Shown here: piece by piece, positions 1 through 41,678 of the stretch
Layout of the letters: every line of letters begins with the position of its first letter
Position numbering within the stretch: the first letter of the stretch is position 1
Source of the DNA: Candidatus Hydrogenedentota bacterium
GTDB taxonomy: Bacteria > Hydrogenedentota > Hydrogenedentia > Hydrogenedentales > CAITNO01
DNA: 41,678 nucleotides
Reading direction: 5' to 3'
Assembly (NCBI GenBank): GCA_012730105.1
Contig: JAAYBJ010000223.1
Location: 1 to 41,678 of the forward strand
Position numbers and translations under genes: made by a program
Notes under the pieces: model-generated
The model's input: the letters and a program-made list of their open reading frames with translations, nothing else
Database searches by the model: none
Told to the model about the DNA's origin: nothing

Positions 1-290
1 AGCAGTCCCCCGATGAAGCCGCCATAGAAGACGAGTCCACTACCGGTTAAAAAGAACAGCTGACAAAGAGGCCTATCGAATTGCACCAGGTAAAACAGGC
101 GGGCGCCCATGATCGCCCCGAGAAAAGCCCACACGCCGATGTCGGGCCGCACCCGGAGTGGCGTTGCTGAACGGCGATCATACCACACCATTCCAAGAAT
201 GCAGAAGACAAAACTGAAACACAAGAAGAAGGTATAGGCGGGCACGGGCAGTCCCCACACGTAAAACAGAATCCGTTTCACAACCGCCAT
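1..290 (-). CDS. lgt: Prolipoprotein diacylglyceryl transferase, N-terminal part (cut by window edge)
   Basis: Reading the minus strand from an ATG at 288-290 gives an open frame to base 1. The protein has hydrophobic segments and family-like blocks: an N-terminal membrane helix ending in WYDRR, then FLGAIMGARLFYLVQ, then TGSGLVFYGGFIGG. These match the Lgt pattern (GGRxGYVLFY and GGMSFHGGLIG in the E. coli enzyme). Lgt transfers diacylglycerol from phosphatidylglycerol to the lipobox cysteine of prelipoproteins in the inner membrane; a candidate substrate is the lipoprotein at 4516-5727. The Shine-Dalgarno GGAAGAGGGG sits directly before the ATG. The frame stays open upstream and a TTG after AGGAGA at about 331-340 is a second possible start. 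The C-terminal two thirds lies outside the window. Confidence 0.8.
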   Translation of the reverse strand, partial: MAVVKRILFYVWGLPVPAYTFFLCFSFVFCILGMVWYDRRSATPLRVRPDIGVWAFLGAIMGARLFYLVQFDRPLCQLFFLTGSGLVFYGGFIGGL

Positions 291-380
291 CCCCTCTTCC
301 AGTGTGACAAGGGCAGCATCACAAGGCAATCTCCTGTTGCTAAAGACTTCCTCAACGAATGAAACACGACGTTATGCTTA

Positions 381-409
381 AGTATATATCACCACATCAT
401 AAATGTCAA
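381..409 (-). promoter_or_regulatory. Predicted sigma-70 promoter of lgt
   Basis: On the minus strand TTGACA (404-409), a 17-bp spacer and TATACT (381-386) are seen, close to consensus. Transcription would begin near 374, leaving a leader of about 84 nt before the lgt start. Confidence 0.7.
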
Positions 410-534
410 TACTTTATTTTTTGTTTTTAATGTACACAATGACAATCTATCTTTTGCAGAGCGAAGGATATCGCATCTCAACATGATTATTAGCTAATTT
501 AGATAAAACTGGCGTTGCCTGTAATCCTGTTTGC

Positions 535-648
535 TTTTGTGGTGCAGGCATCTTGCCTGCCGGTCCGGCACTGATTAAGGAAAAATCCGCAGGCAGGATG
601 CCTGCACCACAAAAGAGTAGAACAGCAGGCAGGATGCCTGTACCACAA
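535..648. repeat. Inverted/direct repeat element (GCAGGCAGGATGCCTGCACCAC)
   Basis: Three arms are visible. The left arm 535-560 reads TTTTGTGGTGCAGGCATCTT followed by GCCTGC. The right arm 589-614 is its near-perfect reverse complement. A second copy in the same orientation as the right arm lies at 625-648. Each arm also contains the internal palindrome GCAGGCAGGATGCCTGC, so it can fold. The element lies between two minus-strand genes and has no ORF, resembling a REP/MITE-type dispersed repeat. The rest of 410-765 holds nothing I can call. Confidence 0.75.
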
Positions 649-765
649 CTCTGGGAGTTGATGAAGCATTGTAGTCCACGGGGTTGAGGAGATAAAGAAG
701 GAATGTGAATGTCTGCTTATTGGGGAATAGGTGTCATTCACATAGCCCGGGTCCAGTGGACCGCG

Positions 766-1956
766 TTACACCAGCCGGTTCAAGGTTTTCGCCACATGTT
801 CGCATGCCTTTTCGGATAGGCCATCAAACATGGGCAACGCCAGGGCGCGGTCGAAAATTTCGTTCACGCTCGGACAGTCATCGTACCCGAGTTGTTTCGC
901 GCAATTGTCCATGATCTCGTTGCCGGCACCCGCATCGATCCCTTTCAGGAGGAGCTTTTGTCGTATGGGCGCGGCCGGGTCAGGCATCAGCGCCACATAG
1001 AAGTAGAAGGTGGATTCGGCGCCCTCCAGTATTTTCTGGGGGTGGATTTCTTTCTTAAGCAGGGAAGTCAACAGGCCGGCCCGTTGGCGGCGCAGTTCCA
1101 GCCGTTCCGGGAGCGTGTCCATTTTCTTCAGGCCGAGGCGCGCCTGGGCGGGGCTGTAGCGCTCCCGCTTTTTCTGGGTGTGCTGCGAACCCCGGTACAG
1201 CCGGTTCATCAGGGGCTGCCAGCGGGGTGATGCCAGCAGGTAAAGGGGCAGGTACATGAGGCGCGTGCGGAAGAGTCCTTGTTCCACGAGTGTGCCGTCC
1301 AGCTTCCGCGACAGGGACACGTACCCGTCGGGCTCGGCCGTGTTGAACGCGCGGGTGGCTTCGATGATGGCATCATCCCGGGCGATAACGATGCCGCCGC
1401 CGAAGGTGTTAACCATCTTGGTGACCTCGAAACTGAAGAAGGCTGCGTCGCCGAAGGATCCTGCGGGCTTGCCGTTCACGGTGGCACCCAGGGCGTGGGC
1501 GCAGTCCTCGATCACCAGCAGCCCCTGTCCCTCGGCCAGGGCCAGAATGCCCTCAATGTCGCAGGGCGCTCCGAAAATGTGCAGTGCCAGAATGGCTTTC
1601 GTTTTTGCCGTGATCCGGCGCGCCACTGTTTGCGGGGTAATATTGAACGTGTCCGGGTCGATGTCGGCGGGAACCAGTGTGACCCCCAGAGATTGAACGA
1701 AAGGCAGCATCTCGCCCAGCGTATAGGCGGGCACAATCATTTCATCCCCGGCACCGATACCCAGCCGCTCCAGCACGATCCGGAACCCCTGCCGGCCTGA
1801 ATTCACCGCGGCGGCGGCCGGCATGCCAATAAAAGCGGCGATTCGGTCTTCCCACTCCCGTATGATAGATACGTCCTGCGCGGATGCGTCTTTCATCCAG
1901 CGGTGTACTTCCGCATATTCACCCGGTTCCATTTGCGCCCAGCGTCTAGGAATCAT
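766..1956 (-). CDS. DegT/DnrJ/EryC1/StrS-family PLP-dependent aminotransferase
   Basis: This 396-residue protein has the normal length and blocks of the sugar aminotransferase family: AAAVNSGRQGFRIVLERLG (cofactor phosphate region), GDEMIVPAYTLGEMLPF, ADIDPDTFNI, ALHIFGAPCDI, VIEDCAHALGA (the Asp contacting the PLP pyridine nitrogen) and FSFEVTKMVNTFGGG with the Schiff-base lysine near residue 180. Such enzymes aminate keto-sugars bound to nucleotides, or act on related cyclitols, for surface glycans or secondary metabolites. The SHxK serine/histidine pair often seen before the lysine is replaced by EVTK, so the substrate could be atypical. The start at ATG 1954-1956 has GGAG about 10 nt upstream; a second ATG eight codons in is possible. 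No sugar-pathway partner is adjacent, and the next gene upstream encodes an unrelated membrane protein. Confidence 0.85.
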   Translation of the reverse strand: MIPRRWAQMEPGEYAEVHRWMKDASAQDVSIIREWEDRIAAFIGMPAAAAVNSGRQGFRIVLERLGIGAGDEMIVPAYTLGEMLPFVQSLGVTLVPADIDPDTFNITPQTVARRITAKTKAILALHIFGAPCDIEGILALAEGQGLLVIEDCAHALGATVNGKPAGSFGDAAFFSFEVTKMVNTFGGGIVIARDDAIIEATRAFNTAEPDGYVSLSRKLDGTLVEQGLFRTRLMYLPLYLLASPRWQPLMNRLYRGSQHTQKKRERYSPAQARLGLKKMDTLPERLELRRQRAGLLTSLLKKEIHPQKILEGAESTFYFYVALMPDPAAPIRQKLLLKGIDAGAGNEIMDNCAKQLGYDDCPSVNEIFDRALALPMFDGLSEKACEHVAKTLNRLV

Positions 1957-2094
1957 CTATGGTTCTCCACCCTGTACTCAGGATTAACCCGGCGGCGGCC
2001 GTTGCCCGGGGGCGATGGTGCATCGCGTTTCGCCTGTATTCTACTGAAACCATACGTGACAACCAAACATTGCCTGTTCGCGCTTTGTGGCAGG

Positions 2095-3600
2095 TTAGCG
2101 CATTTGAACCCACTTGGATTCATGGAGGGGAATGCGGACCTCGGGAAAGGGATGGGCCCCTGTCTCCAGTTCAAGCGTCACCGGGCCTTGGGGCTGGTGA
2201 CGCTGCTTCCACCAGGCGCGTGAAAACCGGGGCGGGGGATTTACGGTGGGCATTGCCAGGCCGCTCACGGATATCACGGCTTCCTCAGCAGAATAGGAAA
2301 GCACTTCAACAGACGCCGGGGACAGCACTGACAGGGGCATCAGCGGCACCACGGGCAGGGCGGTGCTGAAGGGCGTGTGGTAACGCACGGATCGGGTCTG
2401 CATGACGGGCGCGGTGCTGACATATTGCAGGTCCGGTACCACGGCCAAGGGCTGTCCCGGATGCTGTGCGGCGGTTTCCGCCGACGCCTTCTGGAACCGG
2501 CCCACGTCCCGGCCCGCCTGCAGCCAGTGCCAGTTTACCCAGCCCTGGCATAGCATGACGACCACGCAGAGCAGGGTGGAATTGCGCACCACCGTAGAAC
2601 GCCACCGGGGATGGCGCATCATCGTATGAAAAGCGGCGCCCACGGACAGGGCAAACAACGCTGTCGGGATCAACAGCGCGCCGCCGCCGGACAGGGTGAC
2701 GGGGTCCACGGTACGGCCGCCCTGCAGCAGACGAAAAGCCACGGCCCCCAGCAGTCCGAAGGTAAAGAGTGGATCATTTGCGCGACGTATCAGATACACG
2801 GCTAACGCTGTCAGGCATAGCGCGCAGGTCCAGCCCAAAACTGGCCAAGCGCCAAAGAATGCCACCGTGTCGGGAAGCAACCCGATGGGATACAGGATCA
2901 GCAAAAGCGGCATAACCATGTTCGCGGGTTGTAACGCCCCTTCAAAGGCCCATTGCCCGCTGATGAGGAAAGCCACCAGGCCCACACCCGTTATAAGCCA
3001 CAAGCGTTTGCGTCCGCCGGGGACCCCGCGAAAAAAGCAGGCTTCCATGACGACAAGCACCAGGAAGAGGGGAATGGTATCCGGACAGATCAGGATGGAT
3101 GCGATATACGCAAGCGGCGGCAGCCATTGGGAAAGCAGTCCGTGTTCCTTGCGGTAGACGGCGTAGACCAGCAGCACGGTCAGGCCGCAAAGGCACGGAA
3201 GCAGATATTGGATGCCGCCCAGGGAGAGGACCGCTTCCGTTTTTACGGGGTTGGCCATGAACAACACCGCCGCCACAGAGCCCAGCCACCAGGGGCTGTT
3301 ACCCAGCACACGGGTAAGCGCCAGGATCAAGGCCATGCACAGGTACAGCAGCAGCAGATTGGCCAGGTAATACAGGAACGCGTGGCTACCGAAGAGGTAC
3401 GTCATGCCTGAAAACAGGCGGCCCGGCACCGGCCCGAGCAGGTCCGGATCAGCCATTGCCGCGTAGTCCCGACCAAGCGGCGTCAGGGCGAGCATCCAGC
3501 CGAAAACCAGCAGCAGGTAAATGGCATCGGCGACCAGCAGGGCCCGCGGCTTGCCCGGCCGGGATTCCAGCCCCGCATCACCGGGCACAGTATGTTCCAT
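2095..3600 (-). CDS. Multipass membrane protein, GT-C/mannosyltransferase-like topology, function unknown
   Basis: The 501-residue protein begins with a short polar stretch, then about ten hydrophobic segments up to roughly residue 355, and ends in a soluble tail of about 140 residues rich in beta-type sequence. An early loop carries GRDYAAMADPDLLG after the first helix, and the sequence MANPVKTEAVLSLGG follows a later helix. A helical membrane part with an acidic first loop recalls GT-C glycosyltransferase-like proteins of the PMT/TPR-O-mannosyl type, but I see no diagnostic catalytic motif, so this is only a topology comparison. It lies 138 bp upstream of the aminotransferase on the same strand and could be co-transcribed. 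The start is ATG 3598-3600 with AGGAT upstream. Confidence 0.6.
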   Translation of the reverse strand: MEHTVPGDAGLESRPGKPRALLVADAIYLLLVFGWMLALTPLGRDYAAMADPDLLGPVPGRLFSGMTYLFGSHAFLYYLANLLLLYLCMALILALTRVLGNSPWWLGSVAAVLFMANPVKTEAVLSLGGIQYLLPCLCGLTVLLVYAVYRKEHGLLSQWLPPLAYIASILICPDTIPLFLVLVVMEACFFRGVPGGRKRLWLITGVGLVAFLISGQWAFEGALQPANMVMPLLLILYPIGLLPDTVAFFGAWPVLGWTCALCLTALAVYLIRRANDPLFTFGLLGAVAFRLLQGGRTVDPVTLSGGGALLIPTALFALSVGAAFHTMMRHPRWRSTVVRNSTLLCVVVMLCQGWVNWHWLQAGRDVGRFQKASAETAAQHPGQPLAVVPDLQYVSTAPVMQTRSVRYHTPFSTALPVVPLMPLSVLSPASVEVLSYSAEEAVISVSGLAMPTVNPPPRFSRAWWKQRHQPQGPVTLELETGAHPFPEVRIPLHESKWVQMR

Positions 3601-3817
3601 GGCAGGTATCCTATCTCGAGAACCAATTTTTTACTTTACGACGTTTCGAAGCTGCGCATAGCATATCAACTCACGGGTCATTGAAAAAATTTTCCCAGGC
3701 TAATTCGGATCGTAAATCATTTTCAGGCGCAGGACGGTTGCGGCTTTGGCGGCCCAATGGCCGTCGAGAAGACGCATGTTGTCCAAAACAAAAGCAGTTG
3801 CCATACAAGATCCAAAC

Positions 3818-3846
3818 TTGTATCTTGTGTTTTCATTCTATATAAT
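3818..3846 (+). promoter_or_regulatory. Predicted sigma-70 promoter of the zinc-ribbon gene
   Basis: TTGTAT (3818-3823), a 17-bp spacer and a perfect TATAAT (3841-3846). The predicted start near 3853 leaves a 22-nt leader carrying AAGGGAG before the ATG at 3875. Confidence 0.7.
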
Positions 3847-3874
3847 TAACGGTAAGTAAAGGGAGATCGCGGCT

Positions 3875-4066
3875 ATGACACAGCACAAATGTCCCCATTG
3901 CGGGGCGGCGCCGTTCGTCCCCAAGCGCCAGGACGGCATTCAGGACCGGTGTGACGCCTGTAACGCGTTGATCAGCGTGCCGGAACCAGCGGTGGAGGAA
4001 ACGCGCCTGCCGGATGCAAAAGAAGAGCCTTCCGCCGATAAGGGGGAAGAGGCCCCAACGCCCTAG
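3875..4066 (+). CDS. Small zinc-ribbon protein
   Basis: This 63-residue protein has two Cys pairs in its first 30 residues: CPHCG at residues 5-9 and CDAC about 18 residues later. These form a probable four-cysteine zinc ribbon of the type found in MJ0042-like or regulatory FmdB-like small proteins. The rest is an acidic, Pro/Glu-rich tail (EEPSADKGEEAPTP) that is probably disordered. AAGGGAG sits about 9 nt before the ATG and a strong promoter lies just upstream, so it is probably expressed alone. The function is unknown; binding nucleic acid or a protein partner through the ribbon is possible. Confidence 0.7.
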   Translation: MTQHKCPHCGAAPFVPKRQDGIQDRCDACNALISVPEPAVEETRLPDAKEEPSADKGEEAPTP

Positions 4067-4407
4067 CCTTTTTTCTCCTTGCCTCGTGCCGGGGAAAGCG
4101 GTGGGGTCTGCAATTTGGTCCTTGGGATAGTGTGCATTGCCAAGGCTATTGTGCCAAGAGGCAGGACCTGATTTTCAATTCCGGGGACACGTTTCCCAAT
4201 CGTCCTCGAAGTCATAATTACAGTGCCCGAGCATGAACGTGAACTTGGGAATATGTCCCTCCTTTGCTTCATTGTATACTTTGATTAGCAACTAGCAAAC
4301 GCCTTCAGTTAGTGCCATTCGAACATATCCCCGGAATTCAACGCGGGAGGTTATTCTTAAAGAGCCTTCAATTTTTGTCACCCCCGTTGAGACAGATTGT
4401 GGTCTGC
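4067..4407. other. Intergenic stretch without a recognised gene
   Basis: A T-run immediately follows the zinc-ribbon stop codon (CCTTTTTTCTCC) but no strong stem precedes it. A weak inverted repeat CCTTGG/CCAAGG lies at 4120-4145. No ORF with a ribosome-binding site was found on either strand. Confidence 0.5.
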
Positions 4408-4436
4408 TTGCTTTCAATCTTATTGCTGTCTATAAT
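4408..4436 (+). promoter_or_regulatory. Predicted sigma-70 promoter of the lipoprotein gene
   Basis: TTGCTT (4408-4413), a 17-bp spacer and TATAAT (4431-4436). The expected start is near 4443, giving a leader of about 73 nt to the ATG at 4516. Confidence 0.65.
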
Positions 4437-4515
4437 GGTATTTTAGACACCGTTTGTCGCCGTGACAATGCGAGGGTCTGTGTCGGTAAACTCAGTTACA
4501 AAGGAGAACGTGATT

Positions 4516-5727
4516 ATGTTCAGAATGGTGCTGGTTTCTTTTTGTCTTGGCGGAATTCTTTTGCTTACAGGGTGTCCTTCAAATTCCATCAAGGATGCCC
4601 TCGAATTGACGGTGGGCGGGGAGTCCGCCACGGCGGCCCTGCAGGCGGAAGGTATCCAGTGGTACATGGTCGGATTGGAAGGCAGCAAGGAATACGCGTT
4701 TATCTTAAAAACGGACGAGATCAGGACATCGGTGGGTGTTATCTTTTCCGTGTATCTGGTTGAGGATGACGTACAGTCCCTCATGTGGCAGCGCCACTAT
4801 GACCCGGATGAATTCGTGCAGTTCAGCAATGAAAACGACTGCTGCTGCGGCTGCGAAGACTATCCGATGTATTATGAAAAACAGCTTGCGGTGGACAAGT
4901 TTCTTGCCCCGAAAACCGGTGACTACTATATTTCCATTGAAGGCTATGTGAACACGGAAGGCAACGATCAGGTTAATTCCTACGCCTATTCGGACACCCT
5001 GGTGTACAGCGTTGCCGTCAAGTACGCCTATACGCCGTTCAATCCCCAAGGCGCTGATATTCCCGTGAAAGCGCAAGCCGCCGCAGTGCCCTTTGTCAAT
5101 ACGCTGATTGAAGTGTATGAAACCGTGTATCATCGCGTTGCCCTGAAACAAGGCGGTATCTACCAGGTGCAAAAACGTCGGATTGATGATGTTACCGGCC
5201 CGGTCTGGATGGACCAGTATGGAACGCCCTTGTCTGATGCGATGTATTTTGTGGCACCCTATGATGGAACCTTCCTGCTCAAGATTGACGGGCCGGGCGG
5301 TGTATTCGGCTATTCAGAATATGGGCTTCGGGTACAGCAGGATGACCACAGCGCCATCCCAACGCTGGGAACGGCAACGAAAATCGCCATCGGCGGCAGT
5401 GCCCAGGGATATCTTGGCGAACAGGATACGGACGTGTTCTATGTGACGCTGCCCGCGATGCCATTGGAGCAGATTATTCCCAAGCGCTATCGTGTGTCCA
5501 TCACGGATTCCAACAGGTTCTGGTTAATCGGGACCGGACTGGTTCAGGAAACGGATACTGCCGGCAAACCGCTGCAGAGTTACATTGTCACCCAGGGTCT
5601 GGTTGACTTGAATGTGTATTTCAGCCCGGTGACGAAGGATGCCTTTACCTGGCTGAACAGTGAGCCGGACGGTGCGGGCGCCTATAAGATTACCGTAGAA
5701 GAACTTCCGGAAGAAACAGCACCGTAA
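4516..5727 (+). CDS. Putative lipoprotein with Cys cluster and PPC-like domain
   Basis: The start at 4516 is set by AAGGAG at 4501-4506, nine nt upstream; the frame is open further upstream but without a ribosome site. The 403-residue protein opens with a signal peptide and a clear lipobox (LLLTGC, Cys about residue 20), so it should be lipidated by Lgt. Residues 109-113 read CCCGC inside a loop, an unusual cluster for an exported protein. Two similar beta-rich halves follow. The second contains SAQGYLGEQDTDVFYVTLPA, which resembles the bacterial pre-peptidase C-terminal (PPC) pattern of GxLxxxxDxDxYxF. PPC domains are usually secreted beta-sandwich modules with binding roles. No enzyme motif is visible; the gene is monocistronic by spacing. 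Confidence 0.75.
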   Translation: MFRMVLVSFCLGGILLLTGCPSNSIKDALELTVGGESATAALQAEGIQWYMVGLEGSKEYAFILKTDEIRTSVGVIFSVYLVEDDVQSLMWQRHYDPDEFVQFSNENDCCCGCEDYPMYYEKQLAVDKFLAPKTGDYYISIEGYVNTEGNDQVNSYAYSDTLVYSVAVKYAYTPFNPQGADIPVKAQAAAVPFVNTLIEVYETVYHRVALKQGGIYQVQKRRIDDVTGPVWMDQYGTPLSDAMYFVAPYDGTFLLKIDGPGGVFGYSEYGLRVQQDDHSAIPTLGTATKIAIGGSAQGYLGEQDTDVFYVTLPAMPLEQIIPKRYRVSITDSNRFWLIGTGLVQETDTAGKPLQSYIVTQGLVDLNVYFSPVTKDAFTWLNSEPDGAGAYKITVEELPEETAP

Positions 5728-5750
5728 TTTTGGTAAAAGCATGCCCCATG

Positions 5751-5782
5751 GCCCGCGGCGCGGTTCCCGCCATGCCGCGGGC
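5751..5782. terminator. Strong GC hairpin downstream of the lipoprotein gene
   Basis: The arms GCCCGCGGC (5751-5759) and GCCGCGGGC (5774-5782) form a 9-bp stem, with a further small stem inside the loop. No T-run follows, so it may act as a weak terminator or as an mRNA 3'-end stabiliser. Confidence 0.4.
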
Positions 5783-5828
5783 GCTTCATGTTACGACCGA
5801 CAGCGCTCTCTGCGTCCCGAACATGAGT

Positions 5829-5858
5829 TTGACATGCGCCGCCAAGTTTTTGTATGAT
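5829..5858 (+). promoter_or_regulatory. Predicted sigma-70 promoter of rpmJ
   Basis: TTGACA (5829-5834), an 18-bp spacer and TATGAT (5853-5858). It would start transcription near 5865, about 70 nt before the L36 ATG. Zur control of B-type L36 genes is known in other bacteria, but I cannot identify a Zur palindrome here with confidence. Confidence 0.7.
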
Positions 5859-5935
5859 TACCGTCCGTGCAGAGGACAGGACGCAGGGGTGTTTCTGTAT
5901 ATAACCCGAATTTTGTTTTTACAGGAGTTTGTATC

Positions 5936-6061
5936 ATGCGTGTATTATCGTCTTTAAGGACCGCCAAGACCCGCCATCCGGGCTGCAAGATCGTGCGCCG
6001 GAAAGGCCGTGTCTATATCATCAACAAGATCAATCCCCGGTATAAGGTGCGCCAGGGCTGA
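5936..6061 (+). CDS. rpmJ: Ribosomal protein bL36, cysteine-poor type B
   Basis: This 41-residue protein reads [20 protein letters not shown] at the start and ends NPRYKVRQG, matching the B-type (YkgO-like) form of L36. L36 binds 23S rRNA near the peptidyl-transferase end of the large subunit. The classical type uses a Cys3-His zinc site; here a single Cys (residue 17) remains and the positions that would complete the knuckle are not Cys, so it should be zinc-independent. The ATG at 5936 has AGGAG at 5923-5927, 8 nt upstream, which decides the start over an upstream in-frame GTG at 5867. It stands alone with its own promoter and terminator, far from the usual ribosomal operon. No second L36 copy is in this window. 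Confidence 0.93.
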
Positions 6062-6163
6062 GGTTGCGAATGCTCCCCTGTAATGCCAGCAGGTGGTTTA
6101 CCACCAGGTGAACAGGCATGAGGGGTGAATCATCTCGCCTCGCCTCGCGTATGATTTCTTTTG

Positions 6164-6204
6164 ACCCGGAACCTGTTTGTGTTCCGGGTTTTCCATTTTT
6201 TTTG
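6164..6204 (+). terminator. Rho-independent terminator of rpmJ
   Basis: Stem ACCCGGAAC (6164-6172) and GTTCCGGGT (6181-6189) with an 8-nt loop, followed by a T-rich tract (TTTCCATTTTTTTT). It lies about 100 nt after the L36 stop codon. Confidence 0.85.
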
Positions 6205-6279
6205 GCATCATGTACTGAGGGCTGGGAATGGATGGCGCATAGCGCGAATCCTTTCGGATAAGTGGGTAAGCGTGGGCCC

Positions 6280-7047
6280 TTAAAACTGGAAGTGCTCCAG
6301 TTTGGCTTTTTTTTGTTCCCAGTCAGGCATTACCTTTGAAAGCAGCCGGTAGAATTCCGGGGAATGCTTCCGCACCTTGAGATGGCATAGCTCGTGTATG
6401 ACGACATAGTCGATACACGCCACCGGAGCCCGAACAAGTTCCACATTGAGGAGGATACGGCCTTCCTTACTGCAACTGCCCCAACGGCCCTGAAGTTTCC
6501 GCACCAGAAGTGGTGGATTCGCTTGCTTCAGCCCCGGCACCAGCGCCCGACATACATCCATGCGTCGTTGGAACAGCGCCCGCGCATGTTCTCTGTACCA
6601 GGTCTTTACCAGCGCGCGCACTTTCTCATTGTCTTTCGGGAAATCCGTTGCCACTTCCAGAAATGCGCCCCGTAGTTTTACCCCTGTGGGGTCGTCCTTG
6701 AGAATTTTCAGACGATACCGTTTGCCAAGGTACCAATGTGTTTCACCGTTCAGATACTGGCGCGGCGTCGGTAATGGCCGGAAACAATTGAACCAATGCA
6801 GCTGTTTCAGGATCCACGGAGCGCGCTTCAGCACGCGGCGACGCACCTCCTCCATATCCGTGCCTATAGGTGCCGCCACATGCACGCGCAGATCAGGGTG
6901 CACGGTGATTCCCATATGCTTGCGCGGCCGGAATTCCACCGAAAACGGGATGGTTGTTTTCCCAAAACACACGGTCTCTTGACGCGCGTCCTCTAAGTTC
7001 AACTCCTTCGGGCTCACTTTGTGCGCGCCTTTGCCGTACTGATGCAA
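6280..7047 (-). CDS. YgjP/M48-type zinc metallopeptidase-like protein of the type I RM locus
   Basis: The protein (255 residues from ATG 7045-7047) carries HELCH at 218-222 and a third ligand candidate in the KHSPEF segment that follows, within a C-terminal block typical of the YgjP/DUF45 family (RWGSCSKEGRILLN, DYVVIHELCHL, KVMPDW). The family is often found beside hsdR and is assumed to be a metal-dependent protease or hydrolase. Its role in restriction is not established. The ATG start overlaps hsdR by 34 nt. A GTG at 7015-7017 overlaps the hsdR stop as GTGA and would remove ten residues. Either arrangement implies translational coupling to hsdR. It is the last gene of the island. Confidence 0.82.
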   Translation of the reverse strand: MHQYGKGAHKVSPKELNLEDARQETVCFGKTTIPFSVEFRPRKHMGITVHPDLRVHVAAPIGTDMEEVRRRVLKRAPWILKQLHWFNCFRPLPTPRQYLNGETHWYLGKRYRLKILKDDPTGVKLRGAFLEVATDFPKDNEKVRALVKTWYREHARALFQRRMDVCRALVPGLKQANPPLLVRKLQGRWGSCSKEGRILLNVELVRAPVACIDYVVIHELCHLKVRKHSPEFYRLLSKVMPDWEQKKAKLEHFQF

Positions 7048-10000
7048 CGGTCCAGGATGGAATCAATCTCTTCATAGGATAATCCGATACTATTTTCTTC
7101 CTGAAACGAGAACAGCAGGTCTTCAATGTCCGTTTTCATTTGATTTTGCACGTCACTGTTGTTGGCCCAGTTGACGATGGCCCGTTTTTCGATAACCTTC
7201 TCGATGTCAACGGCAAGTTCGGCCAAGTGATGGCGCGGGGCATCCTGGACAGCGCCGTGTTTTTCAAACACTTCACGCACCAAGCCGAAGAAGGCTTTCG
7301 CCGTGTCGGAATGGCTCAGTTGTTCCGGCACTTCGTCGCCGGTGCGGGTGCGCACCCGTTCGGCAATATTCTTGACCTTGGACAGGTACTCCGAATCCGT
7401 CATGCGCCGCTTGCGCCACGCTTCTATTACGTCGCGGAGCAGCTTTGAGAATTTCTCATAGAAGGTGGGATCCTCGTCCATGCGTTCGGTAATGGTTTTC
7501 AAGGTACGGGACGCGATGGTATCGGCTTTGGCGGCCTCACCGACGACCCGTTCGACTTCCGCCTCGAAGGCTTCTCGCTCGAAAATATTGACCAGCTCCG
7601 TCACCTGCTCCACCTCATGCGCGCCGACATGCTGGTCAATCAGTTTCTCGATGCGCGCATCGTACTCGGACATGTTGACCGTATCCGAGTAACGCCGTTC
7701 CACGGAGGCGCGCAGCTCGCGGAAAAATTTGGCGTCACGGGTGTATTTCGGGATGCGGTGGGCCTGTTTTTCCTGGAACTCCACACTGGCCAGCGCCAGT
7801 TTGAGCGCACGCAGGTATTCGCTGAGGCGCTGGTAGAACTGGTGGCGTACCGCGTCGTCCTGCAGCAGCCGTTCATAGGCTTCCCGGTCGTATTTATTGG
7901 CAATAGTCTCGAAGAGTTCCCAGAGGTCCGAATGCTTTTGGGGCAGTTGTTTCACGGCTTCCCTGAGGTCGGTGAGGGTGCCCTCGAGATCCTCCGGATC
8001 GAAACCGGGCAGCTTTTCATACAAGGCCAGCGCGCCATCGAGGTTGGCCAGCACGCCCTGGTAGTCTAGAATATAGCCGAAGTCCTTGCCTTCCCAAAGC
8101 CGGTTAACCCGGGCGATTGCCTGAAGCAGGGTATGCTCTTTCAGGTCGCGGTCCAAATACAGCACCGTGTTGCGCGGCGCATCGAAGCCCGTCAACAGTT
8201 TGTCCACCACAATGATGATTTCGGGGTCGCCCTCGCCCTTGAACGCGCTGATAATGGCTTTATTATAGGCGTCTTCGGTGCCGAAGCGGGCCATCATGTC
8301 TTTCCAGAACAGCAGCACGCGGCGATCCCGGTTGTCCTGCAGATCCTCCTCGCTCTCCTGGGTGCTCTCGTGGCCTTCCCGCTCATCCGGGCCCGAGATA
8401 AGCACTTCGGAGCTGACCATGCCGAACTCATCCAGATATTTCTTGTAGAGCAGCGCCATCTGCTTCCGTCGCGTCACCAGCTGCGCCTTGAATCCAGTAT
8501 GTTTCCAGTTGTCCCGGAAGTGGCAGCTCACATCCCAGGCAACCGCCATGATGCGTTGTTCGGCGCGGCTGACGTGGTCGGAGGTGGCGAATTTCCGCTT
8601 CAAATCGGCGGCCTGGGCCTTGCTGAGATTGGCGGTGATCTTGTCGAACCAGGAGTCAATCGCCGTCTCGTTCACGTCCAGCGGCACCATGCGCCCCTCA
8701 TAGAGCAAAGGCACCACGGCCTTGTCCTCGACGGCGTCGCGGATGGTGTACACCGGTTGAATAAATCCGCCGAATTTACCGACCGTTGTTTTGTGCTGTT
8801 TCATCAGCGGGGTTCCGGTAAATCCCACGTAGCACGCGTTCGGGAGCACTTTCTTCATTCTGGCATGAAAGGTGCCATATTGGGTGCGATGGCTCTCGTC
8901 CACCAGCACGAAGATATTGGGGTCGTCCTGGCGCAGTGTGCTCTTCACGCTGCCCAGGGAGTCGAACTTGTTGATGACCGTGGTTATTACCCGCGCCTTG
9001 CCCTCTTTCAACAGACGCGCCAGGTGCGCGGAACTCTGGGCCTGCACGGGCGCCAGCCCGCAGTGCATGAACGTATTGTGAATCTGATCGTCGAGGTCGG
9101 TGCGGTCCGTCACCAGGAGAATGCGCTGGTCGTGCAGCCCCGGCTCGAGGGCCAGTGCCTTCGCCAGCATTACCATGGTCAGGGATTTGCCGCTGCCCTG
9201 GGTATGCCACACCACACCGCCGTGTCGCCGGCCGGTGGTGTCCTTCTCATGAACCCGGGTGAGCAGATGTTGCACGGTAAAAAATTGCTGCCAGCGGGGA
9301 ACCTTCTTTTCGCCGGCGTCGAAGACGACATAGCGCCGGGTAATGTCCAACAGCCGTTCGGGACGGCACAGGGCATACAGGAGCCGGTCCTGATCCGTTA
9401 CCTGGCGTTCCGCCGTACCGTAGCGTTCATACTCCTCGCGCACATAGGGGGCCCGTGATTCAAACACCTTGTCCTTCTGCTGCTCGCTCAGCGGGGTGTT
9501 GATGTGTTCCGCTATCGTTTCATCGTCCTGATCCTTGCCCTGTTCCTCCTTCCAGGCGGCCCAGAATTTGGCCGCCGTCCCCGTTGTGGCGTACTTGGCC
9601 TGGTTTGCCGCCGGGGCCACGCCCAGCAGCAGCTGGCTGTAAGCAAACAGCATGGGGATCCCGTCGTCCTTCTGGTTCCGCAGATGCTGCGAGATCGCCT
9701 GGTCCACGGGTTCCGTCTGGCCGCCCAGCACCGCGCGCTTGCACTCGATGACCGCCAGCGGGATCCCGTTCACGAACAGCACGAGATCAGGCGTATAGCA
9801 TTCCCGGCTGTTGACGCGTTCCACGGCGAACTCCTCCGCCACGTGGAACATGTTCCGCGCGGGATGCTCCCAGTCAATATACTGGAGGTTGAAACTTTTC
9901 GTGTCCCCCAGGACAGATTGCTGCAATTCCTTGCCGAGCATGAGCAGGTCATAGACCTTTTCGTTGGTCCGGACCAAGCCGTCATAGAGCACATCACGCA

Positions 10001-10271
10001 GCGCGGCGATACCCGCGGCGATATTGCCGCCGGAGAAGGGCTGTTCCTCGCCTTTGTACCGTATCCGGTTGATGCGGGGCAGCACGTTTTCCAGGATGCC
10101 GAAAAGCAGTACTTCCGAACGCCGGCGGTTACGCAACCGATCGGCCTCGTCGGGGGTCAGGTAGACATAGTCCATCTGCTGCAGAAGATGCAGCGCCTGC
10201 AGCTTGCTGGCGCGGTCTTCGTCCAGGGGCGGGGTAACCTCTGCATAGGTGCTTGATGGATCATTCAACAT
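7014..10271 (-). CDS. hsdR: Type I restriction endonuclease subunit R
   Basis: This is the motor and nuclease subunit of a type I restriction complex (R2M2S1); it translocates DNA with ATP and cuts at a distance. I place the start at ATG 10269-10271 (1085 residues) rather than 32 codons upstream, because the upstream stretch is better explained by a different-frame small ORF that overlaps this ATG. Visible motifs are a PD-(D/E)XK core (PDLVLFVNGIPLAVIECK, ECK near residue 176), Walker A TQGSGKS near 357, DESHR near 455 (motif II), GFTGTP near 482 (motif III) and TGFDAPR/ARVNRLWEGKD (helicase motifs V/VI). All catalytic blocks look intact. It follows repeat-bounded cassettes rather than hsdM directly, and its 3' end overlaps the M48 gene. 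Confidence 0.95.
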   Translation of the reverse strand: MLNDPSSTYAEVTPPLDEDRASKLQALHLLQQMDYVYLTPDEADRLRNRRRSEVLLFGILENVLPRINRIRYKGEEQPFSGGNIAAGIAALRDVLYDGLVRTNEKVYDLLMLGKELQQSVLGDTKSFNLQYIDWEHPARNMFHVAEEFAVERVNSRECYTPDLVLFVNGIPLAVIECKRAVLGGQTEPVDQAISQHLRNQKDDGIPMLFAYSQLLLGVAPAANQAKYATTGTAAKFWAAWKEEQGKDQDDETIAEHINTPLSEQQKDKVFESRAPYVREEYERYGTAERQVTDQDRLLYALCRPERLLDITRRYVVFDAGEKKVPRWQQFFTVQHLLTRVHEKDTTGRRHGGVVWHTQGSGKSLTMVMLAKALALEPGLHDQRILLVTDRTDLDDQIHNTFMHCGLAPVQAQSSAHLARLLKEGKARVITTVINKFDSLGSVKSTLRQDDPNIFVLVDESHRTQYGTFHARMKKVLPNACYVGFTGTPLMKQHKTTVGKFGGFIQPVYTIRDAVEDKAVVPLLYEGRMVPLDVNETAIDSWFDKITANLSKAQAADLKRKFATSDHVSRAEQRIMAVAWDVSCHFRDNWKHTGFKAQLVTRRKQMALLYKKYLDEFGMVSSEVLISGPDEREGHESTQESEEDLQDNRDRRVLLFWKDMMARFGTEDAYNKAIISAFKGEGDPEIIIVVDKLLTGFDAPRNTVLYLDRDLKEHTLLQAIARVNRLWEGKDFGYILDYQGVLANLDGALALYEKLPGFDPEDLEGTLTDLREAVKQLPQKHSDLWELFETIANKYDREAYERLLQDDAVRHQFYQRLSEYLRALKLALASVEFQEKQAHRIPKYTRDAKFFRELRASVERRYSDTVNMSEYDARIEKLIDQHVGAHEVEQVTELVNIFEREAFEAEVERVVGEAAKADTIASRTLKTITERMDEDPTFYEKFSKLLRDVIEAWRKRRMTDSEYLSKVKNIAERVRTRTGDEVPEQLSHSDTAKAFFGLVREVFEKHGAVQDAPRHHLAELAVDIEKVIEKRAIVNWANNSDVQNQMKTDIEDLLFSFQEENSIGLSYEEIDSILDRCISTAKARTK

Positions 10272-10374
10272 CGGGTAACCCTTTTTGGGGAGGATCCGGC
10301 TGTCCCTGATCCACCGCCCGGAAATAAACGTCGAAAGCCTTTTCCGCAAGTTCATCCAGATGTGCATAATTCAT
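10261..10374 (-). CDS. Candidate 37-residue small protein upstream of hsdR
   Basis: An ORF from ATG 10372-10374 to TGA 10261-10263 encodes an acidic peptide beginning MNYAHLDELAEKAFDVYFRA and ending PQKGLPDVE. AAGGA lies about 12 nt before its ATG. Its last codons overlap the hsdR ATG (GATGTTGAATGA), the usual geometry for translational coupling. The residue composition looks protein-like (amphipathic helix then a Pro-rich tail), unlike the basic sequence read in the hsdR frame over the same bases. I do not recognise a family. It could be a small partner of HsdR, a leader peptide that couples translation, or chance. Confidence 0.5.
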   Translation of the reverse strand: MNYAHLDELAEKAFDVYFRAVDQGQPDPPQKGLPDVE

Positions 10375-10397
10375 CGTTTTTATGCGTCCTTACATAT

Positions 10398-10515
10398 ATT
10401 TACCACAGAGGCACCGAGTACACAGAGAACGTCATCTTTTTTTTCGCCCCGTGTACCTCTGTGATATTTATTTTCATCATACTATCTTCTCTGAGGCCTC
10501 TGTGTCTCTGTGGTG
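10398..10515. repeat. CACAGAGG-type inverted repeat between GxxExxY gene and hsdR
   Basis: A forward arm TTTACCACAGAGGCACCGAG (from about 10399) continues to 10433. Reverse-complement arms follow at about 10449-10465 and 10486-10515, the last ending CTCTGTGTCTCTGTGGTG. The arms can form a long hairpin. The right arm ends 9 bp from the stop codon of the GxxExxY gene. Confidence 0.85.
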
Positions 10516-10523
10516 CATTCTCA

Positions 10524-10895
10524 TCACAAAACAAATCGCTTTATACCATCTTTCAAAACAGGCACGTTAAAATTCATCAACAATCCCTTCCGTACTCCGG
10601 ACAGTTTCATATAGGTCAATAATTGCGCCTCGTGTATGGGCAATAGTCGTTCCACCGCTTTCAATTCTATAATAAGGTTCTCTTCCACCAGCAGATCAAT
10701 ACGGTAACCGCAGTCCAGCAAGATACCTTTGTACTTCACGGGAAGTTCCAACTGGCGGGAATACTTCAGCCCTGCTACTTTCAGTTCATACGCCAGGCAT
10801 TCTTCGTAGGCCGATTCCAACAGGCCCGGACCTGTTTCCCGATGTACCTCAATCCCAAACCCGATGACCTTGCCCGTAAGTGCGTCCTGTTCCAT
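10524..10895 (-). CDS. GxxExxY-family protein (PD-(D/E)XK-like fold)
   Basis: This 123-residue protein carries the family signature GPGLLESAY near residue 23-31 and a nuclease-like core YRIDLLVEENLIIELKA, with D, E and K placed as in PD-(D/E)XK enzymes. The family is widespread in environmental genomes, often in repeat-rich spots; biochemical function is unproven. The start is ATG 10893-10895, with AAGGA 9 nt upstream. A TTG one codon earlier is less likely. The gene is enclosed by inverted copies of the CACAGAGG-type repeat: one arm 9 bp after its stop, the other about 30 bp before its start. This suggests a self-contained cassette inserted into the restriction operon. Confidence 0.85.
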   Translation of the reverse strand: MEQDALTGKVIGFGIEVHRETGPGLLESAYEECLAYELKVAGLKYSRQLELPVKYKGILLDCGYRIDLLVEENLIIELKAVERLLPIHEAQLLTYMKLSGVRKGLLMNFNVPVLKDGIKRFVL

Positions 10896-10924
10896 CAAGA
10901 TTGTCCTTTGATTGTTGGTTTTAG

Positions 10925-10958
10925 TTCACCACCGAGACACAGAGAACGCAGAGGTTCT
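10925..10958. repeat. CACAGAGG-type repeat, single arm
   Basis: TTCACCACCGAGACACAGAG plus AACGCAGAGGTTCT. It is in inverted orientation to the arm at 10486-10515. It ends exactly where the stop codon of the DUF2513-like gene begins (10959), so it separates the GxxExxY and DUF2513-like modules. Confidence 0.85.
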
Positions 10959-11318
10959 TCATAGACCAAGTTTCTCTTTCATCAGGGCTATCAGTAAGGC
11001 CTGTAACACTCCAAATGAAAAACCACCGACACCCGCGAACTTCTCCTTCGCCTTCTTCCAGTTGGTTTCATTCCGCGCGGCATCCAGAAATTCATGACCC
11101 GCCCAGGTTAACCCTGTAAGAAAGTATTCGGGCTGACGATTCTCAAAAGTAGTTGTATCCACCCCCGTGGCCAAACCTGCATCCACCAGAAGAAAACCGT
11201 GATACTCGATTTGGTCCTGCCCGTAACCGTCAATGCGAATGGGAACTTCTCTGTTGTATGGATTCATTTCTTCAAGATACAGCAGAAGTTTGCGAATTAA
11301 GTCCATGTCACGTTTCAT
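10959..11318 (-). CDS. DUF2513-like protein
   Basis: The 119-residue protein begins MKRDMDLIRKLLLYLEE and contains EYHGFLLVDAGLATG and LTWAGHEFLDAARNETNWKK, which match the small DUF2513/YjcQ-type family: a winged-helix-like module with a conserved LTxxGHxFLDxxR block. Such proteins occur in phages and defence islands without known function. The start at ATG 11316-11318 has AAGGAG 7 nt upstream; an in-frame codon 8 positions earlier lacks this. It is flanked at both ends by the same repeat family as its neighbour and reads in the same direction as the restriction genes. Confidence 0.75.
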   Translation of the reverse strand: MKRDMDLIRKLLLYLEEMNPYNREVPIRIDGYGQDQIEYHGFLLVDAGLATGVDTTTFENRQPEYFLTGLTWAGHEFLDAARNETNWKKAKEKFAGVGGFSFGVLQALLIALMKEKLGL

Positions 11319-11346
11319 AACTGTGCTCCTTAAGATATTCAAGGTG

Positions 11347-11415
11347 TTTCACCACCGAGACACAGAGAACACCGAGTTCCTTCTTCTCTGTGTACGCTGT
11401 GCCTCTGTGGTAAAT
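11347..11415. repeat. CACAGAGG-type inverted repeat between hsdS and DUF2513-like gene
   Basis: Forward arm 11347-11376 (TTTCACCACCGAGACACAGA...) and reverse arm 11381-11415 (TTCTTCTCTGTGTACGCTGT...GTGGTAAAT), separated by a few bases. It forms a compact hairpin of about 30 bp with mismatches, ending about 12 bp from the hsdS stop. Confidence 0.85.
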
Positions 11416-11426
11416 ATCCAGTAGCG

Positions 11427-12629
11427 TCATACCTTTACACTTACTTTACCCGTCAATAACTGCTGCATCAGGCCTTTTTTCTGTTCTTTCAACGTATCGA
11501 GTTTTTGGCAAAGAACCTCTGTCTCACGGTCACAACTGTCAAGACAGTCCGCTATCTTCTGTTGTTGCTCCAGACTTGGGCATGGGATTTTCATGGATGC
11601 GAAATCGGAATAATTGACCTGTTTCCCATCCCGGATACCAATTATGACTGCAGCAAGATGCTTAACAAACCACTTGGATTTGAAAAAGTGCTTGTAGAAG
11701 GAACTGCAAATAGGATCTTTTGGGGATATAACATAGTAGGCTGGACTCACAATGCCACGAACAGTGGAATATTCAAGGCCCCCTTGAAATGAACGTAAAC
11801 TTATGACGAAGTCCCCGGGCTCAACAAGTTTGTATCCACCCGTATTCGCATCAGACATGTTTATTTTGCGTTCAAGGGAACTTCGCAATACTACACCTTG
11901 ATCCTGAGTGACAGATAGTACAGGTAGATTGGGATTCCCTTTGGTGGAACGGATTCCGAAAAGAGCCTTGACTTTAATATAAGGCCAATCATTGACCTTA
12001 TCTGAATTGGACAATGGTTTCCCAAATTCTTTAAACCGCCGTTTCCCCGTCAGCAATTGCTGCATCAGCCCCTGCTTGCGCCGCCGCTTCGCCGCAATCA
12101 GCCGCTCCGTCTGCTCTATCGCCCGGTCCCAGGTGGAGAGTAACCCGATTATACAGTCCTGAACCTTCTTCTCTGGTAAGGGTATAGGGAAGTTGAGAAA
12201 TGCTTCAAGATCTATACTTTCAACAGTCGTACCAACCTTTGCACAATCACGCAAAATACTCGATTCATTCAATCTAAGATAGTCTGCCAAAAAATATGGA
12301 TTTACATTCTTTGAAACAAGACATGCCTTTATGTCTTGATTAATTGTTAATGGAACGCCGGTAGTAGCAACAGGAAATCTATTCCTGAGAATCCCACTTC
12401 TAAAAACAACTATCACGCTGTCCTTTGGAATATATTTTAGATTTGTTTCGTCTAGTGCTTTTGTTGTAAGCATGCACTTAGTCTTCGATATTACTGATCC
12501 TCTAAAGTCTTTTGGGCTAGCCCAAGGTATTATGCCGTTATCCCAAAATTGTCTATTAGCCATGGTTGGAGTCAGACCTCCAATCCATTGTCCGGCATCG
12601 CGAAGAAGCCCCTTTTTCCATATGCTCAT
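11427..12629 (-). CDS. hsdS: Type I restriction specificity subunit S (two target recognition domains)
   Basis: HsdS sets the bipartite recognition site of the methylase (M2S) and the nuclease (R2M2S1). This 400-residue protein has two target recognition domains, each followed by a helical spacer ending in the duplicated motif GLMQQLLTGK (about residues 188-197 and 386-395). PIPLPEKKVQDCIIGLLSTW and PCPSLEQQQKIADCLDSC mark the ends of TRD1 and TRD2. The DNA coding the two TRDs is AT-rich, while the central spacer (about 12030-12135) is strongly GC-rich, so the TRDs look exchanged. The gene follows the HAD gene by 8 bp (start ATG 12627-12629). A second, shorter S-like protein lies upstream of hsdM. 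Confidence 0.93.
   Translation of the reverse strand: MSIWKKGLLRDAGQWIGGLTPTMANRQFWDNGIIPWASPKDFRGSVISKTKCMLTTKALDETNLKYIPKDSVIVVFRSGILRNRFPVATTGVPLTINQDIKACLVSKNVNPYFLADYLRLNESSILRDCAKVGTTVESIDLEAFLNFPIPLPEKKVQDCIIGLLSTWDRAIEQTERLIAAKRRRKQGLMQQLLTGKRRFKEFGKPLSNSDKVNDWPYIKVKALFGIRSTKGNPNLPVLSVTQDQGVVLRSSLERKINMSDANTGGYKLVEPGDFVISLRSFQGGLEYSTVRGIVSPAYYVISPKDPICSSFYKHFFKSKWFVKHLAAVIIGIRDGKQVNYSDFASMKIPCPSLEQQQKIADCLDSCDRETEVLCQKLDTLKEQKKGLMQQLLTGKVSVKV
11449..11474. repeat. Direct repeat within hsdS, copy 1 (partner at 12046-12071)
   Basis: CCCGTCAATAACTGCTGCAT and the following bases recur with few changes at 12046-12071. Both copies encode the QQLLTG part of the conserved spacer. They could serve as recombination sites for swapping the second TRD. 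Confidence 0.7.
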
Positions 12630-12637
12630 ATGAATCC

Positions 12638-13600
12638 CTACCTCTCTTCAGGCAGTAGGCTGATCGAAACGTCTTCTATTTCAGATAATTCCGTTGTGAT
12701 TGCCGCTTTATTTGTCTCGCCCTGTTTGCCTTTGCCAATAGCCTTTTTTGAAAATCTTGCTACCTTTTGAATCCTAGTATCTGCTGCAATTTTGTTAACA
12801 ATAAGTTTTACCACTTTATCAAGTTCTTTGTTTTCGCTATAATCAGCCGGCGCAACAAAATTAACACGTCCTTCTTCATGAAGACGTTGAGCTGTTTGTT
12901 TTGCTTGTTTACTCTTAGGTTTGTAAACAGCGATTGAATGTCCTCCCTGATCCTTGACTAATCGCATACATGGCACATCTGTAGAACCATCACCGATGTA
13001 AATCATGCGTTCAAAAGGTACGGGACGTGCCTCTTTGGCGAGAAAAGCATTGATGGCTGTGTTATCCCATTCATCTAACTGTCCCTTATTAATTCTAAAG
13101 AGAAATTGTGTTTTTGTGGTGTAATTAATAGCAAGAATAGGCCATTTCGCTACCCCATGCTGTTCATATTGAAAAGCAGAGGCGTAAATTTTTTTGAATT
13201 GCCTGGCAATAGAAGTACCCATAATCATCTCACGTATACCCGATGAAATTATGTAGTGTTCTATAACAAGATCAGATTCTTTTGCATACGCATTAATTCG
13301 CTTAAACCAGTCTTCAACGCCCTTAAATAAAGGTACGTCTTTGGCATATTCTGCAAAGGCTTTTTCCGTTATCTTAACACCTGATTCTGGATTCATATTT
13401 GCCTTCTCAAGCATAAGGCACATATAGGACAGGATCTCATCGCCTCCGTATTTTTTAGCCCGTTCTCTAGCGTCTTGCCAGAAATCCTTTGGTCTGATTC
13501 CCAACTGGGGGAAGTAATCGTACTCCTGCATGTTTCCCGCCGCCAATGTGCCGTCAAAGTCATAACAAATGGCCAGTCTTGGTTTTGTTGGTTTACCCAT
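12638..13600 (-). CDS. HAD-superfamily hydrolase of the restriction locus
   Basis: The protein (320 residues from ATG 13598-13600, with AAGGG 7 nt upstream; a TTG one codon earlier is possible) has HAD motif I DFDGT near residue 15, a motif II candidate IISSG near 118, and motif IV GDGSTDVP. The long insertion between motifs I and II gives a helical cap. HAD enzymes with these motifs are usually phosphatases; the substrate is unknown. It starts right after the RhuM-like stop codon and ends 8 bp before hsdS, so it is clearly part of the operon. The base composition is noticeably more AT-rich than hsdM or hsdR, suggesting separate acquisition. The C-terminal 60 residues are basic then acidic with no recognised domain. 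Confidence 0.8.
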   Translation of the reverse strand: MGKPTKPRLAICYDFDGTLAAGNMQEYDYFPQLGIRPKDFWQDARERAKKYGGDEILSYMCLMLEKANMNPESGVKITEKAFAEYAKDVPLFKGVEDWFKRINAYAKESDLVIEHYIISSGIREMIMGTSIARQFKKIYASAFQYEQHGVAKWPILAINYTTKTQFLFRINKGQLDEWDNTAINAFLAKEARPVPFERMIYIGDGSTDVPCMRLVKDQGGHSIAVYKPKSKQAKQTAQRLHEEGRVNFVAPADYSENKELDKVVKLIVNKIAADTRIQKVARFSKKAIGKGKQGETNKAAITTELSEIEDVSISLLPEER

Positions 13601-13603
13601 CAA

Positions 13604-14686
13604 CTACCCTTTCTCATCGCCTGTCTTTGATTTTTGCTTCTTCCCCTTTCCCCTCTTTTTGTCTGCAGGTATTCTCTCCAATTTTTTCGCTGCTTTTGTT
13701 AAATCCTCGATATACCGTTCCTCCGCCTGTTCTTCCGCTGTCTCCAGCCGTCGCTTGTTGAAGTGTTCATACTGTTCCTGAGCAGTGCGGTCGGCCTCTT
13801 CTCGTGAGACCCGTCCGGAATGGCTCAGGATATTCCGCTCACTGAATGCGAGAAAGGAATCCAGTTTTTCGCGCCAGTTCCGCATGAATATCTGTTTGCG
13901 CCGTCGCGCCTGGTCTTCGGCGTAATCGAGGAACATGGAGACGATACGGTTGAGTTCGGTGATCTCGTTCTCGTTGAGATAATTCTTTGCGATGGTGACG
14001 TCGCCTTTCCGCACGACGTCCCCTTTCCACACGGTCAGTCCCATGTTGGGAAGCAGGTGATTTGCCCGTTCGGCGATGAGTTCCGGGGCGGTCTTGCCCG
14101 TGGCGGCATAGTGGAGTTTATTCTGGACCACCTGGAAGAACTGCTGCGTTTCCTCTTCCCCAGGTTCATAATCAGCGGCAAGGGCGAGAATATTGCGTAC
14201 CTGCAGATACATGCGCCGCTCGGCCGACCGGATATCCCGGATGCGCTCGAGCATTTCATCGAAATAATCCGGAACGCCGGGACCGGGCGGGTTTTTGAGC
14301 CGCACATCGTCCATCACGAAACCTTTTACCAGGTACTCGCTCAGGCGCGCGGTGGCCCATTGGCGGAACCGGGTGCCGCGCTGGGACCGCACACGGTAAC
14401 CGACGGCAATAATGACATCGAGGTTATAGTATTTAATCGAACGCTCCACCTGCCGGGTCCCCTCGCTTTGAACTGTCAAGTATTCCTTGACAGTTCCGTT
14501 CTCGGCAAGTTCCCCTTCCGCATAAATATTTCTTATATGAAGACTTATGTTTTGCTTGGTACTCTGGAACAGGTCGACCAGTTGCAGTTGGTTCAACCAG
14601 ACCGTCCCCTCTTCCAGTCGGACTTCAATCCGGGTTTTCCCATCTTCGGGTTGATAAATCAGAATTTCCGATTCAGGCGGATGCAT
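13604..14686 (-). CDS. rhuM: RhuM-family protein
   Basis: This protein (360 residues from ATG 14684-14686) matches the virulence RhuM family (COG3943): the N-terminal TRIEVRLEEGTVWLNQLQLV, then the block FQSTKQNISLHIRNIYAEGE, then YYNLDVIIAVGYRVRSQRGT and FRQWATARLSEYLVKGFV. These resemble phage Bro/KilA-type DNA-binding modules. RhuM genes are often found in type I restriction islands in the same position, between hsdM and hsdS; the function is not established. The start is chosen because AAGGAG lies 6 nt before this ATG; the ATG two codons upstream abuts the AAGGAG directly. The C-terminus is highly charged and probably coiled coil. The gene follows the 48-bp repeat array. Confidence 0.9.
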   Translation of the reverse strand: MHPPESEILIYQPEDGKTRIEVRLEEGTVWLNQLQLVDLFQSTKQNISLHIRNIYAEGELAENGTVKEYLTVQSEGTRQVERSIKYYNLDVIIAVGYRVRSQRGTRFRQWATARLSEYLVKGFVMDDVRLKNPPGPGVPDYFDEMLERIRDIRSAERRMYLQVRNILALAADYEPGEEETQQFFQVVQNKLHYAATGKTAPELIAERANHLLPNMGLTVWKGDVVRKGDVTIAKNYLNENEITELNRIVSMFLDYAEDQARRRKQIFMRNWREKLDSFLAFSERNILSHSGRVSREEADRTAQEQYEHFNKRRLETAEEQAEERYIEDLTKAAKKLERIPADKKRGKGKKQKSKTGDEKG

Positions 14687-14721
14687 ACCCATCTCCTTCG
14701 TCTCTTGCAGGTTGCGAAACT

Positions 14722-14942
14722 TTTACCACAGAGGCACAGAGGACACAGAGAAGAAAAGCGGGGATAAGATTTACCACAGAGGTACAGAGGACACAGGGAA
14801 GAAAGGCAGGAATAAGATTTACCACAGAGGCACAGAGGACACCGGGAAGAAAGGCGGGAATAAGATTCATCACAGAGGCACAGAGGACACAGAGAAGAAA
14901 GGCAGGGATAAGATTTATCACAAAAGTAGAGAGGGCACAGAT
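14722..14942. repeat. 48-bp tandem repeat array (CACAGAGG family)
   Basis: Units begin at 14722, 14770, 14818, 14866 and 14914, giving an exact 48-bp period. Each starts TTTACCACAGAGGCACAGAG (or one-base variants), continues GACACAGAGAAGAAAGGCRG and ends GATAAGA. The fifth unit is degenerate. There are no unique spacers, so this is not a CRISPR array. It lies between hsdM and the RhuM-like gene. Confidence 0.9.
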
Positions 14943-14962
14943 TAATTGCATTTCAAGTTTTT

Positions 14963-14997
14963 TATTCTCTGTGTCCTCTGTGTCTCTGTGGTGATAC
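14963..14997. repeat. Reverse-complement arm closing the 48-bp array
   Basis: TTATTCTCTGTGTCCTCTGT followed by GTCTCTGTGGTGAT is the inverse of the unit core and can pair with any unit of the array. It ends about 20 bp before the hsdM stop codon. Confidence 0.85.
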
Positions 14998-15016
14998 AAA
15001 ACCATACATTCCCTCT

Positions 15017-16561
15017 TCATGATTTTATAAACCCGAGTTCCTTCAGATATTTCGCCATTTCCTTCCTTGTCTCTGCCAGTTGTTTCTCCAAGTCCTCAAT
15101 CTCCTGCTGTACCGCGGCAATATCGATTTCTTCCTCCTCCTCAAAGGTATCCACGTACCGGGGGATGTTCAGGTTGAAGTCGTTCTCCTGAATCTCGTCG
15201 AAGGCGGCGCGGTAGGCGTATTTCTCGACCGTCTTATAGGCCTTAAAGGTCTTGATAATTTTTTCAATATCCGCCTCCCGCAGGAAGTTCTGGTTTTTGC
15301 CGTCCTGATACTCCCGGCTGGCGTCGATGAAGAGGACGTCCCGTGTTTTCCGGGCACGGTTGAAGACGAGTATGGCCGTGGGGATGGGTGTGCCGAAGAA
15401 GAGGTTGGCGGGCAGGCCGATGACAGCGTCCAGCAGGTTTTCTTCGATGAGGGCCTGCCTTATTTTGCCTTCGCTGCCTCCCCGGAACAATACGCCGTGG
15501 GGCACGATGACGCCGACCTTGCCCGTGTCGGCCTGGGCGATGGCGATCATGTGCAGGATGAAGGCGTAGTCCGCCTTGCTTTTCGGGGGTATGCCCCGCT
15601 TGAATCGGTCATAGCGGTCGGCAGCGGCGTTTTCGGCGCCCCACTTATCCAGGGAGAAGGGTGGATTCGCGACGACGATATCGAATTTCATGAGCCGGTC
15701 GTCTTCGATGAGGGCCGGATCGGTCAGGGTATTGCAGCGCTCGATGCGGGCGCTGTCGGTTTCATGGAGGAACATGTTCATCTTGCACAGCGCCCAAGTG
15801 CTGGCGTTGAGTTCCTGTCCGAAGAGGGCGTAATTGCCGTCATCCACCTGGCGGCCCACCTTGAGCAGAAGCGAGCCTGATCCACAGGCGGGGTCGCAGA
15901 TGCGCGCGCCGGACTTCGGCGCGAGGAGCCGCGCCAGGAGCGCGGACACCTGGGGCGGCGTATAGAATTCGCCAGCCTTCTTGCCGGCGCCGGCGGCGAA
16001 ATTGCCGATGAGATACTCGTACACGTCGCCGATGATATCGCGGTCATGGAGGCGCGACGGGCGCAGGTCGAGTTTGGGATCGTTGAAATCCTGGAGCAGG
16101 TGGACCAGGCGCCGGTTTCGTTCCCGGGTATCGCCCAGCACGTTGCTGTTGAAATCAATGTCCCGGAACACCTTCTCCAGTTTGGCCTTGTTCGCATCTT
16201 CAATCGCGGCCAGGACCATGTTGATAAGTTCGCCGACATTGTCCGCGCCCCGGCGCGCATAGAGGCTGTCGAAACTGGCTGGAAAGGCGTCGGTGATTTT
16301 TTTGCCCGAAGCGTCCCGGATCTCGATGGTGGGCATGACGAAACGCTCCCGTTCCAGCGCGCGGCGAACCCGTTCGGCGTTGCCACCGTATTTCTTCTCG
16401 TAGGTTTCCTTGCGGTCCCGCCACACGTCGCTCAGGTATTTCACGAAGAGCATGGTAAGGATGTAGTCCATGTAATTACTGGCATTGATAATGCCGCGAA
16501 AGGTGTCGCAGGCGCGCCAGACGATGTTCTGGATGTCTTTTACCACTTGGGCGTCGGTCAT
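15017..16561 (-). CDS. hsdM: Type I restriction-modification DNA methyltransferase subunit M
   Basis: HsdM methylates adenine N6 at the site chosen by HsdS, and with HsdR forms the restriction complex. The 514-residue protein has the helical N-terminal domain (residues 1-150), the AdoMet-binding motif DPACGSGS near residue 221 and catalytic NPPF near 299 in the context DIVVANPPFSLDKWG, and a C-terminal coiled coil (EEEEEIDIAAVQQEIEDLEKQ) that contacts S. The ATG overlaps the stop codon of the upstream half-S gene as ATGA, so the two are translationally coupled. After the stop, the repeat array separates it from RhuM. The length and motifs are complete. Confidence 0.95.
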   Translation of the reverse strand: MTDAQVVKDIQNIVWRACDTFRGIINASNYMDYILTMLFVKYLSDVWRDRKETYEKKYGGNAERVRRALERERFVMPTIEIRDASGKKITDAFPASFDSLYARRGADNVGELINMVLAAIEDANKAKLEKVFRDIDFNSNVLGDTRERNRRLVHLLQDFNDPKLDLRPSRLHDRDIIGDVYEYLIGNFAAGAGKKAGEFYTPPQVSALLARLLAPKSGARICDPACGSGSLLLKVGRQVDDGNYALFGQELNASTWALCKMNMFLHETDSARIERCNTLTDPALIEDDRLMKFDIVVANPPFSLDKWGAENAAADRYDRFKRGIPPKSKADYAFILHMIAIAQADTGKVGVIVPHGVLFRGGSEGKIRQALIEENLLDAVIGLPANLFFGTPIPTAILVFNRARKTRDVLFIDASREYQDGKNQNFLREADIEKIIKTFKAYKTVEKYAYRAAFDEIQENDFNLNIPRYVDTFEEEEEIDIAAVQQEIEDLEKQLAETRKEMAKYLKELGFIKS

Positions 16562-17166
16562 GATAAATCAGTCTCCTTGTTTCCGGAACGGCCTTTGGCC
16601 GCGCGCAGGCTAAGGGCGTGCAGCCACTGGGCGCGCTTTTTCTGCAGTAGTGTTGTCACTTCCTGTTCCCGCCACTGGAGCCGGTCCAGGGCGATGATGT
16701 GTTCCTGCACCGCGAGGGGTGGTACGGGGATCTCAAGACTCTCGAAGATGGCCCGAGGCACGACCGTGACATTTCCTGAGCCGTGGGCGCCTTTCTGAAA
16801 ATAGCGCTGGGCTTCCGTCTGATTGATATACCATGCGAGGTACTCAGGGAGTACACGGCCGGTATCCGGGCGGAGAATGTAAAAATGGTTTGCCGCCAGC
16901 GTGCAATCATCGAGGCCCCGGACAACGCCCGCCCAATGATTCCAGCCCCGCACCTGGAACAGCACGTCGCCCTCGCGTACGATATATGGGTCCGGGGTGC
17001 GGTCCGGAACAAAACGGGTCAGGCTCTCGCGCCGTAGGGTGCCGTCCTCCTGCAGGTCGCGCATCTGGATCAGCCAGTGGGTGCCCCCGGCATCCGCCTT
17101 GACGGCCTGCCGGGACTGATAGCCCATCTGCATGCGCTTCACCAGTTGTTTTAAGGTCCATTTCAT
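16558..17166 (-). CDS. Half-size HsdS-like specificity protein
   Basis: At 202 residues this protein has one TRD-like domain and one C-terminal helical spacer. Recognisable pieces are REGDVLFQVRG, TLAANHFYILRP, LPEYLAWYINQ, GNVTVVPRAIFESLEIPVPP and LAVQEHIIALDRL, all typical of HsdS TRDs. Half-S proteins can dimerise to recognise palindromic bipartite sites. Here the gene is first in the operon and overlaps hsdM by four bases, so it is made together with M. Because a full two-TRD hsdS also exists downstream, the locus may encode two specificities, or this copy may be a relic or regulator. The start ATG 17164-17166 has no good Shine-Dalgarno. Confidence 0.82.
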   Translation of the reverse strand: MKWTLKQLVKRMQMGYQSRQAVKADAGGTHWLIQMRDLQEDGTLRRESLTRFVPDRTPDPYIVREGDVLFQVRGWNHWAGVVRGLDDCTLAANHFYILRPDTGRVLPEYLAWYINQTEAQRYFQKGAHGSGNVTVVPRAIFESLEIPVPPLAVQEHIIALDRLQWREQEVTTLLQKKRAQWLHALSLRAAKGRSGNKETDLS

Positions 17167-17303
17167 AGATGTTTTATTCCGGGCGTATGTCTTTCAATCT
17201 GCTGGACTGTGTCGGAAATGCTGGATGCCAGTCCTCCGTGGCGTTTTTTCATTTTCAACTTTGTGAAAAAATACTTGAAGTAATGCAGTTACTGTTTAGT
17301 TAT

Positions 17304-17332
17304 AGTGTAACAAAAATGGGACCGTATGTCAA
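17304..17332 (-). promoter_or_regulatory. Predicted promoter of the restriction operon
   Basis: On the minus strand TTGACA (17327-17332), a 17-bp spacer and TACACT (17304-17309). The start near 17297 leaves a leader of about 130 nt before the half-S gene. The remaining intergenic bases 17333-17550 show no gene, repeat or clear terminator. Confidence 0.6.
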
Positions 17333-17550
17333 GCGGTATTTCTGTTACTTACATGTGTCATTCGCCTGTTCCTAAAAATTATCGCTTCGGATACAGTTAT
17401 ATTACACAAATTGCCCATTTATGAGGCAAAAAGGGAATAGGTGCCTATTTATTTCGTTGGGACAATGTTTTGTTTAACCTGAACATAACACCTCTTCGCG
17501 GTATGCCGTTGTTTAGCACAGGTCGGGCGACCGGCAGGCAGAATACCTGA

Positions 17551-18219
17551 TCAGGTGGCATCCCAGACGGGCACGTTCAGGAAAGTAGCCAGTGTCTGGG
17601 CGTCCTCGCGGAGTTTGGCCTGGTTACCGTGATCCACAACGTTCAGGCGCTTTCCGTCGTTTAACACCAGGTTCATCTCATAACTGTAGTAGGCGGATTT
17701 GTTGCCCCGGACGTATTCGGAAATCAGCTGCAGCGCGTGAATGTCCTCCAGCCTGCAGGCGTTTTTCAGGGCGCTGATGTCCAGTACTTCGTTCGGCGCC
17801 TTTCGGCCCTTCCAGAAACATCCCCGGAACTTGTCAAACACGATGGGCGCGGTGCCGTAATAATACATGCCGACGCCGACGGACAGGAAAATCAGTCCCA
17901 TCAGTAGGGGAACGATGATTACGGGCCCCATGTCGACGGCGAATTCCTCGTTCAGAAATAGGAGGGCCAGGAACACGCACGGAAGAAGCGCTCCGACGAG
18001 AGCAAAGAAAACACAGAACAGTTTTGCGCCCGTCGCCGCCTGGAATTCCAGGCGGTCGGCATGAAGAGTGACCAGTTTGTGGGTTCGAAAATTGGTGCCG
18101 CCGGCGCGCAGGGGCGACCACTCCGTCTGCAAGGCGAGGGGATCGTTGAAGCGGGCCGGGTCAAAAACAACCGGTGGCCTGCCCATGGCCTGCAGTTTCT
18201 TCAGCAGTTTTTCAAACAT
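17551..18219 (-). CDS. Uncharacterised membrane protein with two central TM helices
   Basis: This 222-residue protein has a soluble N-terminus with SPLRAGGTNFRTHKLV, then two hydrophobic helices around residues 67-90 and 100-122 (FFALVGALLPCVFLALLFL; VIIVPLLMGLIFLSVGVGMYYYG). A C-terminal cytoplasmic domain follows with VFDKFRGCFWKGRK and AYYSYEMNLVLNDGKRLNVV. The helix-pair-plus-beta-domain layout is shared by a family of uncharacterised proteins found in several phyla. No enzymatic motif is visible. AAGGAG lies 6 nt before ATG 18217-18219. It follows the aminotransferase by 28 bp and is probably the last gene of that operon. Confidence 0.65.
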   Translation of the reverse strand: MFEKLLKKLQAMGRPPVVFDPARFNDPLALQTEWSPLRAGGTNFRTHKLVTLHADRLEFQAATGAKLFCVFFALVGALLPCVFLALLFLNEEFAVDMGPVIIVPLLMGLIFLSVGVGMYYYGTAPIVFDKFRGCFWKGRKAPNEVLDISALKNACRLEDIHALQLISEYVRGNKSAYYSYEMNLVLNDGKRLNVVDHGNQAKLREDAQTLATFLNVPVWDAT

Positions 18220-18247
18220 GACCGCTCCTTTCCCGGTTTATGGCTCA

Positions 18248-19444
18248 TCAGCCCTGCATGGCGCGGACGCTTTCGATCAGGTAGTCAATGGCCTCATCCG
18301 TCATACGCGGGTTGATGGGCAGGGTAACGAGCCGCTCTCCGGCCTGGTCCGCGACGGGGAACTGTCCCGGCCCATAGCCGCGTTTGCGGAAGGCGGTGGT
18401 CCAGTGCAGGGGAATGTAATGGGCGCCGACCTTCACTCCGCGCTCGTGAAGCATCCGATAGATGAAGTCCTCTTTATTCACACCGAACTTTTCCGGGTCA
18501 AGCACCACGGGGTACAGGTGAAACACGTGCAGACATTCCGGTCGCACGACCGGTAGCTGCAGGCCGGGCACGTCCCGAAGCCCTTCTGTAATGCGGGCCG
18601 CGTTACGGATGCGGCGTTGGTTGAAGTCATCCAGTTTTCGGAGCTGAATACTGCCCACGGCGGCCTGGATGTCGGTCATGCGGAAATTGTACCCCGTGTC
18701 GTCAAAATCCTGCCACCAGAACCGTTTCCCCTTCGGGAACCTCGTTTCGTCCAGGGAACAGTACTTGGTGCTGGTCCCATAGACGCGGGTGCAATGGGAG
18801 CGGTACAACGCGATCCGCTCGAAAACGTCCGGGTTACTGGTGGTGATCATGCCGCCCTCGCCGAGGGTGGCCATGTTTTTCTGTTCATGAAAACTGAAAC
18901 AGCCGGTAACACCGAAAGATCCCGCCTTGCGTCCTTTGTACGCGCCGCCGACAGTGTGGCAGGCGTCCTCCACCACCGCGATGCCATGCCGGCCGGCAAT
19001 GTCCAGGATGGCGTCCATGTCACAGCATTGCCCGTACAAGTGAACGGGTATAATGGCTTTGGTCTTCGGTGTGATTTTCTCCTCGATGCGCGCGGGATCC
19101 AGATTGAAGGTTTCCGGATCCACGTCCACAAAATCGATTTCCGCACCCAGCGTGGCTGCTGCGGCCGCCGTGGCGATCCAAGTCATCGGTGTGGTAATCA
19201 CCCGGTCGCCGGGCTGGATGCCGATGCCGACCATGGACAGGAACAATGCGGCTGTGCCGTTGCTGACACAGCGGGCATAGGTGGTGCCGCAATATGCGGC
19301 GAATTCCTTTTCGAACTGAACGCAGGCCGCGCCGCTGGTGGGCGCGTTCTTGCGAAGCACATCTATGACGGCCTGTTCTTCTTCCGGGCCGTATTCGTTG
19401 CCGAATTGAATGTAGAGGTCGTGTTTGATTTCAGGTGTTGCCAT
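18248..19444 (-). CDS. DegT/DnrJ/EryC1/StrS-family aminotransferase (second copy)
   Basis: The 398-residue enzyme has TYARCVSNGTAALFLSMVGI (cofactor phosphate site), GDRVITTPMTWIATAAAAA, VDVDPETFNLDPARIE, VHLYGQCCDMDAIL, VVEDACHTVGGAYKGRKAG and SFHEQKNMATLGEGG, with the Schiff-base lysine near residue 189. These intact motifs predict PLP-dependent transamination of a keto-sugar nucleotide. Upstream on the same strand are an RmlD-like reductase and an OPA-type transporter, which suggests a glycan precursor pathway, but the sugar cannot be read from sequence. The heptamer array ends about 20 bp before its ATG (19442-19444), so its ribosome site and any read-through from upstream genes cross the repeat. 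It shares family but little block-level identity with the aminotransferase at 766-1956. Confidence 0.9.
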   Translation of the reverse strand: MATPEIKHDLYIQFGNEYGPEEEQAVIDVLRKNAPTSGAACVQFEKEFAAYCGTTYARCVSNGTAALFLSMVGIGIQPGDRVITTPMTWIATAAAAATLGAEIDFVDVDPETFNLDPARIEEKITPKTKAIIPVHLYGQCCDMDAILDIAGRHGIAVVEDACHTVGGAYKGRKAGSFGVTGCFSFHEQKNMATLGEGGMITTSNPDVFERIALYRSHCTRVYGTSTKYCSLDETRFPKGKRFWWQDFDDTGYNFRMTDIQAAVGSIQLRKLDDFNQRRIRNAARITEGLRDVPGLQLPVVRPECLHVFHLYPVVLDPEKFGVNKEDFIYRMLHERGVKVGAHYIPLHWTTAFRKRGYGPGQFPVADQAGERLVTLPINPRMTDEAIDYLIESVRAMQG

Positions 19445-19463
19445 GATCGTGGTCTTTCGGGAG

Positions 19464-19538
19464 TAGGGTATGGGGTATAGGGTATAGGGTATAGGGTATA
19501 GGGTATAGGGTATAGGGTATAGGGTATAGGGTATAGGG
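19464..19538. repeat. TATAGGG heptamer array, left side of the four-helix-bundle cassette
   Basis: About ten tandem copies of TATAGGG (top strand), with slight variants at the ends. It lies 11 bp beyond the stop codon of the four-helix-bundle gene and is inverted relative to the array at 19910-19949. Confidence 0.95.
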
Positions 19539-19549
19539 GTGCATAGTTA

Positions 19550-19909
19550 TCAGGGTTTCTTTTGCAGGGTACGGATCATTGTGGTCAACATTTTGCCTAC
19601 TTCTTGGGTCATATTCCATATAGGCATGGCCTGTTCGCGGGGAACAAAATTCAAGCGTACGGCAATGGTGATATGGGTTTCCAATTCGGCGAGTGATCCG
19701 CGCGCGATGCTGAGATGATGGAGATAATCGCCGCGGTGTACCCGACCGTATCCTTCGGCAATGTTTGCCGGAATGGAAACGGCCGCCCGTTGTATCTGGC
19801 TGGTTAATCCGTATCGTTCTTTTTCAGGAAACGCTGCGGTCATTTTATATACGGCAACGACCATGTCCATGGCCTTCTTCCAAACTTCCAATTCTCGATA
19901 TGTCTTCAT
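19550..19909 (-). CDS. Four-helix-bundle protein (S23 / 23S rRNA intervening-sequence type)
   Basis: The 119-residue protein starts MKTYRELEVWKKAMDMVVAVYK and contains GLTSQIQRAAVSIPANIAEG and ARGSLAELETHITIA, the hallmarks of the S23/Avd-like four-helix-bundle family. Members were first seen inside 23S rRNA intervening sequences, and relatives serve as Avd in diversity-generating retroelements; for most, including this one, the function is unknown. The heptamer array touches the gene on both sides. Upstream, AGGG from the repeat falls 8 nt before the ATG and appears to act as the ribosome site. Downstream the array resumes 11 bp after the stop. No reverse transcriptase or rRNA is nearby. Confidence 0.9.
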   Translation of the reverse strand: MKTYRELEVWKKAMDMVVAVYKMTAAFPEKERYGLTSQIQRAAVSIPANIAEGYGRVHRGDYLHHLSIARGSLAELETHITIAVRLNFVPREQAMPIWNMTQEVGKMLTTMIRTLQKKP

Positions 19910-19949
19910 TCCCTATACCCTATACCCTAAACCCTAAACCCTATACCCT
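19910..19949. repeat. CCCTATA/CCCTAAA heptamer array, right side of the cassette
   Basis: About five heptamers (CCCTATA, CCCTATA, CCCTAAA, CCCTAAA, CCCTATA) on the top strand, inverted relative to the left array. It overlaps the last codons of the RmlD-like gene (stop at 19927-19929). Confidence 0.95.
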
Positions 19950-20838
19950 TCTCCACTTCCAGTATCAAGTCCAGCGCGTCTTCCAGGCTTCGCATCGGGG
20001 TTGCCAACAAGGTCTTGGCCCGTGTGTTGTCCAGGGACGCATCATTAGGTCGTTTCGCCCGGCCGGCCATGGCGTTGGAATCGGTGGGGATAACGAGGTC
20101 GGAGGAGAAGCCGAGCCGTTGCGCGATGTGGCAGGCCATCTCATAACGGTTGAGGCGCGTGTTGCCCGCGAGGTGCAGGATGCCTGTGTAGTCCAAGGTC
20201 GCCAGTTCGAGGAACGCGCGACCAAGGGTGATCACATCCACAGGCGTGCGAACTTCATTTTGCGGGAAAGGGACTTGTTTTCCCGCCTCAAGGGCGATAC
20301 GCATTTTTGCTAGGAAGGAATTACCCGCGCCCAGCACGGGCAGGCCCATGACCAGGGAAAGCCTGGTGACCACGGCATTGTCCACGGTATCCAGCACGGC
20401 CCGTTCCGCCCGGACTTTGGTTTCAGCGTAAATATTTACCGGGTTGGGCGCGTCGTTTTCAGTGTAAAAACCTTTACTGCCATCGAAGACGCTATCCGTG
20501 GAACAGAGGATCATGCGCGCACCGGCGTTACGGCATAGCGCGGCCAAGGAGGCGGTGACGCCCACGTTGATTTCCATGGCGTCTTCCGGGTGGGCCTCGC
20601 AGTAATCGATATCCGCCAGGGCTGCCGTGTGAATCACGGCATCGGGACGGGCCGCCTCGAAAACGTTCCGCAATTGTTCCGCGTCCCGAAGATCAAACTG
20701 GTAGGTGGTGAGATGCTTCGTTACGCCTGGCGGCTCCGTCAGGGAGAGGGCGTGTACCTCCCAGTCCTGCCGGGCATGCCAAAGGATACTGCCCGCCACA
20801 AAGCCGCCATGTCCGGTCAATAGAAGTCGTTTTGCCAT
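19927..20838 (-). CDS. RmlD-like SDR sugar-nucleotide reductase
   Basis: The 303-residue protein has an N-terminal nucleotide-binding loop (LLLTGHGGFVAG), FDLRDAEQL, PDAVIHTAALADIDYCE, the active-site YAETK (YxxxK) around residue 135-140 with the preceding CSTDSVFDG, and the RmlD-type tail HLAGNTRLNRYEMACHIAQ. RmlD enzymes reduce dTDP-4-keto-6-deoxy sugars to dTDP-rhamnose; the substrate here is uncertain because RmlA, B and C are not in the window. The gene begins 29 bp after the transporter. Its last six or seven codons (KGIGFRV and stop) lie within the heptamer array, so the original C-terminus was probably replaced when the repeat arrived. Confidence 0.85.
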   Translation of the reverse strand: MAKRLLLTGHGGFVAGSILWHARQDWEVHALSLTEPPGVTKHLTTYQFDLRDAEQLRNVFEAARPDAVIHTAALADIDYCEAHPEDAMEINVGVTASLAALCRNAGARMILCSTDSVFDGSKGFYTENDAPNPVNIYAETKVRAERAVLDTVDNAVVTRLSLVMGLPVLGAGNSFLAKMRIALEAGKQVPFPQNEVRTPVDVITLGRAFLELATLDYTGILHLAGNTRLNRYEMACHIAQRLGFSSDLVIPTDSNAMAGRAKRPNDASLDNTRAKTLLATPMRSLEDALDLILEVEKGIGFRV

Positions 20839-20867
20839 GCCCTACACTCCGAACTATGCTGTTGCCC

Positions 20868-22235
20868 TTAAGAATTTGAAGGCGCTTGTTGCTGTTTCCT
20901 GTGGATTCTTGCGACCTGCCATGCGATACACGCCATGAACAGGACGAACAGCAGGCTGATCGAGAGGCCCAGCAGATTGGATATGGTTACCGCTTCGGCT
21001 GGTTCGCGCCCTGCCATGATCCTGCCGATGACCTGTTCCTGGATGACGGGCCCGATGCTGCCCATACCGTTCACGATGCCGGCCACGGCCACGGCATTCC
21101 GCTCGCCGGCGACGATGACGGAGCCCGCACCGCAGAGCAGCGTGTCGGGACCGTACAGCATGAAACCGACCAGCCCGTAGGTGAACGCGAGCATGTATGG
21201 ATTCGCGCCGAAGCGGGCCACGGCCAGATAGCCGAGGGCGGTGCCGAGGCTCATGACCAGGCACACCCGTTCCCAGCGTCCTTTGAACACGTTATCCAGG
21301 GCGACACCCGCCATGATGGCGCCGGCCAGCCCGGCCCAGTCGAAAATGGAGGAATAGTAGGCGGCCTGGCCCACATCCATGCCCTGCAGGTCCAGGAAGG
21401 TGGGCAGCCAGGAATCCAGCGCGTAGCGCAGAAATTTCACGCAGAAATAGCAGCAGCCCATGAGCGGAACCACCGGGTTAAGCAGCAGGTCCAGGTACTG
21501 CTTAAAGGTCACCCGCTCGGCAATGGATGCCCTAACGCTCCGGTCCGCCTCCCCATCCAGGTTCACAATGGGCGCCAGACCCGCGTCCTGGGGCCGGTTG
21601 CGCTGCCAGAAATACAGCAGCCACCAGATGGCGAAAGCCAGCAGGGTGCACCCGAGAAAGGAATAGCGTACGCCCATGTATCCACCGTAGCGGACGCTGA
21701 AGGTTGCGAGGAGAAACCCGCCGAGCGATTTAACAACAATGTTGCCCACCACATAATTCGTGGACCAGAATCCCATGATAGTGCCGCGCTCTTTCTTGCG
21801 CAACCATTCGGCCACCGCGCCCACGGTGCCCGGCCAGCCCGCCGACTGGACCAGTCCGTTGAAAAACATGAATACGAGGAACGTGGCGTAGGAATTGGCG
21901 AATCCGAACACAATGTTGCAGATCATGGACAGGCCGAGCCCGCCCAGGAGCAGCACCCTGGGGCCCCACTTGCGGCCGATAAAGCTGCTGATGAACATGC
22001 CCAGCATATAGGCGATCAGGTAGGCCGTCCAGATGTTGGCGACGGCCTCGAAACCCATGCCGTAGCCCCCTTCGTCTACGGGCGCCGCCAGCGTGCTCTT
22101 GCAGATGGTAAACACTTTGCGGACGAGGTAGAACCCGGCATAGCCCAAGTAAGTGGACACCAGTATTCTTATCCGCCATACCTGTTGTTCATGGGAAAGC
22201 CGGGTGGTTTCGTCAACCGTAGCAGAGGCGTGCAT
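20868..22235 (-). CDS. MFS transporter, organophosphate:phosphate antiporter (GlpT/UhpC-like) type
   Basis: This 455-residue inner-membrane protein is predicted to have 12 helices. The first half carries LGYAGFYLVRKVFTICKS and QSAGWPGTVGAVAEWLRKKERGTIMGFWSTNYVVGNI, which align with the OPA-family signature (GWPPCGR...RG...WN...GG) of GlpT, UhpT and UhpC. Members exchange sugar phosphates or glycerol 3-phosphate for phosphate, or act as sensors. The substrate cannot be assigned. It is first in a run of minus-strand genes with a sugar-nucleotide reductase and aminotransferase, so uptake of a phosphorylated precursor would be plausible. The N-terminus is 20 residues longer than needed, with no strong alternative start. 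Confidence 0.85.
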   Translation of the reverse strand: MHASATVDETTRLSHEQQVWRIRILVSTYLGYAGFYLVRKVFTICKSTLAAPVDEGGYGMGFEAVANIWTAYLIAYMLGMFISSFIGRKWGPRVLLLGGLGLSMICNIVFGFANSYATFLVFMFFNGLVQSAGWPGTVGAVAEWLRKKERGTIMGFWSTNYVVGNIVVKSLGGFLLATFSVRYGGYMGVRYSFLGCTLLAFAIWWLLYFWQRNRPQDAGLAPIVNLDGEADRSVRASIAERVTFKQYLDLLLNPVVPLMGCCYFCVKFLRYALDSWLPTFLDLQGMDVGQAAYYSSIFDWAGLAGAIMAGVALDNVFKGRWERVCLVMSLGTALGYLAVARFGANPYMLAFTYGLVGFMLYGPDTLLCGAGSVIVAGERNAVAVAGIVNGMGSIGPVIQEQVIGRIMAGREPAEAVTISNLLGLSISLLFVLFMACIAWQVARIHRKQQQAPSNS

Positions 22236-22364
22236 GGCCGCGCAGTATACTCCATACCCTTTGGACTGAGGATTTGTATCGTTCCCGTTCGGCTATGGTA
22301 GTACCTGCTTCTCGGATAAATCAACCGGGTGTTGCCGGGAGCACCGGTACACGGGCTCCTTCAT

Positions 22365-22628
22365 TCAGCTCAGGATGGATTTCAATATCCGGGCGGCGTC
22401 GCCGGGTTTCACCTTCTCGAAGGTGAGATCCCTGGACGGAACCTTTACCACGGCGGCCTTCTTGCATTGCTTCAGACAGTCGCATTTCTTGACGCACACC
22501 GTGTCGCCTGCGCCGTGTTCCTCGATCCACTCCTTCATCCGCTTTGCTATTTTCCCGCTTTTATTTTCAGCGCAATGAGACCCGGTGCAGACTTCGATTT
22601 TTATTTTTTTGGATTTCTTCTCGCTCAT
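22365..22628 (-). CDS. Thioredoxin-like [2Fe-2S] ferredoxin
   Basis: The start ATG 22626-22628 is supported by GGAG 8 nt upstream; the frame remains open further upstream but without a signal. The 87-residue protein has CTGSHC at residues 14-19 and CVKKCDCLKQC about 30 residues later. This Cys spacing is that of the thioredoxin-like 2Fe-2S ferredoxins (NuoE/HoxF-like and Azotobacter FeFdI type), which carry electrons to redox partners. Two extra Cys in the second cluster make the exact ligand set ambiguous. It is divergent from the AICAR transformylase gene, and no partner reductase is adjacent. The short length suggests a free-standing electron carrier. Confidence 0.8.
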   Translation of the reverse strand: MSEKKSKKIKIEVCTGSHCAENKSGKIAKRMKEWIEEHGAGDTVCVKKCDCLKQCKKAAVVKVPSRDLTFEKVKPGDAARILKSILS

Positions 22629-22872
22629 AAACAATGCTCCGCGCTTAAATAACACGATCCACGGGGCGGCTATTCCAACCCTCCCCATGGTTGGTGTCAT
22701 TGCCCTGTTCTGGGGTAAAATAGGGCCTCTTGCGGTGGAGATGCGCGGGGTGCGTGTTTTCAAGACATTCAGCCAGTACATCTTCGGACAGAGTCGGACG
22801 GGGTCAGACCGCGTCCGGAAGGCCCGCATCGGATCGACCGCTTCACGCGAACACGCTGAAAGGAATACAACC

Positions 22873-23991
22873 ATGTCAGAAAAAGATTTGAAAGCCATGT
22901 ACCGCACCCGCACGGAAGGCGCGTTTCCCGATGTCTTTTCCGTACTTGGGCGGGACTATGAGAAAGTGGAAGACCTCCGTTACGGGACGAACCCCCATCA
23001 GCCGGCGGCGTTCTACCGCCCGGCGGGCGGGGCGGGGCTGGTCCTGGGTTCCTATAAAATGCTCAAGACCGGGAAGAGCGGCCTGTCCCAGACCAACTTG
23101 GAAGACATGCATCATGCCATAGGCATTTTGAAGTACATGGAACGGCCGACCTGCGCCGTCATGAAGCACTGCAATCCATCGGGCGTGGCCATCGAGCATG
23201 AAGGCATGCCGCAGGTGGAGGTTTACCAGCGAGCCCGCGACGCCGATGCCCAGGCGGCTTTCGGCAGCGTGGTGGCCTTCAATACGGAGGTGGACGGCGA
23301 CACGGCGGAAGAGATCATGCAGACCATTGTGGAGGGGGTGGTGGCGCCCGGTTTTTCCGAGGCCGCCCTGGAAAACTTCAACAACCATGAACGTTTCAAG
23401 CGGAACAAAGATATCCGCATTGTGCTCACCCCGTCTTTTGAAGGCCTGCCCAAGTATATCGGTGACACGCCGAACGCCTGGGAGATGAAGGTCTTCGATG
23501 ACGGCTCCATTGTGCTCGCGCAGCCGTACCTGTCGCGGCTGCGGTCCGTGGCAGATTTTGTGCCCGCCTACAACGAACATCCCAAGAAGGGCCGCGTTGA
23601 CATCGCGCGTGCGGCGACGGCGCAGGAACTGGACGATCTTCTTTTCGCCTGGCGCGTGAATCTGCATGTGCGGTCCAACGGCGTGGTCATCGCGCGTAAC
23701 GGCCAGACCCTGGCCGTGGGCACCGGCGAGCAGGACCGTGTCGGCGCCGTGCAGCAGGCCGTCCAAAAGGCCGCGGCTAAGTACAAGGGCAACGAGTCAT
23801 TGACCGGCGCCGTCATGGCGTCGGACGGTTTCTTCCCCTTCCGTGACGCGGTGGATGCCGCCACGGGCACGGGCATCCGCGCGATCGCCCAGCCGGGCGG
23901 TAGCGTGAATGATTATGACGCCATCGTGGCCGCCAATGAAGTGCAGGCGGCCATGGTATTCACCCTGGAACGCTGCTTCTCCCATCACTGA
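22873..23991 (+). CDS. purH: AICAR formyltransferase (stand-alone PurH C-terminal domain)
   Basis: This enzyme makes FAICAR from AICAR and 10-formyl-THF in purine synthesis. The 372-residue protein shows the transformylase blocks LRYGTNPHQPAAFY, TNLEDMHHAIG, MKHCNPSGVA (Lys-His of the active site, residues 98-104), DADAQAAFGSVVAFN, RSNGVVIARNGQTLAVGTGEQ and ASDGFFPFRDAVD. The N-terminal IMP cyclohydrolase half (MGS fold) of the usual bifunctional PurH is absent, and the protein starts with its own methionine and ribosome site (AAAGGAA 8-9 nt before ATG 22873). The cyclohydrolase must be elsewhere or be replaced by PurO. Stand-alone forms are known in some bacteria and archaea. Confidence 0.9.
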   Translation: MSEKDLKAMYRTRTEGAFPDVFSVLGRDYEKVEDLRYGTNPHQPAAFYRPAGGAGLVLGSYKMLKTGKSGLSQTNLEDMHHAIGILKYMERPTCAVMKHCNPSGVAIEHEGMPQVEVYQRARDADAQAAFGSVVAFNTEVDGDTAEEIMQTIVEGVVAPGFSEAALENFNNHERFKRNKDIRIVLTPSFEGLPKYIGDTPNAWEMKVFDDGSIVLAQPYLSRLRSVADFVPAYNEHPKKGRVDIARAATAQELDDLLFAWRVNLHVRSNGVVIARNGQTLAVGTGEQDRVGAVQQAVQKAAAKYKGNESLTGAVMASDGFFPFRDAVDAATGTGIRAIAQPGGSVNDYDAIVAANEVQAAMVFTLERCFSHH

Positions 23992-24005
23992 GCGCAGGTG
24001 CGATA

Positions 24006-24794
24006 TCAGCGTGTTTCCAACAGCGCCCGGTGTAGTTCGCGCACGGAAGGCAGCACGAAGTCGGGTGGTTCCGGAGTGTTTTGAACGTCCTGCGCTGTGC
24101 TTTCCCCGGACAGCACGAGAATGCCGGGCATACCCGCTCTTTTCGCCATGGCCATGTCCGTGTACAGACGGTCGCCCACCATGGCGGTAGTGGCGGCCTC
24201 CGTGCCCAGAACATCCAGCGCCAGCCGTGCGAAGGCGGGTTCCGGCTTGCCTATAAAGTCGGGCTGGCGTCCCGTGGCGGCCTCGATCAGCGCGGCAATG
24301 GCGCCGCAGTCCGGGATGTAGCCGTACTCGGTGGGACAGACCCGGTCCGGGTTCGTGGCGATATAGGGTAGCCCCGCGCTGACCAGCAGGCAGGCCCGTT
24401 CGAGTTTCGCGTAGGTGAGCGTCTTGTCGAAGGCGATTACCACCGCGTCCGGCGTGTCTCCGTCCAGCCTCATGTCCGCGCGCAGCAGTTCCTCTTCAAA
24501 ACTGGGGGTGCCCAACACGCACAGGCGCCGGTAGGGCGTTTTCTCACGCAGGTAGCGCGCCGTAGCCGCCCCTGCGGTGAGAATGTGGGAGGCGTCCACT
24601 TGAATGCCCATCCGCGCCAGCTTGTCCCGGTAATAGGCGGCGTCCGCTGAGGGGTTGTTGGTCAGGAACAAAAAGGGTGTTTCGGAGGTTTGGAGATAGT
24701 CTATAAACGCGGATGCGCCTTCAATGGGATTCGGGCCCAGGTAGACCGTGCCGTCCATGTCCAGCAGAAACGCGCGAATGTTACTTAGTTGCAT
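24006..24794 (-). CDS. HAD-IIA family phosphatase (NagD-like)
   Basis: At 262 residues it has the class IIA HAD arrangement: motif I LLDMDGTVYLG near residue 11, motif II FLFLTNNPSADAAYY, a C2 cap, motif III lysine in FIGKPEPAFARLALD, and motif IV VGDRLYTDMAMAKRAG. NagD, PLP phosphatase and 2-phosphoglycolate phosphatase share this order; the substrate cannot be separated from sequence alone. All four catalytic motifs are intact. It is convergent with the AICAR transformylase (14 bp between the ends) and divergent from the Kef-like antiporter. Confidence 0.88.
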   Translation of the reverse strand: MQLSNIRAFLLDMDGTVYLGPNPIEGASAFIDYLQTSETPFLFLTNNPSADAAYYRDKLARMGIQVDASHILTAGAATARYLREKTPYRRLCVLGTPSFEEELLRADMRLDGDTPDAVVIAFDKTLTYAKLERACLLVSAGLPYIATNPDRVCPTEYGYIPDCGAIAALIEAATGRQPDFIGKPEPAFARLALDVLGTEAATTAMVGDRLYTDMAMAKRAGMPGILVLSGESTAQDVQNTPEPPDFVLPSVRELHRALLETR

Positions 24795-24887
24795 AGGGAT
24801 TGCCGCCTTGTTTTTGAGGTGTGCAAAGTGTAACCCGCCTTCTTTGTGTATTTCAAGGATGTCGCGGTCGCCAGGTTTTTCGTGTGT

Positions 24888-24923
24888 GACCTATGGGACC
24901 TATAGGGCTTATGGGGCTTATGG
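24888..24923. repeat. Short tandem repeat (ACCTATGGG-type 9-mers)
   Basis: Four imperfect 9-bp units (ACCTATGGG, ACCTATAGG, GCTTATGGG, GCTTATGG) in the divergent region upstream of the NagD-like gene. It is a fourth simple-repeat family distinct from the heptamer and CACAGAGG types. Confidence 0.75.
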
Positions 24924-24949
24924 TTTAAACGTCCATTTTTCAGACCCCT

Positions 24950-24979
24950 TTGAAGGTCAATATTACCTTCTGGTACACT
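24950..24979 (+). promoter_or_regulatory. Candidate promoter of the Kef-like antiporter
   Basis: TTGAAG (24950-24955), an 18-bp spacer and TACACT (24974-24979). The transcript would have a leader of about 100 nt. AAGGAA lies 8 nt before ATG 25084. Confidence 0.45.
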
Positions 24980-25083
24980 GACAAACAGGGGACGTTTCGT
25001 TGTCAGGAAGGCGATTAACGTGTGAAACGCATGGGGACAGTGTGTGTTCGTGCGGGGTACAGGGATTCTAAGGAAAACAGACA

Positions 25084-27303
25084 ATGCATGGAAACGCCTT
25101 TTACGAAATAGCGGCTATCCTGGGCGTGGCCACGCTGCTGAGCTTTGTCGGGCAGAAACTGCGCCAGCCCATGGTCATCATATTTCTTGCCGCAGGTATT
25201 CTTGCCGGTCCGGCAGGCCTGGGCATTGTCCAGAGTTATGACCAGATTGAGCTGCTCGCCTCGGTGGGAATCGCCCTGCTTTTGTTTATTGTCGGGCTGA
25301 ATTTGGATCTGCATCTTATCCGGACTACGGGGCCGGTTGCCTTGGCCACGGGGCTCGGCCAGATTATCTTTACGTCCACGGTCGGCCTGGCGCTGGCGCT
25401 GTTCCTGGGAATGGCGCCGATGAATGCCGCCTATGTCGCTGTGGCGCTCACCTTTTCCAGCACCATCATCATTGTCAAGTTGTTGTCCGATAAGAACGAG
25501 ATCGACTCCCTGCATGGTCAGATCGCTATAGGCTTTCTGATTGTGCAGGACATCGCGGCCATTCTGGCCCTTGTTGTCCTGACCACATTCGGATCCCGTG
25601 TTTCAGCGGAAAGCTCCGCCATCCTGGATTCGGTGTTGATTGTCGTCAAAGGTGCGGGGTTACTGGCGGTGGTCGGCGTCCTGATGCGCTATGTCCTGCC
25701 GGCGGTGTCCCGCCGGATGTCCCGGTCGCAGGAACTGCTTGCCCTGTTCGCCATATCCTGGGCGGTATTTCTGGGCGCGGCCAGTGAGTATTTGGGCTTC
25801 AGCAAGGAGGTGGGCGCCTTCCTTGCCGGCGTTTCCCTGGCTTCCACCGGATATCGTGATCCGATCATCTCGCGTCTAACAGGATTGCGGGATTTTCTGC
25901 TGCTCTTCTTTTTCATCAACCTGGGGGCGCGCCTGGACTGGTCCACGGTGGGTAGTCAGGTCGGTTTGTCCCTGGTATTCTCTTTCTTTGTCCTGGTGGG
26001 CAACCCCGTCATCGTGATGATCATCATGGGATACATGGGGTATCGCCGTCGCACTTCGTTCATGGCTGGATTGCTGGTCGCCCAAATCAGTGAGTTCTCG
26101 CTTATTGTGGCCGCCCTGGGCCTGGACCTGGGCCATATCAACCCCGAGACCATGGGCCTCATCACGCTGGTCGGTGTGGTGACTATTTTTGTCTCCACAT
26201 ACATGATCTTGTACTCGGAACCGTTATACCGCGCCCTTTCGGGGGCGCTGGCGATATTTGAGCGGAAAAATCCGTATCGGGAAGCGGCCGCTGATTCGGC
26301 GCACCCGCTCCCGGAACTCGATGTCATTCTGGTGGGCCTTGGCAAATACGGTTCCAGTCTGTGTGAATTTCTGCGGCACCGTTCAATGAAGATTTTAGGT
26401 GTGGATTTCGATCCTGCCGCCCTCGAATACTGGCGCGGGAGGGGCTTGTCCGTGCTTTACGGTGATATCGCCGACCTGGGTATCTATGAGCAACTGCCCC
26501 TGGCGCGGGCACGCTGGATCATCAGCACCGTGCGGTCAAAAACGTTGAACCTGGAACTGGTAAACAGGTTGCGGGATCGGGGATACCGGGGTAAACTGGC
26601 CCTGACCGCGACGAGCGACGCGGAAGGGGAAACCTATGCCAACCTTGGTGTCCACGTTGTATTTCGTCCCTTTAGGGACGCCGCCGAACAGGCGGCGGAC
26701 TCTCTGAGCCACGCCATGGACGTATTGCCCGAAACATTGAACTGGCCCATTGCCTTCCGGGAAGTGCGCATCAAGTCCGGCGCCGCCTTCGCGGGAAAAC
26801 AAATCCGCGACATTCCGTTGCGGGCGGCCACGGGCGTTTCCATACTTGCCGTGACCCGCGCCGGCAAAGTGCATCTGGATCCGGGCCCGGATTTCCAAGT
26901 CTATCCCAATGACCGGCTGGTACTTGCCGGCACCACGGAGGATTTGCGTCACGCGGAGGAGATACTGGGGCAACTGCAACCCGGGGAGGAGGCCCCTGCC
27001 GGAGATTCCTTTGAGGTGATGGAAATTAATCTTGCCGACAGTCCGGAGCTGGCCGGCAAAACACTGGCCGACCTGGAATTCCGGCAGAAGTACAATGTCA
27101 CGGTGGTCGGCATACAACGGGGAGAGCAGCAAATTACAACACCCAGTCCCCGCGAACTGCTTGCCGCCGCCGACAAACTGCTTGTGATCGGGGCTGCCCA
27201 GGCCGTGCAGGCGCTCCGGGAGGCGCGGGCATCTTTGCAGCCCTTTCAACCGGCGGGTGCAAATGCTTCCGGTTCAGGTGCGCAGGTGTTCCCCGACGCA
27301 TAA
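25084..27303 (+). CDS. CPA2-family monovalent cation:proton antiporter (Kef/YbaL-like)
   Basis: The 739-residue protein has a Na+/H+ exchanger domain of about 12 helices (residues 1-385), with the characteristic FIVGLNLDLHLIR, FSSTIIIVKLLSDKNEIDS, HGQIAIGFLIVQDIAAI (ion-site Asp in VQD) and SKEVGAFLAGVSLASTGYR. A TrkA-N/RCK nucleotide-binding domain follows (LPELDVILVGLGKYGSS, GVDFDPAALEYWRGRG, YGDIADL). Two TrkA-C domains come last, in tandem (about residues 560-635 and 650-720). It should exchange K+ or Na+ for protons at the inner membrane under control of a ligand on the RCK domain. The KefB/KefC glutathione pattern was not checked. It is monocistronic, with the 3' end overlapping the terminator of the opposing small-ORF unit. 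Confidence 0.9.
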   Translation: MHGNAFYEIAAILGVATLLSFVGQKLRQPMVIIFLAAGILAGPAGLGIVQSYDQIELLASVGIALLLFIVGLNLDLHLIRTTGPVALATGLGQIIFTSTVGLALALFLGMAPMNAAYVAVALTFSSTIIIVKLLSDKNEIDSLHGQIAIGFLIVQDIAAILALVVLTTFGSRVSAESSAILDSVLIVVKGAGLLAVVGVLMRYVLPAVSRRMSRSQELLALFAISWAVFLGAASEYLGFSKEVGAFLAGVSLASTGYRDPIISRLTGLRDFLLLFFFINLGARLDWSTVGSQVGLSLVFSFFVLVGNPVIVMIIMGYMGYRRRTSFMAGLLVAQISEFSLIVAALGLDLGHINPETMGLITLVGVVTIFVSTYMILYSEPLYRALSGALAIFERKNPYREAAADSAHPLPELDVILVGLGKYGSSLCEFLRHRSMKILGVDFDPAALEYWRGRGLSVLYGDIADLGIYEQLPLARARWIISTVRSKTLNLELVNRLRDRGYRGKLALTATSDAEGETYANLGVHVVFRPFRDAAEQAADSLSHAMDVLPETLNWPIAFREVRIKSGAAFAGKQIRDIPLRAATGVSILAVTRAGKVHLDPGPDFQVYPNDRLVLAGTTEDLRHAEEILGQLQPGEEAPAGDSFEVMEINLADSPELAGKTLADLEFRQKYNVTVVGIQRGEQQITTPSPRELLAAADKLLVIGAAQAVQALREARASLQPFQPAGANASGSGAQVFPDA

Positions 27304-27341
27304 AACAAGCACGCGCATCATCGGCGATGATGTACGCGTGC
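27301..27341 (-). terminator. Terminator of the small-ORF unit (overlaps the antiporter stop)
   Basis: On the minus strand, arms GCACGCGTACATCATC and GATGATGCGCGTGC form a 14-bp stem with a 2-nt bulge and GCC loop, followed by TTGTTTTAT. The T-rich side lies only in the minus direction. The structure includes the antiporter stop codon, so it may also end the plus transcript weakly. Confidence 0.75.
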
Positions 27342-27375
27342 CCGAGGTCGTTGATGATTGGTTGTCGCGGGGAAC

Positions 27376-27588
27376 TCAGTAGGTTATCGTTCCCGTGTCC
27401 GTTCCCGTGTCCGTTCCCGTATCCGTATCCGTCCCGGTTCCCGGGACGATCTTCCATGCCGATTGGCGGTCCGCCAACAGCAGGCGGTCAATGACAGCCG
27501 TGGTAAATTCAAGTTTGATTTGAAAGTTACTGATTTGGGCATGTTCAGGCCGTTGCGTGACCAGTGAAAGATGTTTGAAGGTGTGCAT
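27376..27588 (-). CDS. Small ORF B of a tandem pair (about 70 residues)
   Basis: The peptide starts at ATG 27586-27588, with GGGAG 10 nt upstream. Residues 9-37 resemble ORF A: V-T-x-x-P-E-x-x-Q-[IL]-S-N-F-x-I-x-x-E-F with a later D-x-L. The C-terminal tail is GTDTGTDTGT-like and is encoded by a 12-bp tandem repeat, so it may be a recent extension. No family is recognised. It begins 18 bp after the stop codon of ORF A and shares its promoter and terminator. It could be a member of a small-peptide family such as a toxin, a regulator, or a repeat-associated orphan gene. Confidence 0.5.
   Translation of the reverse strand: MHTFKHLSLVTQRPEHAQISNFQIKLEFTTAVIDRLLLADRQSAWKIVPGTGTDTDTGTDTGTDTGTITY
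27388..27443. repeat. 12-bp tandem repeat (CGTTCCCGTGTC) in the tail of small ORF B
   Basis: About three copies of CGTTCCCGTGTC followed by degenerate CGTATC units on the top strand. It encodes the Gly-Thr-Asp-Thr repeat at the C-terminus of ORF B. Confidence 0.9.
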
Positions 27589-27606
27589 GGTCGTTTCGCT
27601 CCCTGA

Positions 27607-27735
27607 TTAGCGGGTTAGAATAAATACGAACTCTATCAACTGATCCAGCGAGTTCAGCAAGAATTCTTTCCAAATGAAAAAATTTGAAAGTTGGGAGAGT
27701 TCCGGTTTGCGGGTGACCGGCTTATGATGTTTCAT
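27607..27735 (-). CDS. Small ORF A of a tandem pair (42 residues)
   Basis: ATG at 27733-27735 has an excellent AGGAG 8 nt upstream. The peptide begins MKHHKPVTRKPELSQLSNFF and continues with an amphipathic stretch WKEFLLNSLDQLIEFVFIL. The N-terminal third is basic, the rest hydrophobic. It is similar to ORF B over about 28 residues (VTxxPExxQxSNF, EF, D-x-L). It is not related to anything I recognise. The promoter, ribosome site and terminator make a real gene likely despite its size. Confidence 0.55.
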   Translation of the reverse strand: MKHHKPVTRKPELSQLSNFFIWKEFLLNSLDQLIEFVFILTR

Positions 27736-27843
27736 ACCTGGTACTCCTGACACTGTCGTTATCCTCAGGACCGGTTAATCTTCGTCAAATCATGTTCTGG
27801 TACAACACGTACCCTTACCACAATCACTTTATATTATGCAGTA

Positions 27844-27872
27844 TTAATACCATAAATGCAATTTTTTGTCAA
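27844..27872 (-). promoter_or_regulatory. Predicted promoter of the small-ORF unit
   Basis: On the minus strand TTGACA (27867-27872), a 17-bp spacer and TATTAA (27844-27849). The predicted start near 27837 leaves a leader of about 100 nt before ORF A. Confidence 0.65.
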
Positions 27873-27971
27873 GTATTTTCTTCCCTCGGGAAAAGCACGC
27901 CCTTTCGCGAGGAGCCGACATGTTCCCAGAGGGCCGCTTAAGCAGGCCGCAGTACAACGTGACCGAACTGC

Positions 27972-29858
27972 CTAGTCCGCCAGCGGGAAGCATTCCGGCG
28001 AGGCGTAGGGCCCGAATTCCTTTTCCGCGGCCAGCAGGCGTTCGCGTTGTTCTTCAAGAACCTTGAACAACTTGGCGGGCCCGTCGGGCACCTGCTCCCG
28101 GTGGAACTGTTCCACCCGGTCCAATTTGGCGATATTTTCACGGACCCGGATGGTAAACTGTTCGACATAGTCTTCACGCGTATATTCCTTGCCCAGCACT
28201 TCCTGAAACAGGCGCGCCAAGTCTTCATAGCAGGGGATGAGCCCCGTAGGTGCCTTAACGGCAGGCGCCTCGCCGTGCACCCGCAATTCCATCCATTTTA
28301 CCCACACGTGCTTGTCGCGCACACCGTTTACAAATTTGCCTTCCTTGTTGCGCAGGAAATAGTTGACACCGAAGACCAGGGGCGGGCGCTGTACTTTTTT
28401 CCCAAAATCCAGGTTGTTATTGATGTACTGGCCCAGGGGTATGGCGACAAAGTCCTGGATGCTCATCAGGTTGATTTCGGGCACGCCTTCCTTGCCGATG
28501 GTGGCGAAGGTGGTCTCTGTTTCGAGGCTGGCACCGTAGGCGATAATTCCATGGTCCCAGTCGAAACCCTGCTGGCAGGGGACATAGGCGAGCGCGTCGC
28601 GTCCGCCGTACATGATCCCGGCCAGTTCAACGCCGGCGGGGTTTTCCAGTTCCTCATCGCAATTCTGCAGAGCGTGCAGGGTGACGGCATACCGCGCGTT
28701 CTTGTGGGCCAGGGGAATTTCGTTCCCTTTCGCGTCTTTTTTGCCCTTATGCCATGGACCTGAGAAATTTTCGCCATCTTCAGGCGTGTCGACGGCCATG
28801 CCGAGCCAGTAGGGTTTGCCATCCTTGATGAGCACATTGGAGAAGATGACCTCACCCGGCTTGTTGAGCACGTCCCAGATGGCCGGGTCGTCCTTCTCCG
28901 TCACATTCTGGATAATGCCGAAAATACCGGCCTCCGCGTTCACGGCCATGCACTTGCCATTGACCGCCCTGAAAAAGGCGATATCGTCGCCCACAATGTT
29001 TTCATTTGGCAGCATGGCTGTGGAGGTTTTGCCGCAGGCGCTGGGAAAGGCGCCCGCGAAATAGGTTTTACGGCCGCCCCGGCCATGCACGCCCATCAGG
29101 AACATGTGCTCGGCCAGCCAGCCCTCCCGGTTGGCCTTTTGTATGGTGAGGCGCAGGGCGAGTTTTTTGAGGCCGACGGTGTTGCCCGCGTACTGGGTGT
29201 TCACGGAGTATACGATGTCCGTGGTATGGTCGATATAAATACGTTTCTTGTCAACTTCGGCGCTGACCATGCGTTCGTCCACTTTGCCGCTTGAGTGCAG
29301 GGTGGCGAAAAAATGCGCCTTTGCGCCAAGCCGCTTGAACTCGTTGTAACCGAGCCGGTACAGCAGGTTCAGTGAATGGGACACATAGAAGGAATCAGTG
29401 CATTCAACGCAGGGAATGCTGAACTCGGAAGCGTTCGGGCCCAGCGCCATGAATCGCACGGCCATGATGCGCCCGCGCATGGCGCCTTTGAGCAAACCAC
29501 GCACCTCTGCAAGCCCCTCTTCGCGGTCAATCTGGTTAAGCGCCTTGCTCAGGTTATGGCCCTTCGGCACCAGGTATCTGGTGACTTCGCGGTCCCGGCC
29601 CTGGTCATCATAACCGTCATAATGGATGGTGTGTCCCTCGATATTCAGGACGCGCTCCTCACCGGTTTTTAAGGCCATTTCACGGGTATAGGCGATGTCT
29701 TCCGCGGAGTCTGTGCTCACCCATACCGAATCGGGCTCACAGAGTTCCACGGCGTCTGCCAAAAACTTGTGCAGATTCTCATTTTCTATTGCCGCAACAA
29801 GGGAATAGTTGCGTTCGTCCAGTTTTGCCTGCAGTGCTTTAAGATAGGGGTTGCTCAT
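27972..29858 (-). CDS. pckG: Phosphoenolpyruvate carboxykinase (GTP)
   Basis: PEPCK converts oxaloacetate and GTP to PEP, CO2 and GDP in gluconeogenesis. The 628-residue protein (ATG 29856-29858 sits 6-8 nt after AAGGAA; the ATG just before it is 3 nt too close) has the GTP-type P-loop in FAGAFPSACGKTSTAMLP near residue 275, the metal-site NENIVGDDIAFFRAVNGK, the kinase-family IMYGGRD block and NPYLKA at the start. The length is typical of the GTP family (about 600-630), unlike the ATP family (about 540). No motif is missing. It stands alone between the small-ORF unit and rny; the promoter is not clear. Confidence 0.93.
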   Translation of the reverse strand: MSNPYLKALQAKLDERNYSLVAAIENENLHKFLADAVELCEPDSVWVSTDSAEDIAYTREMALKTGEERVLNIEGHTIHYDGYDDQGRDREVTRYLVPKGHNLSKALNQIDREEGLAEVRGLLKGAMRGRIMAVRFMALGPNASEFSIPCVECTDSFYVSHSLNLLYRLGYNEFKRLGAKAHFFATLHSSGKVDERMVSAEVDKKRIYIDHTTDIVYSVNTQYAGNTVGLKKLALRLTIQKANREGWLAEHMFLMGVHGRGGRKTYFAGAFPSACGKTSTAMLPNENIVGDDIAFFRAVNGKCMAVNAEAGIFGIIQNVTEKDDPAIWDVLNKPGEVIFSNVLIKDGKPYWLGMAVDTPEDGENFSGPWHKGKKDAKGNEIPLAHKNARYAVTLHALQNCDEELENPAGVELAGIMYGGRDALAYVPCQQGFDWDHGIIAYGASLETETTFATIGKEGVPEINLMSIQDFVAIPLGQYINNNLDFGKKVQRPPLVFGVNYFLRNKEGKFVNGVRDKHVWVKWMELRVHGEAPAVKAPTGLIPCYEDLARLFQEVLGKEYTREDYVEQFTIRVRENIAKLDRVEQFHREQVPDGPAKLFKVLEEQRERLLAAEKEFGPYASPECFPLAD

Positions 29859-29861
29859 CAT

Positions 29862-30455
29862 GACTTCCTTTTCGCGGGTTAATCTCTCTATTCGGTATGT
29901 TCGCCGTGACCTGTTTCGTCGGTGCCGTGGATATCCAAAACCACCCGGCAGTGTTGATAACCGCCCTCGGCAAGATGCTGGCGAGCGATATCCGATTATA
30001 AACGATCCGCAGCCCTTTCATTGCCGAGACCGTTCCCGATACAAGCGTAGCGACCGGGCGTTCCTCCGGATTCCAACAAATATCATTAATGGTCGCATCA
30101 ATAAGGGCCCGGCTTGGCGGGGCACTATTCTAATGCGGCATATATGCGCTCTGTCTGAAGGACTGACTAACAGGGCATATATGTTTCAGGCAGATACAAA
30201 AATACCGGTAACCGCCTGCTTTTGGAGGTCACCGGTCCATCTGTTCAGCAGGTTGCTTCAGCCACCTCCTGTAAATCTGCCTGTTTCTGCAAGGGAGTAT
30301 ATACGGATTGGGGCGCGTATTTCAAATTTCATGCACTACATGGACAAAAGAAGGGTTGAAAGCGCGAAACCATTGTAAACTCTTTTTACAAATTAAACTG
30401 TTAATTTTCTAGTTATATAAGGTATAGCGTGTAGGCCTATTACCGTTTTCGGGAT
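29862..30455. other. Intergenic region between rny and pckG with clustered hairpins
   Basis: This 594-bp gap has no convincing gene. At 30131-30271 it holds a cluster of inverted repeats: TCTGTCTGAA/TTCAGGCAGA around two direct copies of GGCATATATG, ACCGGTAACC/GGTCACCGGT (30204-30213 and 30227-30236) and CAGCAGGTTGC/GCCACCTCCTG (30246-30271). An AT-rich stretch follows at 30370-30420. It may be the 5' region of pckG or an unknown structured RNA; no riboswitch class is recognised. Confidence 0.5.
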
Positions 30456-30493
30456 GAAAAAAAACTTCCCCGGCACCGAAGCGCCGGGGAAGC
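30456..30493 (-). terminator. Rho-independent terminator of rny
   Basis: On the minus strand CTTCCCCGGC and GCCGGGGAAG form a 10-bp stem extended by GC/GT pairs around a C(UUCG)G tetraloop, then TTTTTTTTC. It lies about 26 bp after the rny stop codon. Confidence 0.92.
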
Positions 30494-30518
30494 GGGGACA
30501 GTGTCTTTAATATAGCGG

Positions 30519-32078
30519 CTATTTGGCGATTTCGACCGCCCGTGTTTCCCGCACCACGGTAACACGGATCTGTCCGGGATAGGTCATCTCCGTTTCCACC
30601 TTGCGGGCAAGGTCGCGAGACAGCTGTGCCGCCTCGGCGTCATTGACCTTGTCCGGCTGCACCACCACGCGCACCTCCCGGCCCGCCTGGATGGCATAGG
30701 ATTTTTCGACACCTGGGAAACCGTTCACCAGGTCTTCCAGCTGTTCCAATCGCTTGATGTAATTCTGGAGCATTTCACTGCGCGCGCCGGGACGGGCCGC
30801 GCTCATGGCGTCCGCCGCCTGGACCAGCACAGCGTTGATGCTGTTCATTGGCATTTCGGCGTGATGGGCGCCGATGCCGTTGGCAACGTTTTCATTTTCC
30901 CCGTAGCGGCGGCTGATATCGTGGCCGAGGACCGCGTGGGATCCCTCCACCTCATGGGTAAGGGCCTTGCCGATATCGTGGATCAGGCCCGCGCGTTTCG
31001 CCTCCTGGATATTGACGCCCAGCTCGGCGGCCATGATGCCGGCGAGATGGCACACTTCCAAGGAATGGCGCAACACATTCTGTCCGTAGGAGGTGCGGAA
31101 ACTAAGGCGGCCGAGCAGCTTTACCAGTTCGGGATGCAGTCCGTGCACATCCGCCTCCAGGCAGGCCTGTTCGCCGCGCTCCTTGATGGAGGCGGCCATC
31201 TCCTGGCCCACCTTTTCCACCATCTCTTCGATGCGCGCGGGATGGATACGCCCGTCTTCGATCAACCGTTCCAGGGTGATGCGCGCCGTTTCGCGGCGCA
31301 CCGGGTCAAAACCGGACAGCACCACCGCTTCCGGCGTGTCGTCGATAATGACGTTGATGCCCGTGGCGCTTTCCAGAGCGCGAATATTGCGGCCTTCACG
31401 GCCGATGATGCGTCCCTTCATTTCATCATTCGGCAGGGGCACTACCGACACGGTGCTTTCCACAACGTGATCCGCTGCGCAACGCTGCAGGGCTTCGCCT
31501 ATGATCCAGCGCGCTTTTTTCTCCGCGTTTTCGCGCAGCTCGTCTTCAACACGCTTGAGTTCCATGGCGCAATCCCGCTTGACTTCCGTTTCAAGACGGG
31601 TGAACAGTTCTTTCCTGGCGGCGTCGGCTGTCATGCCCGCAATGCCCTCCAGTTTGGAAATCTGCTCTTTTATCGCGGCGTTCAGCTTGGTGCGCTCTTT
31701 CTCATTTTCTTTTTCCCGCTCAACCAGCTGCCGTTCCTGGGCATTGAGCGTGGCCGCGGTTTTGTCGAGTGACTGCGCGCGGTTATCAAGACCCTGTTCC
31801 TTCGAGGCGAGCCGTTTTTCGATGCCGGCGATTTCCTTGCGGAGTTCGCGCCCTTCGTCTTCCAATTTGGCGCGCAGGTTGATTTCGAGTTCTTTGAGCG
31901 CGGTTTTGCCATCCCTGATGTGCGCGGCGGCGTCCCGCTCAGCGTCGGAAAGCAACTGGGCCGCTTCACGGCGGGCGCTGCTCAGATAGCCGCCGGCGCG
32001 TATTCGGGTGTAGATAAAAGAAGCGAACACCCCCAGTAGAAGGCCAACAATCAAACCTATCGGTAAATAAAGTACCAT
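30519..32078 (-). CDS. rny: Ribonuclease Y
   Basis: RNase Y is a membrane-anchored endoribonuclease that starts mRNA decay. The 519-residue protein has an N-terminal membrane helix ([19 protein letters not shown]), a long coiled coil from about residue 30 to 190, a KH domain ([19 protein letters not shown]) and an HD domain ([29 protein letters not shown], the metal-binding HD). The C-terminal [17 protein letters not shown] block is also typical. The start ATG 32076-32078 has GGGAGG exactly 6 nt upstream; a TTG two codons earlier is unlikely. A 250-nt leader with a long-range stem precedes it. Confidence 0.95.
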
Positions 32079-32121
32079 ACACAACCTCCCTACCCATTAA
32101 AGGGATTCAAAATTCTCCTGT

Positions 32122-32315
32122 CACAAATGACGGCAGGGAGGTATGAAAAGGAAAACCCCTACGAAACACAACGCATTACCGCGCAATCACCTATTTGGGG
32201 TCGTACAGCAGCATGGTTGGAATGTGGGGCTATCTTATGGAAACCGCAGGGCCGCGGCGTCTCTATTCTATTTGCAAAGAGCGGCTTTGCCATTCATACA
32301 TCCTGTCGTCACAAC
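32122..32315 (-). ncRNA. Candidate 6S-like RNA or structured leader upstream of rny
   Basis: Bases 32129-32147 (GACGGCAGGGAGGTATGAA) are the near-perfect reverse complement of 32293-32310 (TTCATACATCCTGTCGTC), making a closing stem of about 17 bp around 145 nt. The total span of about 180 nt is close to 6S RNA length. On the minus strand two hairpins follow (GCAAAG-CTTTGC; CCGC-GCGG) and then a long, partly paired region. A strong minus-strand promoter begins transcription about 19 nt upstream. In other bacteria 6S RNA is often near zapA or rny. I cannot confirm the conserved bubble, so an autoregulatory rny leader is the main alternative. Confidence 0.4.
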
Positions 32316-32335
32316 ACAAATCTCAAGATGCCGTT

Positions 32336-32365
32336 AGTATATCCGAATAAACCCTGTCCTGTCAA
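32336..32365 (-). promoter_or_regulatory. Predicted promoter of rny and/or the 6S-like RNA
   Basis: On the minus strand TTGACA (32360-32365), an 18-bp spacer and TATACT (32336-32341). The start near 32329 lies just before the long-range stem. Confidence 0.75.
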
Positions 32366-32951
32366 TATTTTATTTAGTCTTGTTCAGGCACGAATCTTCA
32401 ATAAATTTAAAGAAATCTACTATAATCTCCCTGCAGCAGGGCAGGCGTAACATGCTTCGCATTATGGGGACACCCCTTAAGGGAGCATATCCAGCCCATG
32501 CGCTTTGCACGCGCGGCGCATTCTTGCGCTCTCACAATCTTGCCTGAAAATAAATCCGGCGGAAAATAAGAGTCGGATAGAATTGTGTTGGGGTTGTCAC
32601 AAACCATTACACAGGAGGTTAATGGATGTAACGCACTGCAAAGTCACATGTTGTTCATGCTTTTTCATGCCGGGTTTACCAACAAAATCGCACCCTGACA
32701 GTTCACAGTCGGCATACTGAAGCGCGAACAACTACCTGGTCTTCATCATTCTGCGGAGGAGGCTTCGTCTCACAAGGCCATGTCCCTGTTATTACGGGGC
32801 GTGAGGCCGATGTCACATGCGTCCGGCATGGCACCCCCCCGCTGCTCACTGTTTTGAACCGCAGGCGAATGACCTGTACAATACAGCCCGATGCGGGAAC
32901 CCCGTTAAATTTACATACCTACCCCTACTTGGTAAGCGGTTGTTATTTTCT
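32366..32951. other. Intergenic region before the Gfo/Idh gene
   Basis: A TATAAT (32421-32426) on the plus strand lacks a good -35. Small hairpins occur around 32440-32540, with CAGGC/GCCTG (32442-32446 and 32542-32546) possibly closing them. A hairpin GGCC...GGCC with an inner CCC/GGG lies near 32777-32809. No tRNA, riboswitch or long ORF was recognised. The possible small ORF at 32622 is listed separately. Confidence 0.4.
32622..32720 (+). CDS. Possible Cys-rich 32-residue small ORF
   Basis: AGGAGG lies 3 nt before an ATG that opens a 32-codon frame starting MDVTHCKVTCCSCFFMPG, with a polar tail. Four Cys occur in the first 13 residues (CxxxCCxC). The spacing from AGGAGG to ATG is short and no promoter is evident. 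It could be a metal-binding peptide, a leader, or chance. Confidence 0.25.
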   Translation: MDVTHCKVTCCSCFFMPGLPTKSHPDSSQSAY

Positions 32952-33905
32952 ATGAGCAAAAAAAGAATCGGTGTTATAGGCGCAGGCCACCTCGGTTATC
33001 ATCACGCACGCCTTTATCGGAACATGGTCGGTGTTGAACTCGCAGGGGTGGCGGACATTTCGGCGGCAGCACGCGACCGCATAGCCCGGGACTTTGAGGT
33101 TCCGGTCTACGAGGATAGTCGGGCATTGCTGGCGGCGGGTCTGGACGCGGTATCCGTGGTGACACCGACAGGCACCCACGCGGAAATCACGCTGGCCGTC
33201 TTGGAAGCCGGAATTCACGTACTGGTGGAAAAACCGATGGCCGCCACTGTGGAAGAGTCGCGCGCCATGGTCGATACCGCGTGCCGGATGGGCGTCCTGC
33301 TGCAGGTCGGCCACGTTGAACGCTTTAACGGCGCCGTCAAGGCCCTGTTCGAGTCCGGCATCACCCCCAGGTTCATCGAATGTCACCGGCTGAGTCCGTT
33401 TTCCGGGCGGGGCGGCGATGTGAGCGTTGTTCTCGACCTGATGATTCACGACCTCGACATTGTGCTTAAAATGACCGGGACAGACCTTGTTCAGGTGGAC
33501 GCGGTGGGTGTGCCGATTTTTTCCGACCAGGAGGATATCGCGAATGCGCGCCTGCGTTTCGCATCCGGATGCGTTGCAAATCTAACGAGCAGCCGTGCCT
33601 CCATGGAATCAATGCGCAAAATACGCATCTTTGACCCCGAGGCCTATATATCAACGGACTACAGCGCCCAGCAGGTGCTGGTGTATCGCAGGAAGCCGGG
33701 CCCGCCGCCTGCTGGTGGCAATTTCATGGACCAGATTACCGTAACGGCCTTGCCTGTGTGCAAGGATGAGCCCCTGAAACTGGAGTTGGAAGCCTTTGTC
33801 AATTCAGTCGGCTCCAATCATCCGCCCTTTGTGTCCGGAGAGGACGGATTGCGGGTACTGGAAGTCGCCTGGCGCATCCTCGAGGCGATTCGGGGGCAGT
33901 CATGA
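32952..33905 (+). CDS. Gfo/Idh/MocA-family oxidoreductase beside lpxB
   Basis: The 317-residue protein (ATG 32952-32954) has the NAD(P) loop IGVIGAGHLGYHHARLY, the signature VLVEKPMA with catalytic Lys near residue 92-97, and VLDLMIHDLDIVL containing the typical HD of the second domain. The frame is open 45 codons upstream, but homology to the fold begins at this ATG. It ends with ATGA overlap onto lpxB, so the two are coupled. Family members in this position could act on UDP-sugars in lipid A or O-antigen synthesis (GnnA, for example, oxidises UDP-GlcNAc), but the substrate is inferred only from the neighbour. Confidence 0.88.
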   Translation: MSKKRIGVIGAGHLGYHHARLYRNMVGVELAGVADISAAARDRIARDFEVPVYEDSRALLAAGLDAVSVVTPTGTHAEITLAVLEAGIHVLVEKPMAATVEESRAMVDTACRMGVLLQVGHVERFNGAVKALFESGITPRFIECHRLSPFSGRGGDVSVVLDLMIHDLDIVLKMTGTDLVQVDAVGVPIFSDQEDIANARLRFASGCVANLTSSRASMESMRKIRIFDPEAYISTDYSAQQVLVYRRKPGPPPAGGNFMDQITVTALPVCKDEPLKLELEAFVNSVGSNHPPFVSGEDGLRVLEVAWRILEAIRGQS

Positions 33906-35014
33906 AACATGTATTCTTGATAGCGGGAGAGCCCTCCGGGGACATGCACGGGGCGCACCTGGTAGAGGCGCTGTGTGCCGCAGACCCGGACTTGCGCTGT
34001 TCAGGCCTTGGCGGTCGGCGCATGGAGCAGGCGGGCATGGAACTTCACTACGATCTCGCGGCCGACGCGGTCATGGGCTTTGTCGAGGTGCTGCGCAAGG
34101 CGTTGCCGTTGCGTCGTCTTTTCCTGGACACGCTGGCCCGAGTGCGCCGCGAGCGGCCCGACTGTGTTGTGCTTATCGACTATCCGGGGTTCAATCTTCG
34201 CTTCGCGAAGGCTGTGCATGCGTTTGGCATACCGGTGGTTTACTACATAAGCCCGCAGGTCTGGGCGTGGAAACGCAAGCGCCTGGACACGCTGGCCCGC
34301 GTGGTCAGCCGGATGCTGGTCATATTACCATTTGAGGAAGATCTGTACCGCGACAAAGGGGTATATTGTGTTTATGTGGGCAATCCGCTACTGGATGAGG
34401 TTGCGTCCAGCCGTGGATCGCACCCCGATGAAGAGGACCGCCTGGTAGTCGGCCTGCTGCCAGGCAGTCGGCCCCAGGAAATTGAACGTATCGCGCCGGT
34501 CATGGCCGAAACAGGCGCCGTCTTGCTGGAAAGCTACCCCGGATTACGGTTTTTGACCCCCTGTTTGAATGAGGAGCGGGGGGCGCAGATACGGTCTGCC
34601 ATGGGGGGGCTTCCGGTGGAAATTCTGGTGGGTGGCATGCACGAGGTGTTAGGGCGGGCGCGCTGCTGCTTGGTGGCCTCGGGAACCGCCACCCTGGAAA
34701 CGGCTTTGTTTGAGGTGCCCATGTGCATCGTCTACCGCGTCAACGCCCTGAGTTACTGGCTGGCGCGGCTCCTGGTGCGCATCCGGTTTATCGGGCTGGT
34801 CAATATCTTGTTGAACCGGGAAGTCGTTCCTGAATTGATACAACACGATGCCGTCGCGGCCAAAATCGTTCCCGTAATGCGGGAATTGATCGAAGACACG
34901 GAGACGCGCCGTCTGATGCTGCTCAACCTTCAGGAGGTCAAACGGCGCCTTGGGCCACCGGGCGCGTCCGAGCGCGCCGCGGCGGAGATTCTCGACCTCA
35001 TCAACGGCCACTGA
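33902..35014 (+). CDS. lpxB: Lipid-A-disaccharide synthase
   Basis: LpxB joins UDP-2,3-diacylglucosamine and lipid X to form the lipid A disaccharide at the inner membrane. The 370-residue protein has family blocks VFLIAGEPSGDMHGAHL near residue 4-20, MGFVEVLRKALPLRR, DYPGFNLRFAK, YYISPQVWAWKRKR, FVGNPLLDE-like VYVGNPLLDE, LLPGSRPQEIERI and a C-terminal SGTATLETALFEVPMCIVYR. All match a normal LpxB. Its start overlaps the upstream oxidoreductase stop. Presence of lpxB shows the organism makes lipid A. Confidence 0.96.
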   Translation: MKHVFLIAGEPSGDMHGAHLVEALCAADPDLRCSGLGGRRMEQAGMELHYDLAADAVMGFVEVLRKALPLRRLFLDTLARVRRERPDCVVLIDYPGFNLRFAKAVHAFGIPVVYYISPQVWAWKRKRLDTLARVVSRMLVILPFEEDLYRDKGVYCVYVGNPLLDEVASSRGSHPDEEDRLVVGLLPGSRPQEIERIAPVMAETGAVLLESYPGLRFLTPCLNEERGAQIRSAMGGLPVEILVGGMHEVLGRARCCLVASGTATLETALFEVPMCIVYRVNALSYWLARLLVRIRFIGLVNILLNREVVPELIQHDAVAAKIVPVMRELIEDTETRRLMLLNLQEVKRRLGPPGASERAAAEILDLINGH

Positions 35015-35052
35015 AACGTCTCGCACCTCTATTTTCCTATATCCTCCGTTTC

Positions 35053-35061
35053 TGGTATACT
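35053..35061 (+). promoter_or_regulatory. Extended -10 promoter candidate of greA
   Basis: TGGTATACT at 35053-35061 is an extended -10 (TGn before TATACT). The -35 match is weak. Transcription would start near 35068, about 110 nt before the greA ATG. Confidence 0.5.
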
Positions 35062-35178
35062 CTGCCTCAATTCACGGGAAACGTGGGCACCAAAGTGCTA
35101 TGAGGCGCCGTAACCCGCAGGCCCCGGACCTTTCCCCGGGTATTCCTGTTCTTGAAAAGGTCTTATCCCAAAAAGAAT

Positions 35179-35655
35179 ATGAAACAAGATACACTCTACA
35201 TAACAGCCGAAGGGCTGGAAAAGATGAAAGCGGATCTGGCCGCTTTGCGTCAACGACGCATTGTTGTCGCGACGGCCATTGAGCATGCCCGCAGCCTGGG
35301 TGACTTAAGCGAAAATGCGGAGTACCATTCCGCCAAAGAGGAACAGGCGCTTGTTCACGCGAAAATCCACGACCTGGAAGATAAAATAGCCCGCGCGGTG
35401 GTCCTGGACAACCAGGAACGCGACACCAGTAAGGCCTTTCTGGGTGCCACGGTGCGCGCCATGAACCTGAATCTAAACAGCGAAACCACGTTCATGCTGG
35501 TCGGTCAGGCCGAAGCGGATATCATGCTCGGCAAGATATCCATCCAATCACCGGTGGGGAAATCTCTGCTCGGCAGGGCCGTGGGCGAAGAAGTGTCCGC
35601 GCAAACCCCCGCGGGCCCCATGAAGTTTAAACTGCTCGAAATCAACTACGAATGA
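35179..35655 (+). CDS. greA: Transcription elongation factor GreA
   Basis: GreA reactivates backtracked RNA polymerase by stimulating transcript cleavage through its coiled-coil tip. The 158-residue protein has the N-terminal coiled coil with the tip acidic pair in GDLSENAEYHSAKEEQ and an FKBP-like C-terminal domain (SPVGKSLLGRAVGEEVSAQTPAGPMKFKLLEI). ATG 35179 gives the standard N-terminus (MKQDTLYITAEGLEKM); a TTG at 35152 would add nine residues, and the ribosome site is not strong for either. It lies between lpxB and carB. Confidence 0.95.
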   Translation: MKQDTLYITAEGLEKMKADLAALRQRRIVVATAIEHARSLGDLSENAEYHSAKEEQALVHAKIHDLEDKIARAVVLDNQERDTSKAFLGATVRAMNLNLNSETTFMLVGQAEADIMLGKISIQSPVGKSLLGRAVGEEVSAQTPAGPMKFKLLEINYE

Positions 35656-35794
35656 CACGAGATTTTCTGCCGGGTCGTGCGTCGAAATCATACTCCGAAG
35701 TGCACGGGTAGTGGAGTCCGGCGGATCGCAGTAAGGCGGCCGGCTTCGTTCCTGTGCCGCCGTCCAGGTTTTCATAACGGAAACGGAACTTATC

Positions 35795-38700
35795 ATGCCC
35801 AAACGTACGGACATCAGAAAAATAATGCTTATCGGCAGCGGACCCATCGTTATCGGGCAAGCCTGCGAATTCGACTACAGCGGCACCCAGGCCTGCAAGG
35901 CTCTCCGCGAAGAGGGCTATACCGTGGTGCTGGTCAACAGCAACCCGGCGACCATCATGACGGACCCGGAAACGGCGGACAGGGTCTATGTGGAACCGCT
36001 GACCGTGGATTTCCTGGAACGGGTCATTGACCGGGAGCGCCCCGACGCCCTGCTGCCGACCGTGGGCGGGCAGACCGGACTGAACCTTGCCGTGGCGCTC
36101 GCGGAACAGGGCGTGCTGCACAAGTACAACTGCGAACTGATCGGAGCCAAGCTCGGCGCCATCAAGAAGGCGGAAGACCGCGGCCTGTTCAAGGAGGCCA
36201 TGGAGCGGATCGGGCTGGATCTTCCACGCAGCCAGGTGGTGCATTCCGTCGAAGAGGCGCGCACCTTCGGCGAGTCGGTTAACTATGCGGCGGTCATACG
36301 GCCCGCCTTTACCCTGGGCGGTTCAGGCGCCGGCCTGTCCTTCAACAAGGACGAATACGAACGCGCTGTGGCTTACGGGCTGGACGCCAGTCCCGTGACC
36401 GAAGTCCTGATCGAGGAATCCGTCATCGGCTGGAAAGAATATGAACTGGAAGTCATGCGTGACCTCAATGACAATGTGGTCATCATCTGCTCCATAGAAA
36501 ACCTTGATCCCATGGGGGTACATACGGGCGACAGCATCACGGTGGCCCCTGCGCAGACGCTCACGGATAAGGAATACCAGGTCATGCGCGACGCGTCAGT
36601 GGCGATCATGCGCGAGATCGGCGTGGATACCGGCGGGTCAAACGTGCAATTCGCCGTGTGCCCCGAAACGGGCCGCATGGTGGTTATTGAAATGAACCCG
36701 CGCGTTTCGCGCAGTTCCGCGCTGGCCTCGAAGGCGACCGGGTTCCCGATTGCCAAGATCGCCGCGAAACTTGCCGTCGGCTATTCCCTGGATGAAATCC
36801 GCAACGATATCACCCGGGAAACCCCGGCGTCCTTTGAGCCCAGCATCGACTATGTTGTGACCAAGATCCCGCGCTGGGCTTTCGAGAAGTTTCCCGGCGC
36901 GCAGGATACTCTTACCGTCCAGATGAAGAGCGTCGGCGAGACCATGAGCATCGGGCGCACCTTCAAGGAGTCGGTGCAGAAAGCAATCCGGGGCCTTGAA
37001 ATCGGGCGTTTCGGCCTGGGCTGCGACGGGAAGGACAAGGTGGAAAGCGCCCAGACCTTGGCCGCGCTGCTTGACCTGATGAAAACGCCCACGCCCAAGC
37101 GCATTTTCCAGGTGACCGAGGCCCTGCGCAAGGGCGCATCGGTCCAGGATATTCATACAGCCACGGGATACGACCCCTGGTTTATCCGTCAAATGCTTGA
37201 AATCGTTCAGGAAGAAGAGGGCTTACGTGGCAATCCACCTGCGGATGCGCAGGGGCTGCGGCGCGCCAAACAACTGGGCTTCAGTGATGTACAGCTGGCC
37301 GTGCTTTGGAATAAGACTGAAGACGAGGTGCGCGCGCTGCGCCTTGCCCGGGGGGTAACCCCGGGTTACCGCCTGGTGGATACCTGCGCGGCGGAGTTTG
37401 AGGCCTACACCCCCTATTACTACTCCTCCTACGATGGGGAGGACGAGGTGAAACTCAGCGACAAGGAGCGTATTATCATCCTGGGCGGCGGTCCCAACCG
37501 TATCGGCCAGGGCATCGAGTTCGACTACTGTTGCGTGCACGCGGCCTTTGCGCTCAAGGCCGACGGCTATGAAACCATCATGGTCAACTGCAACCCGGAA
37601 ACCGTTTCCACCGACTACGATACCTCGGACAGTCTTTTTTTCGAACCGGTCACCTTCGAAGACGTGATGAACATTATCGACCGGGTCAAGCCGAAGGGGG
37701 TTATCGTGCAGTTTGGCGGCCAGACCCCGCTGAACCTCGCGGAACGCCTGGAGGCCGCGGGCGCCCCCATCATAGGCACCTCGCCGGACCGGATCGCGTG
37801 CGCCGAAGACCGGGAGCGTTTCCGCGCCGTGGTGGAGGACCTGAAACTGCTGCAGCCGGACAATGACGTGGCGGTAACCTTTGAAGAAGCGGAAGCGATC
37901 GCGGAGCGTATTGGGTATCCCGTTGTGGTGCGGCCCTCTTTTGTGCTGGGCGGACGGGCCATGGAAATCGTCTACGATCGCGGCTCCCTGCAGCGATATA
38001 TGGCGAGCGCCGTGGAGGCCTCCCCGGAACGCCCCATTCTCATCGACAAATTCCTTGAGGCGGCCATTGAAATGGACGTGGACGCCATCAGCGACGGTGA
38101 TACGGTGGTTGTGGCGGGTATCATGCAGCACATCGAAGAAGCCGGGGTCCATTCCGGCGACAGCGCGTGCATTCTGCCTCCCTACGACCTGCCCGAGACC
38201 CTGATCGAGGAAATCCGTCAGCAGACCCGGGCGCTGGCGAAGGCCCTGCATGTGGTGGGGCTGATGAACATTCAGTATGCCGTGCGCGAAAACAAAATCT
38301 ACCTGCTCGAAGTCAATCCACGCGCATCGAGGACCATTCCCTTCGTCAGCAAGGCCATCGGCGTGCCCCTCGCCAAAATGGCGGCGCGGGTCATGGCGGG
38401 AAAGACCTTGAAGGAACTGGGGTTTGCGCAGGATCCCGTCCCCACCTGCGTTTCCGCCAAGGAAGTGGTGCTACCCTTCATAAAGTTTCCGGGCGTGGAC
38501 ATTCTGCTCGGACCGGAGATGCGTAGCACGGGAGAGGTCATGGGTATGGATACGGACATGGGGCTTGCCTTTGCCAAAAGCCAGTTGGCGGCCGGAAACA
38601 GGCTGCCCATGAAGGGCAAGGTCTTCCTCAGTGTGAATGATCGCGACAAGGACAAGATGGCGGATGTCGCGCAGGCCCTGCACCGGCTTGGATTCCTGTT

Positions 38701-39013
38701 CGTAGCCACCCGTGGCACGGCGGCGCGCCTGCGCGCGCTGGACATCCCTGTGGAGGAAATTCACAAAGTCGGCGAAGGCCGCCCGAATATAGTCGACCTC
38801 ATCATCAACGGCGACATCGCGTGGATTATCAACACGCCCCTGGGCATGAATACCAAGGAAGACGAGCGCGCCATCCGACGTACCGCGCTGGAAAGAAACC
38901 TGCCCACGATGACTACCCTGGCCGCGGCCCGTGCCGGCATTGCGGCGATTGAGCGCATGCGGGTGAGTGATCCAAAACTGCTTTCCCTGCAGGAATATCA
39001 CGCCTCCCTCTGA
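35795..39013 (+). CDS. carB: Carbamoyl phosphate synthase large subunit
   Basis: CarB makes carbamoyl phosphate from ammonia (from CarA), bicarbonate and two ATP for arginine and pyrimidines. The 1072-residue protein has the two ATP-grasp halves, each with the conserved start ([42 protein letters not shown]), [20 protein letters not shown], the nucleotide-binding [11 protein letters not shown] and [12 protein letters not shown], and [32 protein letters not shown]. The C-terminal MGS-like allosteric domain follows ([11 protein letters not shown]...). The length is the family norm. CarA is not in this window. Confidence 0.97.
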
Positions 39014-39071
39014 GGTGTTTATCCCTTGGCAGCCGGGCCTCCCGCATGTAGAGGGCATTGCGGTCCGCGAA

Positions 39072-39827
39072 TCAGTTTTTTTCCGGCATTTCAAATTTGC
39101 ATAACACGGGCATGTGATCCGAAAACTTGACGGGGCAGACCTTGAAGTTGTGCATCTTGATTTCCGGACTATGCAGGATAAAATCCAATTGCCGGGAGGG
39201 CGTAATGCTCGGGAAGGTGGGCAGGCCCTTCTGGTTGGCATTGACGAGGTTGGTGGCCGCCATGAACAGTTCCAGCTCGTAATCCCCCCAAAAGGCGTTG
39301 AAATCGCCCGCCACAATTTTGGGTTTTTTCACGGAGGCGAAGAGGCGGTGCAGGTCGCCCAGTTGGCGTTGCCTGTGGCGGAACTTCAGGGACAGGTGGA
39401 CCAGGAAAATAACAAAGGTGTCGAACTCCAGTTCGATGACCAGTTTTTTAATGCCGGTTTTGAAGAAATGAAAGTGGCGCGCCATGATGGCCTGATTGGT
39501 GATAAAGGCGTTCCCCTGGCTTTTCAGCACGGGCATGCGTCGGACCATTGATTCTTCGCCGTACTTGCTTTCGTAGACATGGCTATACCCGAGTTCCTGG
39601 GCAATCCACTTGGCTTGGTTGGTGCGCCCGGATCTGTAGGAACCTTCGTCTACCTCGACAAGCCCGATAATGTCCGGGTGTTCCTGCTTGATAAAACGGA
39701 CGATACGTTCCGTGTTTTTCAAACTGGGAAGGAAATATCCGGTAAACGGCAGCGGCAGGTGGTATCCCACGCCGGCACCGGTTCCATAACGGATATTATA
39801 TAGAAGGAATTTGACCTCTTTGGCCAT
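39072..39827 (-). CDS. Endonuclease/exonuclease/phosphatase (EEP) family protein
   Basis: The 251-residue protein carries EEP-fold motifs in order: VKFLLYNIRYG (Asn of the metal site), DIIGLVEVDEG (metal-binding Glu), VHLSLKFRHRQRQLG (catalytic His), IVAGDFNAFWGD (Asp-Asn), RQLDFILHS and KFSDHMPVL (final Asp-His). The family includes DNases, phospholipid phosphodiesterases and others; the sequence cannot settle which. No signal peptide is visible, so it is probably cytoplasmic. It is convergent with carB, downstream of and in the same direction as the porin, and separated from it by a terminator. Confidence 0.85.
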   Translation of the reverse strand: MAKEVKFLLYNIRYGTGAGVGYHLPLPFTGYFLPSLKNTERIVRFIKQEHPDIIGLVEVDEGSYRSGRTNQAKWIAQELGYSHVYESKYGEESMVRRMPVLKSQGNAFITNQAIMARHFHFFKTGIKKLVIELEFDTFVIFLVHLSLKFRHRQRQLGDLHRLFASVKKPKIVAGDFNAFWGDYELELFMAATNLVNANQKGLPTFPSITPSRQLDFILHSPEIKMHNFKVCPVKFSDHMPVLCKFEMPEKN

Positions 39828-39916
39828 GTCCTGAATCTGCTCTGGTTACGACTGTCCGCATAGTGTTCTTTGTAGTATAACGACAGCAATACGCAAGAGG
39901 ATACAAAAAAAAGAAT

Positions 39917-39948
39917 AATCCCCGCAACAGCGGACTGTTGCGGGGATT
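39917..39948. terminator. Terminator between porin and EEP gene
   Basis: AATCCCCGCAACAG and CTGTTGCGGGGATT form a perfect 14-bp stem with a CGGA loop. In the minus direction it is followed by ATTCTTTTTTTT, and in the plus direction by a short TTTTGTT. It mainly ends the porin transcript. Confidence 0.92.
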
Positions 39949-39985
39949 TTGTTCATCTGTCACTTAGGACGGTGATACCGGTTCC

Positions 39986-41287
39986 TTAGAAGGAAATTTC
40001 CGTTTCCAGGAACACGTAGTCGTAATCATCGTCTTCATTGCCCGGCCAGAAGGTCAGGCCGTTGTCGGCGATCAGGGCGGCATTCAGGCCTTCCTGGCCG
40101 AAGAAGTGGGCGTACCCGGCGCGGATGGCCAGGTCTTCGCTGTATTGATAGTCGGCATAGAAGCCGATTTCCCAGCCGAGTTCATCGTCAACACCGAAAT
40201 AATCCTCGTCCGCTTGATAATAGGAACCCACCAGTTTCAGTTCCAGGGTTTCCGTTACCATGGCCTGCATGCCGAGGCTGTAGACCAGGACATTGGACAG
40301 GGCGGTCTGGTCGATGAATTCGCTGTACTCCACATTGGAGAAGAGGCGGTTGAAGGGCATGTCATAGTCGTTGGACCAGCAGCTGTCGTCGGGGTCGCCG
40401 CCGCCGAGATAGGCGAAGCGGGCGAAAATGCGGGGCTGCCAGCTGGCATCGAAGGTATAGCCGAGTTCGGCATTGATCGCGAATTCGTCGTAATCAACGT
40501 CCGCTTCACCGAAGCCGAAGGGGCAGGCCGAAGGCACGCCGTCCACTTCGCCGAACTGGTAAGCCGCTTCAAGTTCGAAATCAAACCCGCCAATCACACC
40601 AGCTCCGCGGAGGCCAATGGTATGCAGGTCAACGGTCGTGCCGTCAATGTAGTTGGCCAGCAGGCCCTGGTCGTCGCGCACGAACATCCAGTAAGCGTCA
40701 AGCGTGACATCCTCGATGCCGAGGTAGCTGCCATAGAGGGCGTACAGATCAACGTCATCATCGCCGAAATCGCCATAGGATTCCGCCAGTTTCGCAGCGA
40801 TAGCGTCAATGCTCACTACGTCGTTGGCGAAGGTCAGGCGCAACGCGTCAAAGGACAGGCCGGTAAATACGGCGGAAACGTCCTTCACGCCGACGAGGAA
40901 CTGGTTGCCAAGGGTGATTTCCTGGCGGCCAACGCGGGCGGTCAGCGGGGAGCCCCAAAGATTGCGGGCTTCGATATAGGCCTGGTACAGGTCGACATTG
41001 TCACCGCCGCGAAAGTCGCTGCCGGTGAGATATACGGAGCGAAAATCTTCGCCCCAGACATCATAGGAATCCAGTTCGATGAAGGCGCTCACATCCTGGG
41101 TGAAATCGGCTTTCACATTCAGGCGCGTGCGCTGTTCAACGTAACTGGTGTCGCCAATGCTGTCCATGCTGAAATAGTTGCCGCGGATGCGGAGGCTGCC
41201 GCCGATTTCGACATTCTGCAGTTCGGCAAAAGCCATGCCGCCAAGGCTGGCGATAAGGGCTACTGCAAGTAAAGTTCTAAAACGCAT
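39986..41287 (-). CDS. Outer-membrane porin, alginate-export-like beta barrel
   Basis: The 433-residue protein has a clean signal peptide (MRFRTLLAVALIASLGG, cleavage after AFA about residue 21), then a short ELQNVEIGGSLRIRGNYF start and repeated amphipathic strands. It ends ETEISF with the C-terminal aromatic of barrel proteins recognised by BamA. The blocks VEQRTRLNVKADFTQDVSAF and ARVGRQEITLGNQFLVGV are typical of the alginate-export (AlgE-like) barrel family in many environmental phyla. The protein is very acidic with many DDD stretches in loops. It has AAGGAG 8 nt before ATG and is probably highly expressed. The substrate is not known. Confidence 0.88.
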   Translation of the reverse strand: MRFRTLLAVALIASLGGMAFAELQNVEIGGSLRIRGNYFSMDSIGDTSYVEQRTRLNVKADFTQDVSAFIELDSYDVWGEDFRSVYLTGSDFRGGDNVDLYQAYIEARNLWGSPLTARVGRQEITLGNQFLVGVKDVSAVFTGLSFDALRLTFANDVVSIDAIAAKLAESYGDFGDDDVDLYALYGSYLGIEDVTLDAYWMFVRDDQGLLANYIDGTTVDLHTIGLRGAGVIGGFDFELEAAYQFGEVDGVPSACPFGFGEADVDYDEFAINAELGYTFDASWQPRIFARFAYLGGGDPDDSCWSNDYDMPFNRLFSNVEYSEFIDQTALSNVLVYSLGMQAMVTETLELKLVGSYYQADEDYFGVDDELGWEIGFYADYQYSEDLAIRAGYAHFFGQEGLNAALIADNGLTFWPGNEDDDYDYVFLETEISF

Positions 41288-41321
41288 AGGGTAAACTCCT
41301 TAAAAATATCTTTAACATTAA

Positions 41322-41350
41322 GTTACAGTTCCGCATGCCATGACTGACAA
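41322..41350 (-). promoter_or_regulatory. Proximal promoter candidate of the porin
   Basis: On the minus strand TTGTCA (41345-41350), a 17-bp spacer and TGTAAC (41322-41327). It would give a leader of about 30 nt. Confidence 0.4.
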
Positions 41351-41565
41351 GCCTGCGGAATGCTCCCTGTTCACAGGAAGCTCTTTATTTACTATGGTAA
41401 AACTCACGGTATGACACACAGAGCGGATTACGCTTCCCGAGGTATTCATCCCTCCTTTCGACTCTGGATAGTGTGTCTTTTCGTGATACACAGTGCATTG
41501 CTATTCGGCAGTGAATTTTGTACAGGAATCACCTCTCCAACATACATCCACAACCCGATGGATCT

Positions 41566-41594
41566 ACTATAACACAGGGTTTTCTTCAAGTCAA
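41566..41594 (-). promoter_or_regulatory. Distal strong promoter upstream of the porin
   Basis: TTGACT (41589-41594), a 17-bp spacer and TATAGT (41566-41571) on the minus strand. If used for the porin it would give a leader of about 270 nt. The bases between 41351 and 41565 show no gene. Confidence 0.6.
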
Positions 41595-41611
41595 GTTGTA
41601 CCTGCAGTAGC

Positions 41612-41640
41612 CGGGACTCCAAAAACGAAGTTCCCGGCAC
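41612..41640. other. Small inverted repeat near the window end
   Basis: CCGGGA and TCCCGG flank an AT-rich loop (CCGGGACTCCAAAAACGAAGTTCCCGG region). It could be a terminator of a gene outside the window, though no T-run follows on either strand within view. Confidence 0.35.
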
Positions 41641-41678
41641 GGGATATTTAATATTTGTGCAACCTTCAGCAAAACCCC

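Follow-up and report, generated by a model that had tools for sequence, protein, structure and literature searches.

Inverted heptamer arrays around an S23 gene suggest a widespread, probably selfish mobile element of bacterial operons

The window, i.e., the whole stretch of 41,678 nucleotides that was analysed, is contig C182 of a draft genome (G000; 5.6 Mb) of a Candidatus Hydrogenedentota bacterium, and it contains a small cassette lodged between two operon genes. The only ORF within the cassette is an S23 (23S-rRNA-IVP, four-helix-bundle) gene at 19550..19909 on the minus strand, which encodes a protein of 119 aa with a pI of 9.7. To its left lies a TATAGGG array (19459..19538, plus strand), comprising nine perfect units at 19476-19538(+) and degenerate outer units that begin at about 19459; in the sense of the gene, this is the downstream, C-rich arm and reads TATACCC. 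The right array (19911..19949), composed of CCCTATA/CCCTAAA, is the upstream arm, which is G-rich in gene sense (minus strand) and complementary to the downstream arm, the two forming an inverted pair (I2) of 42 nt that is 93% complementary. TATAGGG occurs 15 times in the window vs. 2.3 expected, a count attained in none of 100 shuffles. The S23 ATG is one base away from the right array, and the stop codon is 11 bp away from the left one; in the sense strand, the upstream arm provides an AGGG 8 nt 5' of the ATG, which is likely the Shine-Dalgarno sequence of the gene. The initial annotation had described both the start-to-stop bracketing by inverted TATAGGG arrays and the repeat-supplied AGGG, and its account of arrays and spacings proved accurate. 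In a predicted RNA hairpin (19455..19960, minus strand; MFE -172.1 kcal/mol, z -6.5 against 100 shuffles), the arms are paired and the S23 ORF forms the loop. The cassette is preceded by an RmlD-like gene (19927..20838, minus strand), whose C-terminal end, KGIGFRV, is translated from the inserted array, and is followed by the next operon gene, which encodes a DegT/DnrJ aminotransferase (18248..19444, minus strand) and adjoins rmlD in cassette-free relatives.

The encoded protein matches PF05635 over model positions 1-105 of 106 (134.7 bits, cut-off 33.8), as well as NCBIfam NF008911 and TIGR02436, and its sequence shows kinship to two proteins of solved structure, 2GSC (Xanthomonas XCC0516) and 2RLD. 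PF05635 is the large "four helix bundle protein" family, for which structures have been solved and no function is known. S23 proteins are basic (median pI 9.0), and we know of no catalytic domain in them. No PADLOC defence model was matched by the window protein, Rfam gave no match across 19300-20100, and the comparison with phages likewise produced no match.

Comparison with relatives revealed sites without the cassette. In seven syntenic genomes (G005, G006, G007, G009, G011, G012, and G013), rmlD and degT adjoin without cassette or arrays, their aligned ends being 7-22 bp apart, and among the syntenic genomes compared, the cassette occurs at this place only in the window genome; thus, the whole unit is an insertion. 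The RmlD-like ORF terminates within the array (...KGIGFRV*), a tail not found in its syntenic homologues; in G005, for example, the rmlD frame reads ...LKEEQDHGN and continues beyond the degT start. As read from these alignments, the inserted cassette has swapped the C-terminus of rmlD for an array-coded tail. The empty sites and the array-coded KGIGFRV together indicate that the gene and both arrays came jointly or, at a minimum, that they entered once these relatives had diverged. In this respect, the initial annotation, which had placed the cassette at the 3' end of the RmlD-like gene with loss of the native C-terminus, and had pointed to empty sites and tail-free homologues as the comparison to make, was borne out on each point. 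A second case was found on complete cyanobacterial plasmids. In Calothrix brevissima, a cassette separates an integrase gene from the gene that follows it; in Nostoc carneum and Tolypothrix, the two genes are 3 bp apart, with no cassette. No clear target-site duplication was seen at the rmlD site or at the Calothrix site, where the flanks are only about 87-89% identical. Judged from sequence, mobility of the cassette is well supported.

The anatomy is not confined to the window and recurs in most of the bacterial phyla that were tested. A pattern scan of a genome contig collection, which found the closest relatives, yielded 80 S23 loci from many phyla. At each locus, the 200 bp upstream were compared with the reverse-complemented 200 bp downstream, and a local score of >=18 was taken to indicate inverted arms. 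Such arms were present at 70% of the loci; among control genes drawn from these loci, the figure was 5% (p about 1e-16), and among mismatched flank pairs it was 4%. In about 20-30% of S23 loci, the arms are weak or absent. The best upstream autocorrelation lag was 7 in 85% and 8 in 13% of loci (22% and 11% in controls), and the upstream arm has more G than C in the sense strand at 49 of 51 loci. Because the 80 loci represent the nearest relatives only, a second sample was drawn with a family model, which added 53 loci from the window's phylum, weak family members included; arms were found in 68% of them and a lag of 7 in 44. The family is present in 48 of 68 genomes of the phylum and in none of 14 control genomes.

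What differs between loci is the repeat itself. In G000 itself, contig C179 carries a second, closely related S23 gene (79% identical) whose inverted arms consist of TCGAGGG. Relatives use TCTAGGG, TTTAGGG, GGGACAG, and others, and among S23 genes on plasmids (Nostoc, Calothrix, and Gemmatirosa), the units are GGGAGTA, GGGTGTA, and one of 8 nt. Distinct units were counted at 47 of 52 loci; within a locus, the two arms share their unit to within two mismatches in 29 of 31 cases, compared with 16% of mismatched pairs. Only a weak core, G-[T/A]-Y-[A/G]-G-[G/T]-R, is common to the units (score 4.47 vs. 3.74 shuffled), and a single universal DNA motif was therefore rejected. The search for the same gene-plus-array elsewhere, as proposed in the initial annotation, thus recovered the arrangement in its own genome, in relatives, and in other phyla, with different units.

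S23 elements mostly lie in sense orientation at the borders between operon genes. The upstream neighbour lies on the S23 strand at 55 of 61 loci, and both neighbours are co-directional with S23 at 38 of 50; with co-directional neighbours, the upstream stop codon lies at a median of 1 nt and the next start at a median of 10.5 nt from the element ends. For example, Xanthomonadales relatives (used in place of XCC0516 itself) carry S23 genes at accB|accC, within GGGATTC/GGGAATC arrays, and at carA|carB (gene names read from sequence). A minority of S23 loci are antisense to their neighbours (L081), and a ribonucleotide reductase gene pair houses an antisense S23. Several individual loci deserve mention. 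On an Anabaena sp. 90 plasmid (L078, 2630-3363), a type I-D CRISPR operon has an S23 gene lodged between cas6 and cas4, with a long ACAGGTG/ACAGGGA array ahead of the S23 gene and no clear downstream arm. In L102, L109, and L112, from lineages of different phyla, an S23 cassette (S23 at 3001-3354, 3001-3354, and 935-1288, respectively) occupies one shared place inside a host gene, possibly a DNA methyltransferase, and splits its reading frame. On C179 of G000 (L050, 130-3800), an HmaC/DUF499-like defence ATPase gene carries the TCGAGGG-armed cassette at its 3' end and, in frame in its interior, a further TCGAGGG array coding STLGPRPSTL. In G003 (contig C840; L059, 1500-2105), an S23 gene of the same lineage is interrupted by an insertion of approx. 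245 bp, a sign of copy decay.

Repeat period, in contrast to repeat sequence, follows the S23 lineage. Among 126 loci, the period was 7 in 98, 8 in 12, and 6 in one, with 15 undecided. On an S23 tree built from a short alignment, with many forks open, period 8 requires 6 changes vs. 11.7 in shuffles, and none of 500 shuffles was as low. Period 8 characterizes a Phycisphaerae S23 clade (4 of 4) and a Bacteroidota/KSB1 clade (4 of 5), in both of which the units vary, and the same host classes also have period-7 S23 genes; the period is thus co-inherited with the S23 lineage and not with the host class or the unit sequence. The period could be constant within an S23 clade simply because gene and arrays are inherited together, and not because the protein measures it. 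It is tempting, though doubtful, to suppose that S23 proteins read the spacing of tandem repeats and not their sequence, with each lineage keeping 7 or 8 nt while the word turns over freely. If true, spacing recognition would define a new kind of selfish element, with terminal inverted repeats rewritten in each genome, and would account for many orphan heptamer repeats in bacteria.

Pattern searches also showed that arrays are dispersed without the gene. In G000, gene-less TATAGGG-type arrays occur at approx. 10 other places, two of which are inverted pairs with a short spacer, and they outnumber gene-bearing arrays; TCGAGGG arrays are found only on C179, around the S23 gene there. The dispersed unit is specific to its genome: the Phormidium S23 unit GGGAGTC has 108 matches in its own genome, 2 in a Nostoc, and 0 in eight other S23-bearing genomes, and the Thiohalocapsa unit AGTGGTT has 11 in its own genome and 0 in nine others. 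At one intergenic G000 site with a gene-less inverted pair, the left array is absent from G005 and G006. The fba|iolB junction (named from sequence) exists in three states: it houses one S23 lineage in G007, G008, and G011, a second lineage in G005 and G006, and arrays with no gene in G000. Between G006 and G007, the proteins on either side share 84% and 76% identity, the S23 proteins only 44%, and the units differ, which implies either that the ORF was replaced or that two insertions occurred at one site. Together with the common gene-less arrays, these states fit a family of repeats that includes copies with and copies without the gene. Within this context, the initial proposal of a mobile or repeat-propagated unit stands as regards insertion, which the empty sites demonstrate, and needs amending in that the unit is not rigid. 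Other repeats accompany the arrays: a second dispersed repeat with a period of about 9 (TAGGACCTA-like; L040, 2150-2200, and L044, 120-170) fills the space between the arms of gene-less inverted TATAGGG pairs and is also found in G005 and G006; the string TCGTCCCTACGGGAC, a dispersed G000 repeat, is repeated near arrays on two contigs (L045, 1900-2025; L049, 1918-1940); and an imperfect tandem repeat of approx. 80 bp (GGACCTAAGCGCGAGAAAGTCC...) lies at a contig end directly after a TATAGGG array (L042, 2990-3158).

Taken as a whole, the cassette is probably, in our judgement, one copy of a widespread, IVS-like, operon-borne selfish mobile element. A rather unlikely alternative, though the strongest, is that the arrays are independent repeats, mobile or born by slippage and spread by recombination or by another enzyme, e.g., a Y1/RAYT-type HUH nuclease, with the S23 ORF as a passenger that is swapped within pairs of arrays. 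The excess of gene-less arrays in G000 and the divergent S23 genes and units between conserved flanks at fba|iolB speak for such independence, as do the ten Y1_Tnp stretches of G000. However, no heptamer arrays were found beside the Y1 (4) and RT (4) loci inspected, the arrays are tied to S23 across phyla, their period tracks the S23 protein lineage, and the rmlD site is free of arrays in the relatives that are free of the cassette. A RAYT as local mobiliser was rejected since the inspected Y1 loci lack arrays. It is considerably less probable that the inverted arrays are kept by host selection, as hairpins for RNA processing or translation control that shield an S23 gene of use to the host within operons. 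The mostly sense orientation, the intercistronic location, the array-supplied Shine-Dalgarno-like AGGG, and the strong predicted hairpin would all suit such a role, whereas the patchy presence in the phylum and absence from control genomes, the lack of positional conservation, the existence of empty sites, the different units in close relatives, and insertions at gene ends and within genes do not. Chance simple-sequence repetition or an assembly artefact is scarcely credible: short repeats can mis-assemble and several draft G000 arrays lie near contig ends, but the arrays far exceed shuffled expectation in the window and control expectation in the 80-locus comparison, and the anatomy is repeated in the phylum sample, in independent assemblies, and in complete plasmids, which refutes it.

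The selfish-element reading suggests the following scheme. An S23 gene between inverted arrays of 7-nt, less often 8-nt, units would insert mainly in sense orientation between operon genes and rely on host transcription. The arms would then pair in the mRNA, and RNase III might cut them, for which the Coxiella IVS offers an in vitro precedent, freeing the S23 and host messages; such release would make the insertion nearly neutral. Its place at gene borders, and the possibility of cutting it out of the message, would make the cassette tolerable to the host. We infer that the S23 protein, basic and probably pentameric, acts on the repeats, probably by binding the repeat stem as RNA or DNA, and that an enzyme supplied in trans (a reverse transcriptase, an HUH nuclease, or host recombination) may, together with S23, spread gene-bearing and gene-less arrays. 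G000 encodes RTs and Y1 nucleases that are possible trans actors. Gene-less arrays could also spread without S23. With its genes being for the most part the core of an array-bracketed insertion, PF05635 acquires a testable biological role. The scheme also raises the question of how a unit arises that is matched between the arms yet different in nearly every element.

Several known systems resemble the cassette in part. In REPIN/RAYT systems (PMC3116915), a gene is likewise flanked by inverted short repeats, and genome-specific gene-less copies are likewise dispersed in trans. However, the cassette has no HUH/Y1 nuclease (there is no Y1 match on the window contig), and in place of REP palindromes it has tandem units of 7-8 nt with an almost free sequence. 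The Avd protein of diversity-generating retroelements belongs to a four-helix-bundle family related to the window S23 (bAvd, E 2e-8; PHROG Avd, E 9e-11). Unlike these retroelements, the cassette has no RT, TR, or VR, and RVT_1 gave no match on the window contig; since the curated Avd model scores 36.9 bits, below its cut-off of 80, and an RT is absent from the unit, a DGR/Avd identity was rejected.

The closest known system is the S23-coding intervening sequence (IVS) of 23S rRNA, as in Coxiella and Leptospira. The Coxiella IVS has an S23 ORF, a 28-bp terminal stem, and tandem heptamers (GACAGAT) before the ORF, the number of which varies among strains; it is excised by RNase III in vitro, and its S23 protein is reportedly not produced in vivo (PMC4990558). 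Its heptamers and stem had already been reported. The window cassette similarly has an S23 ORF looped by a terminal inverted repeat, and this shared design is the reason for reading it as an IVS-like selfish element of operons, of which the rRNA sequences would be the best-known special case. It differs in its location between rmlD and degT instead of in an rRNA gene, in its long multi-unit arrays, and in the dispersal of its unit through the genome. The arms also resemble orphan G-rich heptamers, GGGAATC in Xanthomonas and GGGGA[T/C]T in Nostoc, which form intergenic arrays, many of them inverted pairs, and are described in a paper that does not mention S23 (PMC4692102). A search of open-licence literature found no link between S23 genes in general and heptamer arrays. 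These comparisons point to a widespread, unnamed class of array-bracketed S23 elements that slips between bacterial operon genes, in which rRNA intervening sequences, the Xanthomonas and Nostoc orphan heptamers, and scattered S23 genes would be joined.
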